In this document: in pieces, positions 1 to 64,000 of the stretch
Position numbering within the stretch: the first letter of the stretch is position 1
How the letters are laid out: each line of letters starts with the position of its first letter
Source: Herpetosiphonaceae bacterium
GTDB lineage: Bacteria; Chloroflexota; Chloroflexia; Chloroflexales; Herpetosiphonaceae
Direction of reading: 5' to 3'
NCBI GenBank assembly: GCA_013538855.1
Contig: JABXJS010000087.1
Coordinates: forward strand, 1-64,000
Length of the DNA stretch: 64,000 bases
The notes under the pieces: model-generated
Seen by the model: only the letters and a program-made list of their open reading frames with translations
What the model was told of the DNA's origin: nothing
The model's database searches: none
Program-made: the position numbers and the translations under genes

Positions 1-173
1 TCCCACCCGCGTGCGCCGACGCCGCGCCAGCCTCCCACAATCCACACCGCTGGAGTTCTGCCCCACCACGCTTCAGCCTCGGGATGCCTAGCCCTGCTGT
101 CACGCTAGCCTGCGCTGGAGCAATCCGCCGCCGCGCCTCGACCTCCCACCCGCGTGCGCCGACGCCGCGCCAG
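1..173. repeat. 30-nt exact direct repeat, 143 bp apart
   Basis: The first 30 bases of the window recur exactly at 144-173, starting tcccacccgcgtgcgcc in both copies. The sequence after each copy stays loosely similar (a short pyrimidine-rich stretch, then cacaccgctg), so the unit is probably a degenerate tandem repeat of about 143 bp whose left part lies outside the window. I see no credible coding potential or other signal in 1-200. Confidence 0.75.
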
Positions 174-201
174 ACCACAACCAAAGCACACCGCTGATCA
201 C

Positions 202-241
202 ATAAAAAAGCGGACACCGCAGCCAGTGCACGGCGTCCGCT
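202..241 (-). terminator. Rho-independent terminator of the 248-2221 gene
   Basis: Read on the minus strand, an 11-bp stem (agcggacgccg pairing with cggtgtccgct, one mismatch) is followed directly by a run of six T. It begins a few bases past the stop codon of the minus-strand lipoprotein gene. Confidence 0.85.
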
Positions 242-247
242 GAAGGG

Positions 248-2221
248 TTACGGCAGCCAGACCGGGAACGCGCCCGCGCCCACGGTGGTGAGCTGAGCGG
301 GAGTGCTGGTGTTCCAGATATAGATCGTCGGCGTCAGCAGCGTGCTCGCGCTATCGCTACAGGTGTAGGGCTGATAGCTGAAGAGCAGCGACTCGCCATC
401 GGGGAGGAAGCTCAGGCCCTTGGTCAGGCGGCCATGATCCTCCGGCAGCGGCGCAGTCGGCGGGCTGAGCGGGGTGACATTGCCGGGCAGAGCGCTGAGA
501 TGACGCAAGGGGATGAGGTAGACATCCTCGTGTGAAACACACAGATGTGAGTGCACATTTTCGGCGTAGGCCAGCGCGGCGGCAGCTGGATCGAAGGCCA
601 CCTCGTCCACCAGATTACCGTTGGGCGGGGTGAGCGACACCGGACCGCTACCGCAGCCATAGAAGGTTTGCGCACAGCCAGGCTGACTGCCGTCCAGCGG
701 CGCAGCCCACCACTGCCAGCCGTTGCCAGAGGGCGACAGCTCATCGGGCGTGCTGGCATAGTACAGGGCCGCCGAGCTGTCGGGCGCGGGATAGACGACG
801 AGCTGATCGCTGGTTGCGGGGGCCACAATCAGCCGCTCGCCGCCATCGCTGAGCGTGGCAAGCGTTACTTGCTGAAAGCCGTCGATGAGCAGCGCGTCGC
901 CGGAAGGCAGCCAGCTTGCCCACCAGCCCAGCAGCATCTGTAGCGGCTCGGCACCGTCGCCGCTGTCGGCAGCGTAGATAAAGACCTGGCCCGCCGCAGG
1001 CTCGGACAGCGTGCTGGCCACCAAGAAGCGCTCGCCAGTTGGCGACCACTGCGCCTGAAAGACATCGTTGATGGTCGCTTGGAGGCTGCCGCTGTAGCTG
1101 CTGAGCGCGTAGATCTGCACGCGATTCTGGCTGGTGTGCACAGCCAGGCGGCGGCCGGTCGGATCGGCGACGATGCTATCGACCTGCTCGTCAGGCGCGA
1201 GCGCGAGCACAAACGCCTCGCGGTCATCGCTGCCGCCGAGCGAGCGCACGCGCATGGTCATGCCGTCGGTGCCCAGGTACATAAGCGAGCCAGCCACAAA
1301 GCCCGCCGGATCGCCGACGACCGTGCCTGAAGGGAGCGGGTTTTCACCAACTCCGTCAGGCGGCGGGTTCTCGCCCATATGCTCGCCGCTGACAGCCTCA
1401 GCGCTGAACAGTGCTGCCCACGTTTGCTGATCAACAATGCCATCGGGCTGCTTATTGTTCAGCAGATCATAGTTGAGGCGCTGAAAGAGGATCACGGCTG
1501 TCTCGGTGGCCGAGCCAAAGATGCCATCAACGGCGAGCACATCACCATCAACGGTGCGCAGATCAAAGTCCAAGTCGAGCAGCCGCTGCTGCACTGCCGC
1601 CACGTCGTCGCCCTGCATGGGCGGATCGGCGAGCTGAAGCGTGCGCTCGAAGGCGGGCAGGCCAGCGCCATCGTCCAGCGGCGGATCACCAGCGCCATAG
1701 TCCGGCGGCAGATCGCCAGCGCCAGCATCGAGCGGCGGATCACCAAGCAGCGCATCGCCATTGACAGCGGTCTCGCTGAACAGCGCAGCCCAGGTGCGCT
1801 CGCCGACAATGCCATCGACGGTGAGGCCGTTCAATGTCTGGAAGTTGCGCACGGCGGTAGCGGTGTTGGGGCCGAAGAAGCCATCGACAGCGTCCATGTA
1901 AAAGTGAAGATCGAGCAGGCGCTGCTGTACAGCGACAATATCATCGCCCTGCATCGGTGGGTCGGCGAGCTGAAGCGGGCGCTCGAAGGCACCAGGGCGA
2001 GCTGCTGATCCGGGCGTGGGCGCAGCGCCAAGCGGCGGCGCGTCTGAATCAGCGTCTGATGGCGCTGCGAGTGGGTTTTCAGCAGCGGGCGCTACCTCTG
2101 TGGGAGCGGCATCGCTGGCGCTGGATGGGGTCGATGCGGTGGTTGGCGGGCTGGCGCTGCCACAGGCAGCAAGGGCGAGCAGCAGTGTGAACACGAGACC
2201 AAGCGAGAGTTTACGAGCCAT
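248..2221 (-). CDS. Lipoprotein with two peptidoglycan-binding domains and a beta-propeller
   Basis: A 657-residue exported protein. A hydrophobic N-terminus ends in a lipobox (LAAC, Cys20), so it is probably lipid-anchored to the outer face of the membrane. A Ser/Thr/Pro/Ala-rich linker follows. Then come two PG_binding_1-type domains (about residues 82-150 and 192-275), each with the typical Q-x-R-L and VDGIxG / TWAALF features. They are nearly identical at their starts (QLADPPMQGDD), which suggests internal duplication. Gly/Asp/Pro-rich repeats of the GDPPLD type (about 160-188) separate them. Residues from about 305 to the end look like a TolB/WD40-like propeller. The start has a strong AGGAGG site. 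Role inferred: a cell-wall-attached scaffold or sensor. No catalytic motif is visible. Confidence 0.8.
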   Translation of the reverse strand: MARKLSLGLVFTLLLALAACGSASPPTTASTPSSASDAAPTEVAPAAENPLAAPSDADSDAPPLGAAPTPGSAARPGAFERPLQLADPPMQGDDIVAVQQRLLDLHFYMDAVDGFFGPNTATAVRNFQTLNGLTVDGIVGERTWAALFSETAVNGDALLGDPPLDAGAGDLPPDYGAGDPPLDDGAGLPAFERTLQLADPPMQGDDVAAVQQRLLDLDFDLRTVDGDVLAVDGIFGSATETAVILFQRLNYDLLNNKQPDGIVDQQTWAALFSAEAVSGEHMGENPPPDGVGENPLPSGTVVGDPAGFVAGSLMYLGTDGMTMRVRSLGGSDDREAFVLALAPDEQVDSIVADPTGRRLAVHTSQNRVQIYALSSYSGSLQATINDVFQAQWSPTGERFLVASTLSEPAAGQVFIYAADSGDGAEPLQMLLGWWASWLPSGDALLIDGFQQVTLATLSDGGERLIVAPATSDQLVVYPAPDSSAALYYASTPDELSPSGNGWQWWAAPLDGSQPGCAQTFYGCGSGPVSLTPPNGNLVDEVAFDPAAAALAYAENVHSHLCVSHEDVYLIPLRHLSALPGNVTPLSPPTAPLPEDHGRLTKGLSFLPDGESLLFSYQPYTCSDSASTLLTPTIYIWNTSTPAQLTTVGAGAFPVWLP

Positions 2222-2380
2222 GAAGCTCCTCCTTTTGTGCAGCTACAGCGCAGCAAAGCGTTTCGAACACAGCAAACCGGCGGACACAGCGCGCACAGCC
2301 AGCAGCGCAGCCTGCGCTGCGTAGCTGCACAGATGACGTGGACAATCCATACTCGTTGAGGCTGGGATGTGCTGGATGGT

Positions 2381-2484
2381 AGATACGCCGCATGGACAGG
2401 CGGGTGTGGGGCGCAGACCAAGCTCCCGGCAGGGTTGCACCCGCCACCCGCTACGCGGGGTATTCAAAGGAAACTGGTGTTATA
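2381..2484 (-). repeat. MITE-like repeat, copy C (inverted, degenerate)
   Basis: The reverse complement matches the element at 41874-41977 closely across its core (ggcgggtgcaaccctgcc, then a close match to the second stem and cctgtccatg). It has a short insertion near one end and degraded termini (aaactggtgttata instead of gtgaattggtata). Confidence 0.75.
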
Positions 2485-2666
2485 AACAGCGTAGCGCAGC
2501 AGAAAAAAACTTCAATGATAAAATAATTATATTTTGCTTCGCAGACACATATCGGTAAAAAATGCACACGTTGGCAAATATTAATAGCATATTGATTTTT
2601 ATAATTATGTAGCGGCACAGATACAGCGAACAGCCCTGTCGGGGAGGTGCGGCAAGCGCTGCCGCG

Positions 2667-2695
2667 TTGAATTTTCATGCGACAGCAGGTACAAT
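2667..2695 (+). promoter_or_regulatory. Sigma70-type promoter for the glycan cluster
   Basis: TTGAAT (2667-2672), a 17-bp spacer and TACAAT (2690-2695) lie about 40 bp before the ATG of the SGNH-like gene. Confidence 0.6.
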
Positions 2696-2734
2696 GCGCG
2701 CTGGCTTGAGGCTAGCAATGGAGAACACACGCGC

Positions 2735-3451
2735 ATGGCCGCACCGATCTGTATCTTGGGGAACTCCGTCTCGCTGGTGCTGCGGCCGCCACGCCAGCGC
2801 CCAGACGAGCGCACCTACGCCGAGCTGCTGCGCGACGACGATGGCTACGCGCTGATCAACTGGAGCCAGCGGGCGGCCATGGTCAGCGACGGGCTGCGCG
2901 CTGTGGAGGATGAGGTGATCACACGCTACCCGCAGGCGGTGATCATCCAGTATGGCATCGTCGAGTGCACCTACCGCGACATGCCGCGCTGGCTGTACCA
3001 GTTCGTCAAGCTGCGCCTGCAGGGCGACGAGAATCGTCTGCAGCGGCTGCCGGTGCAGCTGGCAGCGCGCACGCTGATGCCGCTCTCACGGCGGGTCTGG
3101 ACCCGGCTGCGCGGTCGCTGGCGCTGGATGGAGCCGGAGGTCTTCGCCGCCGACATCCGCAAGCTCGTGCTGCTGCTGCGCAAAGAGACCGCCGCGCTGC
3201 CGCTGGTGATGAACATCCCCACGCCGTCGCAGCGCGTGGAGCGGCTCGCGCCGGGCACCGTGGCGAGCGCCGCCGAGTACAACCGCGTGCTGGCGCACCT
3301 GACCGCCGAGCTAGATGTGCCGCTGATCGACGCTGCTGCGCTGATCGCGCCTGACCCGGACGCGCTGCTGCCTGACGGCATCCACTTCAGCGCCGCCGGC
3401 CACCAGCGTGTCGCCGCGACGATCCGCGCGATTTTGGCCGCAGCGCGCTAA
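2735..3451 (+). CDS. SGNH/GDSL-like hydrolase family protein
   Basis: A 238-residue protein with the outline of an SGNH-fold esterase or acyltransferase. Block I is ILGNSVSL, with Ser11 as presumed nucleophile and Asn in place of the usual Asp. A block-III-like QYGIVEC lacks the canonical Asn. A block V, DGIHFSAAGHQ, supplies the Asp214/His217 pair. No signal peptide is visible, so it is probably cytoplasmic. It is the first gene of the glycan cluster and lies 40 bp before a GT-C gene. Proteins of this kind in polysaccharide loci often add or remove O-acyl groups; that role is inferred here. The altered block III leaves open whether it is active. Confidence 0.7.
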   Translation: MAAPICILGNSVSLVLRPPRQRPDERTYAELLRDDDGYALINWSQRAAMVSDGLRAVEDEVITRYPQAVIIQYGIVECTYRDMPRWLYQFVKLRLQGDENRLQRLPVQLAARTLMPLSRRVWTRLRGRWRWMEPEVFAADIRKLVLLLRKETAALPLVMNIPTPSQRVERLAPGTVASAAEYNRVLAHLTAELDVPLIDAAALIAPDPDALLPDGIHFSAAGHQRVAATIRAILAAAR

Positions 3452-3491
3452 ATTGTCCATTGCCTGCACTCGTGATATACTGCGCAATCGG

Positions 3492-5150
3492 ATGCAAACA
3501 CTACGCCACAACCGCATACTCGTTGTGCTCATCGGCGCTGGGCTAGCCCTGCGCCTTCTTTGGGCCTGCCTGCCGCTGCACACGCTGCTGCTGACGCTCG
3601 AAGACGATGCCTGGATGGTCACGGCGATCGCGCGCCACTTCGCGCTTGGCCACGGCATCACCGCCGACGGGCTAACACCGACCAACGGCTTCCATCCACT
3701 GTACCCGCTGAGCCTGGGGGCCATTCCATTCATCTTTGTGCCAGACAACCTAGCGCTGGGCTTTCGCGCCAATCTGCTGATCTGCGCCGTGCTGAATACG
3801 CTGCTGCTACTGCCGCTCTACGGGCTGCTGCGCCACGTCGCCCGCCGCTCGATTGCGCTGTGGGGCGTGGCCATCATCGCGCTCAACCCCTTCTTCATTC
3901 GCACCAGCGTCAACGCCATGGAGACCTCGCTGGCGCTGCTGACGCTGGCGACGCTGTGGTGGTATGCGCTGCAGGACACGCCGCTGACGCTGCGCCGCGC
4001 GCTCATCCTGGGCATGCTGGCGGCAGTCGCCACACTGGCGCGCCTCGATAGCCTGCTGGCTGCCGCGCTGCTTGGCGCGGTGCTGCTCTGGCGTGAGTGG
4101 CGCACGCGGCGCACATGGCTGCCTGCCGTCGTCTACGGCGCGACATGTCTTGGGCTGCTGCTGCCCTACTTTGTGCGCAACGTCGTGCAGTTTGGGGCGA
4201 TCTCGCCAAGCAGCGGGCGCGCGCTGGCCTACCTACACAGCTACAAAGAGTCCTACACCTTCAGCAGCGGCGTGCAGCTGCTGGCCTACAACTCAGCGCT
4301 CGATCTGAGCTACCTGCCGGCGGCAGGGCTAGCGCTGCTGATCCTGCTCTGGCTAGGCAGCCTTATCTGGCTGCGCGGACCACGGCTGCGCACGCTAGCG
4401 CCGCTGGCGCTGTACGCGCTGGTGCTCACCTTCTACTACAGCTACATTCAGCAGCAGGGCAGCCCACGCTACTATGGCGGCGTGGCGCTGGTGCTGGTTG
4501 CAAGCGCCGCCGCCCTGCTCGACAAGCTGGCCGAGCGCCGCCCGCACGTGGTCACCGCGCCGCTGCTGGTTGGGCTGGCCTGCGCCTGCATCGCCATCAA
4601 CAGCCTGGAGACATTCAGCTACGTGCGCCAGCAGGAGCGCGCGCCCGCCAGCAGCCAGACAGCATCCTACGCCACCGCGCTGTGGATACGCGCCAACCTG
4701 CCGCCGGACGCCATCATCGGCGCGCAGAACTCCGGCATCATGCAGTACTACAGCGGCCACGTCGTGATCAACTTCGACGGCAAGCTCAACCACGAGATCA
4801 TTCCTGTGCTTGAGCAGCGGCGGCTCAACCAGTACCTCGCCGCCAAAGGCATCAGCTACATCGTTGATCTGCCAGAGGTCGAAAATTATATCGAGTACTA
4901 CAGCGCCCGCTTCAGCGTCGCGCCGACCCATCTAGAGCCGGGAACGCTGGGCAAGCTCAGCATCTACGCGCGCCTGATCGCCCACAAGCTCGGCCTTGGG
5001 CCAGCTGTGTCGCTCGACGTGCGCCAGCCGGAGCGCATTCTGCGCCCCTTCCGCGCTGACGCAACGATTGTCCACACCACCCCGCTGCCCAACGACCCGG
5101 CGCGCGCCGTGACGGTGTACCGCCTGGAGCCGGGCTTCGGCGACGAGTAG
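3492..5150 (+). CDS. GT-C family membrane glycosyltransferase (GT39/ArnT-like)
   Basis: A 552-residue polytopic membrane protein. The first luminal loop carries the GT-C acidic motif (LEDDAWM) soon after the first membrane segment, followed by TPTNGFHPLYPL, and the protein ends in a soluble domain of about 170 residues. Enzymes of this class take a sugar from a polyprenyl-phosphate carrier on the outer face of the membrane. The frame is open upstream to 3408, but the ATG at 3492 is preferred because it removes the overlap with the previous gene and begins just before the first hydrophobic segment. It is followed after 17 bp by another GT-C gene. Donor and acceptor cannot be read from the sequence. 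Confidence 0.75.
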   Translation: MQTLRHNRILVVLIGAGLALRLLWACLPLHTLLLTLEDDAWMVTAIARHFALGHGITADGLTPTNGFHPLYPLSLGAIPFIFVPDNLALGFRANLLICAVLNTLLLLPLYGLLRHVARRSIALWGVAIIALNPFFIRTSVNAMETSLALLTLATLWWYALQDTPLTLRRALILGMLAAVATLARLDSLLAAALLGAVLLWREWRTRRTWLPAVVYGATCLGLLLPYFVRNVVQFGAISPSSGRALAYLHSYKESYTFSSGVQLLAYNSALDLSYLPAAGLALLILLWLGSLIWLRGPRLRTLAPLALYALVLTFYYSYIQQQGSPRYYGGVALVLVASAAALLDKLAERRPHVVTAPLLVGLACACIAINSLETFSYVRQQERAPASSQTASYATALWIRANLPPDAIIGAQNSGIMQYYSGHVVINFDGKLNHEIIPVLEQRRLNQYLAAKGISYIVDLPEVENYIEYYSARFSVAPTHLEPGTLGKLSIYARLIAHKLGLGPAVSLDVRQPERILRPFRADATIVHTTPLPNDPARAVTVYRLEPGFGDE

Positions 5151-5167
5151 TCCCACGGAGCAGCGCC

Positions 5168-7435
5168 ATGAATCCACGAGATACCGCTATGCGACGTTTC
5201 CTGCTGGCCCTGCCGCTTCTCTTCGGCCTAGGGCTGTGGCTGCTACCCAGCCTGGTGCCACACCCGCCGCTGCGCTTCGACATCGGAGCCGAGGCTGGGC
5301 TGAACGAGTACGGCGAGGGCCGCAACCTGTACAACTTCTTTGGCTGGTCGGAGCCGCAGCCCGTTGACGACGGTCAGATTCGCCGCTCTGTTGATGACGG
5401 CAGCATGGTTGTGCCGTGGGCCTTCCGCATGGGCCAGCCGCTGGAGGTGCGCGTGCGCTGGTGCGAGTGCGAGCCGATCACCGCCCCGCTGACGCTGACG
5501 ATCAACGGCACTGAGTACCCGCTGGCGGACTCGCTTGGCTTTCGCACCGACACCTACCGCATCGCGTACACACCAACAATCTACGAGCGCGATCTGTTTC
5601 TGCGCTGGTCAGCGCCCAACGGCTTTGGCCCGGCGGTCGACTCGGTTGAGGTGATCCCGCTGGCCAGCGCTGGGCGCGTCGATGGCACGCTATGGGCGCT
5701 TGGCGGGCTGCTGCTGCTGCTCGGCCTGGGCTGGCGGAGGCTGAGCACAGTCGATTTAGGTGTATGGCTCAGCAGCGTTGGCCTGAGCCTGTGGATCGGC
5801 CGCGTGGCCTACCGCCTGCAAGTGCTGCCGTGGACCGCGCTAGTGGTGCTGGGCGTGCTGTATGCGCTGGCGCTCACCTGGTGGGTGCCGCAGCGCTGGG
5901 CGCGCCTAGGGCTGTGGATGGCCGGTCTGTGGTTTTTATTCGCCACACAGACGCTCGGCTCGTGGGTGCTCGACGACGCGTTTATCTCGTTTCGCTATGC
6001 CCGCAACCTGATCCAAGGCCACGGCCTAACATTTAACCCTGGCGGCGAGATCGTCGAGGGCTATACGAATTTTCTCTGGACGATGCAGATGGCGCTGATG
6101 CTGGCCCTCGGCTACGAGCCGCTGGTCGCCGCGCACTTCTGGACGCTGGCGTTCGCCCTCGCCACGCTCGTAGTGCTATACCGCTGCGCATGGAGCTGGA
6201 TCAGCGCCACTAGTGCCGAGACCGGCTGGCGGGCGCTGGCCTGGAGCCTGCTGCCCATCCTGCTGCTAACCGCGAATGCGCACTTTGTGCTCTACACGGC
6301 GCGCGGCAGCGGCATGGAGACCGCGCAGGTGGCCTTGCTGACCACGCTGGGCCTGTGGCTACTCTGGCGTAGCAATGACTGGCGCACGGGACTGCTGGCT
6401 GGAGTGGTGTGTGCGCTGGCGACCATGGCTCGCCCAGATGCCGCGCTGATCCCGCTGGCCGGTGGGCTGTGGCTGCTCGGGCTGAGTCTGCTGCAGCGCA
6501 AGCGCGCGCTGTGGCTGGCGCTGGCCGGGCTGTGCGGCGGCTTTGCGCTGCTGTACGCGCCGTACTTCATCTGGCGGCTGAGCTACTATGGCTACCTGCT
6601 GCCCAACACCTTCTACGCCAAAACTGGCTTCACGGCGGCGCAGGTGCAGCGCGGCTGGCGCTACACCTACGACTTTGCGCTGCTGCTGGGGCTGCGCACG
6701 CTGCTGGGGCTGCTTGGCTTCAGCGTGCTTGGCTGGCTGGTGCCTGCGCTGCGTCGCCGGGTGGCGCTGGGGCCGATCGGGCTGCTGTGGATCTTCACGC
6801 TGCTGACGCTGGCCTATGTCGCGGCAGTCGGCGGCGACCACTTCCCGAACGGGCGCTTTTTCATCAGCCTGCTGCCAGCGCTCATGCTGCTGCTAACGCA
6901 CGGACTGCGCATCATCATCGCCCTGGCCGAGCATGTGCGCACACCGCTGCGCTGGGCGGGCTACGCCGTGGGCGCGGCACTGCTGGCCTTGGCGCTGCAG
7001 CGCAACCTTCAGCAGTATCCGGCCACCAGCAGCCGCATTCCAGCCCGCCCGATCTGGGGCGAGAACAGCGTCGCGCTCAAGAATCGCGAGGTTGGCTACT
7101 GGCTGGAGCAAAACACCCCGCCGGACACGGTGATCGCCACCGGCATCGCCGGAACACTGCCCTACTACAGCCAGCGCACCGTCATCGACGCGCTGGGCCT
7201 GAATGACCTGCACATCGCCCATCTGGAGGTAGAAGACATGGGCCAGGGCGACGCCGGCTCCGAGAAGACCGATCCGCACTATGTGCTCAGCCTGAAGCCG
7301 CAGGTCATCCCCTTCTCCACGTCAGGCGACTTCCAGCCGCTGCCGGAGTTTCAAGCAAACTACGAGCTGATCACCGTCGGCGGCCCCGAGGGGCGCGGCA
7401 TCAAGCTCTACGTGCGAAAGGATTGGCAACGCTGA
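5168..7435 (+). CDS. GT-C membrane glycosyltransferase, AftB-like
   Basis: A 755-residue polytopic protein. An N-terminal membrane segment is followed by an external beta-rich domain (about 40-170), then many membrane segments and a C-terminal soluble tail. The catalytic loop reads DDAFISFRYARNL (Asp269-Asp270) followed by EGYTNFLWT. From memory this closely resembles the signature of mycobacterial AftB, the terminal beta-(1,2)-arabinofuranosyltransferase. Transfer from a lipid-phosphate sugar donor to an extracellular glycan is therefore likely; arabinose as the sugar is inference only. A GGAG site stands about 7 bases before the ATG. The stop codon overlaps the next start (TGATG). Confidence 0.75.
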   Translation: MNPRDTAMRRFLLALPLLFGLGLWLLPSLVPHPPLRFDIGAEAGLNEYGEGRNLYNFFGWSEPQPVDDGQIRRSVDDGSMVVPWAFRMGQPLEVRVRWCECEPITAPLTLTINGTEYPLADSLGFRTDTYRIAYTPTIYERDLFLRWSAPNGFGPAVDSVEVIPLASAGRVDGTLWALGGLLLLLGLGWRRLSTVDLGVWLSSVGLSLWIGRVAYRLQVLPWTALVVLGVLYALALTWWVPQRWARLGLWMAGLWFLFATQTLGSWVLDDAFISFRYARNLIQGHGLTFNPGGEIVEGYTNFLWTMQMALMLALGYEPLVAAHFWTLAFALATLVVLYRCAWSWISATSAETGWRALAWSLLPILLLTANAHFVLYTARGSGMETAQVALLTTLGLWLLWRSNDWRTGLLAGVVCALATMARPDAALIPLAGGLWLLGLSLLQRKRALWLALAGLCGGFALLYAPYFIWRLSYYGYLLPNTFYAKTGFTAAQVQRGWRYTYDFALLLGLRTLLGLLGFSVLGWLVPALRRRVALGPIGLLWIFTLLTLAYVAAVGGDHFPNGRFFISLLPALMLLLTHGLRIIIALAEHVRTPLRWAGYAVGAALLALALQRNLQQYPATSSRIPARPIWGENSVALKNREVGYWLEQNTPPDTVIATGIAGTLPYYSQRTVIDALGLNDLHIAHLEVEDMGQGDAGSEKTDPHYVLSLKPQVIPFSTSGDFQPLPEFQANYELITVGGPEGRGIKLYVRKDWQR

Positions 7436-8688
7436 TGCGAGTGCTCTACGCCATACCGCGCTACGGCGCACAGTTCATGGGCAACGAGACCCACGGCCAG
7501 GTCGTGCGCGAGATCCGCCAGCGCGGCGTTACGATGGACGTGCTCAGCTTCACCACCCGCGATGGCGGCGGCGGCCCAGCGGGCTGGGGGCCAGGCTTCG
7601 GCGACGAGGATGTGTACCGCCACTTGCACAGCGCCAACCTGCCGCTGCGCATGGCCAGCCGCCTGACCAGCCCGTGGCTGCACTACGACCACGTGGTCTC
7701 GATGCTCGTAGGGCTGCTGCACGTCACCAGCGAGCGGCGCTACGACCTGCTGCACATTGAGGGAGCCTACCCGCTCGGAGCCGTGGCCGCGCTGACCCAG
7801 CCGCGCCATCGCACGCCCTACATCGTGACCACCACCGGCGGCGACCTGTTCACGCTGCCCGCGCAGAACTACGGCTATGGGCAGTATCGCGTGCCGCGCT
7901 GGCTGATCGGGCTGGCGCTGCGCCGCGCGGCGTGGGTGCGCGCCAACTCCAGCCTCAGCCTGCGCCTCGCTGCCCAGTACGGAGCCGACCAGCAGCGCGC
8001 AACGGTGCTGCCCGTCAGCATCGGCGACGACTGCTACCCGCCAAGCACCATCGACCTTGAAACCTTCCGCCAGGCAAGTCGCGCCGCGCTGGCCGCCGAG
8101 CATGGCTGGGGCGAGCGGCCGGTGGTCATGGTCGTCGGGCGGCTGTTCAACCTCAAGGCGCAGGAGCTGCTGATCGAGGCGCTGCCGACGCTGCACGCAG
8201 CAGGCATTCTAGCCCAAGCGGTCATCGTTGGCCCCTCGCGCGTCGATCCGGAGCGCGGCGACTACCGGGCGTTCCTCGAGCGCATTGCTGCCGAGCAGGG
8301 CGTGACGGACTTCTGCACCTTCACCGGGAGCGTGCCCAACCACAGCATCAACCGCTACCTGGCCGCCGCCGATCTGCTGGCTGTGCCGTCGCGCATCGAG
8401 GGCCTCAACCGTGTGGTGATCGAGGCCGCCGCAGTCGGCACACCGAGCATCGTCAGCGACGGGGCTGGCGCGGCCGAGCTCGTGGCGCACTATGGCTGCG
8501 GCCTGATCGTGCCACGTGGGCGCGTCGATGCGCTAGCCCATGCGCTCAGCGCCGTGCTTGGCTCACCACGGGCCATGCAGCAGCTGCGCGCCGCCACGCA
8601 AACCCTCGCCGAGCAGCAGCGTGCCGCCAGCGTGGCCGCACAGCTGATCGCCATCTACGACCGCGTGTTGTATCCCACCACGCTGTAA
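7435..8688 (+). CDS. Glycosyltransferase family 4 (GT-B)
   Basis: A 417-residue cytoplasmic GT-B enzyme. The N-terminal acceptor half begins MRVLYAIPRYG with a GNETH motif. The C-terminal donor half has VVGRLFNLKAQELLIEAL and the family E-x7-E region in SRIEGLNRVVIEAAAVGTPS. Such retaining transferases use nucleotide sugars to build glycan chains on the inner face of the membrane. The ATG at 7435 overlaps the preceding stop as TGATG, which favours it over an in-frame TTG 12 bases earlier and suggests translational coupling. Confidence 0.85.
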   Translation: MRVLYAIPRYGAQFMGNETHGQVVREIRQRGVTMDVLSFTTRDGGGGPAGWGPGFGDEDVYRHLHSANLPLRMASRLTSPWLHYDHVVSMLVGLLHVTSERRYDLLHIEGAYPLGAVAALTQPRHRTPYIVTTTGGDLFTLPAQNYGYGQYRVPRWLIGLALRRAAWVRANSSLSLRLAAQYGADQQRATVLPVSIGDDCYPPSTIDLETFRQASRAALAAEHGWGERPVVMVVGRLFNLKAQELLIEALPTLHAAGILAQAVIVGPSRVDPERGDYRAFLERIAAEQGVTDFCTFTGSVPNHSINRYLAAADLLAVPSRIEGLNRVVIEAAAVGTPSIVSDGAGAAELVAHYGCGLIVPRGRVDALAHALSAVLGSPRAMQQLRAATQTLAEQQRAASVAAQLIAIYDRVLYPTTL

Positions 8689-8788
8689 AGCGCGCCTCAC
8701 CTATCAAGGACAAAATCTTCATCTGTTTATAAGCTAAAACAGCCTCTATTGACTCGACAAATAACGGTGTATCGGTACAATGAGGACT

Positions 8789-8818
8789 CGACTCAATCGC
8801 TTTTTAAGTCGTTGAGTC
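8789..8818 (+). other. Inverted repeat in the leader of the 8940 gene
   Basis: cgactcaa and ttgagtc form arms of 7 bp flanking a T-rich centre, about 125 bp before the next start codon. A weak promoter-like pair (TCGACA, 16 bp, TACAAT at 8776-8781) lies just upstream, so the repeat would sit at the 5' end of the mRNA. It could be a leader hairpin or an operator. The remaining sequence of 8689-8939 shows nothing else clear. Confidence 0.35.
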
Positions 8819-8939
8819 ACCCCGACATCCGTGCGCACGGTGTCATCACTCGTACTTGCCCGCCGTGCCAGCGCAAGCGCTGCTGCTCTGCTGCTGGTCG
8901 TCAGCGTATGGTGAGTTATTGAAAGGAAAAGGCACACAG

Positions 8940-9680
8940 ATGCATAAATCCCGATCCTCTGTGTTCAGTATTGTAGCGGCGCTTATTCTGCTCGTCGGTG
9001 TGAGCACCGTGGCCCTCACCACGGCGCAGCGCACTGGCACCTCGACACCGCCGCCGGCGGCGCAGGCTGTCGCGCAGATCAGCGCCGCGCCCGAGGTCAC
9101 AGTGAACAAGGGCACCGTTGTGGCGCAAGAGCGCTTCGACGCGCAGCCAGCCACCTGGACCTACCGCAATCGCAACATCATCCCCGAGTATCGTATCAAC
9201 TGGGATGTGCAGGCCAGCAAGCTGGTTGCCAACACTGGTGCCGCCGGAACCTCACTCGATCAAGAGCTGTATCTCGCGCCCACGACGGTTAAGGGCAGCT
9301 ACACAGTCGCCACGCAGGTCTACCCACAGAACAGCCTCGTGACAGGTCTCGCCTTCGAGGCCTCCGACGCAGGCTACTATCTATTCCGTGTGTTTGCCGG
9401 CAACAGCGATAACCCGCATCGCTACACCCTCCAGCGCTACGATCCCAAGACCGATCAGTTCGAGCTGCTGGTTGACCGCCAGGACGGCGACGGCTTCGTC
9501 TACGATCAGTGGCAAGAGCTGCGCGTCGAGCGCGAAGGGTCCAAGATCACCTGCTTTGTTGATGGCAAGGTTGTGCTTGAGGCCAAAGACGATGTGCTCA
9601 CTGGCGGCGGCCAGGCTGGCCTCTATGCGCTCAACACCGGCACCGTGCTCTTCGATAACTTCACCGTGGCGCAGCAGTAA
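8940..9680 (+). CDS. Secreted protein with LamG/DUF1080-like jelly-roll domain
   Basis: A 246-residue exported protein: an N-terminal membrane segment or signal (about residues 8-28), a short Pro/Ala-rich linker, then one beta-sandwich domain. It resembles the concanavalin-like fold of LamG/DUF1080 proteins (WDVQASKLVAN, GYYLFRVFAG, QEWLRVER-type strand QELRVEREGSKITCFVDG, and the closing FDNFTV). Such domains bind carbohydrates. No catalytic residues are evident. The ATG at 8940 has GAAAGGA upstream and opens directly onto the signal; an in-frame extension to 8856 is not supported. The next secreted protein starts 25 bp later, so the two are probably cotranscribed. Confidence 0.7.
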   Translation: MHKSRSSVFSIVAALILLVGVSTVALTTAQRTGTSTPPPAAQAVAQISAAPEVTVNKGTVVAQERFDAQPATWTYRNRNIIPEYRINWDVQASKLVANTGAAGTSLDQELYLAPTTVKGSYTVATQVYPQNSLVTGLAFEASDAGYYLFRVFAGNSDNPHRYTLQRYDPKTDQFELLVDRQDGDGFVYDQWQELRVEREGSKITCFVDGKVVLEAKDDVLTGGGQAGLYALNTGTVLFDNFTVAQQ

Positions 9681-9705
9681 GCCGCGCTGGTTGGGAGGAT
9701 ACACC

Positions 9706-12078
9706 ATGAAACAGACGCAGCGCGTCTTAGCATACCTGCTGGTGATCACCAGTTTGGTCGTAACGAGCCTGCCACTTGGCAGCATTCCGACCCAGACAAC
9801 CCAGGCAGCTGCCGGGTCATGGTCAGCGGCGGTGCCGATTAGCGCAGCCGGCCGCGCCGGGATTTTCCCCGAGGAGGCCATCGACAGCGACGGCGTGATC
9901 CACATGATCTATGAGGACACCGACACGCTGCTGAACGGCAATGTGTTGTTGAAGTACAGCAACAACCGCGGCGGCTCGTTCTCGCCAGCAATTAAAATCT
10001 CGGGCACCTCGACCAAGATTGGGCGCTCGTCCATCACGACCTCGAACGTCAATGGCCAGAAGCGCATCGACGTGGTCTACAGCGGCTACGCTGGCTCGAA
10101 TCTCGACTCACGCATCTATCACACGTTCTCGCTTGATGGCGGCACGACATGGTCGACGCCGACCAACGTCTCTGGCTCGATTCCCGGCTTCCTGCCCTCC
10201 ATCCACGCCGATGTGTATGGCACGCTGCACCTTGTGTACGGCGGCTACGTCGGCTTTACCCAAGACGCGGTCATTGTTGTCTTCTACACGAGCAACACCG
10301 GCAGCGGCTGGAGCGCGCCAGTGAAAATCGGCGACCGCCGTGAGAACGGCTCGTACAACAGCTTCGCCACCATCAACTCCACCTTCACCAACGATGTGGT
10401 GACGCTGCATGTGATGTTTATGGGCCAGGAGCACGGCAGCGGCGAGTACGGCAAGTGGGTCTACTACACCCGCAAGATCGGCAACGGCGGCTGGAGTGGC
10501 CCGGTTGTGCGCGGCACCACCGGCGCGAACTATCCGAGCATCGCCACCATCAATAACAACGTCTACACTGTCTGGCAGGGCACCACCGGCACCGGCAGCA
10601 CCAACACTGAGATCTACTACAGTCTCTCGACCGACAATGGGGCCACGTGGACAACGCCGATCAAGCGCAGCAACGGCACGCAGCCACAGAGCAACCGGCC
10701 CAAGATCGCCAATGCCAAAGACAATAGCCTGATGGTGGTCTGGGAGGAGAACTTCCAGTCAGTCGATAGCAACGGCGATATCTGGTACTCGTATGCGCCT
10801 GACACGGAGAACTGGAGCGTGGTTGCGCCAGTCTATCAGGCCCCCAGCTTCTCGTATGAGGCGGCGCTGGCTGGCTCGTGCGAGAACTACCACTCGATGT
10901 GGCACGATGCCTCCTCCGGCGGCTACTTCCGCATCTTCTTCAGCCAGACTGGCCCAACCACCAAGCCTGGCTGCGATGTGCGCCCGGTGATCTTCATCGC
11001 CAACATCACCAGCCCGTCGCCAACGACCAATGCCACCATCGATGTGCAGATCAGCAACGTCGACGGTCAGCCCAACCAGATGCGCTACAGCCTGACGCCA
11101 TTCGACGAGAACAATACGTCGATTCCGTGGGTGCCGTTCGCCTCGACGTTCAGCGTTGTAGCGCCAAACACGCCCACATCCTGCACATACGTTGTCTATG
11201 TTCAGGCCCAGAACACCGAGACGGCGCAGCGCTCTTCGGTGCGCCAGGTCAGCACGGTGATCGACCGCACGGTGCAGGCACCGGTTACGATCAACTCGAT
11301 CGAGCAGCTTGGCCGCCCAGCGCCGAACAGCACGCAGTCCGTGAGCGCTATTCAGCCAAATGCGCCGGCCATCCAAGACCCGGCCTTCACGCGCTATCCC
11401 ACGCTGTTCTACAGCATCGGCCAGGAGCCGGCCCCGTGCGCAGGCACGAAGTCACATCGCGCCGAAAACTTTGCGCCGTCCAATGCGTCATACCCCTACG
11501 AGGGCTATGTGCCGTTCGACCCGTTTGACTTCACCAGCGACAGCGACGGCGTCGGCTACAACGAGCAGCAGCTCACGCCGACGGTGGTTGTCACCGATCA
11601 GCTTGACAATGTGCAGGTGTACACCACCGCGCTGCGCTACGATGATGATCCGCCACAGCTAAGCGCGGGCGGTGTGATCTCGTTCACCAGCGCCACCAGC
11701 ACCACCTTCGGGCTGGCCTCGCTGGTCTTCACCGCCACCGTCACCGACGATGGCTACAGCAGCTACATCAACCAGCCCAACGCCGGCTATTGGGGCGCAT
11801 GGGTGCTGGCCTCGAACAGCGCAACGCCGCCCACACCGGCCCAGTTTGCGCAGTACGGCAAGCTGCGCCACCTGACACCTGGCAGCCAGGCGATCAACTC
11901 GGTGCCGCTGGTCAACAACTTGAACGGCCAGATGCACGATCCAGGCGCGCGCTACATCCACGTGCGCTTCGTGGACGGCGCTGGCAATTACAGCGAAGAT
12001 GTGCTAACCTCACCCGAGCTAACACTGCTGCCTGGATTTACCTATCCTACGGTGCTGTTGCCTGTGCTGTTGAAGTAG
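9706..12078 (+). CDS. Secreted sialidase-like (Asp-box) propeller protein
   Basis: A 790-residue exported protein. After a signal peptide (about 1-30) come repeated propeller blades with Asp-box motifs, for example SLDGGTTW and STDNGATW, as in BNR/sialidase-like proteins (about 35-430). The C-terminal half looks like Ig-like or fibronectin-like modules. The catalytic Arg triad and Tyr of true sialidases were not identified, so enzyme activity is doubtful. The protein ends in a short hydrophobic-basic tail (TVLLPVLLK). Start chosen at 9706 because of GGGAGGA 8 bases upstream and the signal peptide; the longer reading frame overlaps the previous gene. A terminator follows. Confidence 0.75.
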   Translation: MKQTQRVLAYLLVITSLVVTSLPLGSIPTQTTQAAAGSWSAAVPISAAGRAGIFPEEAIDSDGVIHMIYEDTDTLLNGNVLLKYSNNRGGSFSPAIKISGTSTKIGRSSITTSNVNGQKRIDVVYSGYAGSNLDSRIYHTFSLDGGTTWSTPTNVSGSIPGFLPSIHADVYGTLHLVYGGYVGFTQDAVIVVFYTSNTGSGWSAPVKIGDRRENGSYNSFATINSTFTNDVVTLHVMFMGQEHGSGEYGKWVYYTRKIGNGGWSGPVVRGTTGANYPSIATINNNVYTVWQGTTGTGSTNTEIYYSLSTDNGATWTTPIKRSNGTQPQSNRPKIANAKDNSLMVVWEENFQSVDSNGDIWYSYAPDTENWSVVAPVYQAPSFSYEAALAGSCENYHSMWHDASSGGYFRIFFSQTGPTTKPGCDVRPVIFIANITSPSPTTNATIDVQISNVDGQPNQMRYSLTPFDENNTSIPWVPFASTFSVVAPNTPTSCTYVVYVQAQNTETAQRSSVRQVSTVIDRTVQAPVTINSIEQLGRPAPNSTQSVSAIQPNAPAIQDPAFTRYPTLFYSIGQEPAPCAGTKSHRAENFAPSNASYPYEGYVPFDPFDFTSDSDGVGYNEQQLTPTVVVTDQLDNVQVYTTALRYDDDPPQLSAGGVISFTSATSTTFGLASLVFTATVTDDGYSSYINQPNAGYWGAWVLASNSATPPTPAQFAQYGKLRHLTPGSQAINSVPLVNNLNGQMHDPGARYIHVRFVDGAGNYSEDVLTSPELTLLPGFTYPTVLLPVLLK

Positions 12079-12100
12079 CGCCGATTCGGTTTGGTGTGCC

Positions 12101-12138
12101 AAGAGGGGCAGCCATTGCGCTGTCCCTCTTTGTGTGTT
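12101..12138 (+). terminator. Rho-independent terminator
   Basis: A 12-bp stem (aagaggggcagc with gctgtccctctt, one mismatch) and a 6-nt loop are followed by tgtgtgtt. It lies 22 bp past the stop of the sialidase-like gene. Confidence 0.75.
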
Positions 12139-12178
12139 AAGCACAAGCCACTGCCGCTCGGCTGATTAAACGTGTGCT

Positions 12179-13411
12179 ATGCGTCTTGCTTATATTGCTT
12201 ATCCAACCAGCTTAACCCTCGCATCGGCCAATGCCATCCAGACATGGACAACCTTGCGCGAGCTGCGCCAGCTTGAGCCAACCACGCTGGCGATCATCCC
12301 ACGCTGGCTGCGCGAGCCAAGCCGCTTTTTTGAAGTGGGCGCGCTGCATCTGCCGCGCCCGGCTGTCGGCAAGCTCTCGCGCCTCAAGCGCTCAACGCTC
12401 TGGTACTACGCCGAGCGCAGTGTCTTTGCGCTGATGAGCGCCGCTGTCGTCGCCAGCCAGCGCAGCCAGCCCATCGACGCCGTCTATGTGCGCGAGGTGA
12501 TCTGCGCCGGATGGTGGGCCAACGTGTGGGGGCCGCTGCTCAACATCCCGGTGATCTACGAGGCCCATGACCTAGAGAGCTGGAATCCATCGCGCGCCAA
12601 GGAGGGCTGGGTGCAGCCGGTGCTCAATCTGCTCGATAAGCGCACGCTCCAGCGTGCGGCGGCCATCGCATCGCTAACTGCGGACTTCCGCCGCCTGCTC
12701 GCAACAATCGACTGGCGCGATCCCGCTGATGTCGCTGTCATCCCCGACGCCTTCGACGCCCAGCTCTATCAGCCTGGCGATCGTGCGGCGGCCCGCCAGC
12801 AGCTCGGCCTGCCCGGCAGCGCGCCGCTGATTGTCTACGCGGGCATGACCTTCTCGTATCGCGGCCTCGAGCGGCTGATCGCCGCCTTTGCCGGGCTGCG
12901 CCAGCGCCATCCCGCGGCCCAGCTGATCTTCGTTGGCGGCCGGCCAGCCGAGATCGAGCGCTTCCGCGCCGAGGCCGATCAGCACGCGCTGGGCACCAGC
13001 GTGCAGTTTGTCGGCCCCCAGCCGCAGAGCGCCACGCCCGCCTACCTGCACGCCGCCGATGTGCTGGTCATCCCTGACACGGTCACCGATGTAACCGCCT
13101 CGCCGCTCAAGCTGTTCGAGTACCTGGCCGTGGCCCGCGCCGTGGTGCTGCCGGATATTCCAGCGCTCATGGAGGTGCTGCCGCCCGCAATCGGCTACTA
13201 CTTCCAGCGCGGCAACACGGCGGCGCTCGCAACAGCGCTCGAGACGGCCCTCACCGATCCGCAGCGCCAGCAGCGCGAGCAGGCCGGGCACGCCTGCGTG
13301 CAGTCGCACACCTACGCGGCCCGCGCAGCCCGCATCCTTGACCTGGCCCGCGCTGTGGCCCGCAGTTCCGCTGATCCACGGTCCAATCAGGAGCATACAT
13401 CAACCCTATGA
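12179..13411 (+). CDS. Glycosyltransferase family 4 (GT-B)
   Basis: A 410-residue GT-B enzyme. The N-terminal half includes VIYEAHDLESWN. The donor half starts near residue 220 (PLIVYAGMTFSYRGLERLIAAF) and has SPLKLFEYLAVARAVVLPD, where Glu of FEYLA corresponds to the family acidic donor-site residue. The likely role is sugar addition during assembly of a surface glycan in the cytoplasm. Its stop overlaps the start of the methyltransferase gene (ATGA). No clear ribosome binding site is visible before the ATG. Confidence 0.82.
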   Translation: MRLAYIAYPTSLTLASANAIQTWTTLRELRQLEPTTLAIIPRWLREPSRFFEVGALHLPRPAVGKLSRLKRSTLWYYAERSVFALMSAAVVASQRSQPIDAVYVREVICAGWWANVWGPLLNIPVIYEAHDLESWNPSRAKEGWVQPVLNLLDKRTLQRAAAIASLTADFRRLLATIDWRDPADVAVIPDAFDAQLYQPGDRAAARQQLGLPGSAPLIVYAGMTFSYRGLERLIAAFAGLRQRHPAAQLIFVGGRPAEIERFRAEADQHALGTSVQFVGPQPQSATPAYLHAADVLVIPDTVTDVTASPLKLFEYLAVARAVVLPDIPALMEVLPPAIGYYFQRGNTAALATALETALTDPQRQQREQAGHACVQSHTYAARAARILDLARAVARSSADPRSNQEHTSTL

Positions 13412-14181
13412 ACATCAACACGCTACTCGATGAATATCGGCGCACCATGCCTGCCGCGGCCAAGCCCGAGTACTTTCGCCTGCACCGCTACCGCTTTCGC
13501 GATCTGCTGCGCGCCCTGCCGCCTGCACCGGCGCATATTTTGGAGATCGGCACCACGCCGGGCACCTTCACCGGCATTCTGCGCCAGGCAGGCTACACCG
13601 TCGCTGGCGTCGACCTCTTTCCTGATACACGCGCCGACCTGTGGCGCGCGCTCGATGTCGATGTGCGCTTCTGCAACCTCGACGAGCAGCCGATCCCGTT
13701 TGATGCCAACACCTTCGATGCCGTCGTCTTCTCCGAGGTGATCGAGCACCTGGCTGGCTCGCCGCTCAAGCCGCTGGCCGAGATGCAGCGTGTGCTCAAG
13801 CCCGGCGGCCGCGTCGTGATCTCGACTCCCAACCAGCTCTACTTCAAAAGCCGCATGAAAACCCTTGGCGATGTCGTGCTTGGCCGCCCGTTTGAGTCCT
13901 TCAACGAGTTCGAGCGCGCGATGCAGCTCGATGGCCCGCAGCGCTACTACAACCACAGCCGCCTCTACACTATGCGCGAGCTGCGCTGGATGCTGGAGCA
14001 GGCGGGCTTTCGCGTCGCGCTGGAGCACTTCGGCGACGCCTGGGAGCGCGTGGGCGTCGAGCCGCGCCGCCTGCTGCGCCACCCGCTGCGCGTGCTGACC
14101 AAGAGCGCGCTCTGGATGCTGACCTCGGCCTTTCCACGCACCCGCTCGATGCTCCTGATCGTCGGGCGCAAGCCGGAGTAG
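13408..14181 (+). CDS. Class I SAM-dependent methyltransferase
   Basis: A 257-residue Rossmann-fold methyltransferase. Motif I is ILEIGTTPGTF, with the ribose-binding acidic residue in VDLFPD, then a FDAVVFSEVIEHL motif and RVLKPGGRVVIST, as in the UbiE/Methyltransf_11 group. It is embedded between a GT4 and a GT-C gene, so methylation of a glycan or of a glycolipid intermediate is likely but unproven. The start overlaps the preceding stop by ATGA, which implies coupled translation. Confidence 0.8.
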   Translation: MNINTLLDEYRRTMPAAAKPEYFRLHRYRFRDLLRALPPAPAHILEIGTTPGTFTGILRQAGYTVAGVDLFPDTRADLWRALDVDVRFCNLDEQPIPFDANTFDAVVFSEVIEHLAGSPLKPLAEMQRVLKPGGRVVISTPNQLYFKSRMKTLGDVVLGRPFESFNEFERAMQLDGPQRYYNHSRLYTMRELRWMLEQAGFRVALEHFGDAWERVGVEPRRLLRHPLRVLTKSALWMLTSAFPRTRSMLLIVGRKPE

Positions 14182-14184
14182 CCC

Positions 14185-15657
14185 ATGTCCAGCCTTACAA
14201 CCTCAACCAGCAGCGAGCAGACGCGCACACGGCGGCGTTTGTTCGATGGCGGCCTAGCGCTGATCGTGGTGCTCTGGGCGGTGCTGCTGCCGTTCGGCCT
14301 GTTTCGGCTCTATGCCACCGACGAGGTGCAGTACTTCGCCTACCTGCGCTCGCTCTACTTCGATCACGACCTCGACTTCGCCAATGAGTACGCCCACTTT
14401 GCCGCGATCGGCCAGCAGAACGGCGACCCGGCGGTCTACAACGCGCTGTTGCGCCCCAACCCCGCCGATCCGCCGCTCAACCCGGAGACTGGCCGCTACC
14501 GCAACGTTGCGCCGATTGGCTCGGCCATCCTGTGGTCGCCGTTTTATGTCGCTGCGGATGGGCTGGTGCGCCTGGGTATGCTCAGCGGGCCTGCCGACGG
14601 CTACAGCCCGGCCTACATCACGGCGGTATGCATCGCCTCGGCGTTTTATACCCTGCTCGGGCTGGTGCTGTCGTATCGGCTGGCGCGGCGCTGGGTCGGC
14701 GCGTGGGCGGCCACCATCGCCACGCTCACGGTGTGGCTGGCCTCGCCGCTGGTGTTCTACACCTACGTGCAGATGCCTTGGTCGCACGGCGCGTCGTTTG
14801 CTATGGTCGCAGCATTTATTACGGTGTGGCTGGGGCCGCCTCGGCAGCAGCCGCTGCGCAGCCGCCACGCACAGCTGGCGTGGGGGCGCTGGCTGGCGCT
14901 TGGCGTGATCGGCGGGCTGATGGTGCTCACTCGCGAGCAGCTCGGCCTGTTTCTGCTGCTGCCCGCTGGCGAGAGTCTGCTGGCCTACTGGGATCTTGGC
15001 CGCGCCCGCGACTGGGCCGCGCTGCGCCGTCTGCTGGCGCAGCACGTGGCCTTCGTGGCGGTGTTCGCGCTCAGCCTCACGCCGCAGCTGCTGGTGTATC
15101 AGGCGCTCTACGGGCGGCCGCGCCCGTCGGGCACGGTCTCCGGCAAGCTCAACCTGATCAGCTATCACTTTTTTGACACGCTGTTCGATCTGCGCCGCGG
15201 CGCATTTTTGTGGAGTCCCATTCTGCTGCTGGGGCTGGTGGGGCTGGCCTGGCTCTGGCGACGCGACCGCTGGCTGGCGGCGCTGCTGCTGGTCGGCTTT
15301 CTCGCCCAAACCTACATCAACGGGGCCTTTGGCTCGACCTGGCATCTGCGCGGCTCGTTTGGCTTCCGCCGCCTCATCGAGTGCACGCCGATCTTTATCA
15401 TTGGGCTGGCCGTGCTGATCGAGCGCCTGCGCTGGCCGCGGGTCGCTGTGGCGGCACTCGCATTGCTGTTTGTGCTGTGGAACGGCGGCCTCGTCGTGCA
15501 AGCGACCGTCTCGAACACCCAGATTCGCCACGATGGCCTTGTTTGGAGTACCATGCTGCATGACCAGATGGCCGCGCCAAAGCGGGCGTGGAACAAGCTC
15601 GATCAGCTCCTGTTCAACCGCTGCGAGCTGGTCAAAAACTGCGGAGGCTCGCAATGA
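14185..15657 (+). CDS. Polytopic membrane protein, GT-C-like
   Basis: A 490-residue multi-spanning protein. Near the N-terminus, after the first membrane segment, it has YATDEVQYFAYLRSL, resembling the acidic first-loop motif of GT-C glycosyltransferases, then a conserved-looking NVAPIGSAILWSPFY. No close named family is recognised. Its location 3 bp after a methyltransferase and in a glycan cluster supports a role in glycan transfer. GGAG stands about 6 bases before the ATG. The stop overlaps the sixA start (ATGA). Confidence 0.65.
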   Translation: MSSLTTSTSSEQTRTRRRLFDGGLALIVVLWAVLLPFGLFRLYATDEVQYFAYLRSLYFDHDLDFANEYAHFAAIGQQNGDPAVYNALLRPNPADPPLNPETGRYRNVAPIGSAILWSPFYVAADGLVRLGMLSGPADGYSPAYITAVCIASAFYTLLGLVLSYRLARRWVGAWAATIATLTVWLASPLVFYTYVQMPWSHGASFAMVAAFITVWLGPPRQQPLRSRHAQLAWGRWLALGVIGGLMVLTREQLGLFLLLPAGESLLAYWDLGRARDWAALRRLLAQHVAFVAVFALSLTPQLLVYQALYGRPRPSGTVSGKLNLISYHFFDTLFDLRRGAFLWSPILLLGLVGLAWLWRRDRWLAALLLVGFLAQTYINGAFGSTWHLRGSFGFRRLIECTPIFIIGLAVLIERLRWPRVAVAALALLFVLWNGGLVVQATVSNTQIRHDGLVWSTMLHDQMAAPKRAWNKLDQLLFNRCELVKNCGGSQ

Positions 15658-16148
15658 TCGTGTACCTTATTCGCCACGGCAGCGCCGAAGATCGCGCCGC
15701 CAGCGGCCTCGACCGTGATCGCTGCCTCACCGACCATGGCCGCACCCGCATCCTCAAGACCGGCCGCGCCCTGCATAGGCTAGGTGTGAATCCCAATCGC
15801 ATTCTCACTAGCCCGTACCCGCGCGCCGCCGAGACCGCCAAGCTCATCGCGCGGATGCTCGGAGCTACGGAGCGCGTCGAGGAGGTTGCCGCCCTGGCCT
15901 GCGGCGGTGGCGCGCCGCAGCAGGTGCGCGCCTGGCTCAAGCCTGAGCACAGCGAGGTGATCATCGTTGGCCATAACCCCGAGATGGCCGAGATCGCCGC
16001 AGCTCTGGCTGGCGCTGGCACCCAGCTCCACTTCAAAAAAGGCAGCGTCTGTCGCATCGAGCTGCCCGATCCACGCGCGTTGGGCACCCTCACCTGGCTG
16101 CTGCCGCCCAAGGTGCTGATCGCCATCGGCGACGAGGAGATCAACTGA
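15654..16148 (+). CDS. sixA: Phosphohistidine phosphatase SixA family
   Basis: A 164-residue histidine-phosphatase-superfamily protein. The N-terminal VYLIRHGSAED holds the catalytic RHG (His8), TSPYPRAAETA follows, and GHNPEMAEIA supplies the second His. Length and motifs fit SixA, which dephosphorylates phosphohistidine on phosphotransfer proteins. The in-frame extension to 15588 is rejected: the ATG at 15654 overlaps the previous stop (ATGA) and follows a CGGAGG site. No partner phosphotransfer protein lies beside it, so the substrate is unknown. Confidence 0.82.
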   Translation: MIVYLIRHGSAEDRAASGLDRDRCLTDHGRTRILKTGRALHRLGVNPNRILTSPYPRAAETAKLIARMLGATERVEEVAALACGGGAPQQVRAWLKPEHSEVIIVGHNPEMAEIAAALAGAGTQLHFKKGSVCRIELPDPRALGTLTWLLPPKVLIAIGDEEIN

Positions 16149-16180
16149 GCTAGCGCCAATAACCGACACGCTGTGTTCCA

Positions 16181-16216
16181 CCCTCATCTTCATACTGTAA
16201 GATGAGGGCTTGCTTT
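16181..16216 (+). terminator. Rho-independent terminator of the glycan cluster
   Basis: A perfect 10-bp stem (ccctcatctt with aagatgaggg) and an 8-nt loop are followed by cttgcttt, 32 bp after the sixA stop. Confidence 0.8.
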
Positions 16217-16348
16217 AATCCGGCAGCGGCGAATCTGATAGCGGCATCGGCGCAATGTAAGCTGATTTTGAGCACGCCTGAATCGTAAGCGCGCCTGCCG
16301 ACAGCTACACTACGCAGTATCGGATCACGCTTAAAAAAGGAGCCACGT

Positions 16349-18361
16349 ATGCGTCTCAGGCTACTAGGCATACTCAGCCTGCTGCTCTGCCTCTGGCCGC
16401 ACATCAGCGCCGCCGCAGAACCTCAGCAGTGCTTTACGGAGACCAAACACTGTATCGAGGGCCGCTTCTTGGAGTACTGGCAACAAAACGGCGGCCTGCC
16501 CGTCTTTGGCTACCCGATCTCCGACCTGCGCGAGGAGCAAAACCGCGACACCGGCGAGCGCTACTGGACCCAGTGGTTCGAGCGCGCCCGCTTCGAGTAC
16601 CATCCAGAGAACAGCGCGCCCTATGATGTGCTGCTCGGCCGCCTCGGCGACGATGTGCTGCTGCTCAACGGCATCAACTGGCAGGATGAGGTGTCCACCG
16701 AGGACCCGATCGAGGGCTGCCTCTGGTTCCCAGTCACGCGCCGCAACGTCTGCAACCAGCAAAACAATCGCGGCTTCAAGCGCTACTGGGAGACCCACGG
16801 CCTCAACGATTCACAGCTCGACGCCTATGGCCGCTCACTCGCCTTGTTTGGTAACCCGCTGACTGCGCCGCGCATGGAGACCAACAGCTCCGGCGACACG
16901 GTGCTCACGCAGTGGTTCGAGCGCGCGCGCTTCGAGTGGCACCCTGACCAGCCCGATGAGTTTAAGGTGCTGCTGGGCCTGCTCGGCAGCGACATCGCTG
17001 CTGTAGGGCCTCACGGGGCCAGCTCCTATCCCAGTGATCTGACGGCGCTCAACAGCGGCGTGATCTTCAGCGCCGACGACGGCGTCCACGGGCGCGAGCT
17101 GTGGTTTTCCAACGGCTATGCGCAGGGCACAACCATGATCAAGGACATCAACCCTGGCCCAGAGTTCAGCTCGCCGTTCGGCTTTACGCCGATTGGGCCG
17201 AGTCAAGTGCTCTTCGTCGCCCGCGATGCCGAGCACGATATGGAGCTATGGGCCAGCGACGGCACTGCGGCGGGCACGTATCTCGTCAAAGATATCTTCC
17301 CTGGCGCGCAGGGCAGCTGGCCGGTGAACATCACGCCGTTCAACAATGGCGCGCTGTTCTTCGCCGATGACGGCGCGCACGGCAGCGAGCTGTGGTTCAG
17401 CGATGGCAGTGCGGCAGGCACGCGTCTCGTCAAAGATATATTCCCCGGTGCAGAAGGCGCGCTGCCGAGCAGCCAGCCGCTGGGCGTGACGCCGTTTCAG
17501 CTCACCGTGTGGGGCACGCAGGCGCTCTTCTTCGCCAGAGACAGCGTGCATGGCGTCGCGCTGTGGCGCACCGATGGCACGGCAGAGGGAACCCAGCTGC
17601 TGGCCCAGCTCACCGCCGACAGCAGCAGCTCGACCGCGTTTCTCAACCTCACGCCGGTCGCAGGCAAAGGTGTGTTCTTTAGCGCGTGGGATAGCGAGCA
17701 TGGCTTTGGCTTGTGGCTGACCGATGGAACAACGACGACGCTGATCCACACCTTTGCGCCATACCCGCGCACGGGCATTCACACGCCGCCGCCCATCGGT
17801 GAGATGATTGGTCTCAACGGCAAGCTCTACTTCAGCGCCTACCGCGCCGAGGATAACAACACCTCGCTGTGGGTGAGCGACGGTACACCTGGTAACACCT
17901 ATCTGCTCGCCTCAGCGCTCTATGCGGCAAACCACTCACTATTTCCCACCAGCTTCATCGCCGCTGATGATATGGTCTACTTTCAATCGCGCGACAGCGG
18001 CCCGGATGGCGGCATCTATCGCATCAGCGCTAGCGGTACGGTTGAGCAGTTAAGCTTTTATGGAATGTTGGCCCAGATGCAGCCATTCAATGGGCGACTG
18101 CTGCTGCTCGACAAAACGACGCTACCGCCAGATAACGACAGCAGCTACCTGCTGCGCAGCCTCGATCCAAGCACTGGCGCGCTAACGACCCTGCACAGCT
18201 TTGCCAGCGGCCTTGACTTTGCCCAGCCCTACGTCACCACCAGCAACGGCGTAGCCTATATCTCGGTGGGCACCAACCAGCATGGCATCGAGCTATGGCG
18301 CGCCAGCGGCGAAACTGGCGGCACAACGCTGGTCAAGGACATCAATCCCGGCCGCGAGTAG
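16349..18361 (+). CDS. Secreted protein: duplicated FWE-type domain plus ELWxxDGT repeats
   Basis: A 670-residue exported protein with a signal peptide (about 1-23). Two copies of a domain of roughly 90-100 residues follow (about 28-125 and 130-215). Each has a FxxYW motif, a FGxP or FGYP motif, then QWFERARFE(Y/W)HP and VLLGxLG. The same domain occurs twice in the 40166-41212 product. From about 225 to the end there are at least six repeats of the form ELWxxDGTxxGTxLVKDIxPG, likely a beta-propeller as in hyalin-like ELWxxDGT proteins. Function is unknown; cell-surface binding is plausible. The start has an AAAGGAG site, and the gene is flanked by terminators on both sides, so it is probably monocistronic. 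Confidence 0.75.
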   Translation: MRLRLLGILSLLLCLWPHISAAAEPQQCFTETKHCIEGRFLEYWQQNGGLPVFGYPISDLREEQNRDTGERYWTQWFERARFEYHPENSAPYDVLLGRLGDDVLLLNGINWQDEVSTEDPIEGCLWFPVTRRNVCNQQNNRGFKRYWETHGLNDSQLDAYGRSLALFGNPLTAPRMETNSSGDTVLTQWFERARFEWHPDQPDEFKVLLGLLGSDIAAVGPHGASSYPSDLTALNSGVIFSADDGVHGRELWFSNGYAQGTTMIKDINPGPEFSSPFGFTPIGPSQVLFVARDAEHDMELWASDGTAAGTYLVKDIFPGAQGSWPVNITPFNNGALFFADDGAHGSELWFSDGSAAGTRLVKDIFPGAEGALPSSQPLGVTPFQLTVWGTQALFFARDSVHGVALWRTDGTAEGTQLLAQLTADSSSSTAFLNLTPVAGKGVFFSAWDSEHGFGLWLTDGTTTTLIHTFAPYPRTGIHTPPPIGEMIGLNGKLYFSAYRAEDNNTSLWVSDGTPGNTYLLASALYAANHSLFPTSFIAADDMVYFQSRDSGPDGGIYRISASGTVEQLSFYGMLAQMQPFNGRLLLLDKTTLPPDNDSSYLLRSLDPSTGALTTLHSFASGLDFAQPYVTTSNGVAYISVGTNQHGIELWRASGETGGTTLVKDINPGRE

Positions 18362-18394
18362 GTGCAGGCACGGCGGAGCAGCGTGCATAAAAAA

Positions 18395-18430
18395 CAACCC
18401 CCGCTGAATCAGATGATTCAATGGGGGTTG
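18395..18430. terminator. Hairpin terminator between convergent genes
   Basis: A 17-bp imperfect stem (caaccccc...tgaatca with tgattca...gggggttg, 2 mismatches, 2-nt loop) has A6 on its left and ctgtttctc on its right. It could stop transcription from both the 16349 gene and the convergent 18489 gene. Confidence 0.8.
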
Positions 18431-18488
18431 CTGTTTCTCTGGTTTCGCGTGTTGACTCTCGGTCGCCCCAGTTCCTTACGTGGTGCAG

Positions 18489-19055
18489 CTATTGACCAAC
18501 CTGTAGCTTGCCTAGCTCGTCGGCGGTGATCATACGAAACTCGCCGCTGGCGGCGTCGTTGATGTAGACCATCTCTTCTTGCTTGACGCTCACGAGCATG
18601 TCGGGCAGATTGTCGGCGTTGACGTCTTCAAAGCGCAGTTGCACAGGAGTGAGATCTTCACCAGCCCCAAACAAGTATGGCCCGACAATAGTGCGCGCCT
18701 GAGCCGCGTCGCCGCCGGGCATCTCCATGATCACAACGCGGCGATCAAGGTTCATCGCCACAAAGTGCGACGGCTGCCCGTTGGTTTCGGCGTGCCCTAC
18801 GAAAGCCGACACCTGCATGGTGCGCGGCCGACCATAGCGCATGTCGTCGAGCTTGATGCGCCCCCAATTGAGAATTGGGGTGAACAGGACGTTCGCCAGC
18901 AGCAGCGCCAGCGCCAATGTCAGCACGTAGGCAAACAGGTTGGCCGAGGGCAGGGCTGGTGCGCGAACCTGACGATGGGGGATGGTGATGATCGTTGGTC
19001 GCTGCACGCGGCGGGCGGCCTCGGTAGAGCGAAGATCGCGACTGGTGATAGCCAT
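18489..19055 (-). CDS. Single-pass membrane protein with FG-GAP-like motif
   Basis: A 188-residue protein. A basic cytoplasmic N-terminus (about 1-45) precedes one membrane segment (about 46-68) and an external domain. That domain contains DVNADNLPDMLV, resembling the calcium-binding loop of FG-GAP repeats. No enzyme motif is seen and the family is not recognised. The ATG at 19055 follows AAGGAGG; the upstream in-frame extension would run across the promoter and is rejected. Expression is probably controlled through the palindrome between its -35 and -10 boxes. Confidence 0.7.
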   Translation of the reverse strand: MAITSRDLRSTEAARRVQRPTIITIPHRQVRAPALPSANLFAYVLTLALALLLANVLFTPILNWGRIKLDDMRYGRPRTMQVSAFVGHAETNGQPSHFVAMNLDRRVVIMEMPGGDAAQARTIVGPYLFGAGEDLTPVQLRFEDVNADNLPDMLVSVKQEEMVYINDAASGEFRMITADELGKLQVGQ

Positions 19056-19106
19056 GAGGAGCCTCCTTGTGTCAACGTTCCAGAGAGTAGCGGGTGATTG
19101 GCTCCT

Positions 19107-19135
19107 AGTATAGTAGAACATGTGTTCTGTGTCAA
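19107..19135 (-). promoter_or_regulatory. Promoter with embedded AGAACA-N2-TGTTCT palindrome
   Basis: On the minus strand: TTGACA (19135-19130), exactly 17 bp, TATACT (19112-19107). The spacer contains the perfect 6-2-6 palindrome AGAACA-CA-TGTTCT (19115-19128), which also fits the Gram-positive LexA/DinR pattern GAAC-N4-GTTC. A protein bound there would block RNA polymerase. The regulator is not identified in this window. Confidence 0.8.
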
Positions 19136-19199
19136 GAATTTTGGCACGTTTGTGCGGCTCATATGTTCGTGAGCCTCTGTCGTAGACTTGGCAACCGAT

Positions 19200-19237
19200 C
19201 TAAAATAGCAACAGCTCAGGCATATCCTGAGCTGTTG
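19200..19237 (-). terminator. Rho-independent terminator of the metal ATPase gene
   Basis: A perfect 12-bp stem (caacagctcagg with cctgagctgttg) and a 5-nt loop are followed on the minus strand by ctatttta. It sits just downstream of the P1B ATPase stop. Confidence 0.85.
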
Positions 19238-19258
19238 AGTGCACGTATGTAGCAGTGG

Positions 19259-21406
19259 CTAGGGCTGTTTCTCCCAGAGCGGGCGCATGCCGTTGGTGGT
19301 CACCAGCAGCGTCATGCCTACATCGGCCAGGATCGCCACCCACAGCGAGGTCATGCCCAGCACAGCCAAAACCGCCACCACCGCCTTGGTGCTCAGGCTG
19401 AGGCCAATATTGGCCTTGATCAGCCGCTGCACCCGCCGCGCCAGCCGCACCACCAGCGGCAGCTGCTGCAGATGCGCGGCCATCAGCACAACATCGGCGG
19501 TCTCAGCGGCCTGGGCGCTGCCAGCACCGCCGATCGCGATGCCGACGCTGGCCGCTGCCAGGGCGGGGGTGTCGTTGATGCCGTCGCCAACCATCGCCAC
19601 CGCGCCATAGTGCTGACGCAGCACATCGATAGCGCTGAGCTTATCGGCGGGCAGCAGGTTGGCGCGCACATCATCCACGCCAACCTCGCGGCCAATCGCC
19701 TGCGCGACTGTCGCGTTATCACCGGTCAGCATCACTGTGCGCAGACCAAGCGCGTGCAGCGCCGCCACGGCCTGCTGGCTCTCGGGGCGCACGGTGTCGG
19801 CCACCGAGATCATGCCGCGCACGCTGTCGCCATCGCACAGCAGCATGGTCGTGTTGCCAGCCGCCTCGGCGTGCGCGACCAGCTGGCACACCTGCGGATC
19901 GTGCGGGTGCTCGGCATCAAACAGGCTATGGCTGCCGATCGTCACCAGCTTGCCAGCAACCACACCCTGCACACCGCGCCCAGCGAGGCTGGTGACGCTT
20001 GCGGCCGTTGCCAAGGTCGGCAGCTGGCGCTCCTCGGCGGCCACCGTGATCGCCCGCGCCAGCGGATGCGCGCTGCCGCGCTCGACCGCCGCCGCCAAGG
20101 CCAGCACGGTATCGCACTCTGGACATGGCTCGCCGGAGCAGCGCAGCGAGCGGCTGCCCACCACCGTTGGCGTGCCGTGGGTCAGCGTGCCGGTTTTATC
20201 GAAGGCGATGGCACGCAGCCCAGCCAGCGCCTCCAGGGCGCGCCCGCCTTTGATTAGCACACCGCGCCGCGCCGCCGCCGTCAGGCCGCTGATCAGCGTC
20301 ACTGGCGCGCTGATCACCAGCGCACAGGGGCAGGCGATCACCAGCAGCGCCAGCGCCCGATACAGCCAGCCGCGGGTTGTCGCGGTGTTGCTGAACGAAC
20401 CCCAGCCGAGCAGCGGCGGCAGGACTGCCACCAGCAGCGCCAGCACCATCACCAGCGGCGTGTACCAGCGCGCAAAGCGCTCGATCGTGCTCTCTGTGCG
20501 CCCGCGACGCTCCTGCGCCTCCTCGACGAGCTTGATAATGCGGCTCAGCGTCGAGTCGCTGCTTAGCCGCGTTACTTCAACGGTCAGCGCAGCATCGCCG
20601 ACCACGCTGCCAGCCCATATGTCATCGCCAGGCAGCTTGGCCACCGGCACGCTCTCGCCAGTGATCGGGGCCTGATCGACGCCGGAGGCACCGCGGCGCA
20701 CAATACCGTCGAGCGGCACGCGCTCGCCTGGCTGCACCAGCACCAGATCGCCGACATGCAGCGCGGTGACGGGCACGCGCTCGGTGCGCTCGTCGTTGGT
20801 CAGGCGCAGCGCCTCGGGCGGGGCCAGGTCGAGCAGCGCCCGCAGGCTGGCGCGCGCACGCAGGCTGGAGTAGCCCTCCAGCGCCTCGCCAAGGGCAAAC
20901 AGCACAATCACCGTCGCCGCCTCAAGGTAGTCGCCAAGCGCCAGCGCGCCGACCGCCGCAACCGTCATCAGCAGATTAATCGTCCAGCGCCGCTCGCGCA
21001 GCAGCGCACGCAGCCCATCCTTGGCGATCGGGAAGGCGGCCCACGCCAGCGCCAGCACCAAGATGCCATTAACCAGCACGGTGGTTAATCCAGCCGCGCG
21101 CAGCGCCAGTGCCAGCAGGATCAGCCCAGCGCCGCCGCTAAACCAGCGCGCGTCGGGGCGCTCCAGCAGATAGCGCCAGAACGGCGGCACGCTGACCGGA
21201 GCCGTCGCATCAACAATCGGGTGGCCGAGCTGCTCCAGGCGCTGCCGCAGCACCTGCTCATCGAAGGTTCCGCTCACAACCAGCGTGTTGGAGGCGTAGC
21301 GCACATCGGCTGTCGCCACGCCAGGCACCTGCGTCACCGACGCAGCCAGCCCCGTCGCGCACGAGGGGCAGTCCAGGTTGCTGATCGTATAGGTTGCATT
21401 GGTCAT
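19259..21406 (-). CDS. P1B-type ATPase, Zn/Cd/Pb exporter group
   Basis: A 715-residue heavy-metal-exporting P-type ATPase. Order: N-terminal HMA domain with LDCPSCA (Cys13, Cys16), membrane segments, the actuator motif ITGESVPV, the ACPCALVIS metal-site helix (about 355-362), the phosphorylation motif DKTGTLTHG (Asp near 401), MLTGDN and GDGINDTPALAAA, and a last helix with ADVGMTLLVTTNGMRPL. The CPC plus the conserved Lys and DxG in the final helices fit the P1B-2 (ZntA/CadA) group rather than copper pumps. The ATG at 21406 is preferred to an in-frame TTG at 21424. It lies 75 bp downstream of an SmtB/CzrA-type repressor gene and is probably cotranscribed with it. Confidence 0.9.
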   Translation of the reverse strand: MTNATYTISNLDCPSCATGLAASVTQVPGVATADVRYASNTLVVSGTFDEQVLRQRLEQLGHPIVDATAPVSVPPFWRYLLERPDARWFSGGAGLILLALALRAAGLTTVLVNGILVLALAWAAFPIAKDGLRALLRERRWTINLLMTVAAVGALALGDYLEAATVIVLFALGEALEGYSSLRARASLRALLDLAPPEALRLTNDERTERVPVTALHVGDLVLVQPGERVPLDGIVRRGASGVDQAPITGESVPVAKLPGDDIWAGSVVGDAALTVEVTRLSSDSTLSRIIKLVEEAQERRGRTESTIERFARWYTPLVMVLALLVAVLPPLLGWGSFSNTATTRGWLYRALALLVIACPCALVISAPVTLISGLTAAARRGVLIKGGRALEALAGLRAIAFDKTGTLTHGTPTVVGSRSLRCSGEPCPECDTVLALAAAVERGSAHPLARAITVAAEERQLPTLATAASVTSLAGRGVQGVVAGKLVTIGSHSLFDAEHPHDPQVCQLVAHAEAAGNTTMLLCDGDSVRGMISVADTVRPESQQAVAALHALGLRTVMLTGDNATVAQAIGREVGVDDVRANLLPADKLSAIDVLRQHYGAVAMVGDGINDTPALAAASVGIAIGGAGSAQAAETADVVLMAAHLQQLPLVVRLARRVQRLIKANIGLSLSTKAVVAVLAVLGMTSLWVAILADVGMTLLVTTNGMRPLWEKQP

Positions 21407-21481
21407 GGATATGCTCACAATCAAGCTGCAAAAAGAACAAGCTGCTTCGTTCTATCTACGTAGCAGGCGGCGGGCGGATGG

Positions 21482-21769
21482 CTAGTGCTGCTGATGCTCC
21501 AGCGCCTGCCGCAGCAGTCCGCAGATGTGCTCATCATCCAGCGCGTAGATCACGCTGCGGCCCTGGCGCTCGGCCTGCACAATGCGCAGATGGCGCAGCA
21601 GGCGCAGCTGGTGCGATACCGCCGACACGCTGAGATCGACCTTCTCGGCCAGCACGTTGACTGGCTGCTCGCCCTCGGCTAACAGCGTCAGCAGCATGCG
21701 CAGCCGCGTGGGATCGCCGAGAGCCTTGAAGATCGCCGCCATGGCCTCAATAGTGTCATCGCTGTGCAT
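21482..21769 (-). CDS. ArsR/SmtB-family metal-sensing repressor (CzrA-like)
   Basis: A 95-residue winged-helix repressor. The recognition helix region is LSVSAVSHQLRLLRHL. The C-terminal helix carries D79-x-H81-x10-H92-x2-H95, the exact spacing of the alpha5 Zn/Co site of SmtB and CzrA. No N-terminal cysteine is present, so an alpha3N Cd/Pb site is unlikely. It should release DNA when zinc or a similar metal binds, turning on itself and the exporter. The ATG at 21769 removes an unlikely extension that would cross the operator. The ATPase gene follows it. Confidence 0.9.
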   Translation of the reverse strand: MHSDDTIEAMAAIFKALGDPTRLRMLLTLLAEGEQPVNVLAEKVDLSVSAVSHQLRLLRHLRIVQAERQGRSVIYALDDEHICGLLRQALEHQQH

Positions 21770-21780
21770 ATAGTTCCTTG

Positions 21781-21806
21781 AACATTTGAACAACTGCTCA
21801 TATATT
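21781..21806 (-). promoter_or_regulatory. ArsR-type 12-2-12 operator
   Basis: aacatttgaaca-ac-tgctcatatatt is a hyphenated inverted repeat with 9 of 12 arm positions paired, the size and style of SmtB/CzrA operators. It ends 11 bp before the repressor start codon and overlaps a possible -10 box (TAATAT with TTGCAT 16 bp upstream on the minus strand), so it is likely the autoregulatory site. Confidence 0.8.
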
Positions 21807-21875
21807 AGCACAGTGTGGATAAAATGCAAACGGGGTGAAGGTTTCGCAACATTGCGCCATTCGTCACAGTTTCAT

Positions 21876-21905
21876 TTGCGGGAGTATCGCACCGTCGATT
21901 ATAAT
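21876..21905 (+). promoter_or_regulatory. Promoter of the acyl-CoA carboxylase operon, probably leaderless
   Basis: TTGCGG (21876-21881), an 18-bp spacer and a consensus TATAAT (21900-21905). The predicted transcription start falls at about 21911-21913, coinciding with the ATG at 21913. Confidence 0.6.
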
Positions 21906-21912
21906 GGAGGGT

Positions 21913-22167
21913 ATGAAATGGCAACTAAGCAGCACAACCGAACCCACCCCCGAAGAAGCTGCCGCAATCAGCGCCGTACTGGCGGTTGTCACCAGCGCCA
22001 GCGCGGTTCCTGACGCGGAGATCGCGCTTTCACAGTGGGAAAATTCGGGCAAGTTGGTCCAGCAGGGCTTGAGTCCGGCACGTACCGGAGTGGAGCCACG
22101 CTGGCACACGATCGAGCGTCTGCGCCAACGCGCAGCGGGCGGGTTCTACGGCATTATAGGGCTGTAA
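21913..22167 (+). CDS. Acyl-CoA carboxylase epsilon-like small subunit
   Basis: An 84-residue protein. The segment EPTPEEAAAISAVLAVV matches the hallmark of the actinobacterial acyl-CoA carboxylase epsilon subunit, and a Trp/Arg-containing tail (RWHTIERLRQ) follows. In Actinobacteria this peptide binds the carboxyltransferase beta subunit and boosts activity. The gene lies 35 bp upstream of the biotin carboxylase gene, which supports the assignment. The family call rests on one short motif. Start: ATG at 21913, or ATG at 21904 which would lie inside the -10 box; GGAGG is only 2 bases before 21913, so a leaderless start is considered. Confidence 0.65.
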   Translation: MKWQLSSTTEPTPEEAAAISAVLAVVTSASAVPDAEIALSQWENSGKLVQQGLSPARTGVEPRWHTIERLRQRAAGGFYGIIGL

Positions 22168-22202
22168 TCACGGCGCAAGCTACGATTGCAGCGTACAGCA
22201 CT

Positions 22203-23981
22203 ATGCGATTTGACACTGTAGTCATTGCCAACCGGGGCGAGATCGCCCTGCGGGTCATGCGGGCCTGCAAAGAGCTCGGGCTACGCACTATCGCCGTCTA
22301 CTCCGAGGCCGACCGTGACGCACTCCACGTGCGCTACGCCGACGATGCCTACCTCATCGGCCCTCCGCCAGCCATCCAAAGCTATCTCCAAATCGAAACG
22401 ATCATCGACGTTGCCAAGCGCGCTGGCGCTGGTGCGATCCATCCTGGCTATGGCTTTCTGGCCGAGAATGCCGATCTTGCGCGCGCCTGCGAAGAGGCCG
22501 ACATTGTCTTTGTGGGGCCGCCGGTAGGCGCGATGGAGCAGATGGGCGGCAAGATTCCGGCACGCCAGGTGGCCACGAACGCCCACGTGCCGCTCACGCC
22601 AGGCACCACCACCGCCGTCACCTCCGCCGAAGAGGCGCAGCGTCTTGGCGCTGAGTACGGCTATCCAATCGCCATCAAGGCCAGCGCTGGCGGCGGCGGG
22701 CGCGGCCTCAAGGTCGCCTACAGCGCCGAAGAGGTGCCAGCCGCCTTCGACAGCGCCGGGCGCGAGGCCATCGCCGCCTTCAAAAACGGCGAGCTGTTTG
22801 TCGAGAAGTACATCCTCGAGCCACGCCACATCGAGATCCAGGTGCTGGCCGACGAGTACGGCAACGTTGTATACCTGGGCGAGCGCGACTGCTCCACCCA
22901 GCGGCGCCACCAAAAGCTGATCGAGGAGACACCCTCGCCAGCCATCACGCCAGCCATGCGCGCCGAGATGGGCGCGGCCGCCGTGCGCCTCTGCCGCGAG
23001 GTCGGCTACGTCGGCGCAGGCACGCTGGAGTTTCTGCTCACGCCCGACAAACACTTCTACTTCTTGGAGATGAACACGCGCATCCAGGTCGAGCACACGG
23101 TCACCGAGATGGTCACCGGCATCGACTTGGTGCAGGCGCAGCTGCGCATCGCGCAGGGCGAGAAGCTCTGGTTCAGCCAGGACGACATCCACCTGCGCGG
23201 CCATGCCATCGAGTGCCGCATCAACGCCGAAGATGCCAGCCAGGGGTTCCGCCCAGCGCTGGGCACCCTCACGGCCTACCGCGAGCCGAAGGGCTACGGT
23301 GTGCGCGTCGACAGCGGCGTCGAGGTCGGCAGCACGATCTCGCCCTACTACGACTCGATGCTGGCCAAGCTGGTCACCTGGGGGGCCACACGCGCCGAGG
23401 CGCTTAGCCGCATGGAGCGTGCGCTGGCCGACTATGAGGTCGCCGGCGTGGTCACCACGATTCCATTCCATCGGCTCGCCGTCAGCCACCCAGTGTTTGT
23501 CAACGGCGATGCCACCGTCAGCTTCATCCCACGCTACCTGGAGGAGCAGCTCAAGCAGCTGCCCAGCCAGCCACCGAGCAGCGCCGACACCGCCGATCCT
23601 GTGCCAAGCCGCTCCTTCGAGGTGGAGGTCAACGGCCGCCGCTTTGCAGTGCGCGTCGCTGGCGAGGATCTGCAGGCCACCGTCGCGGCCCCCAAGGCGG
23701 CCAGCGCTGGCCCACGCCGCACAAACACGGCCAAAAAGAACACCACCCAGGCCAGCGATCCCAACGCGGTGATCAGCCCAATTCAAGGAACCGTCGTGGC
23801 GATCAAAACCGAGGTTGGAGCACAGGTACAGGCGGGGCAGGTTGTGTGCGTGGTGGAAGCAATGAAGATGGAGAACGAAATTACTGCGCCACGGGCCGGC
23901 ACCATCGCCAGCATCGCCGCGACAATCGGTCAGAGCGTCGAGGCGGGGGCAACGCTGGCCACCCTGGCAGAAGAAGCATAA
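22203..23981 (+). CDS. Acetyl/propionyl-CoA carboxylase, biotin carboxylase plus BCCP
   Basis: A 592-residue fusion of biotin carboxylase and biotin carboxyl carrier protein. The biotin carboxylase part (about 1-445) has ANRGEIALRV, the ATP-grasp loop SAGGGGRGLK, and FLEMNTRIQVEHTVTE. After a Pro/Ser/Thr-rich linker the carrier domain carries EAMKMEN with Lys555 as the biotinylation site. It carboxylates biotin with ATP and bicarbonate; a carboxyltransferase beta subunit is not in the window. In Chloroflexia such enzymes serve fatty-acid synthesis and, in some, the 3-hydroxypropionate bicycle. The ATG at 22203 is chosen; an in-frame extension overlaps the epsilon-like gene. Confidence 0.9.
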   Translation: MRFDTVVIANRGEIALRVMRACKELGLRTIAVYSEADRDALHVRYADDAYLIGPPPAIQSYLQIETIIDVAKRAGAGAIHPGYGFLAENADLARACEEADIVFVGPPVGAMEQMGGKIPARQVATNAHVPLTPGTTTAVTSAEEAQRLGAEYGYPIAIKASAGGGGRGLKVAYSAEEVPAAFDSAGREAIAAFKNGELFVEKYILEPRHIEIQVLADEYGNVVYLGERDCSTQRRHQKLIEETPSPAITPAMRAEMGAAAVRLCREVGYVGAGTLEFLLTPDKHFYFLEMNTRIQVEHTVTEMVTGIDLVQAQLRIAQGEKLWFSQDDIHLRGHAIECRINAEDASQGFRPALGTLTAYREPKGYGVRVDSGVEVGSTISPYYDSMLAKLVTWGATRAEALSRMERALADYEVAGVVTTIPFHRLAVSHPVFVNGDATVSFIPRYLEEQLKQLPSQPPSSADTADPVPSRSFEVEVNGRRFAVRVAGEDLQATVAAPKAASAGPRRTNTAKKNTTQASDPNAVISPIQGTVVAIKTEVGAQVQAGQVVCVVEAMKMENEITAPRAGTIASIAATIGQSVEAGATLATLAEEA

Positions 23982-24971
<990 letters not shown>

Positions 24972-25048
24972 GCTCCGAGCGCGCGTTTTGTTCGATAGCG
25001 GCACGCTGGTTAGCCATGCGTGCCGCTGCTGCATTCCAAGGCAGTTCT

Positions 25049-25507
25049 ATGCTCGATCGTGTCCACGATGCCATCACCTGGGGCCGCTACCCCGAGGCCA
25101 TGCGCCTGCTCAATCAGCTTATCGATGCTGAGCCGCATCCTGCCGCCCTGCTGGAGCGCGGTCGCCTGTATCTGCTGCTCAGCAACGAGTCGGCGGCCCT
25201 GGCTGACTTTCGCGCCGCCTCTGCGGCCGATCCGACCGGGGCTATCGGCGATACAGCACGCAGCGAGCTGCTCAAGGCACTTACGCCAGCGCAGCCCCCC
25301 GCGCCAGCGCTACCGCCGCGCCCAACCGTCCAGCCCACGCCGCCGCACGGCTGGGTGGTGGGCATGGTCATCGCACTGCTCATCCTCAGCTTCATCTGCG
25401 CCGCCTTTGCTGTGATCGCTGTCGGTCGGCGCATCACGCTGCCAGCCTTCACCCCAACGCCGCTTGAGCTGCTGGTCTATCTCCGCGACTGTTCATGGCT
25501 ACGCTAG
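25049..25507 (+). CDS. Small TPR protein with a C-terminal membrane segment
   Basis: A 152-residue protein. The N-terminal 75 residues form TPR-like helix pairs (WGRYPEAMRLLNQLI, ALLERGRLYLLLSNESAALADF). A Pro-rich stretch and one membrane segment (about 105-125) follow, with a short external tail. No enzyme function is apparent; a protein-interaction role is inferred. The ATG at 25049 has AAGGCAG upstream; an in-frame ATG at 25016 is possible. Confidence 0.6.
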   Translation: MLDRVHDAITWGRYPEAMRLLNQLIDAEPHPAALLERGRLYLLLSNESAALADFRAASAADPTGAIGDTARSELLKALTPAQPPAPALPPRPTVQPTPPHGWVVGMVIALLILSFICAAFAVIAVGRRITLPAFTPTPLELLVYLRDCSWLR

Positions 25508-25536
25508 CCTAGCGCTGCGCAGCACCATGGGCATAG

Positions 25537-25838
25537 TCGGCGGCACAACCGGCTGCGCTGGCCATCACCGGGCGCAGCGGGCACGGCGCGCACCGGCCTG
25601 CTGGCATACACGGCGCACACGCTCAACGGGCACGCGCTGCGCTAGCCGCTGCTGCATCCATCCACAGTACAACTGCACCTGCTGTCGGTCGGCGGCACAC
25701 GACGCTGCGCTGGCCATCACCGGGCGCAGCGGGCACGACGCGCACTGGCCTGCTGGTACACACGGCGCACACGCTCAACAGGTACGCGCTGGAATGGCTG
25801 TAGGTGTATCCATCTCCACAAACACTGCGCCTGGACAG
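25537..25838. repeat. Tandem imperfect duplication, 151-bp unit
   Basis: Two copies (about 25537-25687 and 25688-25838) align without offset change: both contain tcggcggcacaa/c, then gctgcgctggccatcacc and gggcgcagcgggcac, then ggcgcacacgctcaac, diverging toward the end. The 25508-26028 gap contains this repeat and the mreB promoter. An open frame across the repeat has no ribosome binding site and an odd Arg/His/Cys-rich composition, so I do not call it a gene. Confidence 0.8.
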
Positions 25839-25962
25839 CGATCCGCACGCCCGTCCTAGGCGAAAGGCGCTACGTGGGCTAGTACTACCAGGACGTACAG
25901 GCAACTATCATCTGTTTATCAGCTTAGGCCAAGGCGTGCCGACAAGGCCGAGGGAAGCCATA

Positions 25963-25999
25963 TGCTATAATGAGGTCGCCGTAGCTATGCCGCTACGGC
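25963..25999 (+). promoter_or_regulatory. mreB promoter (extended -10) and leader hairpin
   Basis: TGCTATAAT (25963-25971) is an extended -10 box with no good -35. The predicted transcript starts near 25978, where an 8-bp hairpin begins (gccgtagc with gctacggc, 25978-25985 and 25992-25999). The hairpin loop holds an ATG (25987) in frame with mreB. Confidence 0.55.
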
Positions 26000-26028
26000 T
26001 TCTTGAGCATGTCACTCGGAAACACACC

Positions 26029-27090
<1,062 letters not shown>

Positions 27091-27098
27091 GGCCATCG

Positions 27099-27992
27099 AT
27101 GGCACGTTACAGTGAGAGGCATAGCCTCGACACGCGCCGCCCGCGGCTGATTCTGCTGTGGCTTGCGCTGATCGCGATTGTGCTCTACGGCCTCGATACG
27201 CAGGGCGCGCTCGATCCGGTCACAGACCGCACCGCGCCGCTGCTGGCACCGGTCACACGTGCGCTCACCGCGACACGCCAGGGCATCGGCAGCTGGCTCG
27301 GCGGCATCTTTGGCACCAGCGATCTCGCCCAGGAGAACGAGCGGCTCAAAGCGCAGATCACCGAGCTAAAAAACGAAAACTTGGCGCTGCGCAGCGCCGA
27401 GGTTGAAAACATGCAGCTGCGGCGCACCGCTGGCATGCGCGAGCGCTATGGCTGGCAGACGATCACCGCCAACGTGGTTGGCCGCACGCCCGACAGCGCC
27501 ACGCGCCAGATTGTCATCGACCGCGGCAGCGACGATGGCCTCCAGCCAGGCATGCCGGTTGTCTCGCACGTCGATGGCAGCCCCGACGCGCTGATTGGCC
27601 TTGTGGACACCGTGACCAACAAGACGGCCACGGTGCTCCTGATCACCGATGTGCGCTCGGTGATCAGCGGCTACATCCTCCACCGCGATCCACAGAGCGG
27701 CACGCTGCTCCAGCCCAACGGCGAGATCGAAGGCCAGTGGCAGCTCGGCTCACGCCTGCGCATGCGCCAGATTGATCGCCAAGCCAAGTTCGCCGTCGAC
27801 GATGATGTGCTCACGGCCGGCATCAGCCGCCAGCTGGGCTTCGAGGCACCCGCCGCCCGCATTCCGCCAAACATCCCCATCGGCAAGGTGACCAGCCTTC
27901 AGCCTGACGGCAATAGCTTGATGGCCGAGATCAACCCGTATTTCGACCCAGAGCAGGTTCAACTGGTATGGATAATCGTCGGCGTCGATTAA
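27099..27992 (+). CDS. mreC: Rod-shape-determining protein MreC
   Basis: A 297-residue MreC: a short cytoplasmic N-terminus, one membrane segment (about 15-35), a coiled coil (about 70-110, ENERLKAQITELKNENLALR), and two external beta-domains with the family motif DRGSDDGLQPGMPVV. It links MreB/MreD to the penicillin-binding proteins. The ATG at 27099 has GAGG upstream; a TTG overlapping the mreB stop is an alternative. It overlaps mreD by 25 bp. Confidence 0.92.
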   Translation: MARYSERHSLDTRRPRLILLWLALIAIVLYGLDTQGALDPVTDRTAPLLAPVTRALTATRQGIGSWLGGIFGTSDLAQENERLKAQITELKNENLALRSAEVENMQLRRTAGMRERYGWQTITANVVGRTPDSATRQIVIDRGSDDGLQPGMPVVSHVDGSPDALIGLVDTVTNKTATVLLITDVRSVISGYILHRDPQSGTLLQPNGEIEGQWQLGSRLRMRQIDRQAKFAVDDDVLTAGISRQLGFEAPAARIPPNIPIGKVTSLQPDGNSLMAEINPYFDPEQVQLVWIIVGVD

Positions 27993-28480
27993 GCGAGCGC
28001 ATCATGCTGCACCTGCGCTGGGCGCTGCTCGCCACGCTAACAGCGCTCGGGCAGACTTATCTGCTGCCATCGTTTTTGCGCACCACGACCGATCTGGTGC
28101 TGATCAGCGGCGTCGTCTGGACGCTCTTAGCCGCTGATCAGCGCGGAGCGATGGTGGTGTTCTATGGCGGCATCGTGCTCGATCTGCTGGCCTTCACAAC
28201 GCTTGGCACGCATGTCATCGGCGGACTCATCACTGTTGCGATCACCATCAGCATCGCCGAGCGGCTGCCAACCGACAACTGGCTGCTAGTGCTGCTGCTC
28301 GTTGGCACAGGCACGCTGATCAATCAGCTGGCAATAATTGTGCTGACCGGCGGCACCAGCAACTGGGTTGGCTGGGGCAGCATCATCCTTGCGCCAGCCG
28401 CGATTGTTAATCTCATATCAGCACTGCCGATTTTCTTGCTGCTATACTGGTGGTACGAGCGCAGACCTGAACTGGAGTAA
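27968..28480 (+). CDS. mreD: Rod-shape-determining protein MreD
   Basis: A 170-residue polytopic protein with about five membrane segments, of the size and position expected of MreD. Sequence conservation in this family is low; the DLLAFTTLGTHVIGGL segment and the location between mreC and PBP2 carry the assignment. The ATG at 27968 overlaps the end of mreC by 25 bp; an ATG at 28004 would shorten it by 12 residues and remove the overlap. Confidence 0.88.
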   Translation: MDNRRRRLSERIMLHLRWALLATLTALGQTYLLPSFLRTTTDLVLISGVVWTLLAADQRGAMVVFYGGIVLDLLAFTTLGTHVIGGLITVAITISIAERLPTDNWLLVLLLVGTGTLINQLAIIVLTGGTSNWVGWGSIILAPAAIVNLISALPIFLLLYWWYERRPELE

Positions 28481-28484
28481 GCTT

Positions 28485-30746
28485 ATGCGACTACGCCTCA
28501 ATACCTTGCGCATCATCACGCTGCTAATCTTTGTGTCGATGCTCGTGCGCCTGCAAGACCTCCAGTTTGGCCCCGACGCCGCAACATCGCGCACCCAGAT
28601 CGAGCAGGTCACAACGCGCATCGACTACACAGCGCCGCGCCGCGGCGAGATCTTCGCCAGCGATGGCACGACGCTGCTCGCTGCCTCTGAGCCGGTGTCG
28701 ATCGTGGCCGTGCAGGCAGAGCTGCTGCCGACGAAGCGGCTTGAGCGCGCCGCTGTGTTTATGCGCCTCAGCTCGCTGCTGCCCTTCACCGACACCCTGA
28801 CGATCACCCCCACCAGCGCGCTCAAGACCAACCCTGCGCTGGCCGGCGCTGTCGCCCAGCTCGTGCCGATCCTGCCCGCCGACATCGACTTCAGCCCCGG
28901 CCACGCCGTGACGCTGACGGTACCGCTGAGCCAGTCGCTGGCCGCGCTGGAGCTAGGCCAAGTCTACTCCGATGTGATCACGCTCAACCCTGGCGCTGAC
29001 AAAGTGCTGCGCGACGCCGATCTGCCGCCGTATCTGCTGGTGCCGGTGGCCACCAATGTGCCGCGCCCGATCGCTCTGGCGCTGCGCGAGAACAGCGCGG
29101 TGCTGCCAGGCATCAAGGTGGTCGAGGGCTTCAACCGCACCTATCCGCAAAGCCCGCAGATTCCATCGCTCTCGCATATGCTCGGCTACATTGGCCGCGT
29201 CACCGAGGACGATCTAGAGCAAGAGCAGGCGGGACCGCCCACCTACCTGCCCAACGATATTATCGGCAAGGACGGCGTCGAGCTTGAGTACGAGGCGGTG
29301 CTGCGCGGCGTGCTGGGCATCAACCAGATCGAGGTCGATGCATTTCAGCGCACCGTCGGCGAGCCACAAGTGATGCGCCCGCTGAAGAACGGCAGCAACC
29401 TCATTCTGAACATCGACCTTGATCTGCAGCGCCAGTCCGAGGAGATTCTACACAAGTGGCTGACGATCGCCGATCAGCGCCGCATCAGCCTTGCCAGCCA
29501 GAACACGCCCATCGGGCAGAAGATCGCCACCTACCCGCCGATCACCAAGGGCGTGATCATCGTGATGGATGTGAACACCGGCGCGATTCTCGCCTCGGTG
29601 AGCTTACCTGCCTACGATAACTCGCTGTTCACGCGCCCGCTCTCGCAGGCCGATGCCGACAGCATCTTTCAAAACCCCGATGCACCGCTGTTCAACCGCG
29701 CCATCAGCGGCCACTATCCGCCTGGCTCCACCTTCAAGCAGTTCACCGCCGCCGCCGCGCTGCGCAACGGCATCATCACCCCCGAGACGCGCTTTATGGA
29801 CTTGGGCAAGCTGGTGGTGCGCAACAAGTACAATCCTGATGCCACCAACACCTATCCCAACTCCAACAGCCACGCCTACGGCATGATCAACGTCTCCGAC
29901 GCGCTGATGGTTTCATCGAACGTTTTTTTCCAGACGGTCGCCGGTGGCACCGACTATGTGATTAACCTCGGCCCGAACGATCCAACGCTTGAGGATGGCC
30001 TGGGCATCGAGCGCCTGCACGCCATGCTGGTCAACGACTACGGCTTCGGCCAGCCCACCGGCGTCGATCTGCCCGATGAGGTGGCCGGCCTCATCCCCGA
30101 CCCCGAGTGGAAGCGCGACGTGCAGCGCAAGACGGTGTGGAGCGTTGGTGACACCTACATCACCGCCATCGGCCAGGGCGACGTGCAGGTCACGCCGCTC
30201 CAGCTGCTGCGCGGCACCGTCGCCACCGCCACCAGTGGCAAAGTCTACGAGCCACACATCGTCAAGGCCATCACCAACTACTCGCGCACCCAGACGACCA
30301 CCATCGAGCCGAAGATCGAGCACCAGATCGAGCTTGATCCAGCCTACTGGGCCGTCATCCGCGATGGCATGCGCCGCTCGGTCCAAGACCCGCGCGCCTA
30401 CAACCGCGCCGCCAACGCCAGCAACAAGCCCGCCGGCGATATCCTCGCCGCCATCGACCGCTTCAACCTGGCAGGCAAGACCGGAACCGCCGAGTATGCC
30501 GAGAACGGCGTGCTGCGCTCGCACTCGTGGTTCGTCGGCTTCGCGCCCTTCGATAACCCGCAGGTCGCCGTGCTCGCCCTGCTGGAGGGCACCGGCGACG
30601 TCGGCGACGGCTCCGGCACCCTTGCGCTGCCTGCTGTCGTCGATGTCATGCGCGCCTACTTCAAAGAGCCGGTGCCGGACATCAACGGCAGCATCCCGGC
30701 CGCTAGCGCCCCACCTCAGCCGCCCGAGGAGCAGGCCCAGCGCTAG
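28485..30746 (+). CDS. mrdA: Penicillin-binding protein 2 (elongation transpeptidase)
   Basis: A 753-residue class B penicillin-binding protein. It has an N-terminal anchor, a dimerisation domain starting with PRRGEIFASDG, and a transpeptidase domain with S415-T-F-K418, S477-S-N479 and K665-T-G. It cross-links peptidoglycan during side-wall growth together with MreBCD. The C-terminus is Pro-rich. The ATG at 28485 is 4 bp after the mreD stop, with GGAG upstream; a longer frame overlapping mreD is rejected. Confidence 0.93.
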   Translation: MRLRLNTLRIITLLIFVSMLVRLQDLQFGPDAATSRTQIEQVTTRIDYTAPRRGEIFASDGTTLLAASEPVSIVAVQAELLPTKRLERAAVFMRLSSLLPFTDTLTITPTSALKTNPALAGAVAQLVPILPADIDFSPGHAVTLTVPLSQSLAALELGQVYSDVITLNPGADKVLRDADLPPYLLVPVATNVPRPIALALRENSAVLPGIKVVEGFNRTYPQSPQIPSLSHMLGYIGRVTEDDLEQEQAGPPTYLPNDIIGKDGVELEYEAVLRGVLGINQIEVDAFQRTVGEPQVMRPLKNGSNLILNIDLDLQRQSEEILHKWLTIADQRRISLASQNTPIGQKIATYPPITKGVIIVMDVNTGAILASVSLPAYDNSLFTRPLSQADADSIFQNPDAPLFNRAISGHYPPGSTFKQFTAAAALRNGIITPETRFMDLGKLVVRNKYNPDATNTYPNSNSHAYGMINVSDALMVSSNVFFQTVAGGTDYVINLGPNDPTLEDGLGIERLHAMLVNDYGFGQPTGVDLPDEVAGLIPDPEWKRDVQRKTVWSVGDTYITAIGQGDVQVTPLQLLRGTVATATSGKVYEPHIVKAITNYSRTQTTTIEPKIEHQIELDPAYWAVIRDGMRRSVQDPRAYNRAANASNKPAGDILAAIDRFNLAGKTGTAEYAENGVLRSHSWFVGFAPFDNPQVAVLALLEGTGDVGDGSGTLALPAVVDVMRAYFKEPVPDINGSIPAASAPPQPPEEQAQR

Positions 30747-30814
30747 CGCAATCCACAGTGGCGGCGCTGCTGAACCACACGGTGCGGCGCTGCGCCGTTA
30801 AACCATCAGCATGC

Positions 30815-31207
30815 TTACGCCTCGGCCCGCGCGCGCTCTTCCATCAGACCCAAGAGGTTGCCGGACGGATCGGACAAAAACACCATCCACAGATCGTGGT
30901 CGGGCATGGCCGCGATCATGTGCGGTGTGTCGAGAAAGGTGACGCCGCGCTCCTGCAGCGTGGTGTAGGCCAGCGCAATATCGGCGACTTTGAAGTAGAG
31001 CGTGGTGCTGCTTGGCACGCGCTGAGCGTCCTCCGGCGTGCTCAGCATCAGGCGCACGCCGTCGCAGTCGAAAAACACCAAGTTGGGAACGCTGAAGAGG
31101 TGGCGCAGGCCCAGCTGATCGCGGTAGAACTCCTCTGCCGCCGCCAAATCATGCACCGGCAGCGAGAGCTGGCCCAGCGTTGCTAGCCCCACAAATGGGT
31201 CGGTCAT
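30815..31207 (-). CDS. VOC-superfamily (glyoxalase/dioxygenase-like) protein
   Basis: A 130-residue protein with the paired beta-alpha-beta-beta-beta units of the vicinal oxygen chelate fold: LSLPVHDLAAAEEFYRDQLG at the start and FLSDPSGNLLGLMEE at the end, giving a His and a Glu as likely metal ligands. The substrate is unknown; relatives include glyoxalase I and fosfomycin- or bleomycin-resistance proteins. The start has a strong GGAGG. It is convergent with the PBP2 gene, with 68 bp between them. Confidence 0.8.
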   Translation of the reverse strand: MTDPFVGLATLGQLSLPVHDLAAAEEFYRDQLGLRHLFSVPNLVFFDCDGVRLMLSTPEDAQRVPSSTTLYFKVADIALAYTTLQERGVTFLDTPHMIAAMPDHDLWMVFLSDPSGNLLGLMEERARAEA

Positions 31208-31473
31208 TAAATCCTCCGTGTGATAACAGGTCGTTCTGTTAGTCTAGCAGATGGCTTCCAGAGCCACAAGCGCCGCTAGACTGAGCACAGCGTGCGCTGA
31301 AGTCTTGTTGACAGAAGGGGCGTTCTATGGCACCCTAGAATTTACGACCGTATTAAAGATGGAACACAAGCTTTGGCTAGGTTGTCTAGCAGCCATCGAC
31401 CAGCCCGCCCACCTTGCTCACCAGCGCGTAAATCAACCGGCTGCATAGATATTGTATATACAGGACTCCTAGA

Positions 31474-33858
<2,385 letters not shown>

Positions 33859-33878
33859 ACCGCCCACGCAATCACCCA

Positions 33879-33914
33879 CCACCCGGCGTCAACAGCGTCG
33901 GGTGGTTCTGTTTT
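33879..33914 (+). terminator. Rho-independent terminator of topA
   Basis: A 10-bp stem (ccacccggcg with cgtcgggtgg, one G-T pair) and a 7-nt loop are followed by ttctgtttta, 20 bp after the topA stop. Confidence 0.88.
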
Positions 33915-33955
33915 AGCCAGCAGGTGTCTGCTGTGCGTGTTTGGGAGCAATCTGT

Positions 33956-34717
33956 ATGAACTGGCTACACAATCTTGCCGAGGCGCTGCGCTTTCTCACG
34001 CTGCTGCCGGTGCCTGGCCGCCCGGCCATGGATGAGCGGGCGCTGGTGCGCTCGATGCCGCTCTTTCCGCTGGCGGGGGCGATCATCGGCGCGCTGGTGG
34101 CGCTGTGCTGGTGGGGCGCGCTCACGCTCTGGGGGCCGCTGGTCGGTGCCGTATGCGCCGTGCTCAGCTGGGGCGCGATCACCAGCGGCCTGCACCTCGA
34201 CGGCGTCGCCGACAGCGCCGATGCGCTCTTCAGCTGGCGCAGCCGCGAGCGCAAGCTAGAAATCATGAAGGACAGCCGCATCGGCACCATGGGCGCGCTG
34301 GCCTTGTTCGGCGTGCTGGCGCTCAAGATCGCCTTTGTGGCCAGCAGCGCCACGCCCTGGCGCGCGCTGATCGCTGCGGCGACGCTCGGCCGCTGGGCCG
34401 ACATCAGCGGCATCTACTGGTTTCCAGCGGCGGCAGAGGGCGGGCTGGGCCGCACCTTCCACACGCACACGCGGCCACGCGATCTATGGATCGCCAGCGG
34501 CTGGGCGCTGCTGCTCGGGCTGGGGCTGCTGGGCTGGTGGATGCTGCTGGTCGGCCTGGTGGTGCTCGGCGGCACATGGCTGCTGGCCAGCTGGATGACG
34601 CGCGCGCTAGGCGGGCTGACAGGCGACACGTATGGGACGCTGTGTGAGCTAGGCGAGGTGCTGGCGCTGGCGGCATGTGCGGCGATCACGCACCTGGGCG
34701 GCCAGCTGGGGTGGTGA
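33956..34717 (+). CDS. cobS: Adenosylcobinamide-GDP ribazoletransferase (cobalamin synthase)
   Basis: A 253-residue polytopic membrane enzyme that joins adenosylcobinamide-GDP to alpha-ribazole in the last stage of cobalamin assembly. Family hallmarks: LRFLTLLPVPG near the start, the metal-binding loop GLHLDGVADSADALFS, and KDSRIGTMGALAL. The ATG at 33956 has GGGAG 8 bases upstream; an in-frame TTG at 33941 is less likely. No other cobalamin gene and no cobalamin riboswitch is present nearby; only 97 bp and a terminator separate it from topA. Confidence 0.92.
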   Translation: MNWLHNLAEALRFLTLLPVPGRPAMDERALVRSMPLFPLAGAIIGALVALCWWGALTLWGPLVGAVCAVLSWGAITSGLHLDGVADSADALFSWRSRERKLEIMKDSRIGTMGALALFGVLALKIAFVASSATPWRALIAAATLGRWADISGIYWFPAAAEGGLGRTFHTHTRPRDLWIASGWALLLGLGLLGWWMLLVGLVVLGGTWLLASWMTRALGGLTGDTYGTLCELGEVLALAACAAITHLGGQLGW

Positions 34718-34765
34718 TGGCGACCGCTCGCACGCCATTGTACGAGCGGCCTATGTGCTAGGCGA

Positions 34766-36376
34766 TTATTCCAACCGCACCTTGGCACCAAAGTTCTTCT
34801 GCTCTTTGCTGACGAAGTACGTCGCGCAGGCAGCGTCGATCAGGTCGGGGTTGAACGTGACCTTTTCCATATTATACTTGGCGATGCTGATCATCTGGTC
34901 CAGCAGGTCGCGCGGCTGACACATGCGGAACGGGCGCTCCTCGGGCTTGTACCACTTGTCGATCAGGTAGTCCAGCCCGCGCTGGTCCAGATCCACGCCG
35001 CGGCCTTTGCACACGAGGCCCCAGATCTGTCGCCACTGCGACTCGTCGGGGTCGCGCACCTCGATTTTAAACTTGATGCGGCGCAGGAAGGCCTCATCGG
35101 CGATCTGGTTGGGGTCAAGGTTGGTCGAGAAGATCAGCAGCTGATCGAAGGGAATCTCGATCTTCTGGCCGGTGATCGTGGTCAAGTAGTCGTAGCGCTT
35201 CTCCAGCGGCACGATCCAGCGGTTCAGCAGGTCCATCGGGCGGCACTGCTGGCGGCCAAAGTCGTCGATCAGGAAGATGCCGCCGTTGGCCTTCATCTGG
35301 AAGGGGGCCTCGTAGAACTTGCCGTTCTCGTTGTAGGTCAGGTCGAGCATCGGCAGCATCAGCTCGCCGCCGACCACCACCACCGGGCGCTTGATCTTGA
35401 CCCAGCGCATATCGTACTCGGCGTCGCCAAGCGATACATTGTCGGCGATCGGCTCGTGCACGATTGTGTCAAACAGCTTGACGATCTGGCCGTCTACGTC
35501 GATCGCATACGGCACGTAGATCGAGTCGCCCATCAGGCGCGTGATGCGCTCGGCGATACTCGTTTTCCCATTGCCTGGGTAGCCAAACAAGAAGATCGAC
35601 GAGGCCGCGTTGACCGCCGGGCCAACCTCGTTGAGCACCGCGTCGGTGATAATCAGGTCGCTGAAGGCGCGCCGAATATTGCGCCGCGTGATAACCATGT
35701 TTTTGATCGTTTGGGCGCGCACCGACATCAGGTACTTGTCGAAGGGCACCGGAGCCGGACCGCTGTAGCTGGTCTTTTTGAGCGCATCCTCGGCCCCCTG
35801 CGAGCCACGGATCGTCAGCGCATACTCGTAGTTGATGTCGCCGTAGCCGCGCTGGCCGGCAATGTCGATCCACTCCGCCTCGCGCAGCATCGTTAAAATT
35901 GGCTCGACCACGCTGTAGAACAGGCGCAGCTCTTGGGCGATCTCCAGGCCGGTGGCCCGCGAGCGGTTGTAGATCATGCGCACGACCAACTCCTGCAGCT
36001 GCGAGCGGTTCAGGCCGGTCTCCTCCGGCGTCATCGGCATCGGCGGAGTATAGGAGTTGCCAGCCGGCGCGGCTCCATCATCCTGCGGCACCTCGCCGCC
36101 AAGCATCACCTTGCCGCCCAGGCCGCCGTTGCGCTGCGCCTCGGCAACCAAGCCGTCGATCTGCTGCTTGTGCATTGTCAGGTGGCGGATCGCATCGACA
36201 TCCTGCCGCTGCTGCGCCTCCTTTAAACAATCATAGACCGCGCGCGCGATCCCGTACTTGATGCCATCAACATACATATGGTGGAGATATTCACCCGGAC
36301 GAACATAGCAGTCGGGCGTGTGGTCTGTCCTCGCCCGCATTTCTTCGTAAGAGCGCGTATCAAGCAAAAAACGCAT
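34766..36376 (-). CDS. AAA-type ATPase with N-terminal helical domain
   Basis: A 536-residue protein. The first about 180 residues are helical, with a likely winged-helix part (LNRSQLQELVVRMIYNRSR onward). The ATPase core begins near 230: Walker A is GYPGNGKTS (about 260-268), Walker B is GIFLIDDFGRQ (about 364-372), and sensor-1 is LLIFSTNLDP, followed by an arginine-rich FLRRIKFKIE. The closest likeness is to MoxR-like and related AAA ATPases that remodel proteins. No signal or membrane segment is visible. It stands alone between cobS and vapBC, and I cannot name its partner. Promoter at 36439-36468. Confidence 0.75.
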   Translation of the reverse strand: MRFLLDTRSYEEMRARTDHTPDCYVRPGEYLHHMYVDGIKYGIARAVYDCLKEAQQRQDVDAIRHLTMHKQQIDGLVAEAQRNGGLGGKVMLGGEVPQDDGAAPAGNSYTPPMPMTPEETGLNRSQLQELVVRMIYNRSRATGLEIAQELRLFYSVVEPILTMLREAEWIDIAGQRGYGDINYEYALTIRGSQGAEDALKKTSYSGPAPVPFDKYLMSVRAQTIKNMVITRRNIRRAFSDLIITDAVLNEVGPAVNAASSIFLFGYPGNGKTSIAERITRLMGDSIYVPYAIDVDGQIVKLFDTIVHEPIADNVSLGDAEYDMRWVKIKRPVVVVGGELMLPMLDLTYNENGKFYEAPFQMKANGGIFLIDDFGRQQCRPMDLLNRWIVPLEKRYDYLTTITGQKIEIPFDQLLIFSTNLDPNQIADEAFLRRIKFKIEVRDPDESQWRQIWGLVCKGRGVDLDQRGLDYLIDKWYKPEERPFRMCQPRDLLDQMISIAKYNMEKVTFNPDLIDAACATYFVSKEQKNFGAKVRLE

Positions 36377-36438
36377 AAGCTACCCTTGCTGTAGAGCTAG
36401 ATCTGCAAACCTTTTTTCGCACGTGGGCTGCACGTTCG

Positions 36439-36468
36439 ATTATACGGAACGAAGCGCGCCTTGCGCAA
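36439..36468 (-). promoter_or_regulatory. Promoter of the AAA ATPase gene
   Basis: On the minus strand, TTGCGC (36468-36463), 18 bp, and a consensus TATAAT (36444-36439), giving a leader of about 55 nt. Confidence 0.6.
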
Positions 36469-36545
36469 GCAAACGCAGGGGGAAAATGGTCCCGTCTTGG
36501 CTGGCCCATGGCAGGTGGCGGCCGCAGGCTCAGGCGGCGTAGGTG

Positions 36546-36812
36546 GATGGCTAGCCACGCTGGCTGAACAGTGATTCTGTCGCCAGTGCTTGCGCCAACA
36601 ATCCAAAAAGTATACAGCGTATCTATTTTCAAGCAGCACGCTGATAACCACCGCCACGCTTTTCAAACTGGCATGGCGATGGCTAGCCACGCTGGCTGAA
36701 CAGCCATTCTGTCGTAGTGCTTGCGCCGACTATCCGAAAAGTATATACTAAGCGTATCTATTTTCAAGGAGCACGCTGATGAAAACCGCCAAGCTTTTTC
36801 AAAACGGCCAGA
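36546..36812 (+). repeat. 132-bp tandem duplication of the vapB control region
   Basis: Copy 1 (36546-36677) and copy 2 (36678-36812) both run from gatggctagccacgctggct through the promoter to the first codons of vapB. Copy 2 is functional. Copy 1 is decayed: the aaggag site reads aagcag, the ATG reads ATA, and the -35/-10 spacing has shrunk from 17 to 15 bp. Each copy has the short inverted repeat AGCCA-CGC-TGGCT (36685-36697 in copy 2), a possible operator. With the AAA promoter, this fills the 36377-36778 gap. Confidence 0.88.
36721..36749 (+). promoter_or_regulatory. vapBC promoter
   Basis: TTGCGC (36721-36726), 17 bp, TATACT (36744-36749), 30 bp before the vapB ATG, with the AGCCA/TGGCT inverted repeat just upstream of the -35. 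Confidence 0.65.
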
Positions 36813-37012
36813 GCCAAGCTGTGCGGCTGCCCAAGGAGTACCGCTTCAGCGGCGAGCAGGTGTTTATCAAGCAGGTCGGCAACGCCGTGGTGCTCCTGCC
36901 CTACCACGCGCCATGGCAAAGCCTGATCGACAGCCTCGACGCCTTCTCCGACGATTTCCTCGCCGAGCGCCAGCAGCCCGCCGCGCAGGAGCGCGAGCCA
37001 CTCTTCGAGTAG
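36779..37012 (+). CDS. vapB: Antitoxin, VapB/AbrB type
   Basis: A 77-residue protein beginning MKTAKLFQNGQSQAVRLPKE, the swapped-hairpin AbrB/MazE-type DNA-binding fold of VapB antitoxins. The acidic C-terminus is expected to wrap into the toxin active site. It should neutralise VapC and repress its own promoter. The start follows AAGGAG. A decayed copy of its 5' end lies directly upstream. Confidence 0.88.
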   Translation: MKTAKLFQNGQSQAVRLPKEYRFSGEQVFIKQVGNAVVLLPYHAPWQSLIDSLDAFSDDFLAERQQPAAQEREPLFE

Positions 37013-37067
37013 CCGATCCGTCCGCACCACCCGCCCTAGCTCACCACCAGCGCGAGGATCGCAGCGT

Positions 37068-37469
37068 TTGGACTACCTGCTCGACACCAACATCTGCATC
37101 TACCTGATCAAACAAAAGCCGCCCGCGGTCATCGAGCGCTTCCGCGCCGTCAGCCCTGGCGCCATCGGCATCTCCGCGCTGAGCATGGCCGAGCTGGCCT
37201 ACGGCGCGGCCAAAAGCCAGCAGCCAGTGCGCAACGCCCAGGCGCTAGAGCTGTTCCTGCTGCCGCTGATCATCGTCGAGTTCGACGCCCAGGCCGCCGC
37301 CATCGCCGGCGAGATCCGCGCCGAGCTAGAGCTGCGCGGCACGCCCATCGGAGCCTACGACGTGCTAATCGCCGCCCACGCGCTGGCGCTCAACCTGACC
37401 CTCGTCACCAACAACCAGCGCGAGTTCGCCCGCGTCCCCGGCCTGACCATAGAAAACTGGGCGCTGTAG
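37068..37469 (+). CDS. vapC: Toxin VapC, PIN-domain ribonuclease
   Basis: A 133-residue PIN-domain RNase. The acidic site is visible: Asp6 (LLDTNICIYLI), Glu42 (SMAELAYGA) and Asp98 (GAYDVLIAA), with TNNQREFARVPGL near the C-terminus. It is expected to cut tRNA or rRNA when freed from VapB. It starts at a TTG, the only start that gives the standard N-terminus, with GAGG upstream. The 55-bp gap to vapB is larger than the usual overlap of such pairs. Confidence 0.9.
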   Translation: MDYLLDTNICIYLIKQKPPAVIERFRAVSPGAIGISALSMAELAYGAAKSQQPVRNAQALELFLLPLIIVEFDAQAAAIAGEIRAELELRGTPIGAYDVLIAAHALALNLTLVTNNQREFARVPGLTIENWAL

Positions 37470-37530
37470 CAAGCGCAGCGGCGTTAACCACACGAAGGTT
37501 CATCACACCATACAGGCCAGCGGCACCGCC

Positions 37531-38079
37531 TCACTGCTGGGCGCGCCACTCAGCGGCCAGCAGTGCATAGAGTGTGAGATCGACGAGCTGATCGCCTTTG
37601 AGCCAGACCTGGCGGCGGATGCCCTCCAAGGTGAAGCCCAGCCGCTCGGCCACGGCGCGCGAGGCTGTGTTCTCGACCTGGGTTTGAATCACCACGCGGT
37701 TGAGCTGGAGGTCGTCGAAGACGAAGCGCAGCATCGCGCGCACGGCGCGGGTCATCAGGCCCTGGCCGCTGGCCTGCTCGCCGAGCCAGTAGCCAACCTC
37801 GGTGGCGCGGATGGGCTGCTCGACTGGAAAAAACAGGATGCCGCCGACCAGCTCCTGGTTGCGCCAAATGCCGACCCGCGGCAGGCCATCAATGTAAAAG
37901 CGCTCGAGGCCCTTGGCGATAAACTCCTCGGCCTGCTCAACGCTGACCATCGTGTAGCCCCAGGGCACCCAGCGCCCGATGTAGTCACGGTTGCCCGCGA
38001 CCAGTTTGAGCATGTCCGGCGCGTGGCGGCGCTCCAGAATGCGCAGCTCTGCGCCGCCGCCTAAATCATAGTGAAACAA
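37531..38079 (-). CDS. GNAT acetyltransferase, RimJ/RimL-like
   Basis: A 182-residue GNAT-family enzyme of the ribosomal-protein N-acetyltransferase type: GIWRNQELVGGILFF, then VGYWLGEQASGQGLMTRAVRAM, which holds the acetyl-CoA pyrophosphate loop, and NTASRAVAERLGFTLEG. The substrate is unknown. The start is a TTG with a strong GGGAGG 6 bases upstream; no suitable ATG exists. Confidence 0.85.
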   Translation of the reverse strand: MFHYDLGGGAELRILERRHAPDMLKLVAGNRDYIGRWVPWGYTMVSVEQAEEFIAKGLERFYIDGLPRVGIWRNQELVGGILFFPVEQPIRATEVGYWLGEQASGQGLMTRAVRAMLRFVFDDLQLNRVVIQTQVENTASRAVAERLGFTLEGIRRQVWLKGDQLVDLTLYALLAAEWRAQQ

Positions 38080-38161
38080 GCGCTACCTCCCTAGCACAAA
38101 AAATCCTGCACAGCATAGCAGAAGCGGCCGTCAAAAAAAAGCCGTCCAAGGGGCAGCCAAT

Positions 38162-38190
38162 CAAAAAGCCCTGCTCGCTTGAGCAGGGCT
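38162..38190 (-). terminator. Rho-independent terminator of the deoxysugar operon
   Basis: A perfect 10-bp stem (agccctgctc with gagcagggct), a 4-nt loop, then a T run on the minus strand. It lies 21 bp downstream of the 38212 gene's stop. Confidence 0.88.
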
Positions 38191-38211
38191 AGAAGCAGCG
38201 AGTGCACGCAG

Positions 38212-39171
38212 CTAGGCGCTGAGCTGCGCGCGCCAGAAATCGAGCACCTCGGCCACGATCTGCGGCATTTTGATCTCGGGCTGCCAGCCGGTGACCGCGC
38301 GCAGCTTGCTGTTGTCGCCCTGCAAAATTGGCTCATCGACCGGACGCAGGCGCGCAGGATCGACCTTGACCTCGATGGGCACGCGGCCCTGCTCACGCAC
38401 CAGCTCGACAATATCGGCGATGCGCGTAGCCGTGCCCGAGCACAGATTGTAGACCTCGCCAGGCGGCGACTGCTCCAGCAGTGCAAAGAGCGCACGCGCC
38501 ACATCGGTGACGTGGGTGAAGTCGCGGCGCGGCTCCAGGTTGCCGACGTGCATGACAGGCTCCTGCAGGCCCGCCTCGATGCGCGCCATCTGCTGGCAGA
38601 ACGTCTGGATGGAGCAGCGGTCGCCCTGGCGCGGGCCAACGTGGTTGAACGAGCGCGTCACCACGACGTGCAGTCCATACGTCATATGATACTGAAGGCC
38701 TAGCAGCTCGGCGGCGGCCTTGCTCACGCCGTAGGGGCTGGCCGGGCGCAGCGGGTGGCTCTCGGCGATGGGCACCTCGGCAGGCGTAACCGGGCCGTAC
38801 TGGGCGCTGGTGCCAGCGATATGCACGCGCGCCGCCGGGCAGTGGGCGCGCACCGCCTCCAGCACGTTCAGCGTGCCCTCGACGTTGGTGCGCAGCGTCA
38901 CCGTTGGCGCGTTCCACGAAGCGCTCGGGTAGCTTTGGGCGGCGAGGTGGAAGATCCGGTCGGGCTGCGCGGCGCGAATCGCCGTCGCCACCGAGAAGGG
39001 GTCCTCGATATCGCCCTCGTGGATGGTCACGCGGTCGAGCAGGTGGGCGATCGGCCGCGGATCGGAGCGCCAGCGCTTGAAGGCGTGCAGCTCAAGATTG
39101 GGCTGGGTGAGCAGATAGTCGGCTAAAAAACTCCCAACCGGGCCAGTCATCCCGGTGATCAAGACACGCAT
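38212..39171 (-). CDS. rmd: GDP-6-deoxy-4-keto-D-mannose reductase-like SDR
   Basis: A 319-residue extended short-chain dehydrogenase. NAD(P) motif GMTGPVGSFL, DRIFHLAAQS, and the catalytic SPYGVSK (Tyr and Lys), with GTSAQYG upstream of it. The C-terminal RPVDEPILQGDNSKLRAVTG is typical of Rmd, which makes GDP-rhamnose, and of the closely related GDP-mannose 4,6-dehydratases; the two cannot be separated with full confidence here. It lies 12 bp after manA in the same operon, consistent with making a GDP-deoxyhexose for surface glycans. AGAGGAG precedes the ATG. Confidence 0.8.
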   Translation of the reverse strand: MRVLITGMTGPVGSFLADYLLTQPNLELHAFKRWRSDPRPIAHLLDRVTIHEGDIEDPFSVATAIRAAQPDRIFHLAAQSYPSASWNAPTVTLRTNVEGTLNVLEAVRAHCPAARVHIAGTSAQYGPVTPAEVPIAESHPLRPASPYGVSKAAAELLGLQYHMTYGLHVVVTRSFNHVGPRQGDRCSIQTFCQQMARIEAGLQEPVMHVGNLEPRRDFTHVTDVARALFALLEQSPPGEVYNLCSGTATRIADIVELVREQGRVPIEVKVDPARLRPVDEPILQGDNSKLRAVTGWQPEIKMPQIVAEVLDFWRAQLSA

Positions 39172-39183
39172 TGCAAAACTCCT

Positions 39184-40137
39184 CTAGGGCACATAGCAGC
39201 GCAGCAGGCTGGCGTGTGGCGCGGGCACGAGGCGGTACTGGCCGAGGCTTGCGGGCACGACCAGCGCCGATCCGCAGCTGAGCGTGTGACTCGCGCTGGC
39301 GCACTCGAAGCGCACGTGGCCATCGACCACGGTAAAAATATCGAAGCTGCGCGGATCACTCGTGCAGGCAGTGGGCGCAGAGAGCGTCCAGCGCTCCATG
39401 GCGAAGAACTGGCTCTGCACCAGCAGCGTGCGCGTGGATGACAAGCGCTGGGGCGGGGTGATTGCCGCTGGCGAGGGCGCATAGTCGAGCACGCGCAGCG
39501 CCTGCTCGATCTGTAGCTCGCGCGGGCGACCGTAGTCGTAGAGCCGATAGGTCAGGTCGGAGCGCTGCTGGATCTCGAACAGCATCACGCCGGCGTTGAT
39601 CGCGTGGATGGTGCCTGCGGGCACATAGACGGTATCGCCAGGGCGCACCGCCACGCGGCGCACCAGCGACAGCATGCACTGCTCGCGGAGCGCCTGCTCG
39701 CAGAGCGCACGATCGACGTGCTGGTTCCAGCCGTGCAGCACCTCTGCGTTCGGCTGGGTGCTCAAAATATGCCAGGCCTCGGTTTTGCCGCGAAAGCCGG
39801 AGGCGGCCTCGTAGCGCAGGGCGAAGGCGTCATCGGGGTGCACTTGCAGCGACAGATGATCGGCGGCGTCGATGAGCTTGGCGAGCAGCGGAAACTCCTC
39901 GCCGGTCTGGGCGTGCGGCGTGGTGCCAAGCAGATCGGGGCCGTGCAGCGCGGCCAACTCGCCGAGGGTGCGGGCTGGCAGGCCAGGCGCGATGACCGGC
40001 AGGTCAGCATAGACCAGCCAGATCTCAGCCAGCGGCGAGGGGGCCTGAGACAGGCCCATCCAGGGAGCAAGGCGATTGCCGCCCCAGATACGACTATCAA
40101 GCCGACGCTCCAGCGTCAGCGGCGGAAGTTGCTTCAT
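39184..40137 (-). CDS. manA: Mannose-6-phosphate isomerase, class I
   Basis: A 317-residue cupin-type isomerase interconverting fructose-6-P and mannose-6-P. Zinc ligands are visible: Gln and His in LSLQVHPDD, Glu in GKTEAWHIL, and His in VPAGTIHAIN. The ATG at 40137 gives the standard start, MKQLPPLTLERRL, and is preferred over a longer frame. Together with the downstream reductase it supplies the mannose branch of nucleotide-sugar synthesis. It lies 28 bp after the secreted-protein gene. Confidence 0.88.
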   Translation of the reverse strand: MKQLPPLTLERRLDSRIWGGNRLAPWMGLSQAPSPLAEIWLVYADLPVIAPGLPARTLGELAALHGPDLLGTTPHAQTGEEFPLLAKLIDAADHLSLQVHPDDAFALRYEAASGFRGKTEAWHILSTQPNAEVLHGWNQHVDRALCEQALREQCMLSLVRRVAVRPGDTVYVPAGTIHAINAGVMLFEIQQRSDLTYRLYDYGRPRELQIEQALRVLDYAPSPAAITPPQRLSSTRTLLVQSQFFAMERWTLSAPTACTSDPRSFDIFTVVDGHVRFECASASHTLSCGSALVVPASLGQYRLVPAPHASLLRCYVP

Positions 40138-40165
40138 GACGATCCTGCAAACAACGACGGAAGCG

Positions 40166-41212
40166 CTACCGGCGCACAAAGCTCGTCCAGGCGCGGTACT
40201 CACGCCCGGCGAAGGTCACCACGGCCTCGACAGGCACGTAGGTATTAGCTGGTAGATCGCCCACATAGAAAATAAAGCCAGTTGTACCATCTAAGCCTGT
40301 TGAGTGCATGATCGACGGAACGACGCCGCCTGGCGCATAGCGGAATATCTGACCAAAGGCTGGATGGGCCGGCTCGCCATCGACGATGAGGCGGATACAG
40401 ACCACCTCGTCCTCTGGCGGGCTAACCTCAGGCAGCGTCACCCAGGTTTGCAGGCCCTCGACAGGCGCGGGCACATTCACATTGCAGGGCTTATCGGGGA
40501 AAGGAGCCTTGATCGGCGGCGGCAACGTTGGTGTCGGCGGCAGCGGCGGCGGCTCCGGGGTCGGCGTCGGCTCCGGGGTTGTTGGCACGTCTGGCTGGGC
40601 CAGCTTCTCGCGGCCGAGCAAGCCAAACAGCACCAAGCTCTGGCCATGCAGCTCGAAGCGTGCGCGCTCGAACCACTGCACCGAGATCGGGTTGCCCTGG
40701 TCGTCGGTGGCGGCGAGGCGCGGCGTAAGTGGCAGACCGTACAGCTCCATGCTGCCCTGTCCAGGCGTCGAGCCAGGCTTCTCCCAGGCGCTGATAAACG
40801 GCTCACAGACATTGAAGCCGGTCTCGCTGAAGAAGCGGCAGCCCTGCTGCGGCACCTCGGGGAAGCGGAACGGCGGCCCATACAGCTCTGCGCCGAGCCG
40901 ACCGAGCTGCACTTGGAAGGGCAGTGGATTCGCCGGATGATACTCGAAGCGCGCGCGCTCGAAGTACTGCACCGTATATGTGCCGTCGGGGGTTGCTTCG
41001 CGGTACTCCGGCGTCAGCGGATAGCCAAACTGACGGAGCCCGCCAGCCTGCTCCCAGAAGGAGCGAAAGCCCGCCGAGATACAGTTTGTGATGCCAGGCG
41101 CGCTAAAGCACAGCGGCTCATCAGCGCTGGCTGGCGTCGAGGGACGCAGCAGCAGGCTGACTGTCGCCACCAAGGCACCCAAAAGCAGCATCTGCCAGAT
41201 TGTACGCTTCAT
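40166..41212 (-). CDS. Secreted protein with duplicated FWE-type domain
   Basis: A 348-residue exported protein with a signal peptide (about 1-30). Two copies of the FWE-type domain seen in the 16349 gene follow (about 35-125 and 130-205): FRSFWEQAGGLRQFGYPL, then YFERARFEYHP and VQLGRLG; the second copy ends QWFERARFE. A Pro/Thr-rich linker (about 210-235) leads to a C-terminal beta-domain of about 110 residues. No catalytic motif. Its ATG overlaps the upstream VOC gene's stop (ATGA), so the two are probably translated together. Confidence 0.72.
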   Translation of the reverse strand: MKRTIWQMLLLGALVATVSLLLRPSTPASADEPLCFSAPGITNCISAGFRSFWEQAGGLRQFGYPLTPEYREATPDGTYTVQYFERARFEYHPANPLPFQVQLGRLGAELYGPPFRFPEVPQQGCRFFSETGFNVCEPFISAWEKPGSTPGQGSMELYGLPLTPRLAATDDQGNPISVQWFERARFELHGQSLVLFGLLGREKLAQPDVPTTPEPTPTPEPPPLPPTPTLPPPIKAPFPDKPCNVNVPAPVEGLQTWVTLPEVSPPEDEVVCIRLIVDGEPAHPAFGQIFRYAPGGVVPSIMHSTGLDGTTGFIFYVGDLPANTYVPVEAVVTFAGREYRAWTSFVRR

Positions 41213-41610
41213 GCAGGTTCCTCTTCCTGAATCCCCCAGATCGCTGGTGGCGCGAACTCAACAACATTGCCGGCTGGATCGTGGACATAAATAGAGCGGC
41301 CGCCCTGCGGCCACGTATGCTCAGCAGCAATTGCTATGCCTGCCGACTGCAGGCGCGTCTTCCAGCCATCGATCTGCGCAGCGGGCACGGCAAAGGCCAC
41401 ATGGCCCGGGCCGTGCGCGCCATGCGGCGGCAGCACGTGCTCGTGGGCGGTCGCAGCGGGATCAAACACCAGCAGCACGCCTGCGCCAGCCCGAAAAAAC
41501 ACATGGCGCTCTGGCACATGTGTGATCAGCGGCAATCCAACTATATCTCGATAAAACCGCAGCGCAGCTTCGAGATCGTCAACGTACAAGCACGTTTCTA
41601 GTACCTGCAT
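41209..41610 (-). CDS. VOC-superfamily (glyoxalase-like) protein
   Basis: A 133-residue vicinal-oxygen-chelate protein. LYVDDLEAALRFYRDIVGLP opens the first module, GPGHVAFAVP gives a His ligand, and YVHDPAGNVVEFAPP the terminal Glu. The substrate is unknown. The ATG at 41610 gives the usual MQVLETCLYV start; an upstream start adds 6 residues. First gene of a four-gene minus-strand run ending at the terminator 38162-38190. Confidence 0.8.
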   Translation of the reverse strand: MQVLETCLYVDDLEAALRFYRDIVGLPLITHVPERHVFFRAGAGVLLVFDPAATAHEHVLPPHGAHGPGHVAFAVPAAQIDGWKTRLQSAGIAIAAEHTWPQGGRSIYVHDPAGNVVEFAPPAIWGIQEEEPA

Positions 41611-41873
41611 TGGCAACTCCACGTGCAACAGGCTTATAGGTTAGGAATATTCTAGCCGTTCTTGCGGGGATGGGCAAATAGACTAAAAAAGTAATCGGCC
41701 ACAGCTCTCTAGGCTGTGACCGTATCTCCACACTTCGTGCTCACCTAAGCAGTCCTGCGCAACCTCGGAAGGTCTCTGCGCTCACAATCCAGTGTAGTAC
41801 AAACCACGCCGTATGGTATTGAAAAATTCCCCACTTTTTCCCATTGTCGAACCAGTCCATGCAGCGTAGAGTA

Positions 41874-41977
41874 ATACCAATTCACCTTTGAGCAGACGCA
41901 GGGTGCAACCCTGCCGGGGGCTTGGGGCTGCGCCCCAAACCGCCTGTCCATGCCGCGTATTCAACGTGAATTGGTAT
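41874..41977 (+). mobile_element. MITE-like element, copy A, with perfect 12-bp terminal inverted repeats
   Basis: A 104-bp element bounded by ATACCAATTCAC (41874-41885) and its exact reverse complement GTGAATTGGTAT (41966-41977). It encodes nothing. Inside are two perfect 7-bp hairpins: GCAGGGT-GCA-ACCCTGC (41898-41914) and TTGGGGC-TGC-GCCCCAA (41922-41938). Related copies lie at 42030-42122 and, inverted, at 2381-2484. It would need a transposase from elsewhere in the genome; none is in the window. Confidence 0.82.
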
Positions 41978-42029
41978 AACAATAAACGTGCTACTACCGT
42001 TTAGATTTGAATAGATTTGAACATCCCGC

Positions 42030-42122
42030 AGCCTGGGTGCAGGGTTTCACCCTGCCGGGGGCTTGGGGCTGTGCCGCAAGCCCGCTCACGCAGTGTTGGG
42101 TATGTAGGATAAATTGGTATAA
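42030..42122 (+). mobile_element. MITE-like element, copy B (degenerate)
   Basis: This copy shares the core with copy A. The first hairpin is kept with a different loop (GCAGGGT-TTC-ACCCTGC), followed by cgggggcttggggctg. The second hairpin is degraded, and the right end (aattggtata) is kept. Its left terminal repeat is not recognisable, perhaps lost when copy A inserted next to it. Confidence 0.7.
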
Positions 42123-42165
42123 GATACAGTAGTAGAATCCATCACCAACCCTGAAGTACAGCACT

Positions 42166-43557
42166 ATGGCACTTGTCCATCCTTGGGCGATCCTCACCGA
42201 AAATCTACACAAAGTTGCTCGCTCTACGCGGCTGGCGCTACAGCCACAGCCGCGGGGTATTCACGTGGACGCCCAAGCGACCTATCAGCAAATTAATGTT
42301 TGGATTCAGCGCCACCTACTGATGCTGCAGGTCTTTCTGAGCACGCTGTTCTCGTCGCTGTTTGGCATTCAGGTGTGCGTTGACACCTGGATCAACCGCA
42401 TCTACTCGCCAACGTTGTTCGGCCTCTATTGGCTGCGCATCGTGCTGGTAGCGTTTGGCACGGTCCTGCTGATCAGGCAGCAGCGCATCTGGCTGGGCTG
42501 GGCGCTGCTGATCGGGCTGGATTTTCTGACGACGCTGGTCATTATTGTCATTTTGCACGACCCGCTGATGCTCATCTTCGAGCTGTTCAGCACAGCCAGC
42601 GCCGCCGTCATCCTGCCATGGTGGAGCAGCCTGCTGCTGGTGACGGTGATGGTCAGCAGCACCCACGCGCTGCTGCTCGTGTACTTCGACACCCTGCCGG
42701 AGAACTGGGGGCTAAGTGCGCTGATCTTCTGTAGCCTGATGTTTGGCTTCACCGGCATTGGCGTGGTGATGCAGCGCGTGCTGCACCAGTTTGCCACCCG
42801 CACCGTCGAAAAGCGCCAGGAGGCCATCCGCCGCGCCGCCGCCGAGCAGCAGCTCACCGATATGCAGCAGCGCGCGCGCCAGATGACTCTGCTCAAGCAC
42901 GATCTGCGGCAGCCGCTGCGCGCGGTGCAAGGCCAGCTTATGGGACTCGAGGTCTCGCCTTTCGATCAGCAGGACGTGATTCAGCCTGCGCTGGCGGCGA
43001 TCAAGCGCGCCGAGCGCCTGATCAGCAATCTGCTCGATCAGGCGCGCTGGGAGGCGCAGCAGCCGCGTATTCATGCCCAGCCGACCGATGTAATGGCGCT
43101 GTTCGCCCGCCTGCAGGCCGAGGTACCAGGCTTAGCACGCTACTACACCGATCCACAGGTTGAGGTGCGCTTCCACATCGAGCCGCTGCCGCTGCTGCTG
43201 ATCGACGCCGAGCAGCTTGAGCGTGCGGTGCTCAATCTGCTTGATAATGCGCTCACCCACGCCAATCGCTGGGTGAGCGTGCACGCCTATGCAACTGCCG
43301 AGCACGTGATTGTTGACGTGGCCGATGATGGACCAGGCATCCCCAGCAGCATCAAGAGCGAGCTAGGTGCCACAGCGGGTATCAGCCCGAAAATCGGGCA
43401 GGGCCTTGGCCTGCTGCAGGTCAAGGCGATGCTCACAGCCAACGGCGGCAGCCTTACGTTTCCCTTTGCCCGCGCGACGCTGGTGCGGATGCGCCTCCCG
43501 CTGGCAACGCCTGGGGCAGGCAGCCCGCTAGCAGCGCCACTGAGTGAAAGGCCGTAG
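42166..43557 (+). CDS. Membrane sensor histidine kinase
   Basis: A 463-residue kinase. A cytoplasmic N-terminus (about 50 residues) is followed by about six membrane segments (about 55-215) with no large external domain, so it probably senses a membrane or intramembrane cue. The phosphoacceptor is His245 in LLKHDLRQPLRAVQG. The catalytic domain has the N box LLDNALTHA, G1 DDGPGI and G2 GQGLGL. The response-regulator gene follows 2 bp later. No clear ribosome binding site precedes the ATG at 42166. Confidence 0.88.
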   Translation: MALVHPWAILTENLHKVARSTRLALQPQPRGIHVDAQATYQQINVWIQRHLLMLQVFLSTLFSSLFGIQVCVDTWINRIYSPTLFGLYWLRIVLVAFGTVLLIRQQRIWLGWALLIGLDFLTTLVIIVILHDPLMLIFELFSTASAAVILPWWSSLLLVTVMVSSTHALLLVYFDTLPENWGLSALIFCSLMFGFTGIGVVMQRVLHQFATRTVEKRQEAIRRAAAEQQLTDMQQRARQMTLLKHDLRQPLRAVQGQLMGLEVSPFDQQDVIQPALAAIKRAERLISNLLDQARWEAQQPRIHAQPTDVMALFARLQAEVPGLARYYTDPQVEVRFHIEPLPLLLIDAEQLERAVLNLLDNALTHANRWVSVHAYATAEHVIVDVADDGPGIPSSIKSELGATAGISPKIGQGLGLLQVKAMLTANGGSLTFPFARATLVRMRLPLATPGAGSPLAAPLSERP

Positions 43558-43559
43558 CG

Positions 43560-44420
43560 ATGCCAAAAACCGCCATTGTTGTCGATGATCTGGCCTCGGA
43601 TCGCCGGAACGCCAGCCGGGTGCTGCTGCGGCGCGGCTGGCAGGTGCATCTTGCCCGCAACAGCGCCGAGGGCTTGGAGTGCATCCAGCAGGTTCTAGCG
43701 ACACATGCTGCCGATGAGGTGATTGTGATCACCGACTTGAATATGCCGCGCGATCCAGCCACGCACGCTGTGCGCCAGTCCACCGCCGGCGCAAACTTTG
43801 CGCTGCAGCTGCGCACGCACATGGAGCAGCAGCGCCTGCCACGGCTGCCGATCATCGCTCTAACAGCGCTCACCGAGCACGAGGTCCATCTGACGGCAAT
43901 CGCGTTTGGATGCGACGCCGTGCTGGAAAAGCCGGCCACGCCTGATCTGCCCGAGCGGATTGCGCAGGCGCTCGAGCGCTCCAACACCAGCGATAGCGAT
44001 CCAGTTGGCGCAGCTGCGCTGCTACGGCTGCTGCGCCAACGCCTCGCCAACGAGACGCACATCGGGACAGAGCCAGCGTTTACAGAAAGCGATGTGACCC
44101 GCGCGCTGCTGTGCTATCGACGGCAGGGACTGATTGGGCTAGGGCAGAGCAATCTCGCGCAACGGTTGCTGCCGCTGGTCGAGAGCGCGCTCCAGCGCGG
44201 TGAGCTGCTCTACAAGCGGCTGCTAGAGCATCTGCAGGCCATCATCGAGATGGATGTGCTTGAGGCGCTTGAGGTGCTGCAGGGCGAGATCATCGAGGCG
44301 CTCTCGCCAAGCGAGCAGTGCGAGCGGCTGGCGATCTCATCAAGCGAGTACTATCGCCGCCGTCGCGAGGCCATTCGGGTGCTGTTCGAGGTGATGAGCG
44401 AGGCCAGCCCGCTCGATTAA
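43560..44420 (+). CDS. Response regulator with helical, HTH-like output
   Basis: A 286-residue regulator. The receiver domain (about 1-135) has Asp9-Asp10, the phosphoacceptor Asp59 (ITDLNMP), ALTAL and the Lys of VLEKPA. A helical linker region follows. The last about 45 residues (SEQCERLAISSSEYYRRRREAIRVL) look like a helix-turn-helix. It is not a standard OmpR or NarL type and I cannot name the output family. Cotranscribed with the kinase gene 2 bp upstream. Confidence 0.82.
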   Translation: MPKTAIVVDDLASDRRNASRVLLRRGWQVHLARNSAEGLECIQQVLATHAADEVIVITDLNMPRDPATHAVRQSTAGANFALQLRTHMEQQRLPRLPIIALTALTEHEVHLTAIAFGCDAVLEKPATPDLPERIAQALERSNTSDSDPVGAAALLRLLRQRLANETHIGTEPAFTESDVTRALLCYRRQGLIGLGQSNLAQRLLPLVESALQRGELLYKRLLEHLQAIIEMDVLEALEVLQGEIIEALSPSEQCERLAISSSEYYRRRREAIRVLFEVMSEASPLD

Positions 44421-44422
44421 CG

Positions 44423-44683
44423 CACTGCTTGGACCCATCGGACGCTGGAGCCTGTGGCTGCGCCAGCCTGCCGCGCCGTCACTCACGCTGGGGATGGCCG
44501 GGGCCGGGCACTGCTGCCAGCACAACCATAGCCCAACCACGGCGTTAGCTTTCCCTAGCTCACTGCTTGGCCCCATCGGACGCTGGAGCCTGTTGCTGCG
44601 CCGTCGCTCACGCTGGGGATGGCCGGGGCCGGGCACTGCTGCCAGCACAACCATAGCCTAACCACGGCGTTGCCTTGCCCTAA
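44423..44683. repeat. Tandem duplication, 138-bp unit
   Basis: Copy 1 (44423-44560) and copy 2 (44561 to about 44683) both start cactgcttgg and share catcggacgctggagcctgt, then ctcacgctggggatggccgg and gctgccagcacaaccatagc, then aaccacggcgtt. Copy 2 lacks about 12 bases in the middle. It is non-coding and GC-rich. With the promoter and operator below it fills the 44421-44788 gap. Confidence 0.85.
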
Positions 44684-44708
44684 ACCGAACTTGCCCGCAT
44701 CCAAATAC

Positions 44709-44762
44709 TTGACTCGGGCGCGAGCGCTGATTACTATGATAATGAATGAATATTCATTCATT
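44709..44762 (+). promoter_or_regulatory. tspO-like gene promoter with FadR-type palindromic operator
   Basis: TTGACT (44709-44714), 17 bp, TACTAT (44732-44737). The expected transcription start lies inside a perfect 22-bp palindrome at 44741-44762 whose core TGAATGAATATTCATTCA fits, as I recall it, the Bacillus FadR (TetR family) box TGAATGA-M-TA-N-TCATTCA. This predicts repression of the downstream gene, relieved by a ligand such as a long-chain acyl-CoA. No TetR gene is in the window. Confidence 0.8.
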
Positions 44763-44788
44763 TTTATCTAAAATAGATTGAGGCTGAC

Positions 44789-45331
44789 ATGGGAATGAAA
44801 CGCGCACATGCTGGAGCGCTAGCAGTTGGCGCACCGCTTGGCTGCGCGCTGCTTGGCGCGGCGGTCGGCAGCGCAGGGCTGCGCACGTGGTACCCGAATC
44901 TGCGTACATCGCGGCTGATTTTGCCGCTATGGGCGTTCACGCCAGCGGCGCTCGCCTATACGCTCATCTGTGGTCGAATCCTCTATCGCCTGCTCACGCT
45001 AGAGCTAGAGCCAACAGAGCGGCGGCGTGCACTGCTGCTGCTGAGCGGGATGATGGCGGCCAACGAGGGCTGGAACTACCTGTTCCTAGGCCGCAAAAGC
45101 GTGCGGGCGGGCTGGTGGGGCATGCTAGGCTACGTGCTGCTGACCGTGCGGCTCTATCGGCGGCTTCAGCAGACAGATGTGCAGTCGGCGCGCTGGCTGC
45201 GGCCGTACGTTGCCTGGCTCGGCTACGACCTTGTGTATGCGTTCGAGCTATGGCGCTTAAACCGCGACGAGCGCAGAGCGCAAAAAAGCGGCGCTGATCT
45301 GCGGGGAGATCAGCGCCGCCTGGCTATGTAG
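44789..45331 (+). CDS. TspO/MBR-related membrane protein
   Basis: A 180-residue protein with about five membrane segments and the general features of the TspO/MBR family: WYPNLRTS with LPLWAFTPAALAYT early, NEGWNYLFLGRKS in the middle, and LRPYVAWLGYDLVYAFELWRLN near the end. Family members bind porphyrins or lipids. The call is moderate because the Trp content is lower than usual. The last residues, from about 166 on, are encoded by the gyrA terminator hairpin. Controlled by the FadR-type palindrome. Confidence 0.72.
   Translation: MGMKRAHAGALAVGAPLGCALLGAAVGSAGLRTWYPNLRTSRLILPLWAFTPAALAYTLICGRILYRLLTLELEPTERRRALLLLSGMMAANEGWNYLFLGRKSVRAGWWGMLGYVLLTVRLYRRLQQTDVQSARWLRPYVAWLGYDLVYAFELWRLNRDERRAQKSGADLRGDQRRLAM
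45283..45318 (-). terminator. gyrA terminator inside the convergent tspO-like gene
   Basis: A perfect 12-bp stem (cggcgctgatct with agatcagcgccg) and a 6-nt loop are followed on the minus strand by a run of six T (gctTTTTTTG). It lies 25 bp downstream of the gyrA stop, within codons near the 3' end of the tspO-like gene. Confidence 0.88.
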
Positions 45332-45342
45332 GCTAGCGGCGG

Positions 45343-47832
<2,490 letters not shown>

Positions 47833-47882
47833 GCAATTCATCCCTTACGTATGGGCTAAAATCAGTGGTATTTCCGCGCTTA

Positions 47883-47911
47883 ATTATACTTGAAAACCAG
47901 CATTCTGTCGA
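47883..47911 (-). promoter_or_regulatory. gyrA promoter
   Basis: On the minus strand TCGACA (47911-47906), 17 bp, and a consensus TATAAT (47888-47883), giving a leader of about 44 nt before the ATG. Confidence 0.7.
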
Positions 47912-48015
47912 GTTATTTTAGAACATTAGAGCTATATTTTGATGTATGCTCGCGTACAGGATGGCTGTGCAGCGTGATCTAAAAGCGTGCTAGACTCAGC
48001 AGCGGAGGCTAGATT

Positions 48016-48873
48016 TTGGACACACACAGTTCAACGCATGCACCAGAGTCGCTGGAGCTGCTGATTCTGCCCGCTGGTCAAGACGTGGTGGTGGAGCTAA
48101 AGACGCCCGAGATCGCGGCGGCGGTGCGCGAGCTGCGCGAGTGGATCTGGCGATGCGGGTACCTGCCGCTGGGGCCGGCCTGGCTCAGCTGGAACGAGTG
48201 GGCCACGCGTGAGCTACATCAGCCGATTGCCCCGGTGTTTGCACCGCAGGCGGATGCCAGCTACCACGTCGTCGAGCGCAGCGAAGCGCTGGTCGTCGCG
48301 CTACCGATCACGACGGTGCAGCATACATTTAATCTTGCCGGAGTATACGATCTTGTGCAAGAATACGGACTAGACGCAATTGGCGCGCCGCTTATTCCAT
48401 GGAGTCCGAGCGTCACGGATGCGAGCACGCCCACGCTGGGCTATGTGCCGGTGGTGCCGCTTGGCACCAGCAGTCTCATCCCGATCTCCAGCTGGATTGC
48501 GCGCAAGGTGGGGTTTCAGGTGACGGCACCGACGCTAGGCGAACAGCTACCAAAGCGGGTTGCCTGGCAGCAAACCGGGCTGATCGTGCTACGCACGAGT
48601 ATCGCCATGCTGCTGGCGGCGATCGTTGCACTGCCCTACCTGGGGCTATGTGCGTGGAGCAGCGGAGTGCTGCGCGCCGGCCTGTTTCAAGAGATTGTGC
48701 TGGCATCGCTGATCCCCACAGGTGTGGTAATCTTGCTGATGCAGCTGCTGATCGGCGGGATCATGCTGCGCATACGCCAGCGCGCCATCGAGCGCTGGAA
48801 CAGCTTCTGGAGCCAGCTGCCCGATCCGGCCATTCTATTCCTGACTGAAGACGCGGAGGACGACGGTGTATAA
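48016..48873 (+). CDS. Unknown membrane protein, paralogue 1
   Basis: A 285-residue protein with a soluble N-terminal region of about 190 residues and two membrane segments near the C-terminus (about 200-225 and 235-260), ending in a soluble ERWNSFWSQLPDP tail. No known family is recognised. Landmarks shared with the next gene: GYLPLGPAWLSW early, GYVPVVPLGT in the middle, WNSFW at the end. The start is a TTG after CGGAGG, as no ATG is nearby. It overlaps the next gene by 8 bp. Confidence 0.65.
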   Translation: MDTHSSTHAPESLELLILPAGQDVVVELKTPEIAAAVRELREWIWRCGYLPLGPAWLSWNEWATRELHQPIAPVFAPQADASYHVVERSEALVVALPITTVQHTFNLAGVYDLVQEYGLDAIGAPLIPWSPSVTDASTPTLGYVPVVPLGTSSLIPISSWIARKVGFQVTAPTLGEQLPKRVAWQQTGLIVLRTSIAMLLAAIVALPYLGLCAWSSGVLRAGLFQEIVLASLIPTGVVILLMQLLIGGIMLRIRQRAIERWNSFWSQLPDPAILFLTEDAEDDGV

Positions 48874-49747
48874 CGATACTGCAATCGAAGCCCAGATCGC
48901 CCAAGCCATGCCCATGGCCACGCGCCTCCAGCTCCACGTGCTGCCAGCACACCAGGAGCTAATCGCGCCGCTGCCCACCGGCTACGTCGGCCCGGTGATG
49001 GCCGATGCCAACCAGTGGCTCAAGCAGCATGGCTACCGCACGCTTGGCCCATGGATGATCTCGTGGGCACCCAATGGCCAGCCACAGCTGCGGCGGCCGG
49101 TCAGTGGCGCGCTCAGAGCGGTGCGCGATAAAACGTTTCAGACGGTGGAGGTGCCCGAGCAGCTGCTGATTGCTGTCCCATTTGTCGGCTGGCCGATTCT
49201 GCCGCACAACTTCACTGGTCCGGTCACCTCGGTGGGGCTGGACATCACCGGCCCGCCGCTGCTGCTTGCGCTGACGAACGATCCGCCGACTATCGCCTGG
49301 GTGCCCGTGGTGCCACGCGGCACGCGCGGCCTCTACCCCAAGAGCAAGACCAAGCTGGGTCTTCAGCCGCGCATGCCCAAGCCAGGCCGCCGCATCAACC
49401 TCCAGCAGGCTTGGCTGGCGGCGCTGCTACAGGTCGGGCGCGTTGTCACCATCACAAGCTTTGGCTTTATTGGGCTGATGTCGTTCATCATGCTGATCGG
49501 CGTGCTTGAGAACGGCATTCAGCTGCTCTCGATCGACAGCGTGATCATTCTCTTCCTGCAAGGCTTCTTAACCTTCATATACAGCCCGGTTATTCTGGGG
49601 TCGTTGCTGGTGCTGTTGGTGATTCTTGGCCTGGTAAAGATGAGCGCCATGGGCAACTGGAACCGCTTCTGGAACAACCAGCCTGCGCCGCCGGAGCTGC
49701 TGCTCGACAGTCGCGGCGAAGGCAACGTGGGCGCTTGGCTCAGCTAG
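48866..49747 (+). CDS. Unknown membrane protein, paralogue 2
   Basis: A 293-residue protein with the same plan as its upstream neighbour: a soluble N-terminal region of about 190 residues with GYRTLGPWMISW and AWVPVVPRGT, two membrane segments (about 193-218 and 225-255), then GNWNRFWNNQPAPPE. Identity between the two is low, so the duplication is old. It starts with GTG behind GGAGGA, inside the end of the first gene. The two probably form a complex. Function unknown. Confidence 0.68.
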   Translation: MYNDTAIEAQIAQAMPMATRLQLHVLPAHQELIAPLPTGYVGPVMADANQWLKQHGYRTLGPWMISWAPNGQPQLRRPVSGALRAVRDKTFQTVEVPEQLLIAVPFVGWPILPHNFTGPVTSVGLDITGPPLLLALTNDPPTIAWVPVVPRGTRGLYPKSKTKLGLQPRMPKPGRRINLQQAWLAALLQVGRVVTITSFGFIGLMSFIMLIGVLENGIQLLSIDSVIILFLQGFLTFIYSPVILGSLLVLLVILGLVKMSAMGNWNRFWNNQPAPPELLLDSRGEGNVGAWLS

Positions 49748-49855
49748 CGCAGATCTGCGGGCGTCGGTGGCGTCCAGGCAGGCCCAGGAGCAAGCGGGCG
49801 GTGCGCTGGCGCATCTCGGACACCCAGCGCCTGCTCGCACGCGCAGCGAGCGCGA

Positions 49856-50314
49856 CTACGGCTCGCGGCCAGCCTCGACCCAGCCGCCCCACAGCAAGCG
49901 CTCGCGCACAGCCTGATAGGCGGGCATGCCAAACTGATCAAGCTCGATCACCTCACCGTTGGCGAGCACCAGCACCGGCTGCTCGGGAGCGTAGCGGCTG
50001 GTGCTGGTTTGTTGCCAGTCGATGTGGCTGCCGTCGTCCCAGCGCCACTCCACAGCCGCACGGCCAGCGCGCTGGAGCGCGCCGTACTCCTCGGCCACAA
50101 CCAGCCGTCGTGGCCAGAGCAGCCCGAGCGCCAAGCGCCCAGCCAGCCCGCCCGCAGCACAGCCAAAGACCAATCCAAGCACCGCCAGCAGCGGGTTTTT
50201 CGACCACATCTGCACCGCAATCAGCACGCCAACACCAAGCAGCAGCAGCGTTATGCCCAGCATCAGCAGACCATTGCGACGCTCGGCCCAGGTTGGAGCA
50301 AAAGCTTGTTCCAT
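49856..50314 (-). CDS. Small membrane protein of unknown function
   Basis: A 152-residue protein with two membrane segments near the N-terminus (about 15-35 and 42-65) and a soluble beta-rich part (EYGALQRAGRAAVEWRWDD, VLVLANGEVIELDQFG). The family is not recognised. Its ATG overlaps the stop of the upstream DUF2227-like gene (TGATG), so it is translationally coupled to it. The plus-strand paralogue pair ends 108 bp away, with no clear terminator between. Confidence 0.6.
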   Translation of the reverse strand: MEQAFAPTWAERRNGLLMLGITLLLLGVGVLIAVQMWSKNPLLAVLGLVFGCAAGGLAGRLALGLLWPRRLVVAEEYGALQRAGRAAVEWRWDDGSHIDWQQTSTSRYAPEQPVLVLANGEVIELDQFGMPAYQAVRERLLWGGWVEAGREP

Positions 50315-50889
50315 CACCAAATACCCCATTCATCGTCATCACGGCGACGGCGCTTGCGCCATGACTTGCGCAGCGAGCGGTGATTTGGCTCGCTGCTTGA
50401 GCTAAGCCAGTCGGCGATCGAGTGCACTGCGCCGCCAGTGATAAATCCAATCAGAAAAATAACCACCGTAGCGCGATGGTCGGTCCACAGATCGCCCACC
50501 GAGCGCCAGAAGGCCCCGCTCCAGCGCGCCCCGCTGATCGGGATCAACTGACTGAGGCCAGTCAGGAAGAGCCAGATCAGCAGTGCGCTCATCAGCAGAA
50601 AGTAGCCCAGGCGAATAAGCGGGCCAAACACGAGGCTGTGCGAGACCCAATCGCGGTGGCCGATCAATTGCCGGTAAGGGTACCAGATAATGCGCAGCGG
50701 CCCCCAGCGCTTATAGGGCGTCGAGGCGAGGTCAAGGTCTGGCGAGAAGGCGATGCCCGACACAATGTGCGCGCCACACCAGGTGAGTGTTGCCGCCAGA
50801 TTATGATCAGGCAAAAGGCCCCACACCACCGGAATGCCGATCACGCCAGTGACCACAGTCAGCATATCGTGGGTTTTGCCATTCGGCAT
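50314..50889 (-). CDS. DUF2227-like putative metal-binding membrane protein
   Basis: A 191-residue protein with His/Asp motifs placed as in the DUF2227/YdjM-type group: PNGKTHDMLT at the start, SGIAFSPDLDLAS, and GHRDWVSHSL, with three or four hydrophobic segments and a strongly basic C-terminus (RKSWRKRRRR). Such proteins are predicted metal-dependent hydrolases or metal binders; no activity is established here. The ATG at 50889 follows a full AGGAGG. It overlaps the next gene by TGATG. Confidence 0.72.
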   Translation of the reverse strand: MPNGKTHDMLTVVTGVIGIPVVWGLLPDHNLAATLTWCGAHIVSGIAFSPDLDLASTPYKRWGPLRIIWYPYRQLIGHRDWVSHSLVFGPLIRLGYFLLMSALLIWLFLTGLSQLIPISGARWSGAFWRSVGDLWTDHRATVVIFLIGFITGGAVHSIADWLSSSSEPNHRSLRKSWRKRRRRDDDEWGIW

Positions 50890-50979
50890 AGTCACCTCCT
50901 GGTATCATCGAAAAGTGGCACGTGCAAACCATGTGATTGTACCATTCATTCAGCTGGCACGACGAAAGGAAGGCAGTTC

Positions 50980-51885
50980 GTGGAAGCGTTCCAGGCGTTC
51001 TTCGCCCGCCCAACCACTATCCGCAATATCATTACCTCGGCTTTGATCATCGGCACGCTCGCTGCTGTGCGCCACTTAAGCCTGCGCGTCGTGCGGGCGC
51101 GCGGCACCGATCTGGCGGTGATCTACCAGTGGCGTAAAACATCGCGCTACCTCGCGTTCCTGATCGGCGGCATCCTGCTCGTGGCGCTGTGGGTCGGCGG
51201 CGGATTCGCCTCGTACACCGCCACCTACTTTGGACTGCTCTCGGCTGGGCTAGCGATCGCGCTGCAGTCGCTGATTGTGAACTTCGTGGGCTGGGTGTTC
51301 ATCCTCTGGCGACGGCCGCTGCGCATCGGCGACCGTATTCAGATCGGCGAGCACGTTGGCGATGTCATCGATGTGCGCATCTTTCAATTTTTGCTGATGG
51401 AGGTGGGCAACTGGGTCAGCGCCGATCAGAGCACAGGCCGCATCATCTACATCCCCAACGGCAAGGTGTTCTCGGAGGCGCTGGCGAACTACACGCGCGG
51501 CTTTCAGCTGCTGTGGAACGAGATCCCGGTGCTGCTGACGTTCGAGAGCGACTGGGAGCGCGGCAAGCGCGTGCTGCAGGCGATCGCCGAGCGCCACAGC
51601 GCCGACAGCAGCAGCGCCGCCGAATATGTCAAGCAGGCTGGACGCCAGTTCTTGCTGACCTACTCGACGCTCACGCCAACCGTCTACACCAGCGTCGAGG
51701 CCAGCGGCGTGCTGCTGACGATTCGCTACTTGTGCCCCCCGCGCCAGCGCCGTGGCAGCGCCCAAGGTATTTGGGAGGATATCCTGCGCGCCTTTGCCGA
51801 TGACCCGGCGCTTGAGTTGGCCTACCCAACGCAGCGCCTGTACACCCTGCCGCAGGACGCGCCGCCGCGCCTGCCCAACGCTTGA
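50980..51885 (+). CDS. MscS-family mechanosensitive channel
   Basis: A 301-residue channel with two or three membrane segments (about 15-110). The pore-lining helix region is GLLSAGLAIALQSLIVNFVGWVFI, here quoted in part: GLAIALQSLIVNFVGW. The MscS beta-domain RRPLRIGDRIQIGEHVGDV and IYIPNGKVFSEALANYTR follows, then a C-terminal alpha/beta domain. It would open under membrane tension and release solutes. It starts at GTG 50980 behind AAAGGAAGG; longer frames run into the divergent gene. The DUF2270 gene follows 44 bp later. Confidence 0.85.
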   Translation: MEAFQAFFARPTTIRNIITSALIIGTLAAVRHLSLRVVRARGTDLAVIYQWRKTSRYLAFLIGGILLVALWVGGGFASYTATYFGLLSAGLAIALQSLIVNFVGWVFILWRRPLRIGDRIQIGEHVGDVIDVRIFQFLLMEVGNWVSADQSTGRIIYIPNGKVFSEALANYTRGFQLLWNEIPVLLTFESDWERGKRVLQAIAERHSADSSSAAEYVKQAGRQFLLTYSTLTPTVYTSVEASGVLLTIRYLCPPRQRRGSAQGIWEDILRAFADDPALELAYPTQRLYTLPQDAPPRLPNA

Positions 51886-51929
51886 CGCTGCTCATCCAAG
51901 CGGACTATAATGCATCAGGAGTTAGCAGC

Positions 51930-52685
51930 ATGCGCGCACCTCGATCACCGCAACAACCACCAGCCCCAGGAGTCATGGTGCATCTGTATCGTGGTCTGAT
52001 GGACCGCGCCTGCACCTGGCGCTCACGCATTGATGCACCAACCAACTGGGCGGTGGCGATTAGTGGCACAGCGGCATCGTTTGTGCTCAGTGACCCGCTG
52101 CATCACCATGCGGCACTGCTGTTGACGATTGTGTTCTGCTGTGGCTTCTGGGTCATCGAGTCGCGGCGCTATCGCTACTACGATCTATGGGCCACGTGGC
52201 TGCGGCTGCTCGAGACGGACTTCTACGCGCCGCTGCTGGGCCAGAACACACTGGCCGTTGATCAGTACTGGCACAAGCTGCTGATCAGCGATATGACCGC
52301 GCCTCACTTCAAAGTCTCACCGCTTGAAGCGCTTGGCCGCCGACTACGGCACAACTACCTGGCGATCTTTCTTTTTTTGCTGTGTGTTTGGTTTCTGAAG
52401 CTGCTGATTCATCCACAAGTTCCAGATAGACCTCGCCTCGAAACATTCGTCGTCGATGCCACGCTTGGCCCGTTCAGCGGCAAAGTCGTGATCCTGACTG
52501 TGCTCGCATTGTATGCTGGCCTGATCATCTTAGCCCTGAGTACCTTTCCACGTTGGTCGGGACGGCCAGAGCTGGTCGATCACGAGCGAACGCTGCGCAA
52601 GTTAGCATTGCCAACTGCGCAACCTGTTGGCCGACGCTGGCGACGACGACGGGTGCGGAGACACTATGGTAAAGCTCAAGACTGA
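51930..52685 (+). CDS. DUF2270 integral membrane protein
   Basis: A 251-residue protein matching the predicted membrane family DUF2270: MDRACTWRSRIDAPTNWAV, then WVIESRRYRYYDLWATWLR, and LETDFYAPLL, with four hydrophobic segments in two pairs (about 40-80 and 145-215) and a basic C-terminal end. Function unknown. Its start has CAGGAG. Its last 20 bp overlap the start of the GH57-like gene, so the two are likely translated together. Confidence 0.82.
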   Translation: MRAPRSPQQPPAPGVMVHLYRGLMDRACTWRSRIDAPTNWAVAISGTAASFVLSDPLHHHAALLLTIVFCCGFWVIESRRYRYYDLWATWLRLLETDFYAPLLGQNTLAVDQYWHKLLISDMTAPHFKVSPLEALGRRLRHNYLAIFLFLLCVWFLKLLIHPQVPDRPRLETFVVDATLGPFSGKVVILTVLALYAGLIILALSTFPRWSGRPELVDHERTLRKLALPTAQPVGRRWRRRRVRRHYGKAQD

Positions 52686-54126
52686 AACTGGTATGCGCCC
52701 GGCCCAGGTCATGCTGGTCTTGCAGGCGCATGCCCCATTTGTGCGCCAGCCAGGCCCCTCGGCCGTTGGCGAAGAGCCGCTGCACTCTTTAGTTGTCGAA
52801 ACCTACGTGCCGATGTTGATCGGCCTCTACGATCTGCTCGAACAAGGGCATACCGTGCATCTCGGGCTGGCGCTCAGCCCAATTTTGCTTGAGCAGCTCG
52901 CCGACCGCGTGGTGCAAAAACATCTGGCGCAGATGTTCGATCAGCTGGTCGAGCAGGCCGAGGCGGCTGTCGCGGCCAACCGCCACGATGAGTACGCCCG
53001 CTACATCGCGCAGTTCTATCTGCAGCTCCACGGGCGCTCACAGCGCGTCTTCGAGCGCGACTGGAATCGTGATATCGTTGCTGCTACCCGCACGCTGGTT
53101 GAGGCGGGCGTGATCGAGCCACTGCTGATGACTGCAACCAACATTGTGCCGCATCTGCACGATCAACTGACGCAGCGTATTCAGCTTCAGGCTGGCCTGA
53201 TTAGCGTGTCGCGCCACCTCGGCCGCCGTCCAGAGGTGCTGTGGGCCGCCGACGACCCGCTGCCGCCAAGCCTCATCCCCATGCTGCCGCCGCTGGGCAT
53301 TCATGGCGTCATCGGCAAGCCCGATACCACGCCCTCGTGGGCGGCGGTTGGCTGGCTCGATAAGCAGGCGGGCATCTGGGTGCTGCCACCAAACGAGCAG
53401 CTGGGCCTGCATGTGCGCTCGCTCACGCTGGGCTACCCTGGCGATGCTGTGTACCGCTCGGCACAGCCAGAGCTGTCCAACAACGGCATGCGCTACGATC
53501 CGTTCTATGCCTATGCGCGCGCGCGCCTGCATGCGCGTCACTTCGTGGCGGTGCTTGAGGACCTCCACTCGCGCACGCCCGCCGCACAGCAGGCGCAGCT
53601 GATGCTGGCCACGCAGATGGAGGTGTTTGGATCGGGCTGGTTCGAGGGCGGTATGTGGCTGCGCTCGCTGATTGAGGCGATCAATCGCTCGACGCTGCTG
53701 CAGCTGACCACACCCAGCAGCGCCTTGGCCGAGGCCAGCATCGAGCACGAGCTGCGACCTGCGCCAGTAGAGAATGGACTGATCGATGGCGCTATCCATA
53801 CCGCCGCCCTGCGCCTGCGCCAGGCGATCGCCAAACACCACCGCTTCGACGCCGGGCACGAGCGCGTGCTCAACCAGGCGGCGCGTGAATTACTGTTGGC
53901 TCAGTCAGGCGACTGGGATCGCTGGCAGGGCACGGCGGCGGCCGACTACGGGCTGGCGCGCCGCACAACGCATCTGGCCCATGTCCACGACCTCCTGCGG
54001 CTAGCCAACAGCGAGACGCTCGCGGCCGCGCAGCTGGCGCAAGTGTCTGCGCTGGAGGAAGCCTGCAACCCTTTCCCATTTTTACACTACCGCTTGTTTT
54101 CAAACATCGAGGAAGCGACTCTATGA
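52666..54126 (+). CDS. GH57-like protein with substituted catalytic residues
   Basis: A 486-residue protein with the plan of GH57 alpha-glucan enzymes: MLVLQAHAPFVRQPG at the start (family: HAHLPFV), then VETYVPML and LALSPILLEQLAD. Where active enzymes have WLPEC with the nucleophile Glu, this one has W193-A-A-D196-D197. Where they have D-x-E-LFGHWW with the acid/base Asp, it has Q317-M-E-V-F-G-S-G-W325. Both catalytic positions are therefore changed, so it is probably a pseudoenzyme that senses or binds glucan. Its stop overlaps the PP2C-like start (ATGA). Confidence 0.78.
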   Translation: MVKLKTETGMRPAQVMLVLQAHAPFVRQPGPSAVGEEPLHSLVVETYVPMLIGLYDLLEQGHTVHLGLALSPILLEQLADRVVQKHLAQMFDQLVEQAEAAVAANRHDEYARYIAQFYLQLHGRSQRVFERDWNRDIVAATRTLVEAGVIEPLLMTATNIVPHLHDQLTQRIQLQAGLISVSRHLGRRPEVLWAADDPLPPSLIPMLPPLGIHGVIGKPDTTPSWAAVGWLDKQAGIWVLPPNEQLGLHVRSLTLGYPGDAVYRSAQPELSNNGMRYDPFYAYARARLHARHFVAVLEDLHSRTPAAQQAQLMLATQMEVFGSGWFEGGMWLRSLIEAINRSTLLQLTTPSSALAEASIEHELRPAPVENGLIDGAIHTAALRLRQAIAKHHRFDAGHERVLNQAARELLLAQSGDWDRWQGTAAADYGLARRTTHLAHVHDLLRLANSETLAAAQLAQVSALEEACNPFPFLHYRLFSNIEEATL

Positions 54127-54935
54127 CCAATCGTGCGCTGCGCTGGTTTGGGCACACTCACCCACATTTTGATCAACCGCATATTGAACGCGCTGGGCCA
54201 CTTGTGCTCGGCTGCTATGGCGGCACCACCGCCGCCGGAGCCGATAAAAATGAAGACGGGGCGCTGCTGTGGTCAGGCGCAAACAACGCCTGGGAGTTGG
54301 CGCTGATCTGCGACGCCCACCACTCTGCCGAGAGCACCGCAATGCTGCTCGACATTTTCAGCGGTGCCTTCGAGGAGATTCAGCAGCTGCTAGAGCACCC
54401 GGCGGCCCACGCCCTACCAGAGCTAGAGCGGCTGGTTGAGCAGCTGCTGCGCGCGCCCGCCACCCGCGAGCGCTGCCGTCAAGTGCGCGGCGAGGCCTCG
54501 TGCCTGCTGGTGGTCAGGCGCGAGGCCTATGTGTGGTGGTGGTCGATTGGCGATTGTGTCGCCTACCTGCTGCACCCGATCTTAACGCAGTTTGGCCAGT
54601 ACGGCCTCAATCAGCGCGTGTTTTATCAGTGGATTGGGCATGTCAACACCTTTGATCGCGGCGTGGCCTGCCGCAGCTCAGGCGTGCAGCTGCTGCAGCC
54701 TGGCCCCAACATCATTCTGCTGGCCACCGACGGGCTGCTCGAGTGCGGCACCGAGCCGTTCACCAACCCGCAGTTTCTGTACGCGCTGTTCTCAGCCCCC
54801 GAGAGCCTGGAGCAGCGCATCGAGCTGGCCCTCAATGTGGTCAAGAACGAGCAGGGCCGCGATAGCGCCACCATTGTCGCCTGGGAGTTCAACCCAACGG
54901 CGCTCTACGAGCGCAGCGCTACTCCACAGCCGTAG
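54123..54935 (+). CDS. PP2C-like (PPM) serine/threonine phosphatase, divergent
   Basis: A 270-residue PPM-fold protein. GADKNEDGALLW fits motif 1. ICDAHHSAES replaces the usual DGHGG. WWWSIGDCVAYLL, ILLATDGLLE and GRDSATIVAWE keep the other metal-binding aspartates. At least four metal-ligand positions are therefore present and activity is possible. Cytoplasmic, no membrane segment. Coupled by ATGA to the GH57-like gene and so probably part of the DUF2270 unit. Its 3' end overlaps the convergent YceI-like gene by 17 bp. A kinase that might oppose it is at 58611-61253. Confidence 0.78.
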   Translation: MTNRALRWFGHTHPHFDQPHIERAGPLVLGCYGGTTAAGADKNEDGALLWSGANNAWELALICDAHHSAESTAMLLDIFSGAFEEIQQLLEHPAAHALPELERLVEQLLRAPATRERCRQVRGEASCLLVVRREAYVWWWSIGDCVAYLLHPILTQFGQYGLNQRVFYQWIGHVNTFDRGVACRSSGVQLLQPGPNIILLATDGLLECGTEPFTNPQFLYALFSAPESLEQRIELALNVVKNEQGRDSATIVAWEFNPTALYERSATPQP

Positions 54936-55704
54936 CGATAAACTGCAAGCCGAGCAGCGCTGTGTCCTCGGCCTTGAGGATGCCAGCGATATCTGGCGGT
55001 GAAACATTGTAGTCGCTCATCGCGAGCGTGGTGCTGGCGCTGCCGCGCAGCGTGTCGCCATCGAGCACCAGCGTCACATCCCAGACCACCGGGTTGGTCG
55101 TATCGTGGATGGTCATATCGCCCTCGAGCTTGAAGCTGAACGGCTGGCCCGCCTGCAGATCGCTGGGCAGATCAACGATGCGCGCGTTGGCGAAGGTCGC
55201 CAGCGGGTAGGTCGCCGACTCCAGCCACTCGCGGCGGATGGCGTTGTCGCGGCGATTGCTGTCCGACTTCAGCTGGCTAATATCGACAACGATATCGCCA
55301 ACCTGCGATCCGGCCGGGTTGGCTGTGTCGATCAAAATATCACCGGCGATGGCGTTGGTGGTGCCAACGGCGTTGGCCACCCGGTTGTTCTCGCGGAAAA
55401 ACGTCTCGCTGACCGTGTAGGTCGCCGTTGACTGGGCGGCATCAATGCGGTAGACGCGCGCTCCAGCGACAGGCGCGGTGGCGGCTGGCGCGGTGGTGGC
55501 TGCGGCTGGATCAGCGCTGGCGGCGGTTGGCTCCACCGCCGCCGTGGTTGGGCTGGCTGCCGCCGTTGGCACAGCGAGCGTCGGCGCAACTGGCGACGCA
55601 TCCGACACCTCAACATCCGCCGTCAGGCGAAAATAGTAGACTGCGCCAGCGATCACCGCCAGCAGCACCACAGCGGCCAAAACCAAAGCAACTCGTTTGA
55701 TCAA
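54919..55704 (-). CDS. YceI-like periplasmic/secreted lipid-binding protein
   Basis: A 261-residue exported protein: an N-terminal membrane anchor or signal (about 4-26), an Ala/Pro/Thr-rich linker (about 35-80), then a YceI-like lipocalin-type barrel with YRIDAAQSTATYTV, the SDSNRRDNAIRREWLE region and TTLAMSDYNVSPP. YceI proteins bind isoprenoid or fatty ligands. It starts at TTG with AAGGAG 6 bases upstream. Confidence 0.85.
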   Translation of the reverse strand: MIKRVALVLAAVVLLAVIAGAVYYFRLTADVEVSDASPVAPTLAVPTAAASPTTAAVEPTAASADPAAATTAPAATAPVAGARVYRIDAAQSTATYTVSETFFRENNRVANAVGTTNAIAGDILIDTANPAGSQVGDIVVDISQLKSDSNRRDNAIRREWLESATYPLATFANARIVDLPSDLQAGQPFSFKLEGDMTIHDTTNPVVWDVTLVLDGDTLRGSASTTLAMSDYNVSPPDIAGILKAEDTALLGLQFIATAVE

Positions 55705-55732
55705 GCGAATCTCCTTACGCTACACACATACA

Positions 55733-55765
55733 CAATGGCGGCCTGCACACTGCAAGCCGCCATTG
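55733..55765. other. Long hairpin between argS and the YceI-like gene
   Basis: caatggcggc and gccgccattg pair over 10 bp, then after one mismatch tgca-cac-tgca closes the loop. There is no T-run on either strand, so it may be an mRNA structure or a binding site upstream of the YceI-like gene rather than a terminator. A short direct repeat (gttgatcaattg / gttgattaattg) lies between it and the argS stop. Confidence 0.55.
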
Positions 55766-55835
55766 GCATCTCAGTTGATCAATTGTACCGTGGGTAGATG
55801 TTTCTGTTGATTAATTGTTGGTGAAGCACCAGCGG

Positions 55836-57611
55836 CTACATGCGCTCTGGCGCTTGGATCGACAGCAGCGCCAAGCCATTGCGCAGCGCCTGCGCCGTTG
55901 CGTCCACCAGGTGCAGCCGCGCAGCGCGCAGCTCGGCCGTCTCGGCCTTCAGCACCGAGCACGCATCGTAGAAGGCGGAGAAGGCGCGCGCCGTGGCATA
56001 CAGCCAGTCGGCGATCACGAACGGCGCAAAGCGCTCGGCGGCCTCGCGCACAACCTCGGGCAGGCGCGCGATCTCTTTGAGCAGGCTCTGCTCGGTCGGA
56101 TGCACCAGCAGGGCGGCGGAATAGTCCGCAGCCAGCGGCGCACCCTCGCGCAGAATCGAGCAGCAACGGGCGTGCATGTACTGCAGATAGGGCGCGCTGT
56201 TGCCCTCGAAGGCCAGCATGCGATCCCAGTCAACGGTGATATTGCGCTTCGGGTCCTGATACAGATCGTTGTAGATCACTGCACCAACGCCAACTTGCTT
56301 GGCCACGGCGTCGATCTGCTCGGCGCTAAGGGTTGTCTTGCCCTCGGCGACTTTTTGCTCGATCAGCGCCTTGGCGCGCGTGTAGCTCTCGTCGAGCAGC
56401 GCCTCAAGGTAGATCATGTTGCCTTTGCGCGTTGATAACGCCTGGCCCTGCGCGTCGAACACCGTGCCAAACGAGACATGGGTTAGCTCGGCATCGGTGT
56501 AGCCAAGTGCGCGCGCCAGCGCAAAGGTTTGGCGAAAGTGCAGCTCCTGCGGCTGGCCGACGATGTAGATGATCGCCGCCGGATCGTAGGTCGCCTCGCG
56601 GTGCTTGATCGTCGCAATATCGCGGGTGATGTAGAGCGTGCCGCCATCGGAGCGCTGAATAAGAAACGTCGGCAGCGTCTTTCCGCGCGCATCGGGCAAA
56701 TCTTTAATGATGACCGCGCCGTTATCGCGCTCGGCCAGCTCGCTCTCGCCCGCCGCGTTGATCACCTCCCCGAGCAAGTGTTTGTAGAAGCTCTCGCCGT
56801 GCTGCGTGTCAAAGTGCACGCCAAGCCGATCGTAGTTGCGCTGGTTGGCGGCCTTGGTCAGATCGACCATCCACTGCCATAGCTCGACAGCCTGCGGATC
56901 GTCCTGCTCCAGCTTGAGCGACCACGCGCGCGCCTCATCGTCCAGATCGCCCTCGGCATCAGGATTGAACTCTTCGTCGGCGGCGGCGGCATCGCGCAGC
57001 AAGTTATTGTAGCGCTGATAGATGCCCTCCATCTGCTCCAGAGCTGCCTCGCCCTCGGCATCAGGGCGGCCGTAGCGCTGCACGGCGGCGATCATCACGC
57101 CGAACTGCTTGCCATAGTCACCAAGGTGGTTGTCGCGCACAACCTGGTATCCGCTACACGCATACAGGTTGGCGATGGCTTGGCCGATGATCGTCGAGCG
57201 AATATGGCCGACGTGCATGCGCTTGGCGATGTTCGGCGACGAGTACTCGACGATGACGGTGCGGCCAGTGGCGTTATCAGCACAGCCATAGTGCTCGCCG
57301 CGCTCGGCGACATCGTGCAGCACCTCGGCGGCGAAGGCCGCTTGGCGCAGCGAAAAATTCACATACGGCCCGGCCACCTCGACTGTGCCGATCAGCCCGT
57401 CCGCAGGCAGCGTCAGCTGCTGGGCCAGCTGTTGGGCCAGCTGCGCCGGATTGCCGCCCTGCGCCTTGGCCGCCTTGAAGCAGGGCAGCGCCAGATCGCC
57501 GGTGGCTCCCTTGGCCTTTGGCACAGATAGATCGATCTGATCCTCAGTCAGCAGGCCCGTCGCTACCAGCGCCTGCTTGATCTCCTGCGCAAAACGTTCG
57601 AATGTATACAT
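55836..57611 (-). CDS. argS: Arginyl-tRNA synthetase
   Basis: A 591-residue class I synthetase that charges tRNA-Arg. The HIGH motif is MHVGHIRSTIIG, in the family context SSPNIAKRMHVGH. The KMSKS-like loop is LSTRKGNMI. An N-terminal Add-1-type domain (about 1-105) and a C-terminal DALR anticodon-binding domain (about 470-591) are present. The ATG at 57611 follows GGGAG; an extension upstream is rejected because it reads through non-coding sequence. Confidence 0.95.
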   Translation of the reverse strand: MYTFERFAQEIKQALVATGLLTEDQIDLSVPKAKGATGDLALPCFKAAKAQGGNPAQLAQQLAQQLTLPADGLIGTVEVAGPYVNFSLRQAAFAAEVLHDVAERGEHYGCADNATGRTVIVEYSSPNIAKRMHVGHIRSTIIGQAIANLYACSGYQVVRDNHLGDYGKQFGVMIAAVQRYGRPDAEGEAALEQMEGIYQRYNNLLRDAAAADEEFNPDAEGDLDDEARAWSLKLEQDDPQAVELWQWMVDLTKAANQRNYDRLGVHFDTQHGESFYKHLLGEVINAAGESELAERDNGAVIIKDLPDARGKTLPTFLIQRSDGGTLYITRDIATIKHREATYDPAAIIYIVGQPQELHFRQTFALARALGYTDAELTHVSFGTVFDAQGQALSTRKGNMIYLEALLDESYTRAKALIEQKVAEGKTTLSAEQIDAVAKQVGVGAVIYNDLYQDPKRNITVDWDRMLAFEGNSAPYLQYMHARCCSILREGAPLAADYSAALLVHPTEQSLLKEIARLPEVVREAAERFAPFVIADWLYATARAFSAFYDACSVLKAETAELRAARLHLVDATAQALRNGLALLSIQAPERM

Positions 57612-57760
57612 AGTCGCTCCCGCAATCAAAAGGTTTTCTGCCACACATAGAACAAAAACCGGGCTAGCACAAAGCCGCCCGGACACGCTACATCAGCTAT
57701 CATTATACCAATTCGCCACGGCCATGCCGCAGCACGCCTGGCCTGTCCAGCACAGCCAGC

Positions 57761-57788
57761 CGTGATCACAGGCGAGGCCATGATCACG
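57761..57788. other. Inverted repeat downstream of def
   Basis: cgtgatca and tgatcacg are 8-bp perfect arms 12 bp apart, 13 bp past the def stop. Without a T-run it is a weak terminator candidate; a protein-binding site is equally possible. A solitary ATACCAATTC at 57705-57714 matches the MITE end sequence and may be a remnant. Confidence 0.4.
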
Positions 57789-57801
57789 GCGGAACATTTG
57801 G

Positions 57802-58314
57802 CTAGCGGCTGGTGTAGCGCTTCTCGTACTCGCCTGTGGTGCACAGGCTGTGCAGGTCAGGATTACGATCAAGCCAGATCAGGCTATCAAGGTGGTCGAT
57901 CTCATGCTGGAGGATGCGCGCCAACGAGCCATCGGCCTCAATCCGCCGCTCCGAGCCATCGGGCAGCCAGGCCGCCACGACCACCGCGACCGGGCGCTGC
58001 ACCAGCCCCCACAGCCCCGGAAAGCTAAAGCACGACTCGTAGCGCAGGTCTTCCTCGCGGCCCCAGCGCTCAAAGCGCGGATTGACCAACTCCAGCGTCA
58101 CATCGCTGGTCTTGACCAGCACCAGGCGCTGCAGAAAGCCCAGCTGTGGCGCAGCCAGCGCCCGACCGTAGCCGGTGCGGCTGCGGTAGTCGTCGAGCGT
58201 GTCATGCATATGCTCGAAGATGCGGCGCACCTCGGCGCTGGTGGGATCGGCAACCGCTGCCGAGGGCTGACGCAACAGGGGATTTCCCAGCTCTACAATT
58301 GGCAGCACCGCCAT
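57802..58314 (-). CDS. def: Peptide deformylase
   Basis: A 170-residue metalloenzyme that removes the formyl group from new proteins. Motif 1 is GRALAAPQLG (canonical GxGLAAxQ, with Arg-Ala), motif 2 is ESCFSFPG (usually EGCLS), and motif 3 is QHEIDHLD, which gives the two His and the Glu. The substitutions in motifs 1 and 2 keep the catalytic Gln and Cys. AGGAGG precedes the ATG. It lies 24 bp after the small membrane protein gene. Confidence 0.88.
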   Translation of the reverse strand: MAVLPIVELGNPLLRQPSAAVADPTSAEVRRIFEHMHDTLDDYRSRTGYGRALAAPQLGFLQRLVLVKTSDVTLELVNPRFERWGREEDLRYESCFSFPGLWGLVQRPVAVVVAAWLPDGSERRIEADGSLARILQHEIDHLDSLIWLDRNPDLHSLCTTGEYEKRYTSR

Positions 58315-58338
58315 CGCCGACCTCCTTCTATGATTGGG

Positions 58339-58611
58339 CTAGTAGATGCGATTGAAGATCCAGCCTTGGAACATCAGCGCCAGGCCGATCAGCGCCAGCG
58401 TTAGCCCAAACCCTGGCGGCACCAGCTTCAGCGCAATCCCAAGCGCAAACCAGGCCATCAGCAGCACGCCGCTGCCCCGGCTGAACAGCACGATCATCGA
58501 CTTGCCAGCCGCGCCGCGCTGCTCGCTGGGCACCCGGCGCACCCACAGCGCCATCGCCAGCGCGCCGCCAAGCATCAGCAGCACCGGTGTGCACGCAAAC
58601 AGCGCCCCCAT
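58339..58611 (-). CDS. Small three-segment membrane protein
   Basis: A 90-residue hydrophobic protein with three probable membrane segments (about 5-25, 42-62 and 66-86). No family is recognised. Its ATG overlaps the stop of the kinase gene (TGATG), so it is translated with the kinase and may act with it. Confidence 0.65.
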   Translation of the reverse strand: MGALFACTPVLLMLGGALAMALWVRRVPSEQRGAAGKSMIVLFSRGSGVLLMAWFALGIALKLVPPGFGLTLALIGLALMFQGWIFNRIY

Positions 58612-61253
58612 CAGAGGTTATCCAGCGCAGCTTGCAGCCGCTGCTTATCTTCAGGCCGCACAATCTCTAGGCCGTCGCTTAAGACGCCGCGTGCATCCGC
58701 ACTGCGACCTTGAGACTGGAGGGCCTCTGCCTTGCCTAGGTAGGCATCGGTAAGCGAGGCGTTGTAGCCCAGCCCTAGATCAAACTGCTCCAGTGCTGCA
58801 TCGGTCTCACCGAGCTTGAGCAACGACTGGCCTTTGCCCACATAAGCTGCGCCAATCGAGTTATCGATGCCGATCGCCTGATCATAGGCCTCAATGGCCT
58901 CGTTAAAGTAGCCCTGATACTGGAGCGTATCACCAAGGCCAACCGCCGCCTGTGCATACTGCGGATTCTGCTCCAGCCCACGCCGGAACGTATCCTCAGC
59001 GTTGGCCGGATCATTCAGGCTGTAGAGGTACACATAGCCCAGGTCGCTGTAGACCGACAAGTACTGCGGGGCCTGCTCAAGCGCCGCAGCGTAGTCCTTG
59101 GCCGCTGCTGTGTAGTACTCTTTGGCCTGATCAGCATCCAAGTTGTTGAGACCCAGCCACCAGTTGGCTAGGCCGCGGCCAGCTAGCCCCGTTGGCAGCT
59201 CCGCGTCGCGATCAAGGGCGGCGTTGAAGGACTCGAGCGCGTGATCGTACTCGGACTTGTAGACAAACATCCAGCCCTCACCAGCCCATGCCGGCGCATA
59301 GGTGTCATCAAGTTGAATCGCCTGCCGGAACGAATCCTCGGCCTTCGCGTACTTCTCGTCAGAGTCGTCTTGATTGCGCGCCGCCGACTGATAGCCCTGC
59401 TCGGCAAAAAAGTAGCCTAGCCCGGTGTGAATCATTGGCAGCTGGTTCTGCAGCCCCAGCGCACGGTTGAACTGGTCGATGCCATCCTGAATAAGGTTGA
59501 CCTGAAGATCGCCGCCGAGCGTGCTGCGCAGCTGATATGTCTGCCAGAGCACATAGCCCTTGCTGTAGTAGGCCAGCGCCTGGGTCAGCTTATCGCTGGA
59601 CTGCGAGAGATTGATCGCCTGCTCGCTGTCGTCAAGCGCCTGCTGCAGCAGCCCCTCGTCAGTGTAGAGCATCGCTGTGTCGGCGCGCACAATCGCCCGC
59701 GCCACATAGCCCTCGGGCGCGCCCGACTCCTGGCGCACGGCCTCCTCGGCTTGGGCCAGCGCCTCGGTGTACTGGAAATCCTCGTCGAGGATGAGGCTCA
59801 GCCAGGCGTGGGGCCGCGCCTTGTTCGGCGCAAGGTTGATCGCCGCCTGCGCGGCCTGCTTGGCTGGCTCAAGCTGATTGCGCATAAACTGTGTCATGGC
59901 CAGCCACTCCTGCGCCTCCACGCTGTCGGGCTTGGCCTTAGCAGCGGCGGCATAGGCTGTCGCGGCATCGGCTAGGCCGCCGGGGCGCTCAAACGCCTGC
60001 GCGCCCGCCGTCAGCTGCTCGCCGACATCGCCACCGCCAGCAAAGATAAAGTACGCGCCCACTGCCAGCACAGCGAGCAGCGCCACAAGGCCCAGCATAA
60101 GGCCCGTGCGCCGCTTCCCTCTCCCTGGAGCAATCGCCGCAGTCGGCGGGTAGCTCGCGACCTGCGGCGGGTAGCTCGCGGCCTGTGTCGGCGGATAGCT
60201 CGGCGGCTGCTGTGGCTGCGGCGGATAGCTCGCAGCCTGTGGCGGCGGGTAGCTCGCTGGCTGCTGTGGCTGCGGCGGGTAGCTCGGCGGGCGCTGAACA
60301 TAGCCAGGTGCGGGCGGACCATACGCGGGACTCATACTGGCAGGCGTTGGCCCAGCGACAATTGTCGCCTGTCCAGCGGTGTTGTGCGGCGGGATTTGAT
60401 CACCTGGACGCAGCGGCCGATACGCGCTTGCATCACGCAGCGCCTTGAAAAACGCCTGCGCAGTGGGGAAGCGCGCCTCTGGCTGACGGGCCAGCGCGCG
60501 CATCAGCACATCCTCCACCGCTGGGCTGATAGCTTGGTTGAGCGCTGATGGCGGCTTCGGCGCATGCATCACGCGCGCAAACAAGATCGACTGCGCATTC
60601 GCACCTTCAAACGGCGTGCCCTTGCTCAGCATCTCGTAGGCCATAATCGCCAGCGAGTACAGATCGCTCGGCGGGCCAACCGTGAGGCCCTGCGCCTGCT
60701 CTGGCGACATATACTCCGGCGTGCCCATGATCGTGCCCGCCTGCGTCAGGCCCGGCTGGCCCTCGTTGTTGCCGCGCGCGAGGCCAAAGTCGGTCAGGTA
60801 GACCCACGCATCGCTGGTCAGCATCACATTCGAGGGCTTGATATCACGATGGACAACGCCGTGGCGGTGGGCGTAGTCAAGCGCCTGCCCAACCGGCTCC
60901 AGCAGCTCCAGAACGCGCGCCACGGGCATTGGAGCCTCTTGGTCGATGACGCTCTTGAGCGTGGTGCCCTCGATATACTTCATTGCAATGAAATAGAACC
61001 CTTCGGCCTCGCCGATCTCGTAGATTGGCACAATATGCGTGTGCTCTAATCCCGCTGCGGCGCGCGCCTCCTGCTGGAAGCGGGCGATGTAGCTTGTATC
61101 ATAGGTCATCTCTGGCGGCAGCACCTTCAGCGCCACCAGCCGATTGAGATTGGTTTGATGTGCCCGATAGACAACGGCCATGCCGCCTCGCCCCAGCTCT
61201 TTATCAATGTGGAAATGGCTGAGGGTGCGCCCAATAAGAGAAGGATTGGTCAT
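58611..61253 (-). CDS. Transmembrane Ser/Thr protein kinase with external TPR domain
   Basis: An 880-residue PknB-type kinase. The kinase domain (about 13-275) has LGRGGMAVVYRAH, Lys43, HRDIKPSN with catalytic Asp137, and DFG at Asp155. A region of SYPPQPQQP-type repeats follows (about 305-370), then one membrane segment (about 382-403) and an external C-terminal array of TPR-like repeats (about 420-880). The architecture suggests that external protein contacts control phosphorylation inside the cell. The ATG at 61253 gives the standard kinase N-terminus; a longer frame would cover the tRNA promoter. Confidence 0.88.
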   Translation of the reverse strand: MTNPSLIGRTLSHFHIDKELGRGGMAVVYRAHQTNLNRLVALKVLPPEMTYDTSYIARFQQEARAAAGLEHTHIVPIYEIGEAEGFYFIAMKYIEGTTLKSVIDQEAPMPVARVLELLEPVGQALDYAHRHGVVHRDIKPSNVMLTSDAWVYLTDFGLARGNNEGQPGLTQAGTIMGTPEYMSPEQAQGLTVGPPSDLYSLAIMAYEMLSKGTPFEGANAQSILFARVMHAPKPPSALNQAISPAVEDVLMRALARQPEARFPTAQAFFKALRDASAYRPLRPGDQIPPHNTAGQATIVAGPTPASMSPAYGPPAPGYVQRPPSYPPQPQQPASYPPPQAASYPPQPQQPPSYPPTQAASYPPQVASYPPTAAIAPGRGKRRTGLMLGLVALLAVLAVGAYFIFAGGGDVGEQLTAGAQAFERPGGLADAATAYAAAAKAKPDSVEAQEWLAMTQFMRNQLEPAKQAAQAAINLAPNKARPHAWLSLILDEDFQYTEALAQAEEAVRQESGAPEGYVARAIVRADTAMLYTDEGLLQQALDDSEQAINLSQSSDKLTQALAYYSKGYVLWQTYQLRSTLGGDLQVNLIQDGIDQFNRALGLQNQLPMIHTGLGYFFAEQGYQSAARNQDDSDEKYAKAEDSFRQAIQLDDTYAPAWAGEGWMFVYKSEYDHALESFNAALDRDAELPTGLAGRGLANWWLGLNNLDADQAKEYYTAAAKDYAAALEQAPQYLSVYSDLGYVYLYSLNDPANAEDTFRRGLEQNPQYAQAAVGLGDTLQYQGYFNEAIEAYDQAIGIDNSIGAAYVGKGQSLLKLGETDAALEQFDLGLGYNASLTDAYLGKAEALQSQGRSADARGVLSDGLEIVRPEDKQRLQAALDNL

Positions 61254-61328
61254 CGCGGCCTCGCGGTAAGTAGTTAAAGATGTGAGGATCAGTTTACCGG
61301 ATTTTCGGCGTTTTGTGAACGATTGCAT

Positions 61329-61357
61329 TTGCGTTTCAACGCTGGCTATGCTATACT
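61329..61357 (+). promoter_or_regulatory. tRNA-Trp promoter
   Basis: TTGCGT (61329-61334), 17 bp, TATACT (61352-61357), 24 bp before the mature tRNA 5' end. Confidence 0.7.
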
Positions 61358-61381
61358 GACCCGCGCCAAACGAGACCACCT

Positions 61382-61455
61382 AGGGGTGTAGGCTAATGGT
61401 AAACCGCTGGTCTCCAAAACCGGATTTTGGGGTTCGAATCCCCGCACCCCTGCCA
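61382..61455 (+). tRNA. tRNA-Trp (CCA anticodon)
   Basis: A complete cloverleaf: a 7-bp acceptor stem (aggggtg with cacccct), an anticodon loop ctCCAaa on a 5-bp stem (ctggt/accgg), a T loop ttcgaat on a gggg/cccc stem, discriminator G, and an encoded CCA end (61453-61455). The anticodon CCA reads UGG. Confidence 0.96.
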
Positions 61456-61459
61456 AATC

Positions 61460-61500
61460 AAACCACTGCTGTGCAGCTATCACAGCGGTGGTTTTGCTGT
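61460..61500 (+). terminator. Rho-independent terminator of the tRNA gene
   Basis: A 14-bp stem (aaaccactgctgtg with cacagcggtggttt, one G-T pair) and a 7-nt loop are followed by tgctgtt, 5 bases after the tRNA. Confidence 0.85.
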
Positions 61501-61585
61501 TAAGCCTGCACTTCGCCCCTGCCGCTAGCACGGCTTAAAACCAGCCCCCCCTCTTGGCACGGAAGTTGTTAGGATCAAGAGCGCA

Positions 61586-61615
61586 TTGACAAGTCGCCAC
61601 GCCAGCTACGATAAT
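61586..61615 (+). promoter_or_regulatory. Promoter of the large secreted repeat protein
   Basis: A consensus TTGACA (61586-61591), 18 bp, GATAAT (61610-61615), about 57 bp before the GTG start. Confidence 0.65.
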
Positions 61616-61672
61616 CACTAGCACAACCACATCCCGCACGTGCAGATGTTAGGACTATGAGGGAGGTTCATT

Positions 61673-64000
61673 GTGTCTCACACCGCATCCCGCGTCAGCC
61701 GGTCCATTCACAAGCAGCTAGCACGCTTGGTAGTGCTGCTCACAATAGTGCCGCTTAGCAGCCTCGCGGCAACGGCTGCCACGCAGCCTGTACGGCAACC
61801 GCAAGCCGTGATCACAGTTACACCAACCCATCTCAACAATTGGGCCATCATCGACGAGTCCGGCGGCGGCGGTGTCGCCAGCGGCCAGTTCGTGATGGGA
61901 CCAGACACGCCACCGCTCGGCATCGGCAGCGTCGAGCTGCGCGTCGATAACTCCAGCGGCGGCATCATCTTGGCGACTGACCAGTACACCAATACACTGC
62001 TCAGCGCCATCACCGAGCTGAGCTACAGCACCTACCGCTCGGTGCCAACCTCGACCTCGGCGCTCGCTGTTGCCCTGGGCCTCAATGTGGACTACGATCT
62101 CACCGACGCCGTCACCAGCTGGCAGGGCCGCTTGAACTACGAGCCATATCACGGCGCGCCCGCCAACACCGTGCAGCCCAACATCTGGCAGACGTGGAAT
62201 CCGCTTGATGCGACTGGCCCCGGTCGCTGGTGGCGCTCCAACACCAGCGTCGCCCCCAGCACCAGCTGCACCCAGGCCAACCCCTGCACGTGGGATCAGG
62301 TGCTCCAGCTCTGGCCCAACATCGGCATTCACGGGCCGTTCGGCGGCATCGTCTTCAAGGCCGGCAGCGGCTGGACCAGCTTCGTCGGCAACGTTGATAA
62401 CTTCACTATTGGCATCAACGGCAGCAGCACCACCTACAACTTCGACGCCGATCTGCCGCCGACGGTTCTCGTCAATCCAACCCAGCTCAGCGTCAGCGAG
62501 GGCGGCAGCAGCGCCAGCTACACCGTGGCCCTCCAGGCCGAGCCAACCAGCCCGGTGACGCTCACCGCCAGCGTCGCCGATAGCCAGATCGCCATCAGCG
62601 CTGACGACGGCGCAACTTTCACCAACAGCGTCACACTAGCCTTCGATAGCATCACCTGGAGCGAGCCGCAGACCATCACGGTGCAGGCGGTTGATGATAG
62701 CAGCGTCGAGGGCAACCACAGCAGCAGTATTCAACATACGCTCGATCCCAACAGCGCCGCCGAGTATCTGGCGCTTGAGCCGCTCGCTAGCGTCGATGTC
62801 GCCATCAGCGACAATGATTTCAGCTCCGACGTGGTCGTGGTTAAGCCCTACGATCTGCACGGCTGGGATTTAGCCGTCGATCCACCCTCAACCGACAACG
62901 ACGCCAGCGGCGACTTCGTGCTTGGACCTGGCACGCCACCGCTTGGCGACGGCAGCGTCGAGCTAAGTGTCTACAACACCAACGGGCGCATGCTGCTGTA
63001 CAATCTCGATCACCTTGGCACGCGCTTCGACACCATCACCGAGCTGAGCTACAGCACCTACCGCTCGGTGCCAACCTCGACAGCAGCGCTCGCCGCCTCG
63101 CTGAGCTTCAACGTTGACTATGATCTCACTGATCCGATCACGAGCTGGCAGGGCCGCCTAACCTACGAGCCATACCTCGGCGCGCCCGCCGACACCGTGC
63201 AGCCCAACATCTGGCAGACGTGGAATCCGCTCGATGCGGCTGGCCCCGGCCGCTGGTGGCGCTCCAACACCAGCGTCGCCCCCAGCACCAGCTGCACCCA
63301 GGCCAACCCCTGCACGTGGGATCAGGTGCTCCAGCTCTGGCCCAACATGGGCATTCACGCCACGCTTGGCGCAACGCTCTTCAAGGCTGGCGGCGGCTGG
63401 CCAAGCTTCGTCGGCAACGTCGATAACGTCAGCCTTGGCATCAACAACGCCACCACCACCTACGACTTCGAGCCAATCGTGCCCGGCACAATCATCACTC
63501 CAACCACGCTCGCCATTACCGAGGGCGGCAGCACCGACAGCTACACGGTCACGCTGCACGACCCGCCAACCGGCCCGGTCACCGTCACCGCCAGCGTCGC
63601 CGACAACCAAAGCCTGATCAGCAGCAACAGCGCGCCCTTTACCACCAGCCTCGATCTCGTGTTCACCGCGCTCAACTGGAGCGAGCCACAGACGATCACG
63701 GTGCAGGCGGTTGACGATGCCGTGGCCGAAGGATCACACACCAGCGTGATCACCCACAGCCTCGATTTCAGCAGCGCGCCGGAGTATGCCGCCGCAGGCA
63801 CGCCCGTCAGCGTGACCGCCCAGATCGCTGATAACGACAGCGCCGCCGTGCTGATCAGCGGGCCGGAGGTCACCTCGATTGACGAAAATCAGACCCGCGT
63901 GGCCACCTACTCGCTAAGCCTGGGCAGCGCGCCAACCGCCGCTGTGGTCATCACGGCGCAGGTCAGCGATAGCCAAACGTTGCTCAGCAGCGACGGCGTG
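61673..64000 (+). CDS. Large secreted protein with Calx-beta-like repeats (3' end outside window)
   Basis: An open frame of 776 codons running to the window end with no stop. It starts at GTG with GGGAGG 6 bases upstream. After a signal peptide (about residues 10-43) come a beta-rich module of about 200 residues (about 56-260), a Calx-beta-like repeat (about 266-383, SVSEGGSSASYTV, WSEPQTITVQAVDD), a second copy of each (about 386-600 and 603-722) and the start of a third repeat (724 on). The two large modules share long stretches almost identical in DNA, for example 62010-62060 with 63040-63090, and 62180-62320 with 63200-63340. Function: surface or adhesion protein, inferred. Confidence 0.8.
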   Translation, partial: MSHTASRVSRSIHKQLARLVVLLTIVPLSSLAATAATQPVRQPQAVITVTPTHLNNWAIIDESGGGGVASGQFVMGPDTPPLGIGSVELRVDNSSGGIILATDQYTNTLLSAITELSYSTYRSVPTSTSALAVALGLNVDYDLTDAVTSWQGRLNYEPYHGAPANTVQPNIWQTWNPLDATGPGRWWRSNTSVAPSTSCTQANPCTWDQVLQLWPNIGIHGPFGGIVFKAGSGWTSFVGNVDNFTIGINGSSTTYNFDADLPPTVLVNPTQLSVSEGGSSASYTVALQAEPTSPVTLTASVADSQIAISADDGATFTNSVTLAFDSITWSEPQTITVQAVDDSSVEGNHSSSIQHTLDPNSAAEYLALEPLASVDVAISDNDFSSDVVVVKPYDLHGWDLAVDPPSTDNDASGDFVLGPGTPPLGDGSVELSVYNTNGRMLLYNLDHLGTRFDTITELSYSTYRSVPTSTAALAASLSFNVDYDLTDPITSWQGRLTYEPYLGAPADTVQPNIWQTWNPLDAAGPGRWWRSNTSVAPSTSCTQANPCTWDQVLQLWPNMGIHATLGATLFKAGGGWPSFVGNVDNVSLGINNATTTYDFEPIVPGTIITPTTLAITEGGSTDSYTVTLHDPPTGPVTVTASVADNQSLISSNSAPFTTSLDLVFTALNWSEPQTITVQAVDDAVAEGSHTSVITHSLDFSSAPEYAAAGTPVSVTAQIADNDSAAVLISGPEVTSIDENQTRVATYSLSLGSAPTAAVVITAQVSDSQTLLSSDGV

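Follow-up and report, generated by a model that had tools for sequence, protein, structure and literature searches.

A branching-enzyme-like GH57 protein with a decayed active site, encoded with a PP2C phosphatase in Herpetosiphonaceae: a possible component of Ser/Thr phospho-signaling

What might be the function of a relative of a sugar enzyme whose catalytic residues are altered and whose gene lies between genes for a membrane protein and a protein phosphatase? The question is raised by a locus in the window, by which we mean the whole stretch of 64,000 nucleotides that was analyzed (Herpetosiphonaceae bacterium, assembly GCA_013538855.1, contig JABXJS010000087.1, positions 1 to 64,000, forward strand) from the 6.3-Mb genome of a filamentous bacterium of the order Chloroflexales. 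We compared the locus across the order, that is, in Herpetosiphonaceae (f1), a family designated f2, Roseiflexaceae-like genomes (f3), and Chloroflexaceae-like genomes (f4). The features of the locus are as follows.

51882-51911, + strand: sigma-70-like promoter candidate, TTGACG-18-TATAAT (11/12), covering the mscS stop and directly before the unit
51930-52685, + strand: DUF2270 integral membrane protein, 251 aa (Pfam PF10028, E 4e-53)
52666-52685, + strand: reading-frame overlap of 20 bp between DUF2270 and GH57L
52666-54126, + strand: GH57L, a GH57 branching-enzyme-like protein of 486 aa with a degenerate active site (PF03065, E 1.6e-8; PF09210 BE_C, E 7e-16)
53251-53253, + strand: nucleophile column of GH57L by alignment, Asp196 instead of Glu (W193-A-A-D-D)
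53614-53616, + strand: acid/base column of GH57L by alignment, Gln317 instead of Asp (Q317-M-E)
54123-54126, + strand: start/stop overlap ATGA (4 bp) between GH57L and PP2C
54123-54935, + strand: PPM/PP2C-type phosphatase, 270 aa (PF13672, PP2C_2, E 1e-10)
54312-54323, + strand: DAHH in place of DGHG, PP2C residues 64-67

The initial annotation of this DNA had joined the three genes by a 20-bp and an ATGA overlap, and both overlaps are present in the sequence. The arrangement is best explained as a translationally coupled operon, DUF2270-GH57L-PP2C, with a promoter candidate of its own. A scan of 4.3 kb should turn up one such site by chance, so the weight of the promoter candidate lies in its position and near-consensus quality and not in its presence. 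An MscS gene (PF00924) ends at 51885, 44 bp upstream of DUF2270, as had been annotated. We considered it as a member of the unit and rejected it, both on account of the separate promoter-like site before DUF2270 and because a gene for a GT2 glycosyltransferase stands in its place upstream of the unit in H. aurantiacus and H. giganteus. Elsewhere in the window, two overlapping genes at 48016-48873 and 48866-49747 (+ strand) encode related membrane-like proteins (28% identical, E 1e-24), for which no Pfam match above cut-off and no homologue in the related loci examined was found.

A conserved gene order had been named as support for the proposed unit, and the three-gene order indeed recurs across Herpetosiphonaceae rather than being restricted to the window. 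It was kept in 6/6 Herpetosiphon-like genomes searched and was intact in each genome of the family where it could be read. In the third genus (G003, locus L065), GH57L and PP2C are present and the contig ends just before DUF2270; GH57L was absent from one genome of the family of 75% completeness (G001). The Herpetosiphonaceae orthologues are 72-73% (DUF2270), about 48-51% (GH57L), and 41-50% (PP2C) identical to the proteins of the window, the 20-bp overlap was read at the same length in H. aurantiacus, and the ATGA overlap is recurrent across Herpetosiphon. Because order and overlaps recur at only 41-73% protein identity, the gene order is not a product of chance. The DUF2270-GH57L pair was also found in a Roseiflexaceae-like genome (G016).

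The product of the middle gene belongs to the GH57 fold family of (beta/alpha)7 barrels with a BE_C domain, with PF03065 and PF09210 above cut-off and a PDB profile match at E 3e-102. Its AlphaFold model (pLDDT 86) has GH57 branching enzymes as its best PDB matches in Foldseek (TM 0.80-0.82). There is one GH57L orthologue per genome in most related genomes, a match being found in 31/41, a count that includes partial matches and one genome with a true branching enzyme alone. In a tree of 53 sequences, obtained by a quick method and with the window protein on a long branch, 41 Chloroflexota sequences with a short segment after the nucleophile clustered apart from true branching enzymes (SH-aLRT 99). 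As judged by its sequence, then, GH57L is a member of a Chloroflexales clade of branching-enzyme-like proteins with a repeatedly decayed active site. In three outer members of the clade (L068, L095, and L098), which keep Glu and Asp, the gene comes immediately after one for a WecG/TagA/CpsF glycosyltransferase, a hint that GH57L was ancestrally connected with surface polysaccharide. A true GH57 branching enzyme is encoded elsewhere in the window's genome, on contig 265, and could provide branching without GH57L; this enzyme is 78-82% identical to its Herpetosiphonaceae counterparts, as against 48-53% for GH57L. A literature search on Herpetosiphon and glycogen returned nothing relevant.

How far has the active site decayed? 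The positions W193-A-A-D-D and Q317-M-E given in the annotation are numbered correctly, and both catalytic columns are changed in the window protein, the nucleophile by a conservative Glu-to-Asp substitution. A consistent loss of both residues, which the annotation had counted on, did not hold up: Herpetosiphon, within the corresponding operon, retains Glu and Asp, an outcome that the annotation had itself named as contrary to its idea, and the loss is therefore inconsistent; Roseiflexus likewise keeps both. The nucleophile column holds Asp in the window, Glu in Herpetosiphon, Ala, Ser, or Gly in f2, mostly Glu in Roseiflexaceae-like sequences, and Gly (Ala in one) in Chloroflexaceae, where no sequence has Glu. 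On the tree, this column must have switched between Glu and some other residue three times or more. The acid/base column holds Gln in the window, Pro in the third genus, Asn in two Chloroflexus sequences, His in one other, and Asp in the rest.

The decay extends beyond the catalytic pair. With residue roles taken from Table 1 of PMC6616209, the true branching enzymes of our set kept H10, H12, E183, D354, W270, W407, S466, and D467 wherever the position was present. No member of the GH57L clade retains W28; H10 survives only in Herpetosiphon and W22 only in f2. Herpetosiphonaceae proteins have W22, W28, and W270 replaced and the W407/W416 segment deleted; Herpetosiphon retains, along with Glu and Asp, the polarizing His H10 and H12, and Roseiflexus, with Glu and Asp kept, has lost H10, W22, W28, and W270. 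In the window protein, H10 has become Q20, W28 has become P38, W270 has become Arg, W22 is also changed, and the W407/W416 segment is gone. It thus lacks the Glu/Asp pair, His10, and the aromatic gatekeepers W28, W270, W407, and W416 that mark an active branching enzyme, and is a candidate pseudoenzyme. The short segment that follows the nucleophile might be taken to prove inactivity, but we rejected this argument, since the active AmyC has a similar one; AmyC and 92% of GH57 glycogen branching enzymes are without the flexible loop (PMC10346327).

The gene is nonetheless kept. When Herpetosiphon species were compared in pairs, dN/dS of GH57L was about 0.03; for Chloroflexus sequences, which are without the nucleophile, it was 0.07-0.18. 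These are simple Nei-Gojobori estimates, saturated at larger distances, and they cover Herpetosiphon and Chloroflexus. GH57L is under strong purifying selection in these two genera and, because dN/dS is low, is in them a maintained protein and not a decaying gene.

Could the protein still be an enzyme? It might in most lineages be an active enzyme of alpha-glucan or a related polysaccharide, of altered specificity and regulated by the phosphatase or kinase, the double substitution in the window being lineage-specific decay. Such an enzyme is favored by Herpetosiphon, whose copy of the operon encodes a GH57L with Glu, Asp, H10, and H12, and by the retention of Glu and Asp in Roseiflexus; nor need a short catalytic loop preclude activity, as Thermotoga AmyC shows (PMC6616209, PMC10346327). 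We nevertheless regard it as rather unlikely, given that the nucleophile has changed independently at least three times, and given the disappearance of the aromatic gatekeepers and of the acid/base polarizer even where Glu and Asp remain, and the fact that all Chloroflexaceae proteins lack the nucleophile Glu, yet that of Chloroflexus is under purifying selection.

The annotation had instead proposed that a dead GH57 domain binds glucan and acts as a sensor between DUF2270 and PP2C. The fold and the C-terminal BE_C domain are retained, D467 and H12 are kept, and W270 and W407 are mostly present in Chloroflexaceae, all of which would suit a binding protein. The groove of the Herpetosiphonaceae proteins, however, has been stripped of its aromatic platforms by the replacements and the deletion described above. 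Because these glucan-binding aromatics are lost, glucan sensing is the weakest step of that proposal, and we consider the sensor distinctly improbable.

The phosphatase, by comparison with the other members of its family, looks intact. DAHH does replace DGHG at residues 64-67, as annotated, and the canonical DGxG motif is absent from the Herpetosiphonaceae proteins, which have DAHH or DAHY, DAH being invariant. The metal-ligand aspartates D45, D64, D203, and D247 (of the NED, DGxG, TDG, and DN motifs) are invariant in Herpetosiphonaceae, as are the aspartates of NED, TDG, GD, and RDSAT. We therefore rejected DAHH as the sign of a dead phosphatase, DAH being a feature of the family and all metal-ligand aspartates being retained; the operon PP2C is probably an active PPM phosphatase. 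Outside Herpetosiphonaceae it was found in 1/301 Chloroflexota genomes sampled, and a search of plasmids did not find it. A stand-alone PP2C homologue in a distant Chloroflexota genome of another family (G318) has DGH.

DUF2270 matches its profile over positions 1-184 of 184 (E 4e-53), its predicted structure is of low confidence (pLDDT 41), and a literature search for the domain found no relevant paper. A second DUF2270 paralogue is encoded elsewhere in the window's genome. Second paralogues in f2 (L143-L148), read from ORFs, lie beside FAD-oxidase-like or PrsW-like genes. The idea that DUF2270 is always paired with GH57 was rejected on the strength of these f2 neighbors, so that DUF2270 appears to have several partners.

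The neighborhood of GH57L in the sister family bears on the role of phosphorylation. At 17 named Chloroflexaceae loci, GH57L lies directly behind, and on the same strand as, the gene for a transmembrane Hanks-type Ser/Thr kinase of the architecture kinase-TM-Pro/Thr-rich; at the remaining loci of the group the upstream sequence ends too early to show the position of a kinase. The annotation held that glucan binding is passed on by dephosphorylation: the link to Ser/Thr phospho-signaling gains outside support from these 17 loci, where the GH57L orthologue trails a kinase. Two Chloroflexus genomes have 13-14 kinase genes and 4-5 PP2C_2 genes, and the window's genome has 35 and 8. Because kinases and PP2Cs are so few per genome, two such neighborhoods are unlikely by chance: as a rough, after-the-fact estimate, chance adjacency to a kinase or PP2C is about 1-2% per lineage, and two in about six contexts is of the order of 0.3%.

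An orthologue of the Chloroflexus kinase (52% identical over 572 residues) is present in the window's genome, but its gene is on contig 24 and not near that for GH57L. In Chloroflexus, the GH57L-linked kinase gene is divergent from a gene for an FHA + Trans_reg_C protein, and so is the orthologue on contig 24. This divergent pair, common to Chloroflexus and the window's genome (L053:10395-12889 and L142:7937-10523), joins a Hanks kinase with a PT-rich tail to an FHA + Trans_reg_C regulator, an arrangement that we take to be reminiscent of mycobacterial PknH-EmbR.

Against a dedicated signaling role stand the other neighbors of GH57L: zinc-ribbon/DUF4190 genes in f2, an APH-fold kinase in Roseiflexus, patatin in one genome, and the WecG/TagA glycosyltransferase of the outer members. 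No Hanks kinase or PP2C was found beside GH57L in the Roseiflexaceae or f2 loci, and the kinase link of Chloroflexaceae and the PP2C link of Herpetosiphonaceae never occur in one locus. We count these observations against the reading of GH57L as a scaffold set out below, along with the intact Glu, Asp, H10, and H12 of Herpetosiphon. The three genes could instead be co-transcribed and work separately, neighbors varying between families as gene order drifts. At least six different GH57L neighborhoods in the order and outgroups fit this explanation, as do the DUF2270 paralogues and the PP2C homologue that stand alone elsewhere. It would leave unexplained why overlapping frames survive the deep divergence within Herpetosiphonaceae, why kinase-GH57L is kept across Chloroflexaceae, and why DUF2270-GH57L occurs also in G016; it has some probability but is, in our judgment, unlikely.

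The reading that we favor, tentatively and with somewhat less than even confidence, is that GH57L has for the most part given up catalysis and acts as a scaffold or regulator under the control of Ser/Thr phosphorylation. In Herpetosiphonaceae, GH57L would be made together with PP2C and the DUF2270 membrane protein, and, being cytosolic, would be tethered by binding to DUF2270. A Hanks kinase, in the window's genome probably one encoded elsewhere such as the contig-24 orthologue, would set the phosphorylation state of GH57L or of a protein bound to it, the co-made PP2C would reset it, and the change might alter a downstream carbohydrate or cell-envelope process. The broader notion, that in Chloroflexales a pseudoenzyme derived from a branching enzyme serves as a dedicated component of Ser/Thr phospho-signaling, partnered by a receptor-like kinase in one family and by PP2C and DUF2270 in another, is a more doubtful one.

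Martinovicova and Janecek (2018, PMC6037648) described GH57 "GBE-like" proteins that are missing one catalytic residue or both. Like GH57L, they are bacterial relatives of branching enzymes (tabulated at 520 aa), a few of which keep both residues; both are changed in the window protein and one or both in its f2 and Chloroflexaceae relatives. For the catalogued proteins no gene context or function is given and the main text names no Chloroflexi, whereas GH57L has a kinase/phosphatase neighborhood, and it is the present analysis that adds the tree of lineages and shows that substrate aromatics are lost. In the literature searched we found neither a role assigned to GH57 "like" proteins without catalytic residues nor a report of the kinase/phosphatase link, the extent of cleft decay, or the repeated losses in Chloroflexales. 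With TK1436, TT1467, PH1386, and AmyC of Thermotoga maritima, GH57L shares the fold, BE_C, and scaffold motifs, and with AmyC also the short catalytic loop; it differs from them in that the nucleophile, acid/base, H10, W22, W28, W270, and W407 of the window protein are changed or deleted. The kinase, PP2C, and FHA + Trans_reg_C partners are of the type ordinary in bacterial Hanks kinase/PP2C/FHA-regulator signaling; what differs is that the linked product is a pseudo-glycosidase and that kinase and phosphatase occur in the loci of different families. An analogue in manner of working is offered by the plant pseudo-beta-amylases BAM4 and BAM9, which belong to a family of amylolytic enzymes but are catalytically silent and have been retained to regulate glucan metabolism (PMC8774843); as beta-amylases they are not homologues of GH57L, and the likeness is one of analogy only. 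Were GH57L indeed a dedicated signaling component, it would be a bacterial counterpart of these regulators, and DUF2270 would gain a partner and a first functional setting; an enzyme that once acted on sugars may thus have been co-opted for the control of protein phosphorylation. Decay, selection, and kinase/phosphatase linkage together suggest a concrete role for GH57L that is testable in the culturable Chloroflexus and Herpetosiphon.

Finally, we note two further loci on the same contig. A gene for a kinase-TPR protein (58611-61379, - strand) lies on the opposite strand 3.7 kb downstream of the unit, and beyond the window, at contig positions 72832-74651, a PP2C gene adjoins a kinase gene.
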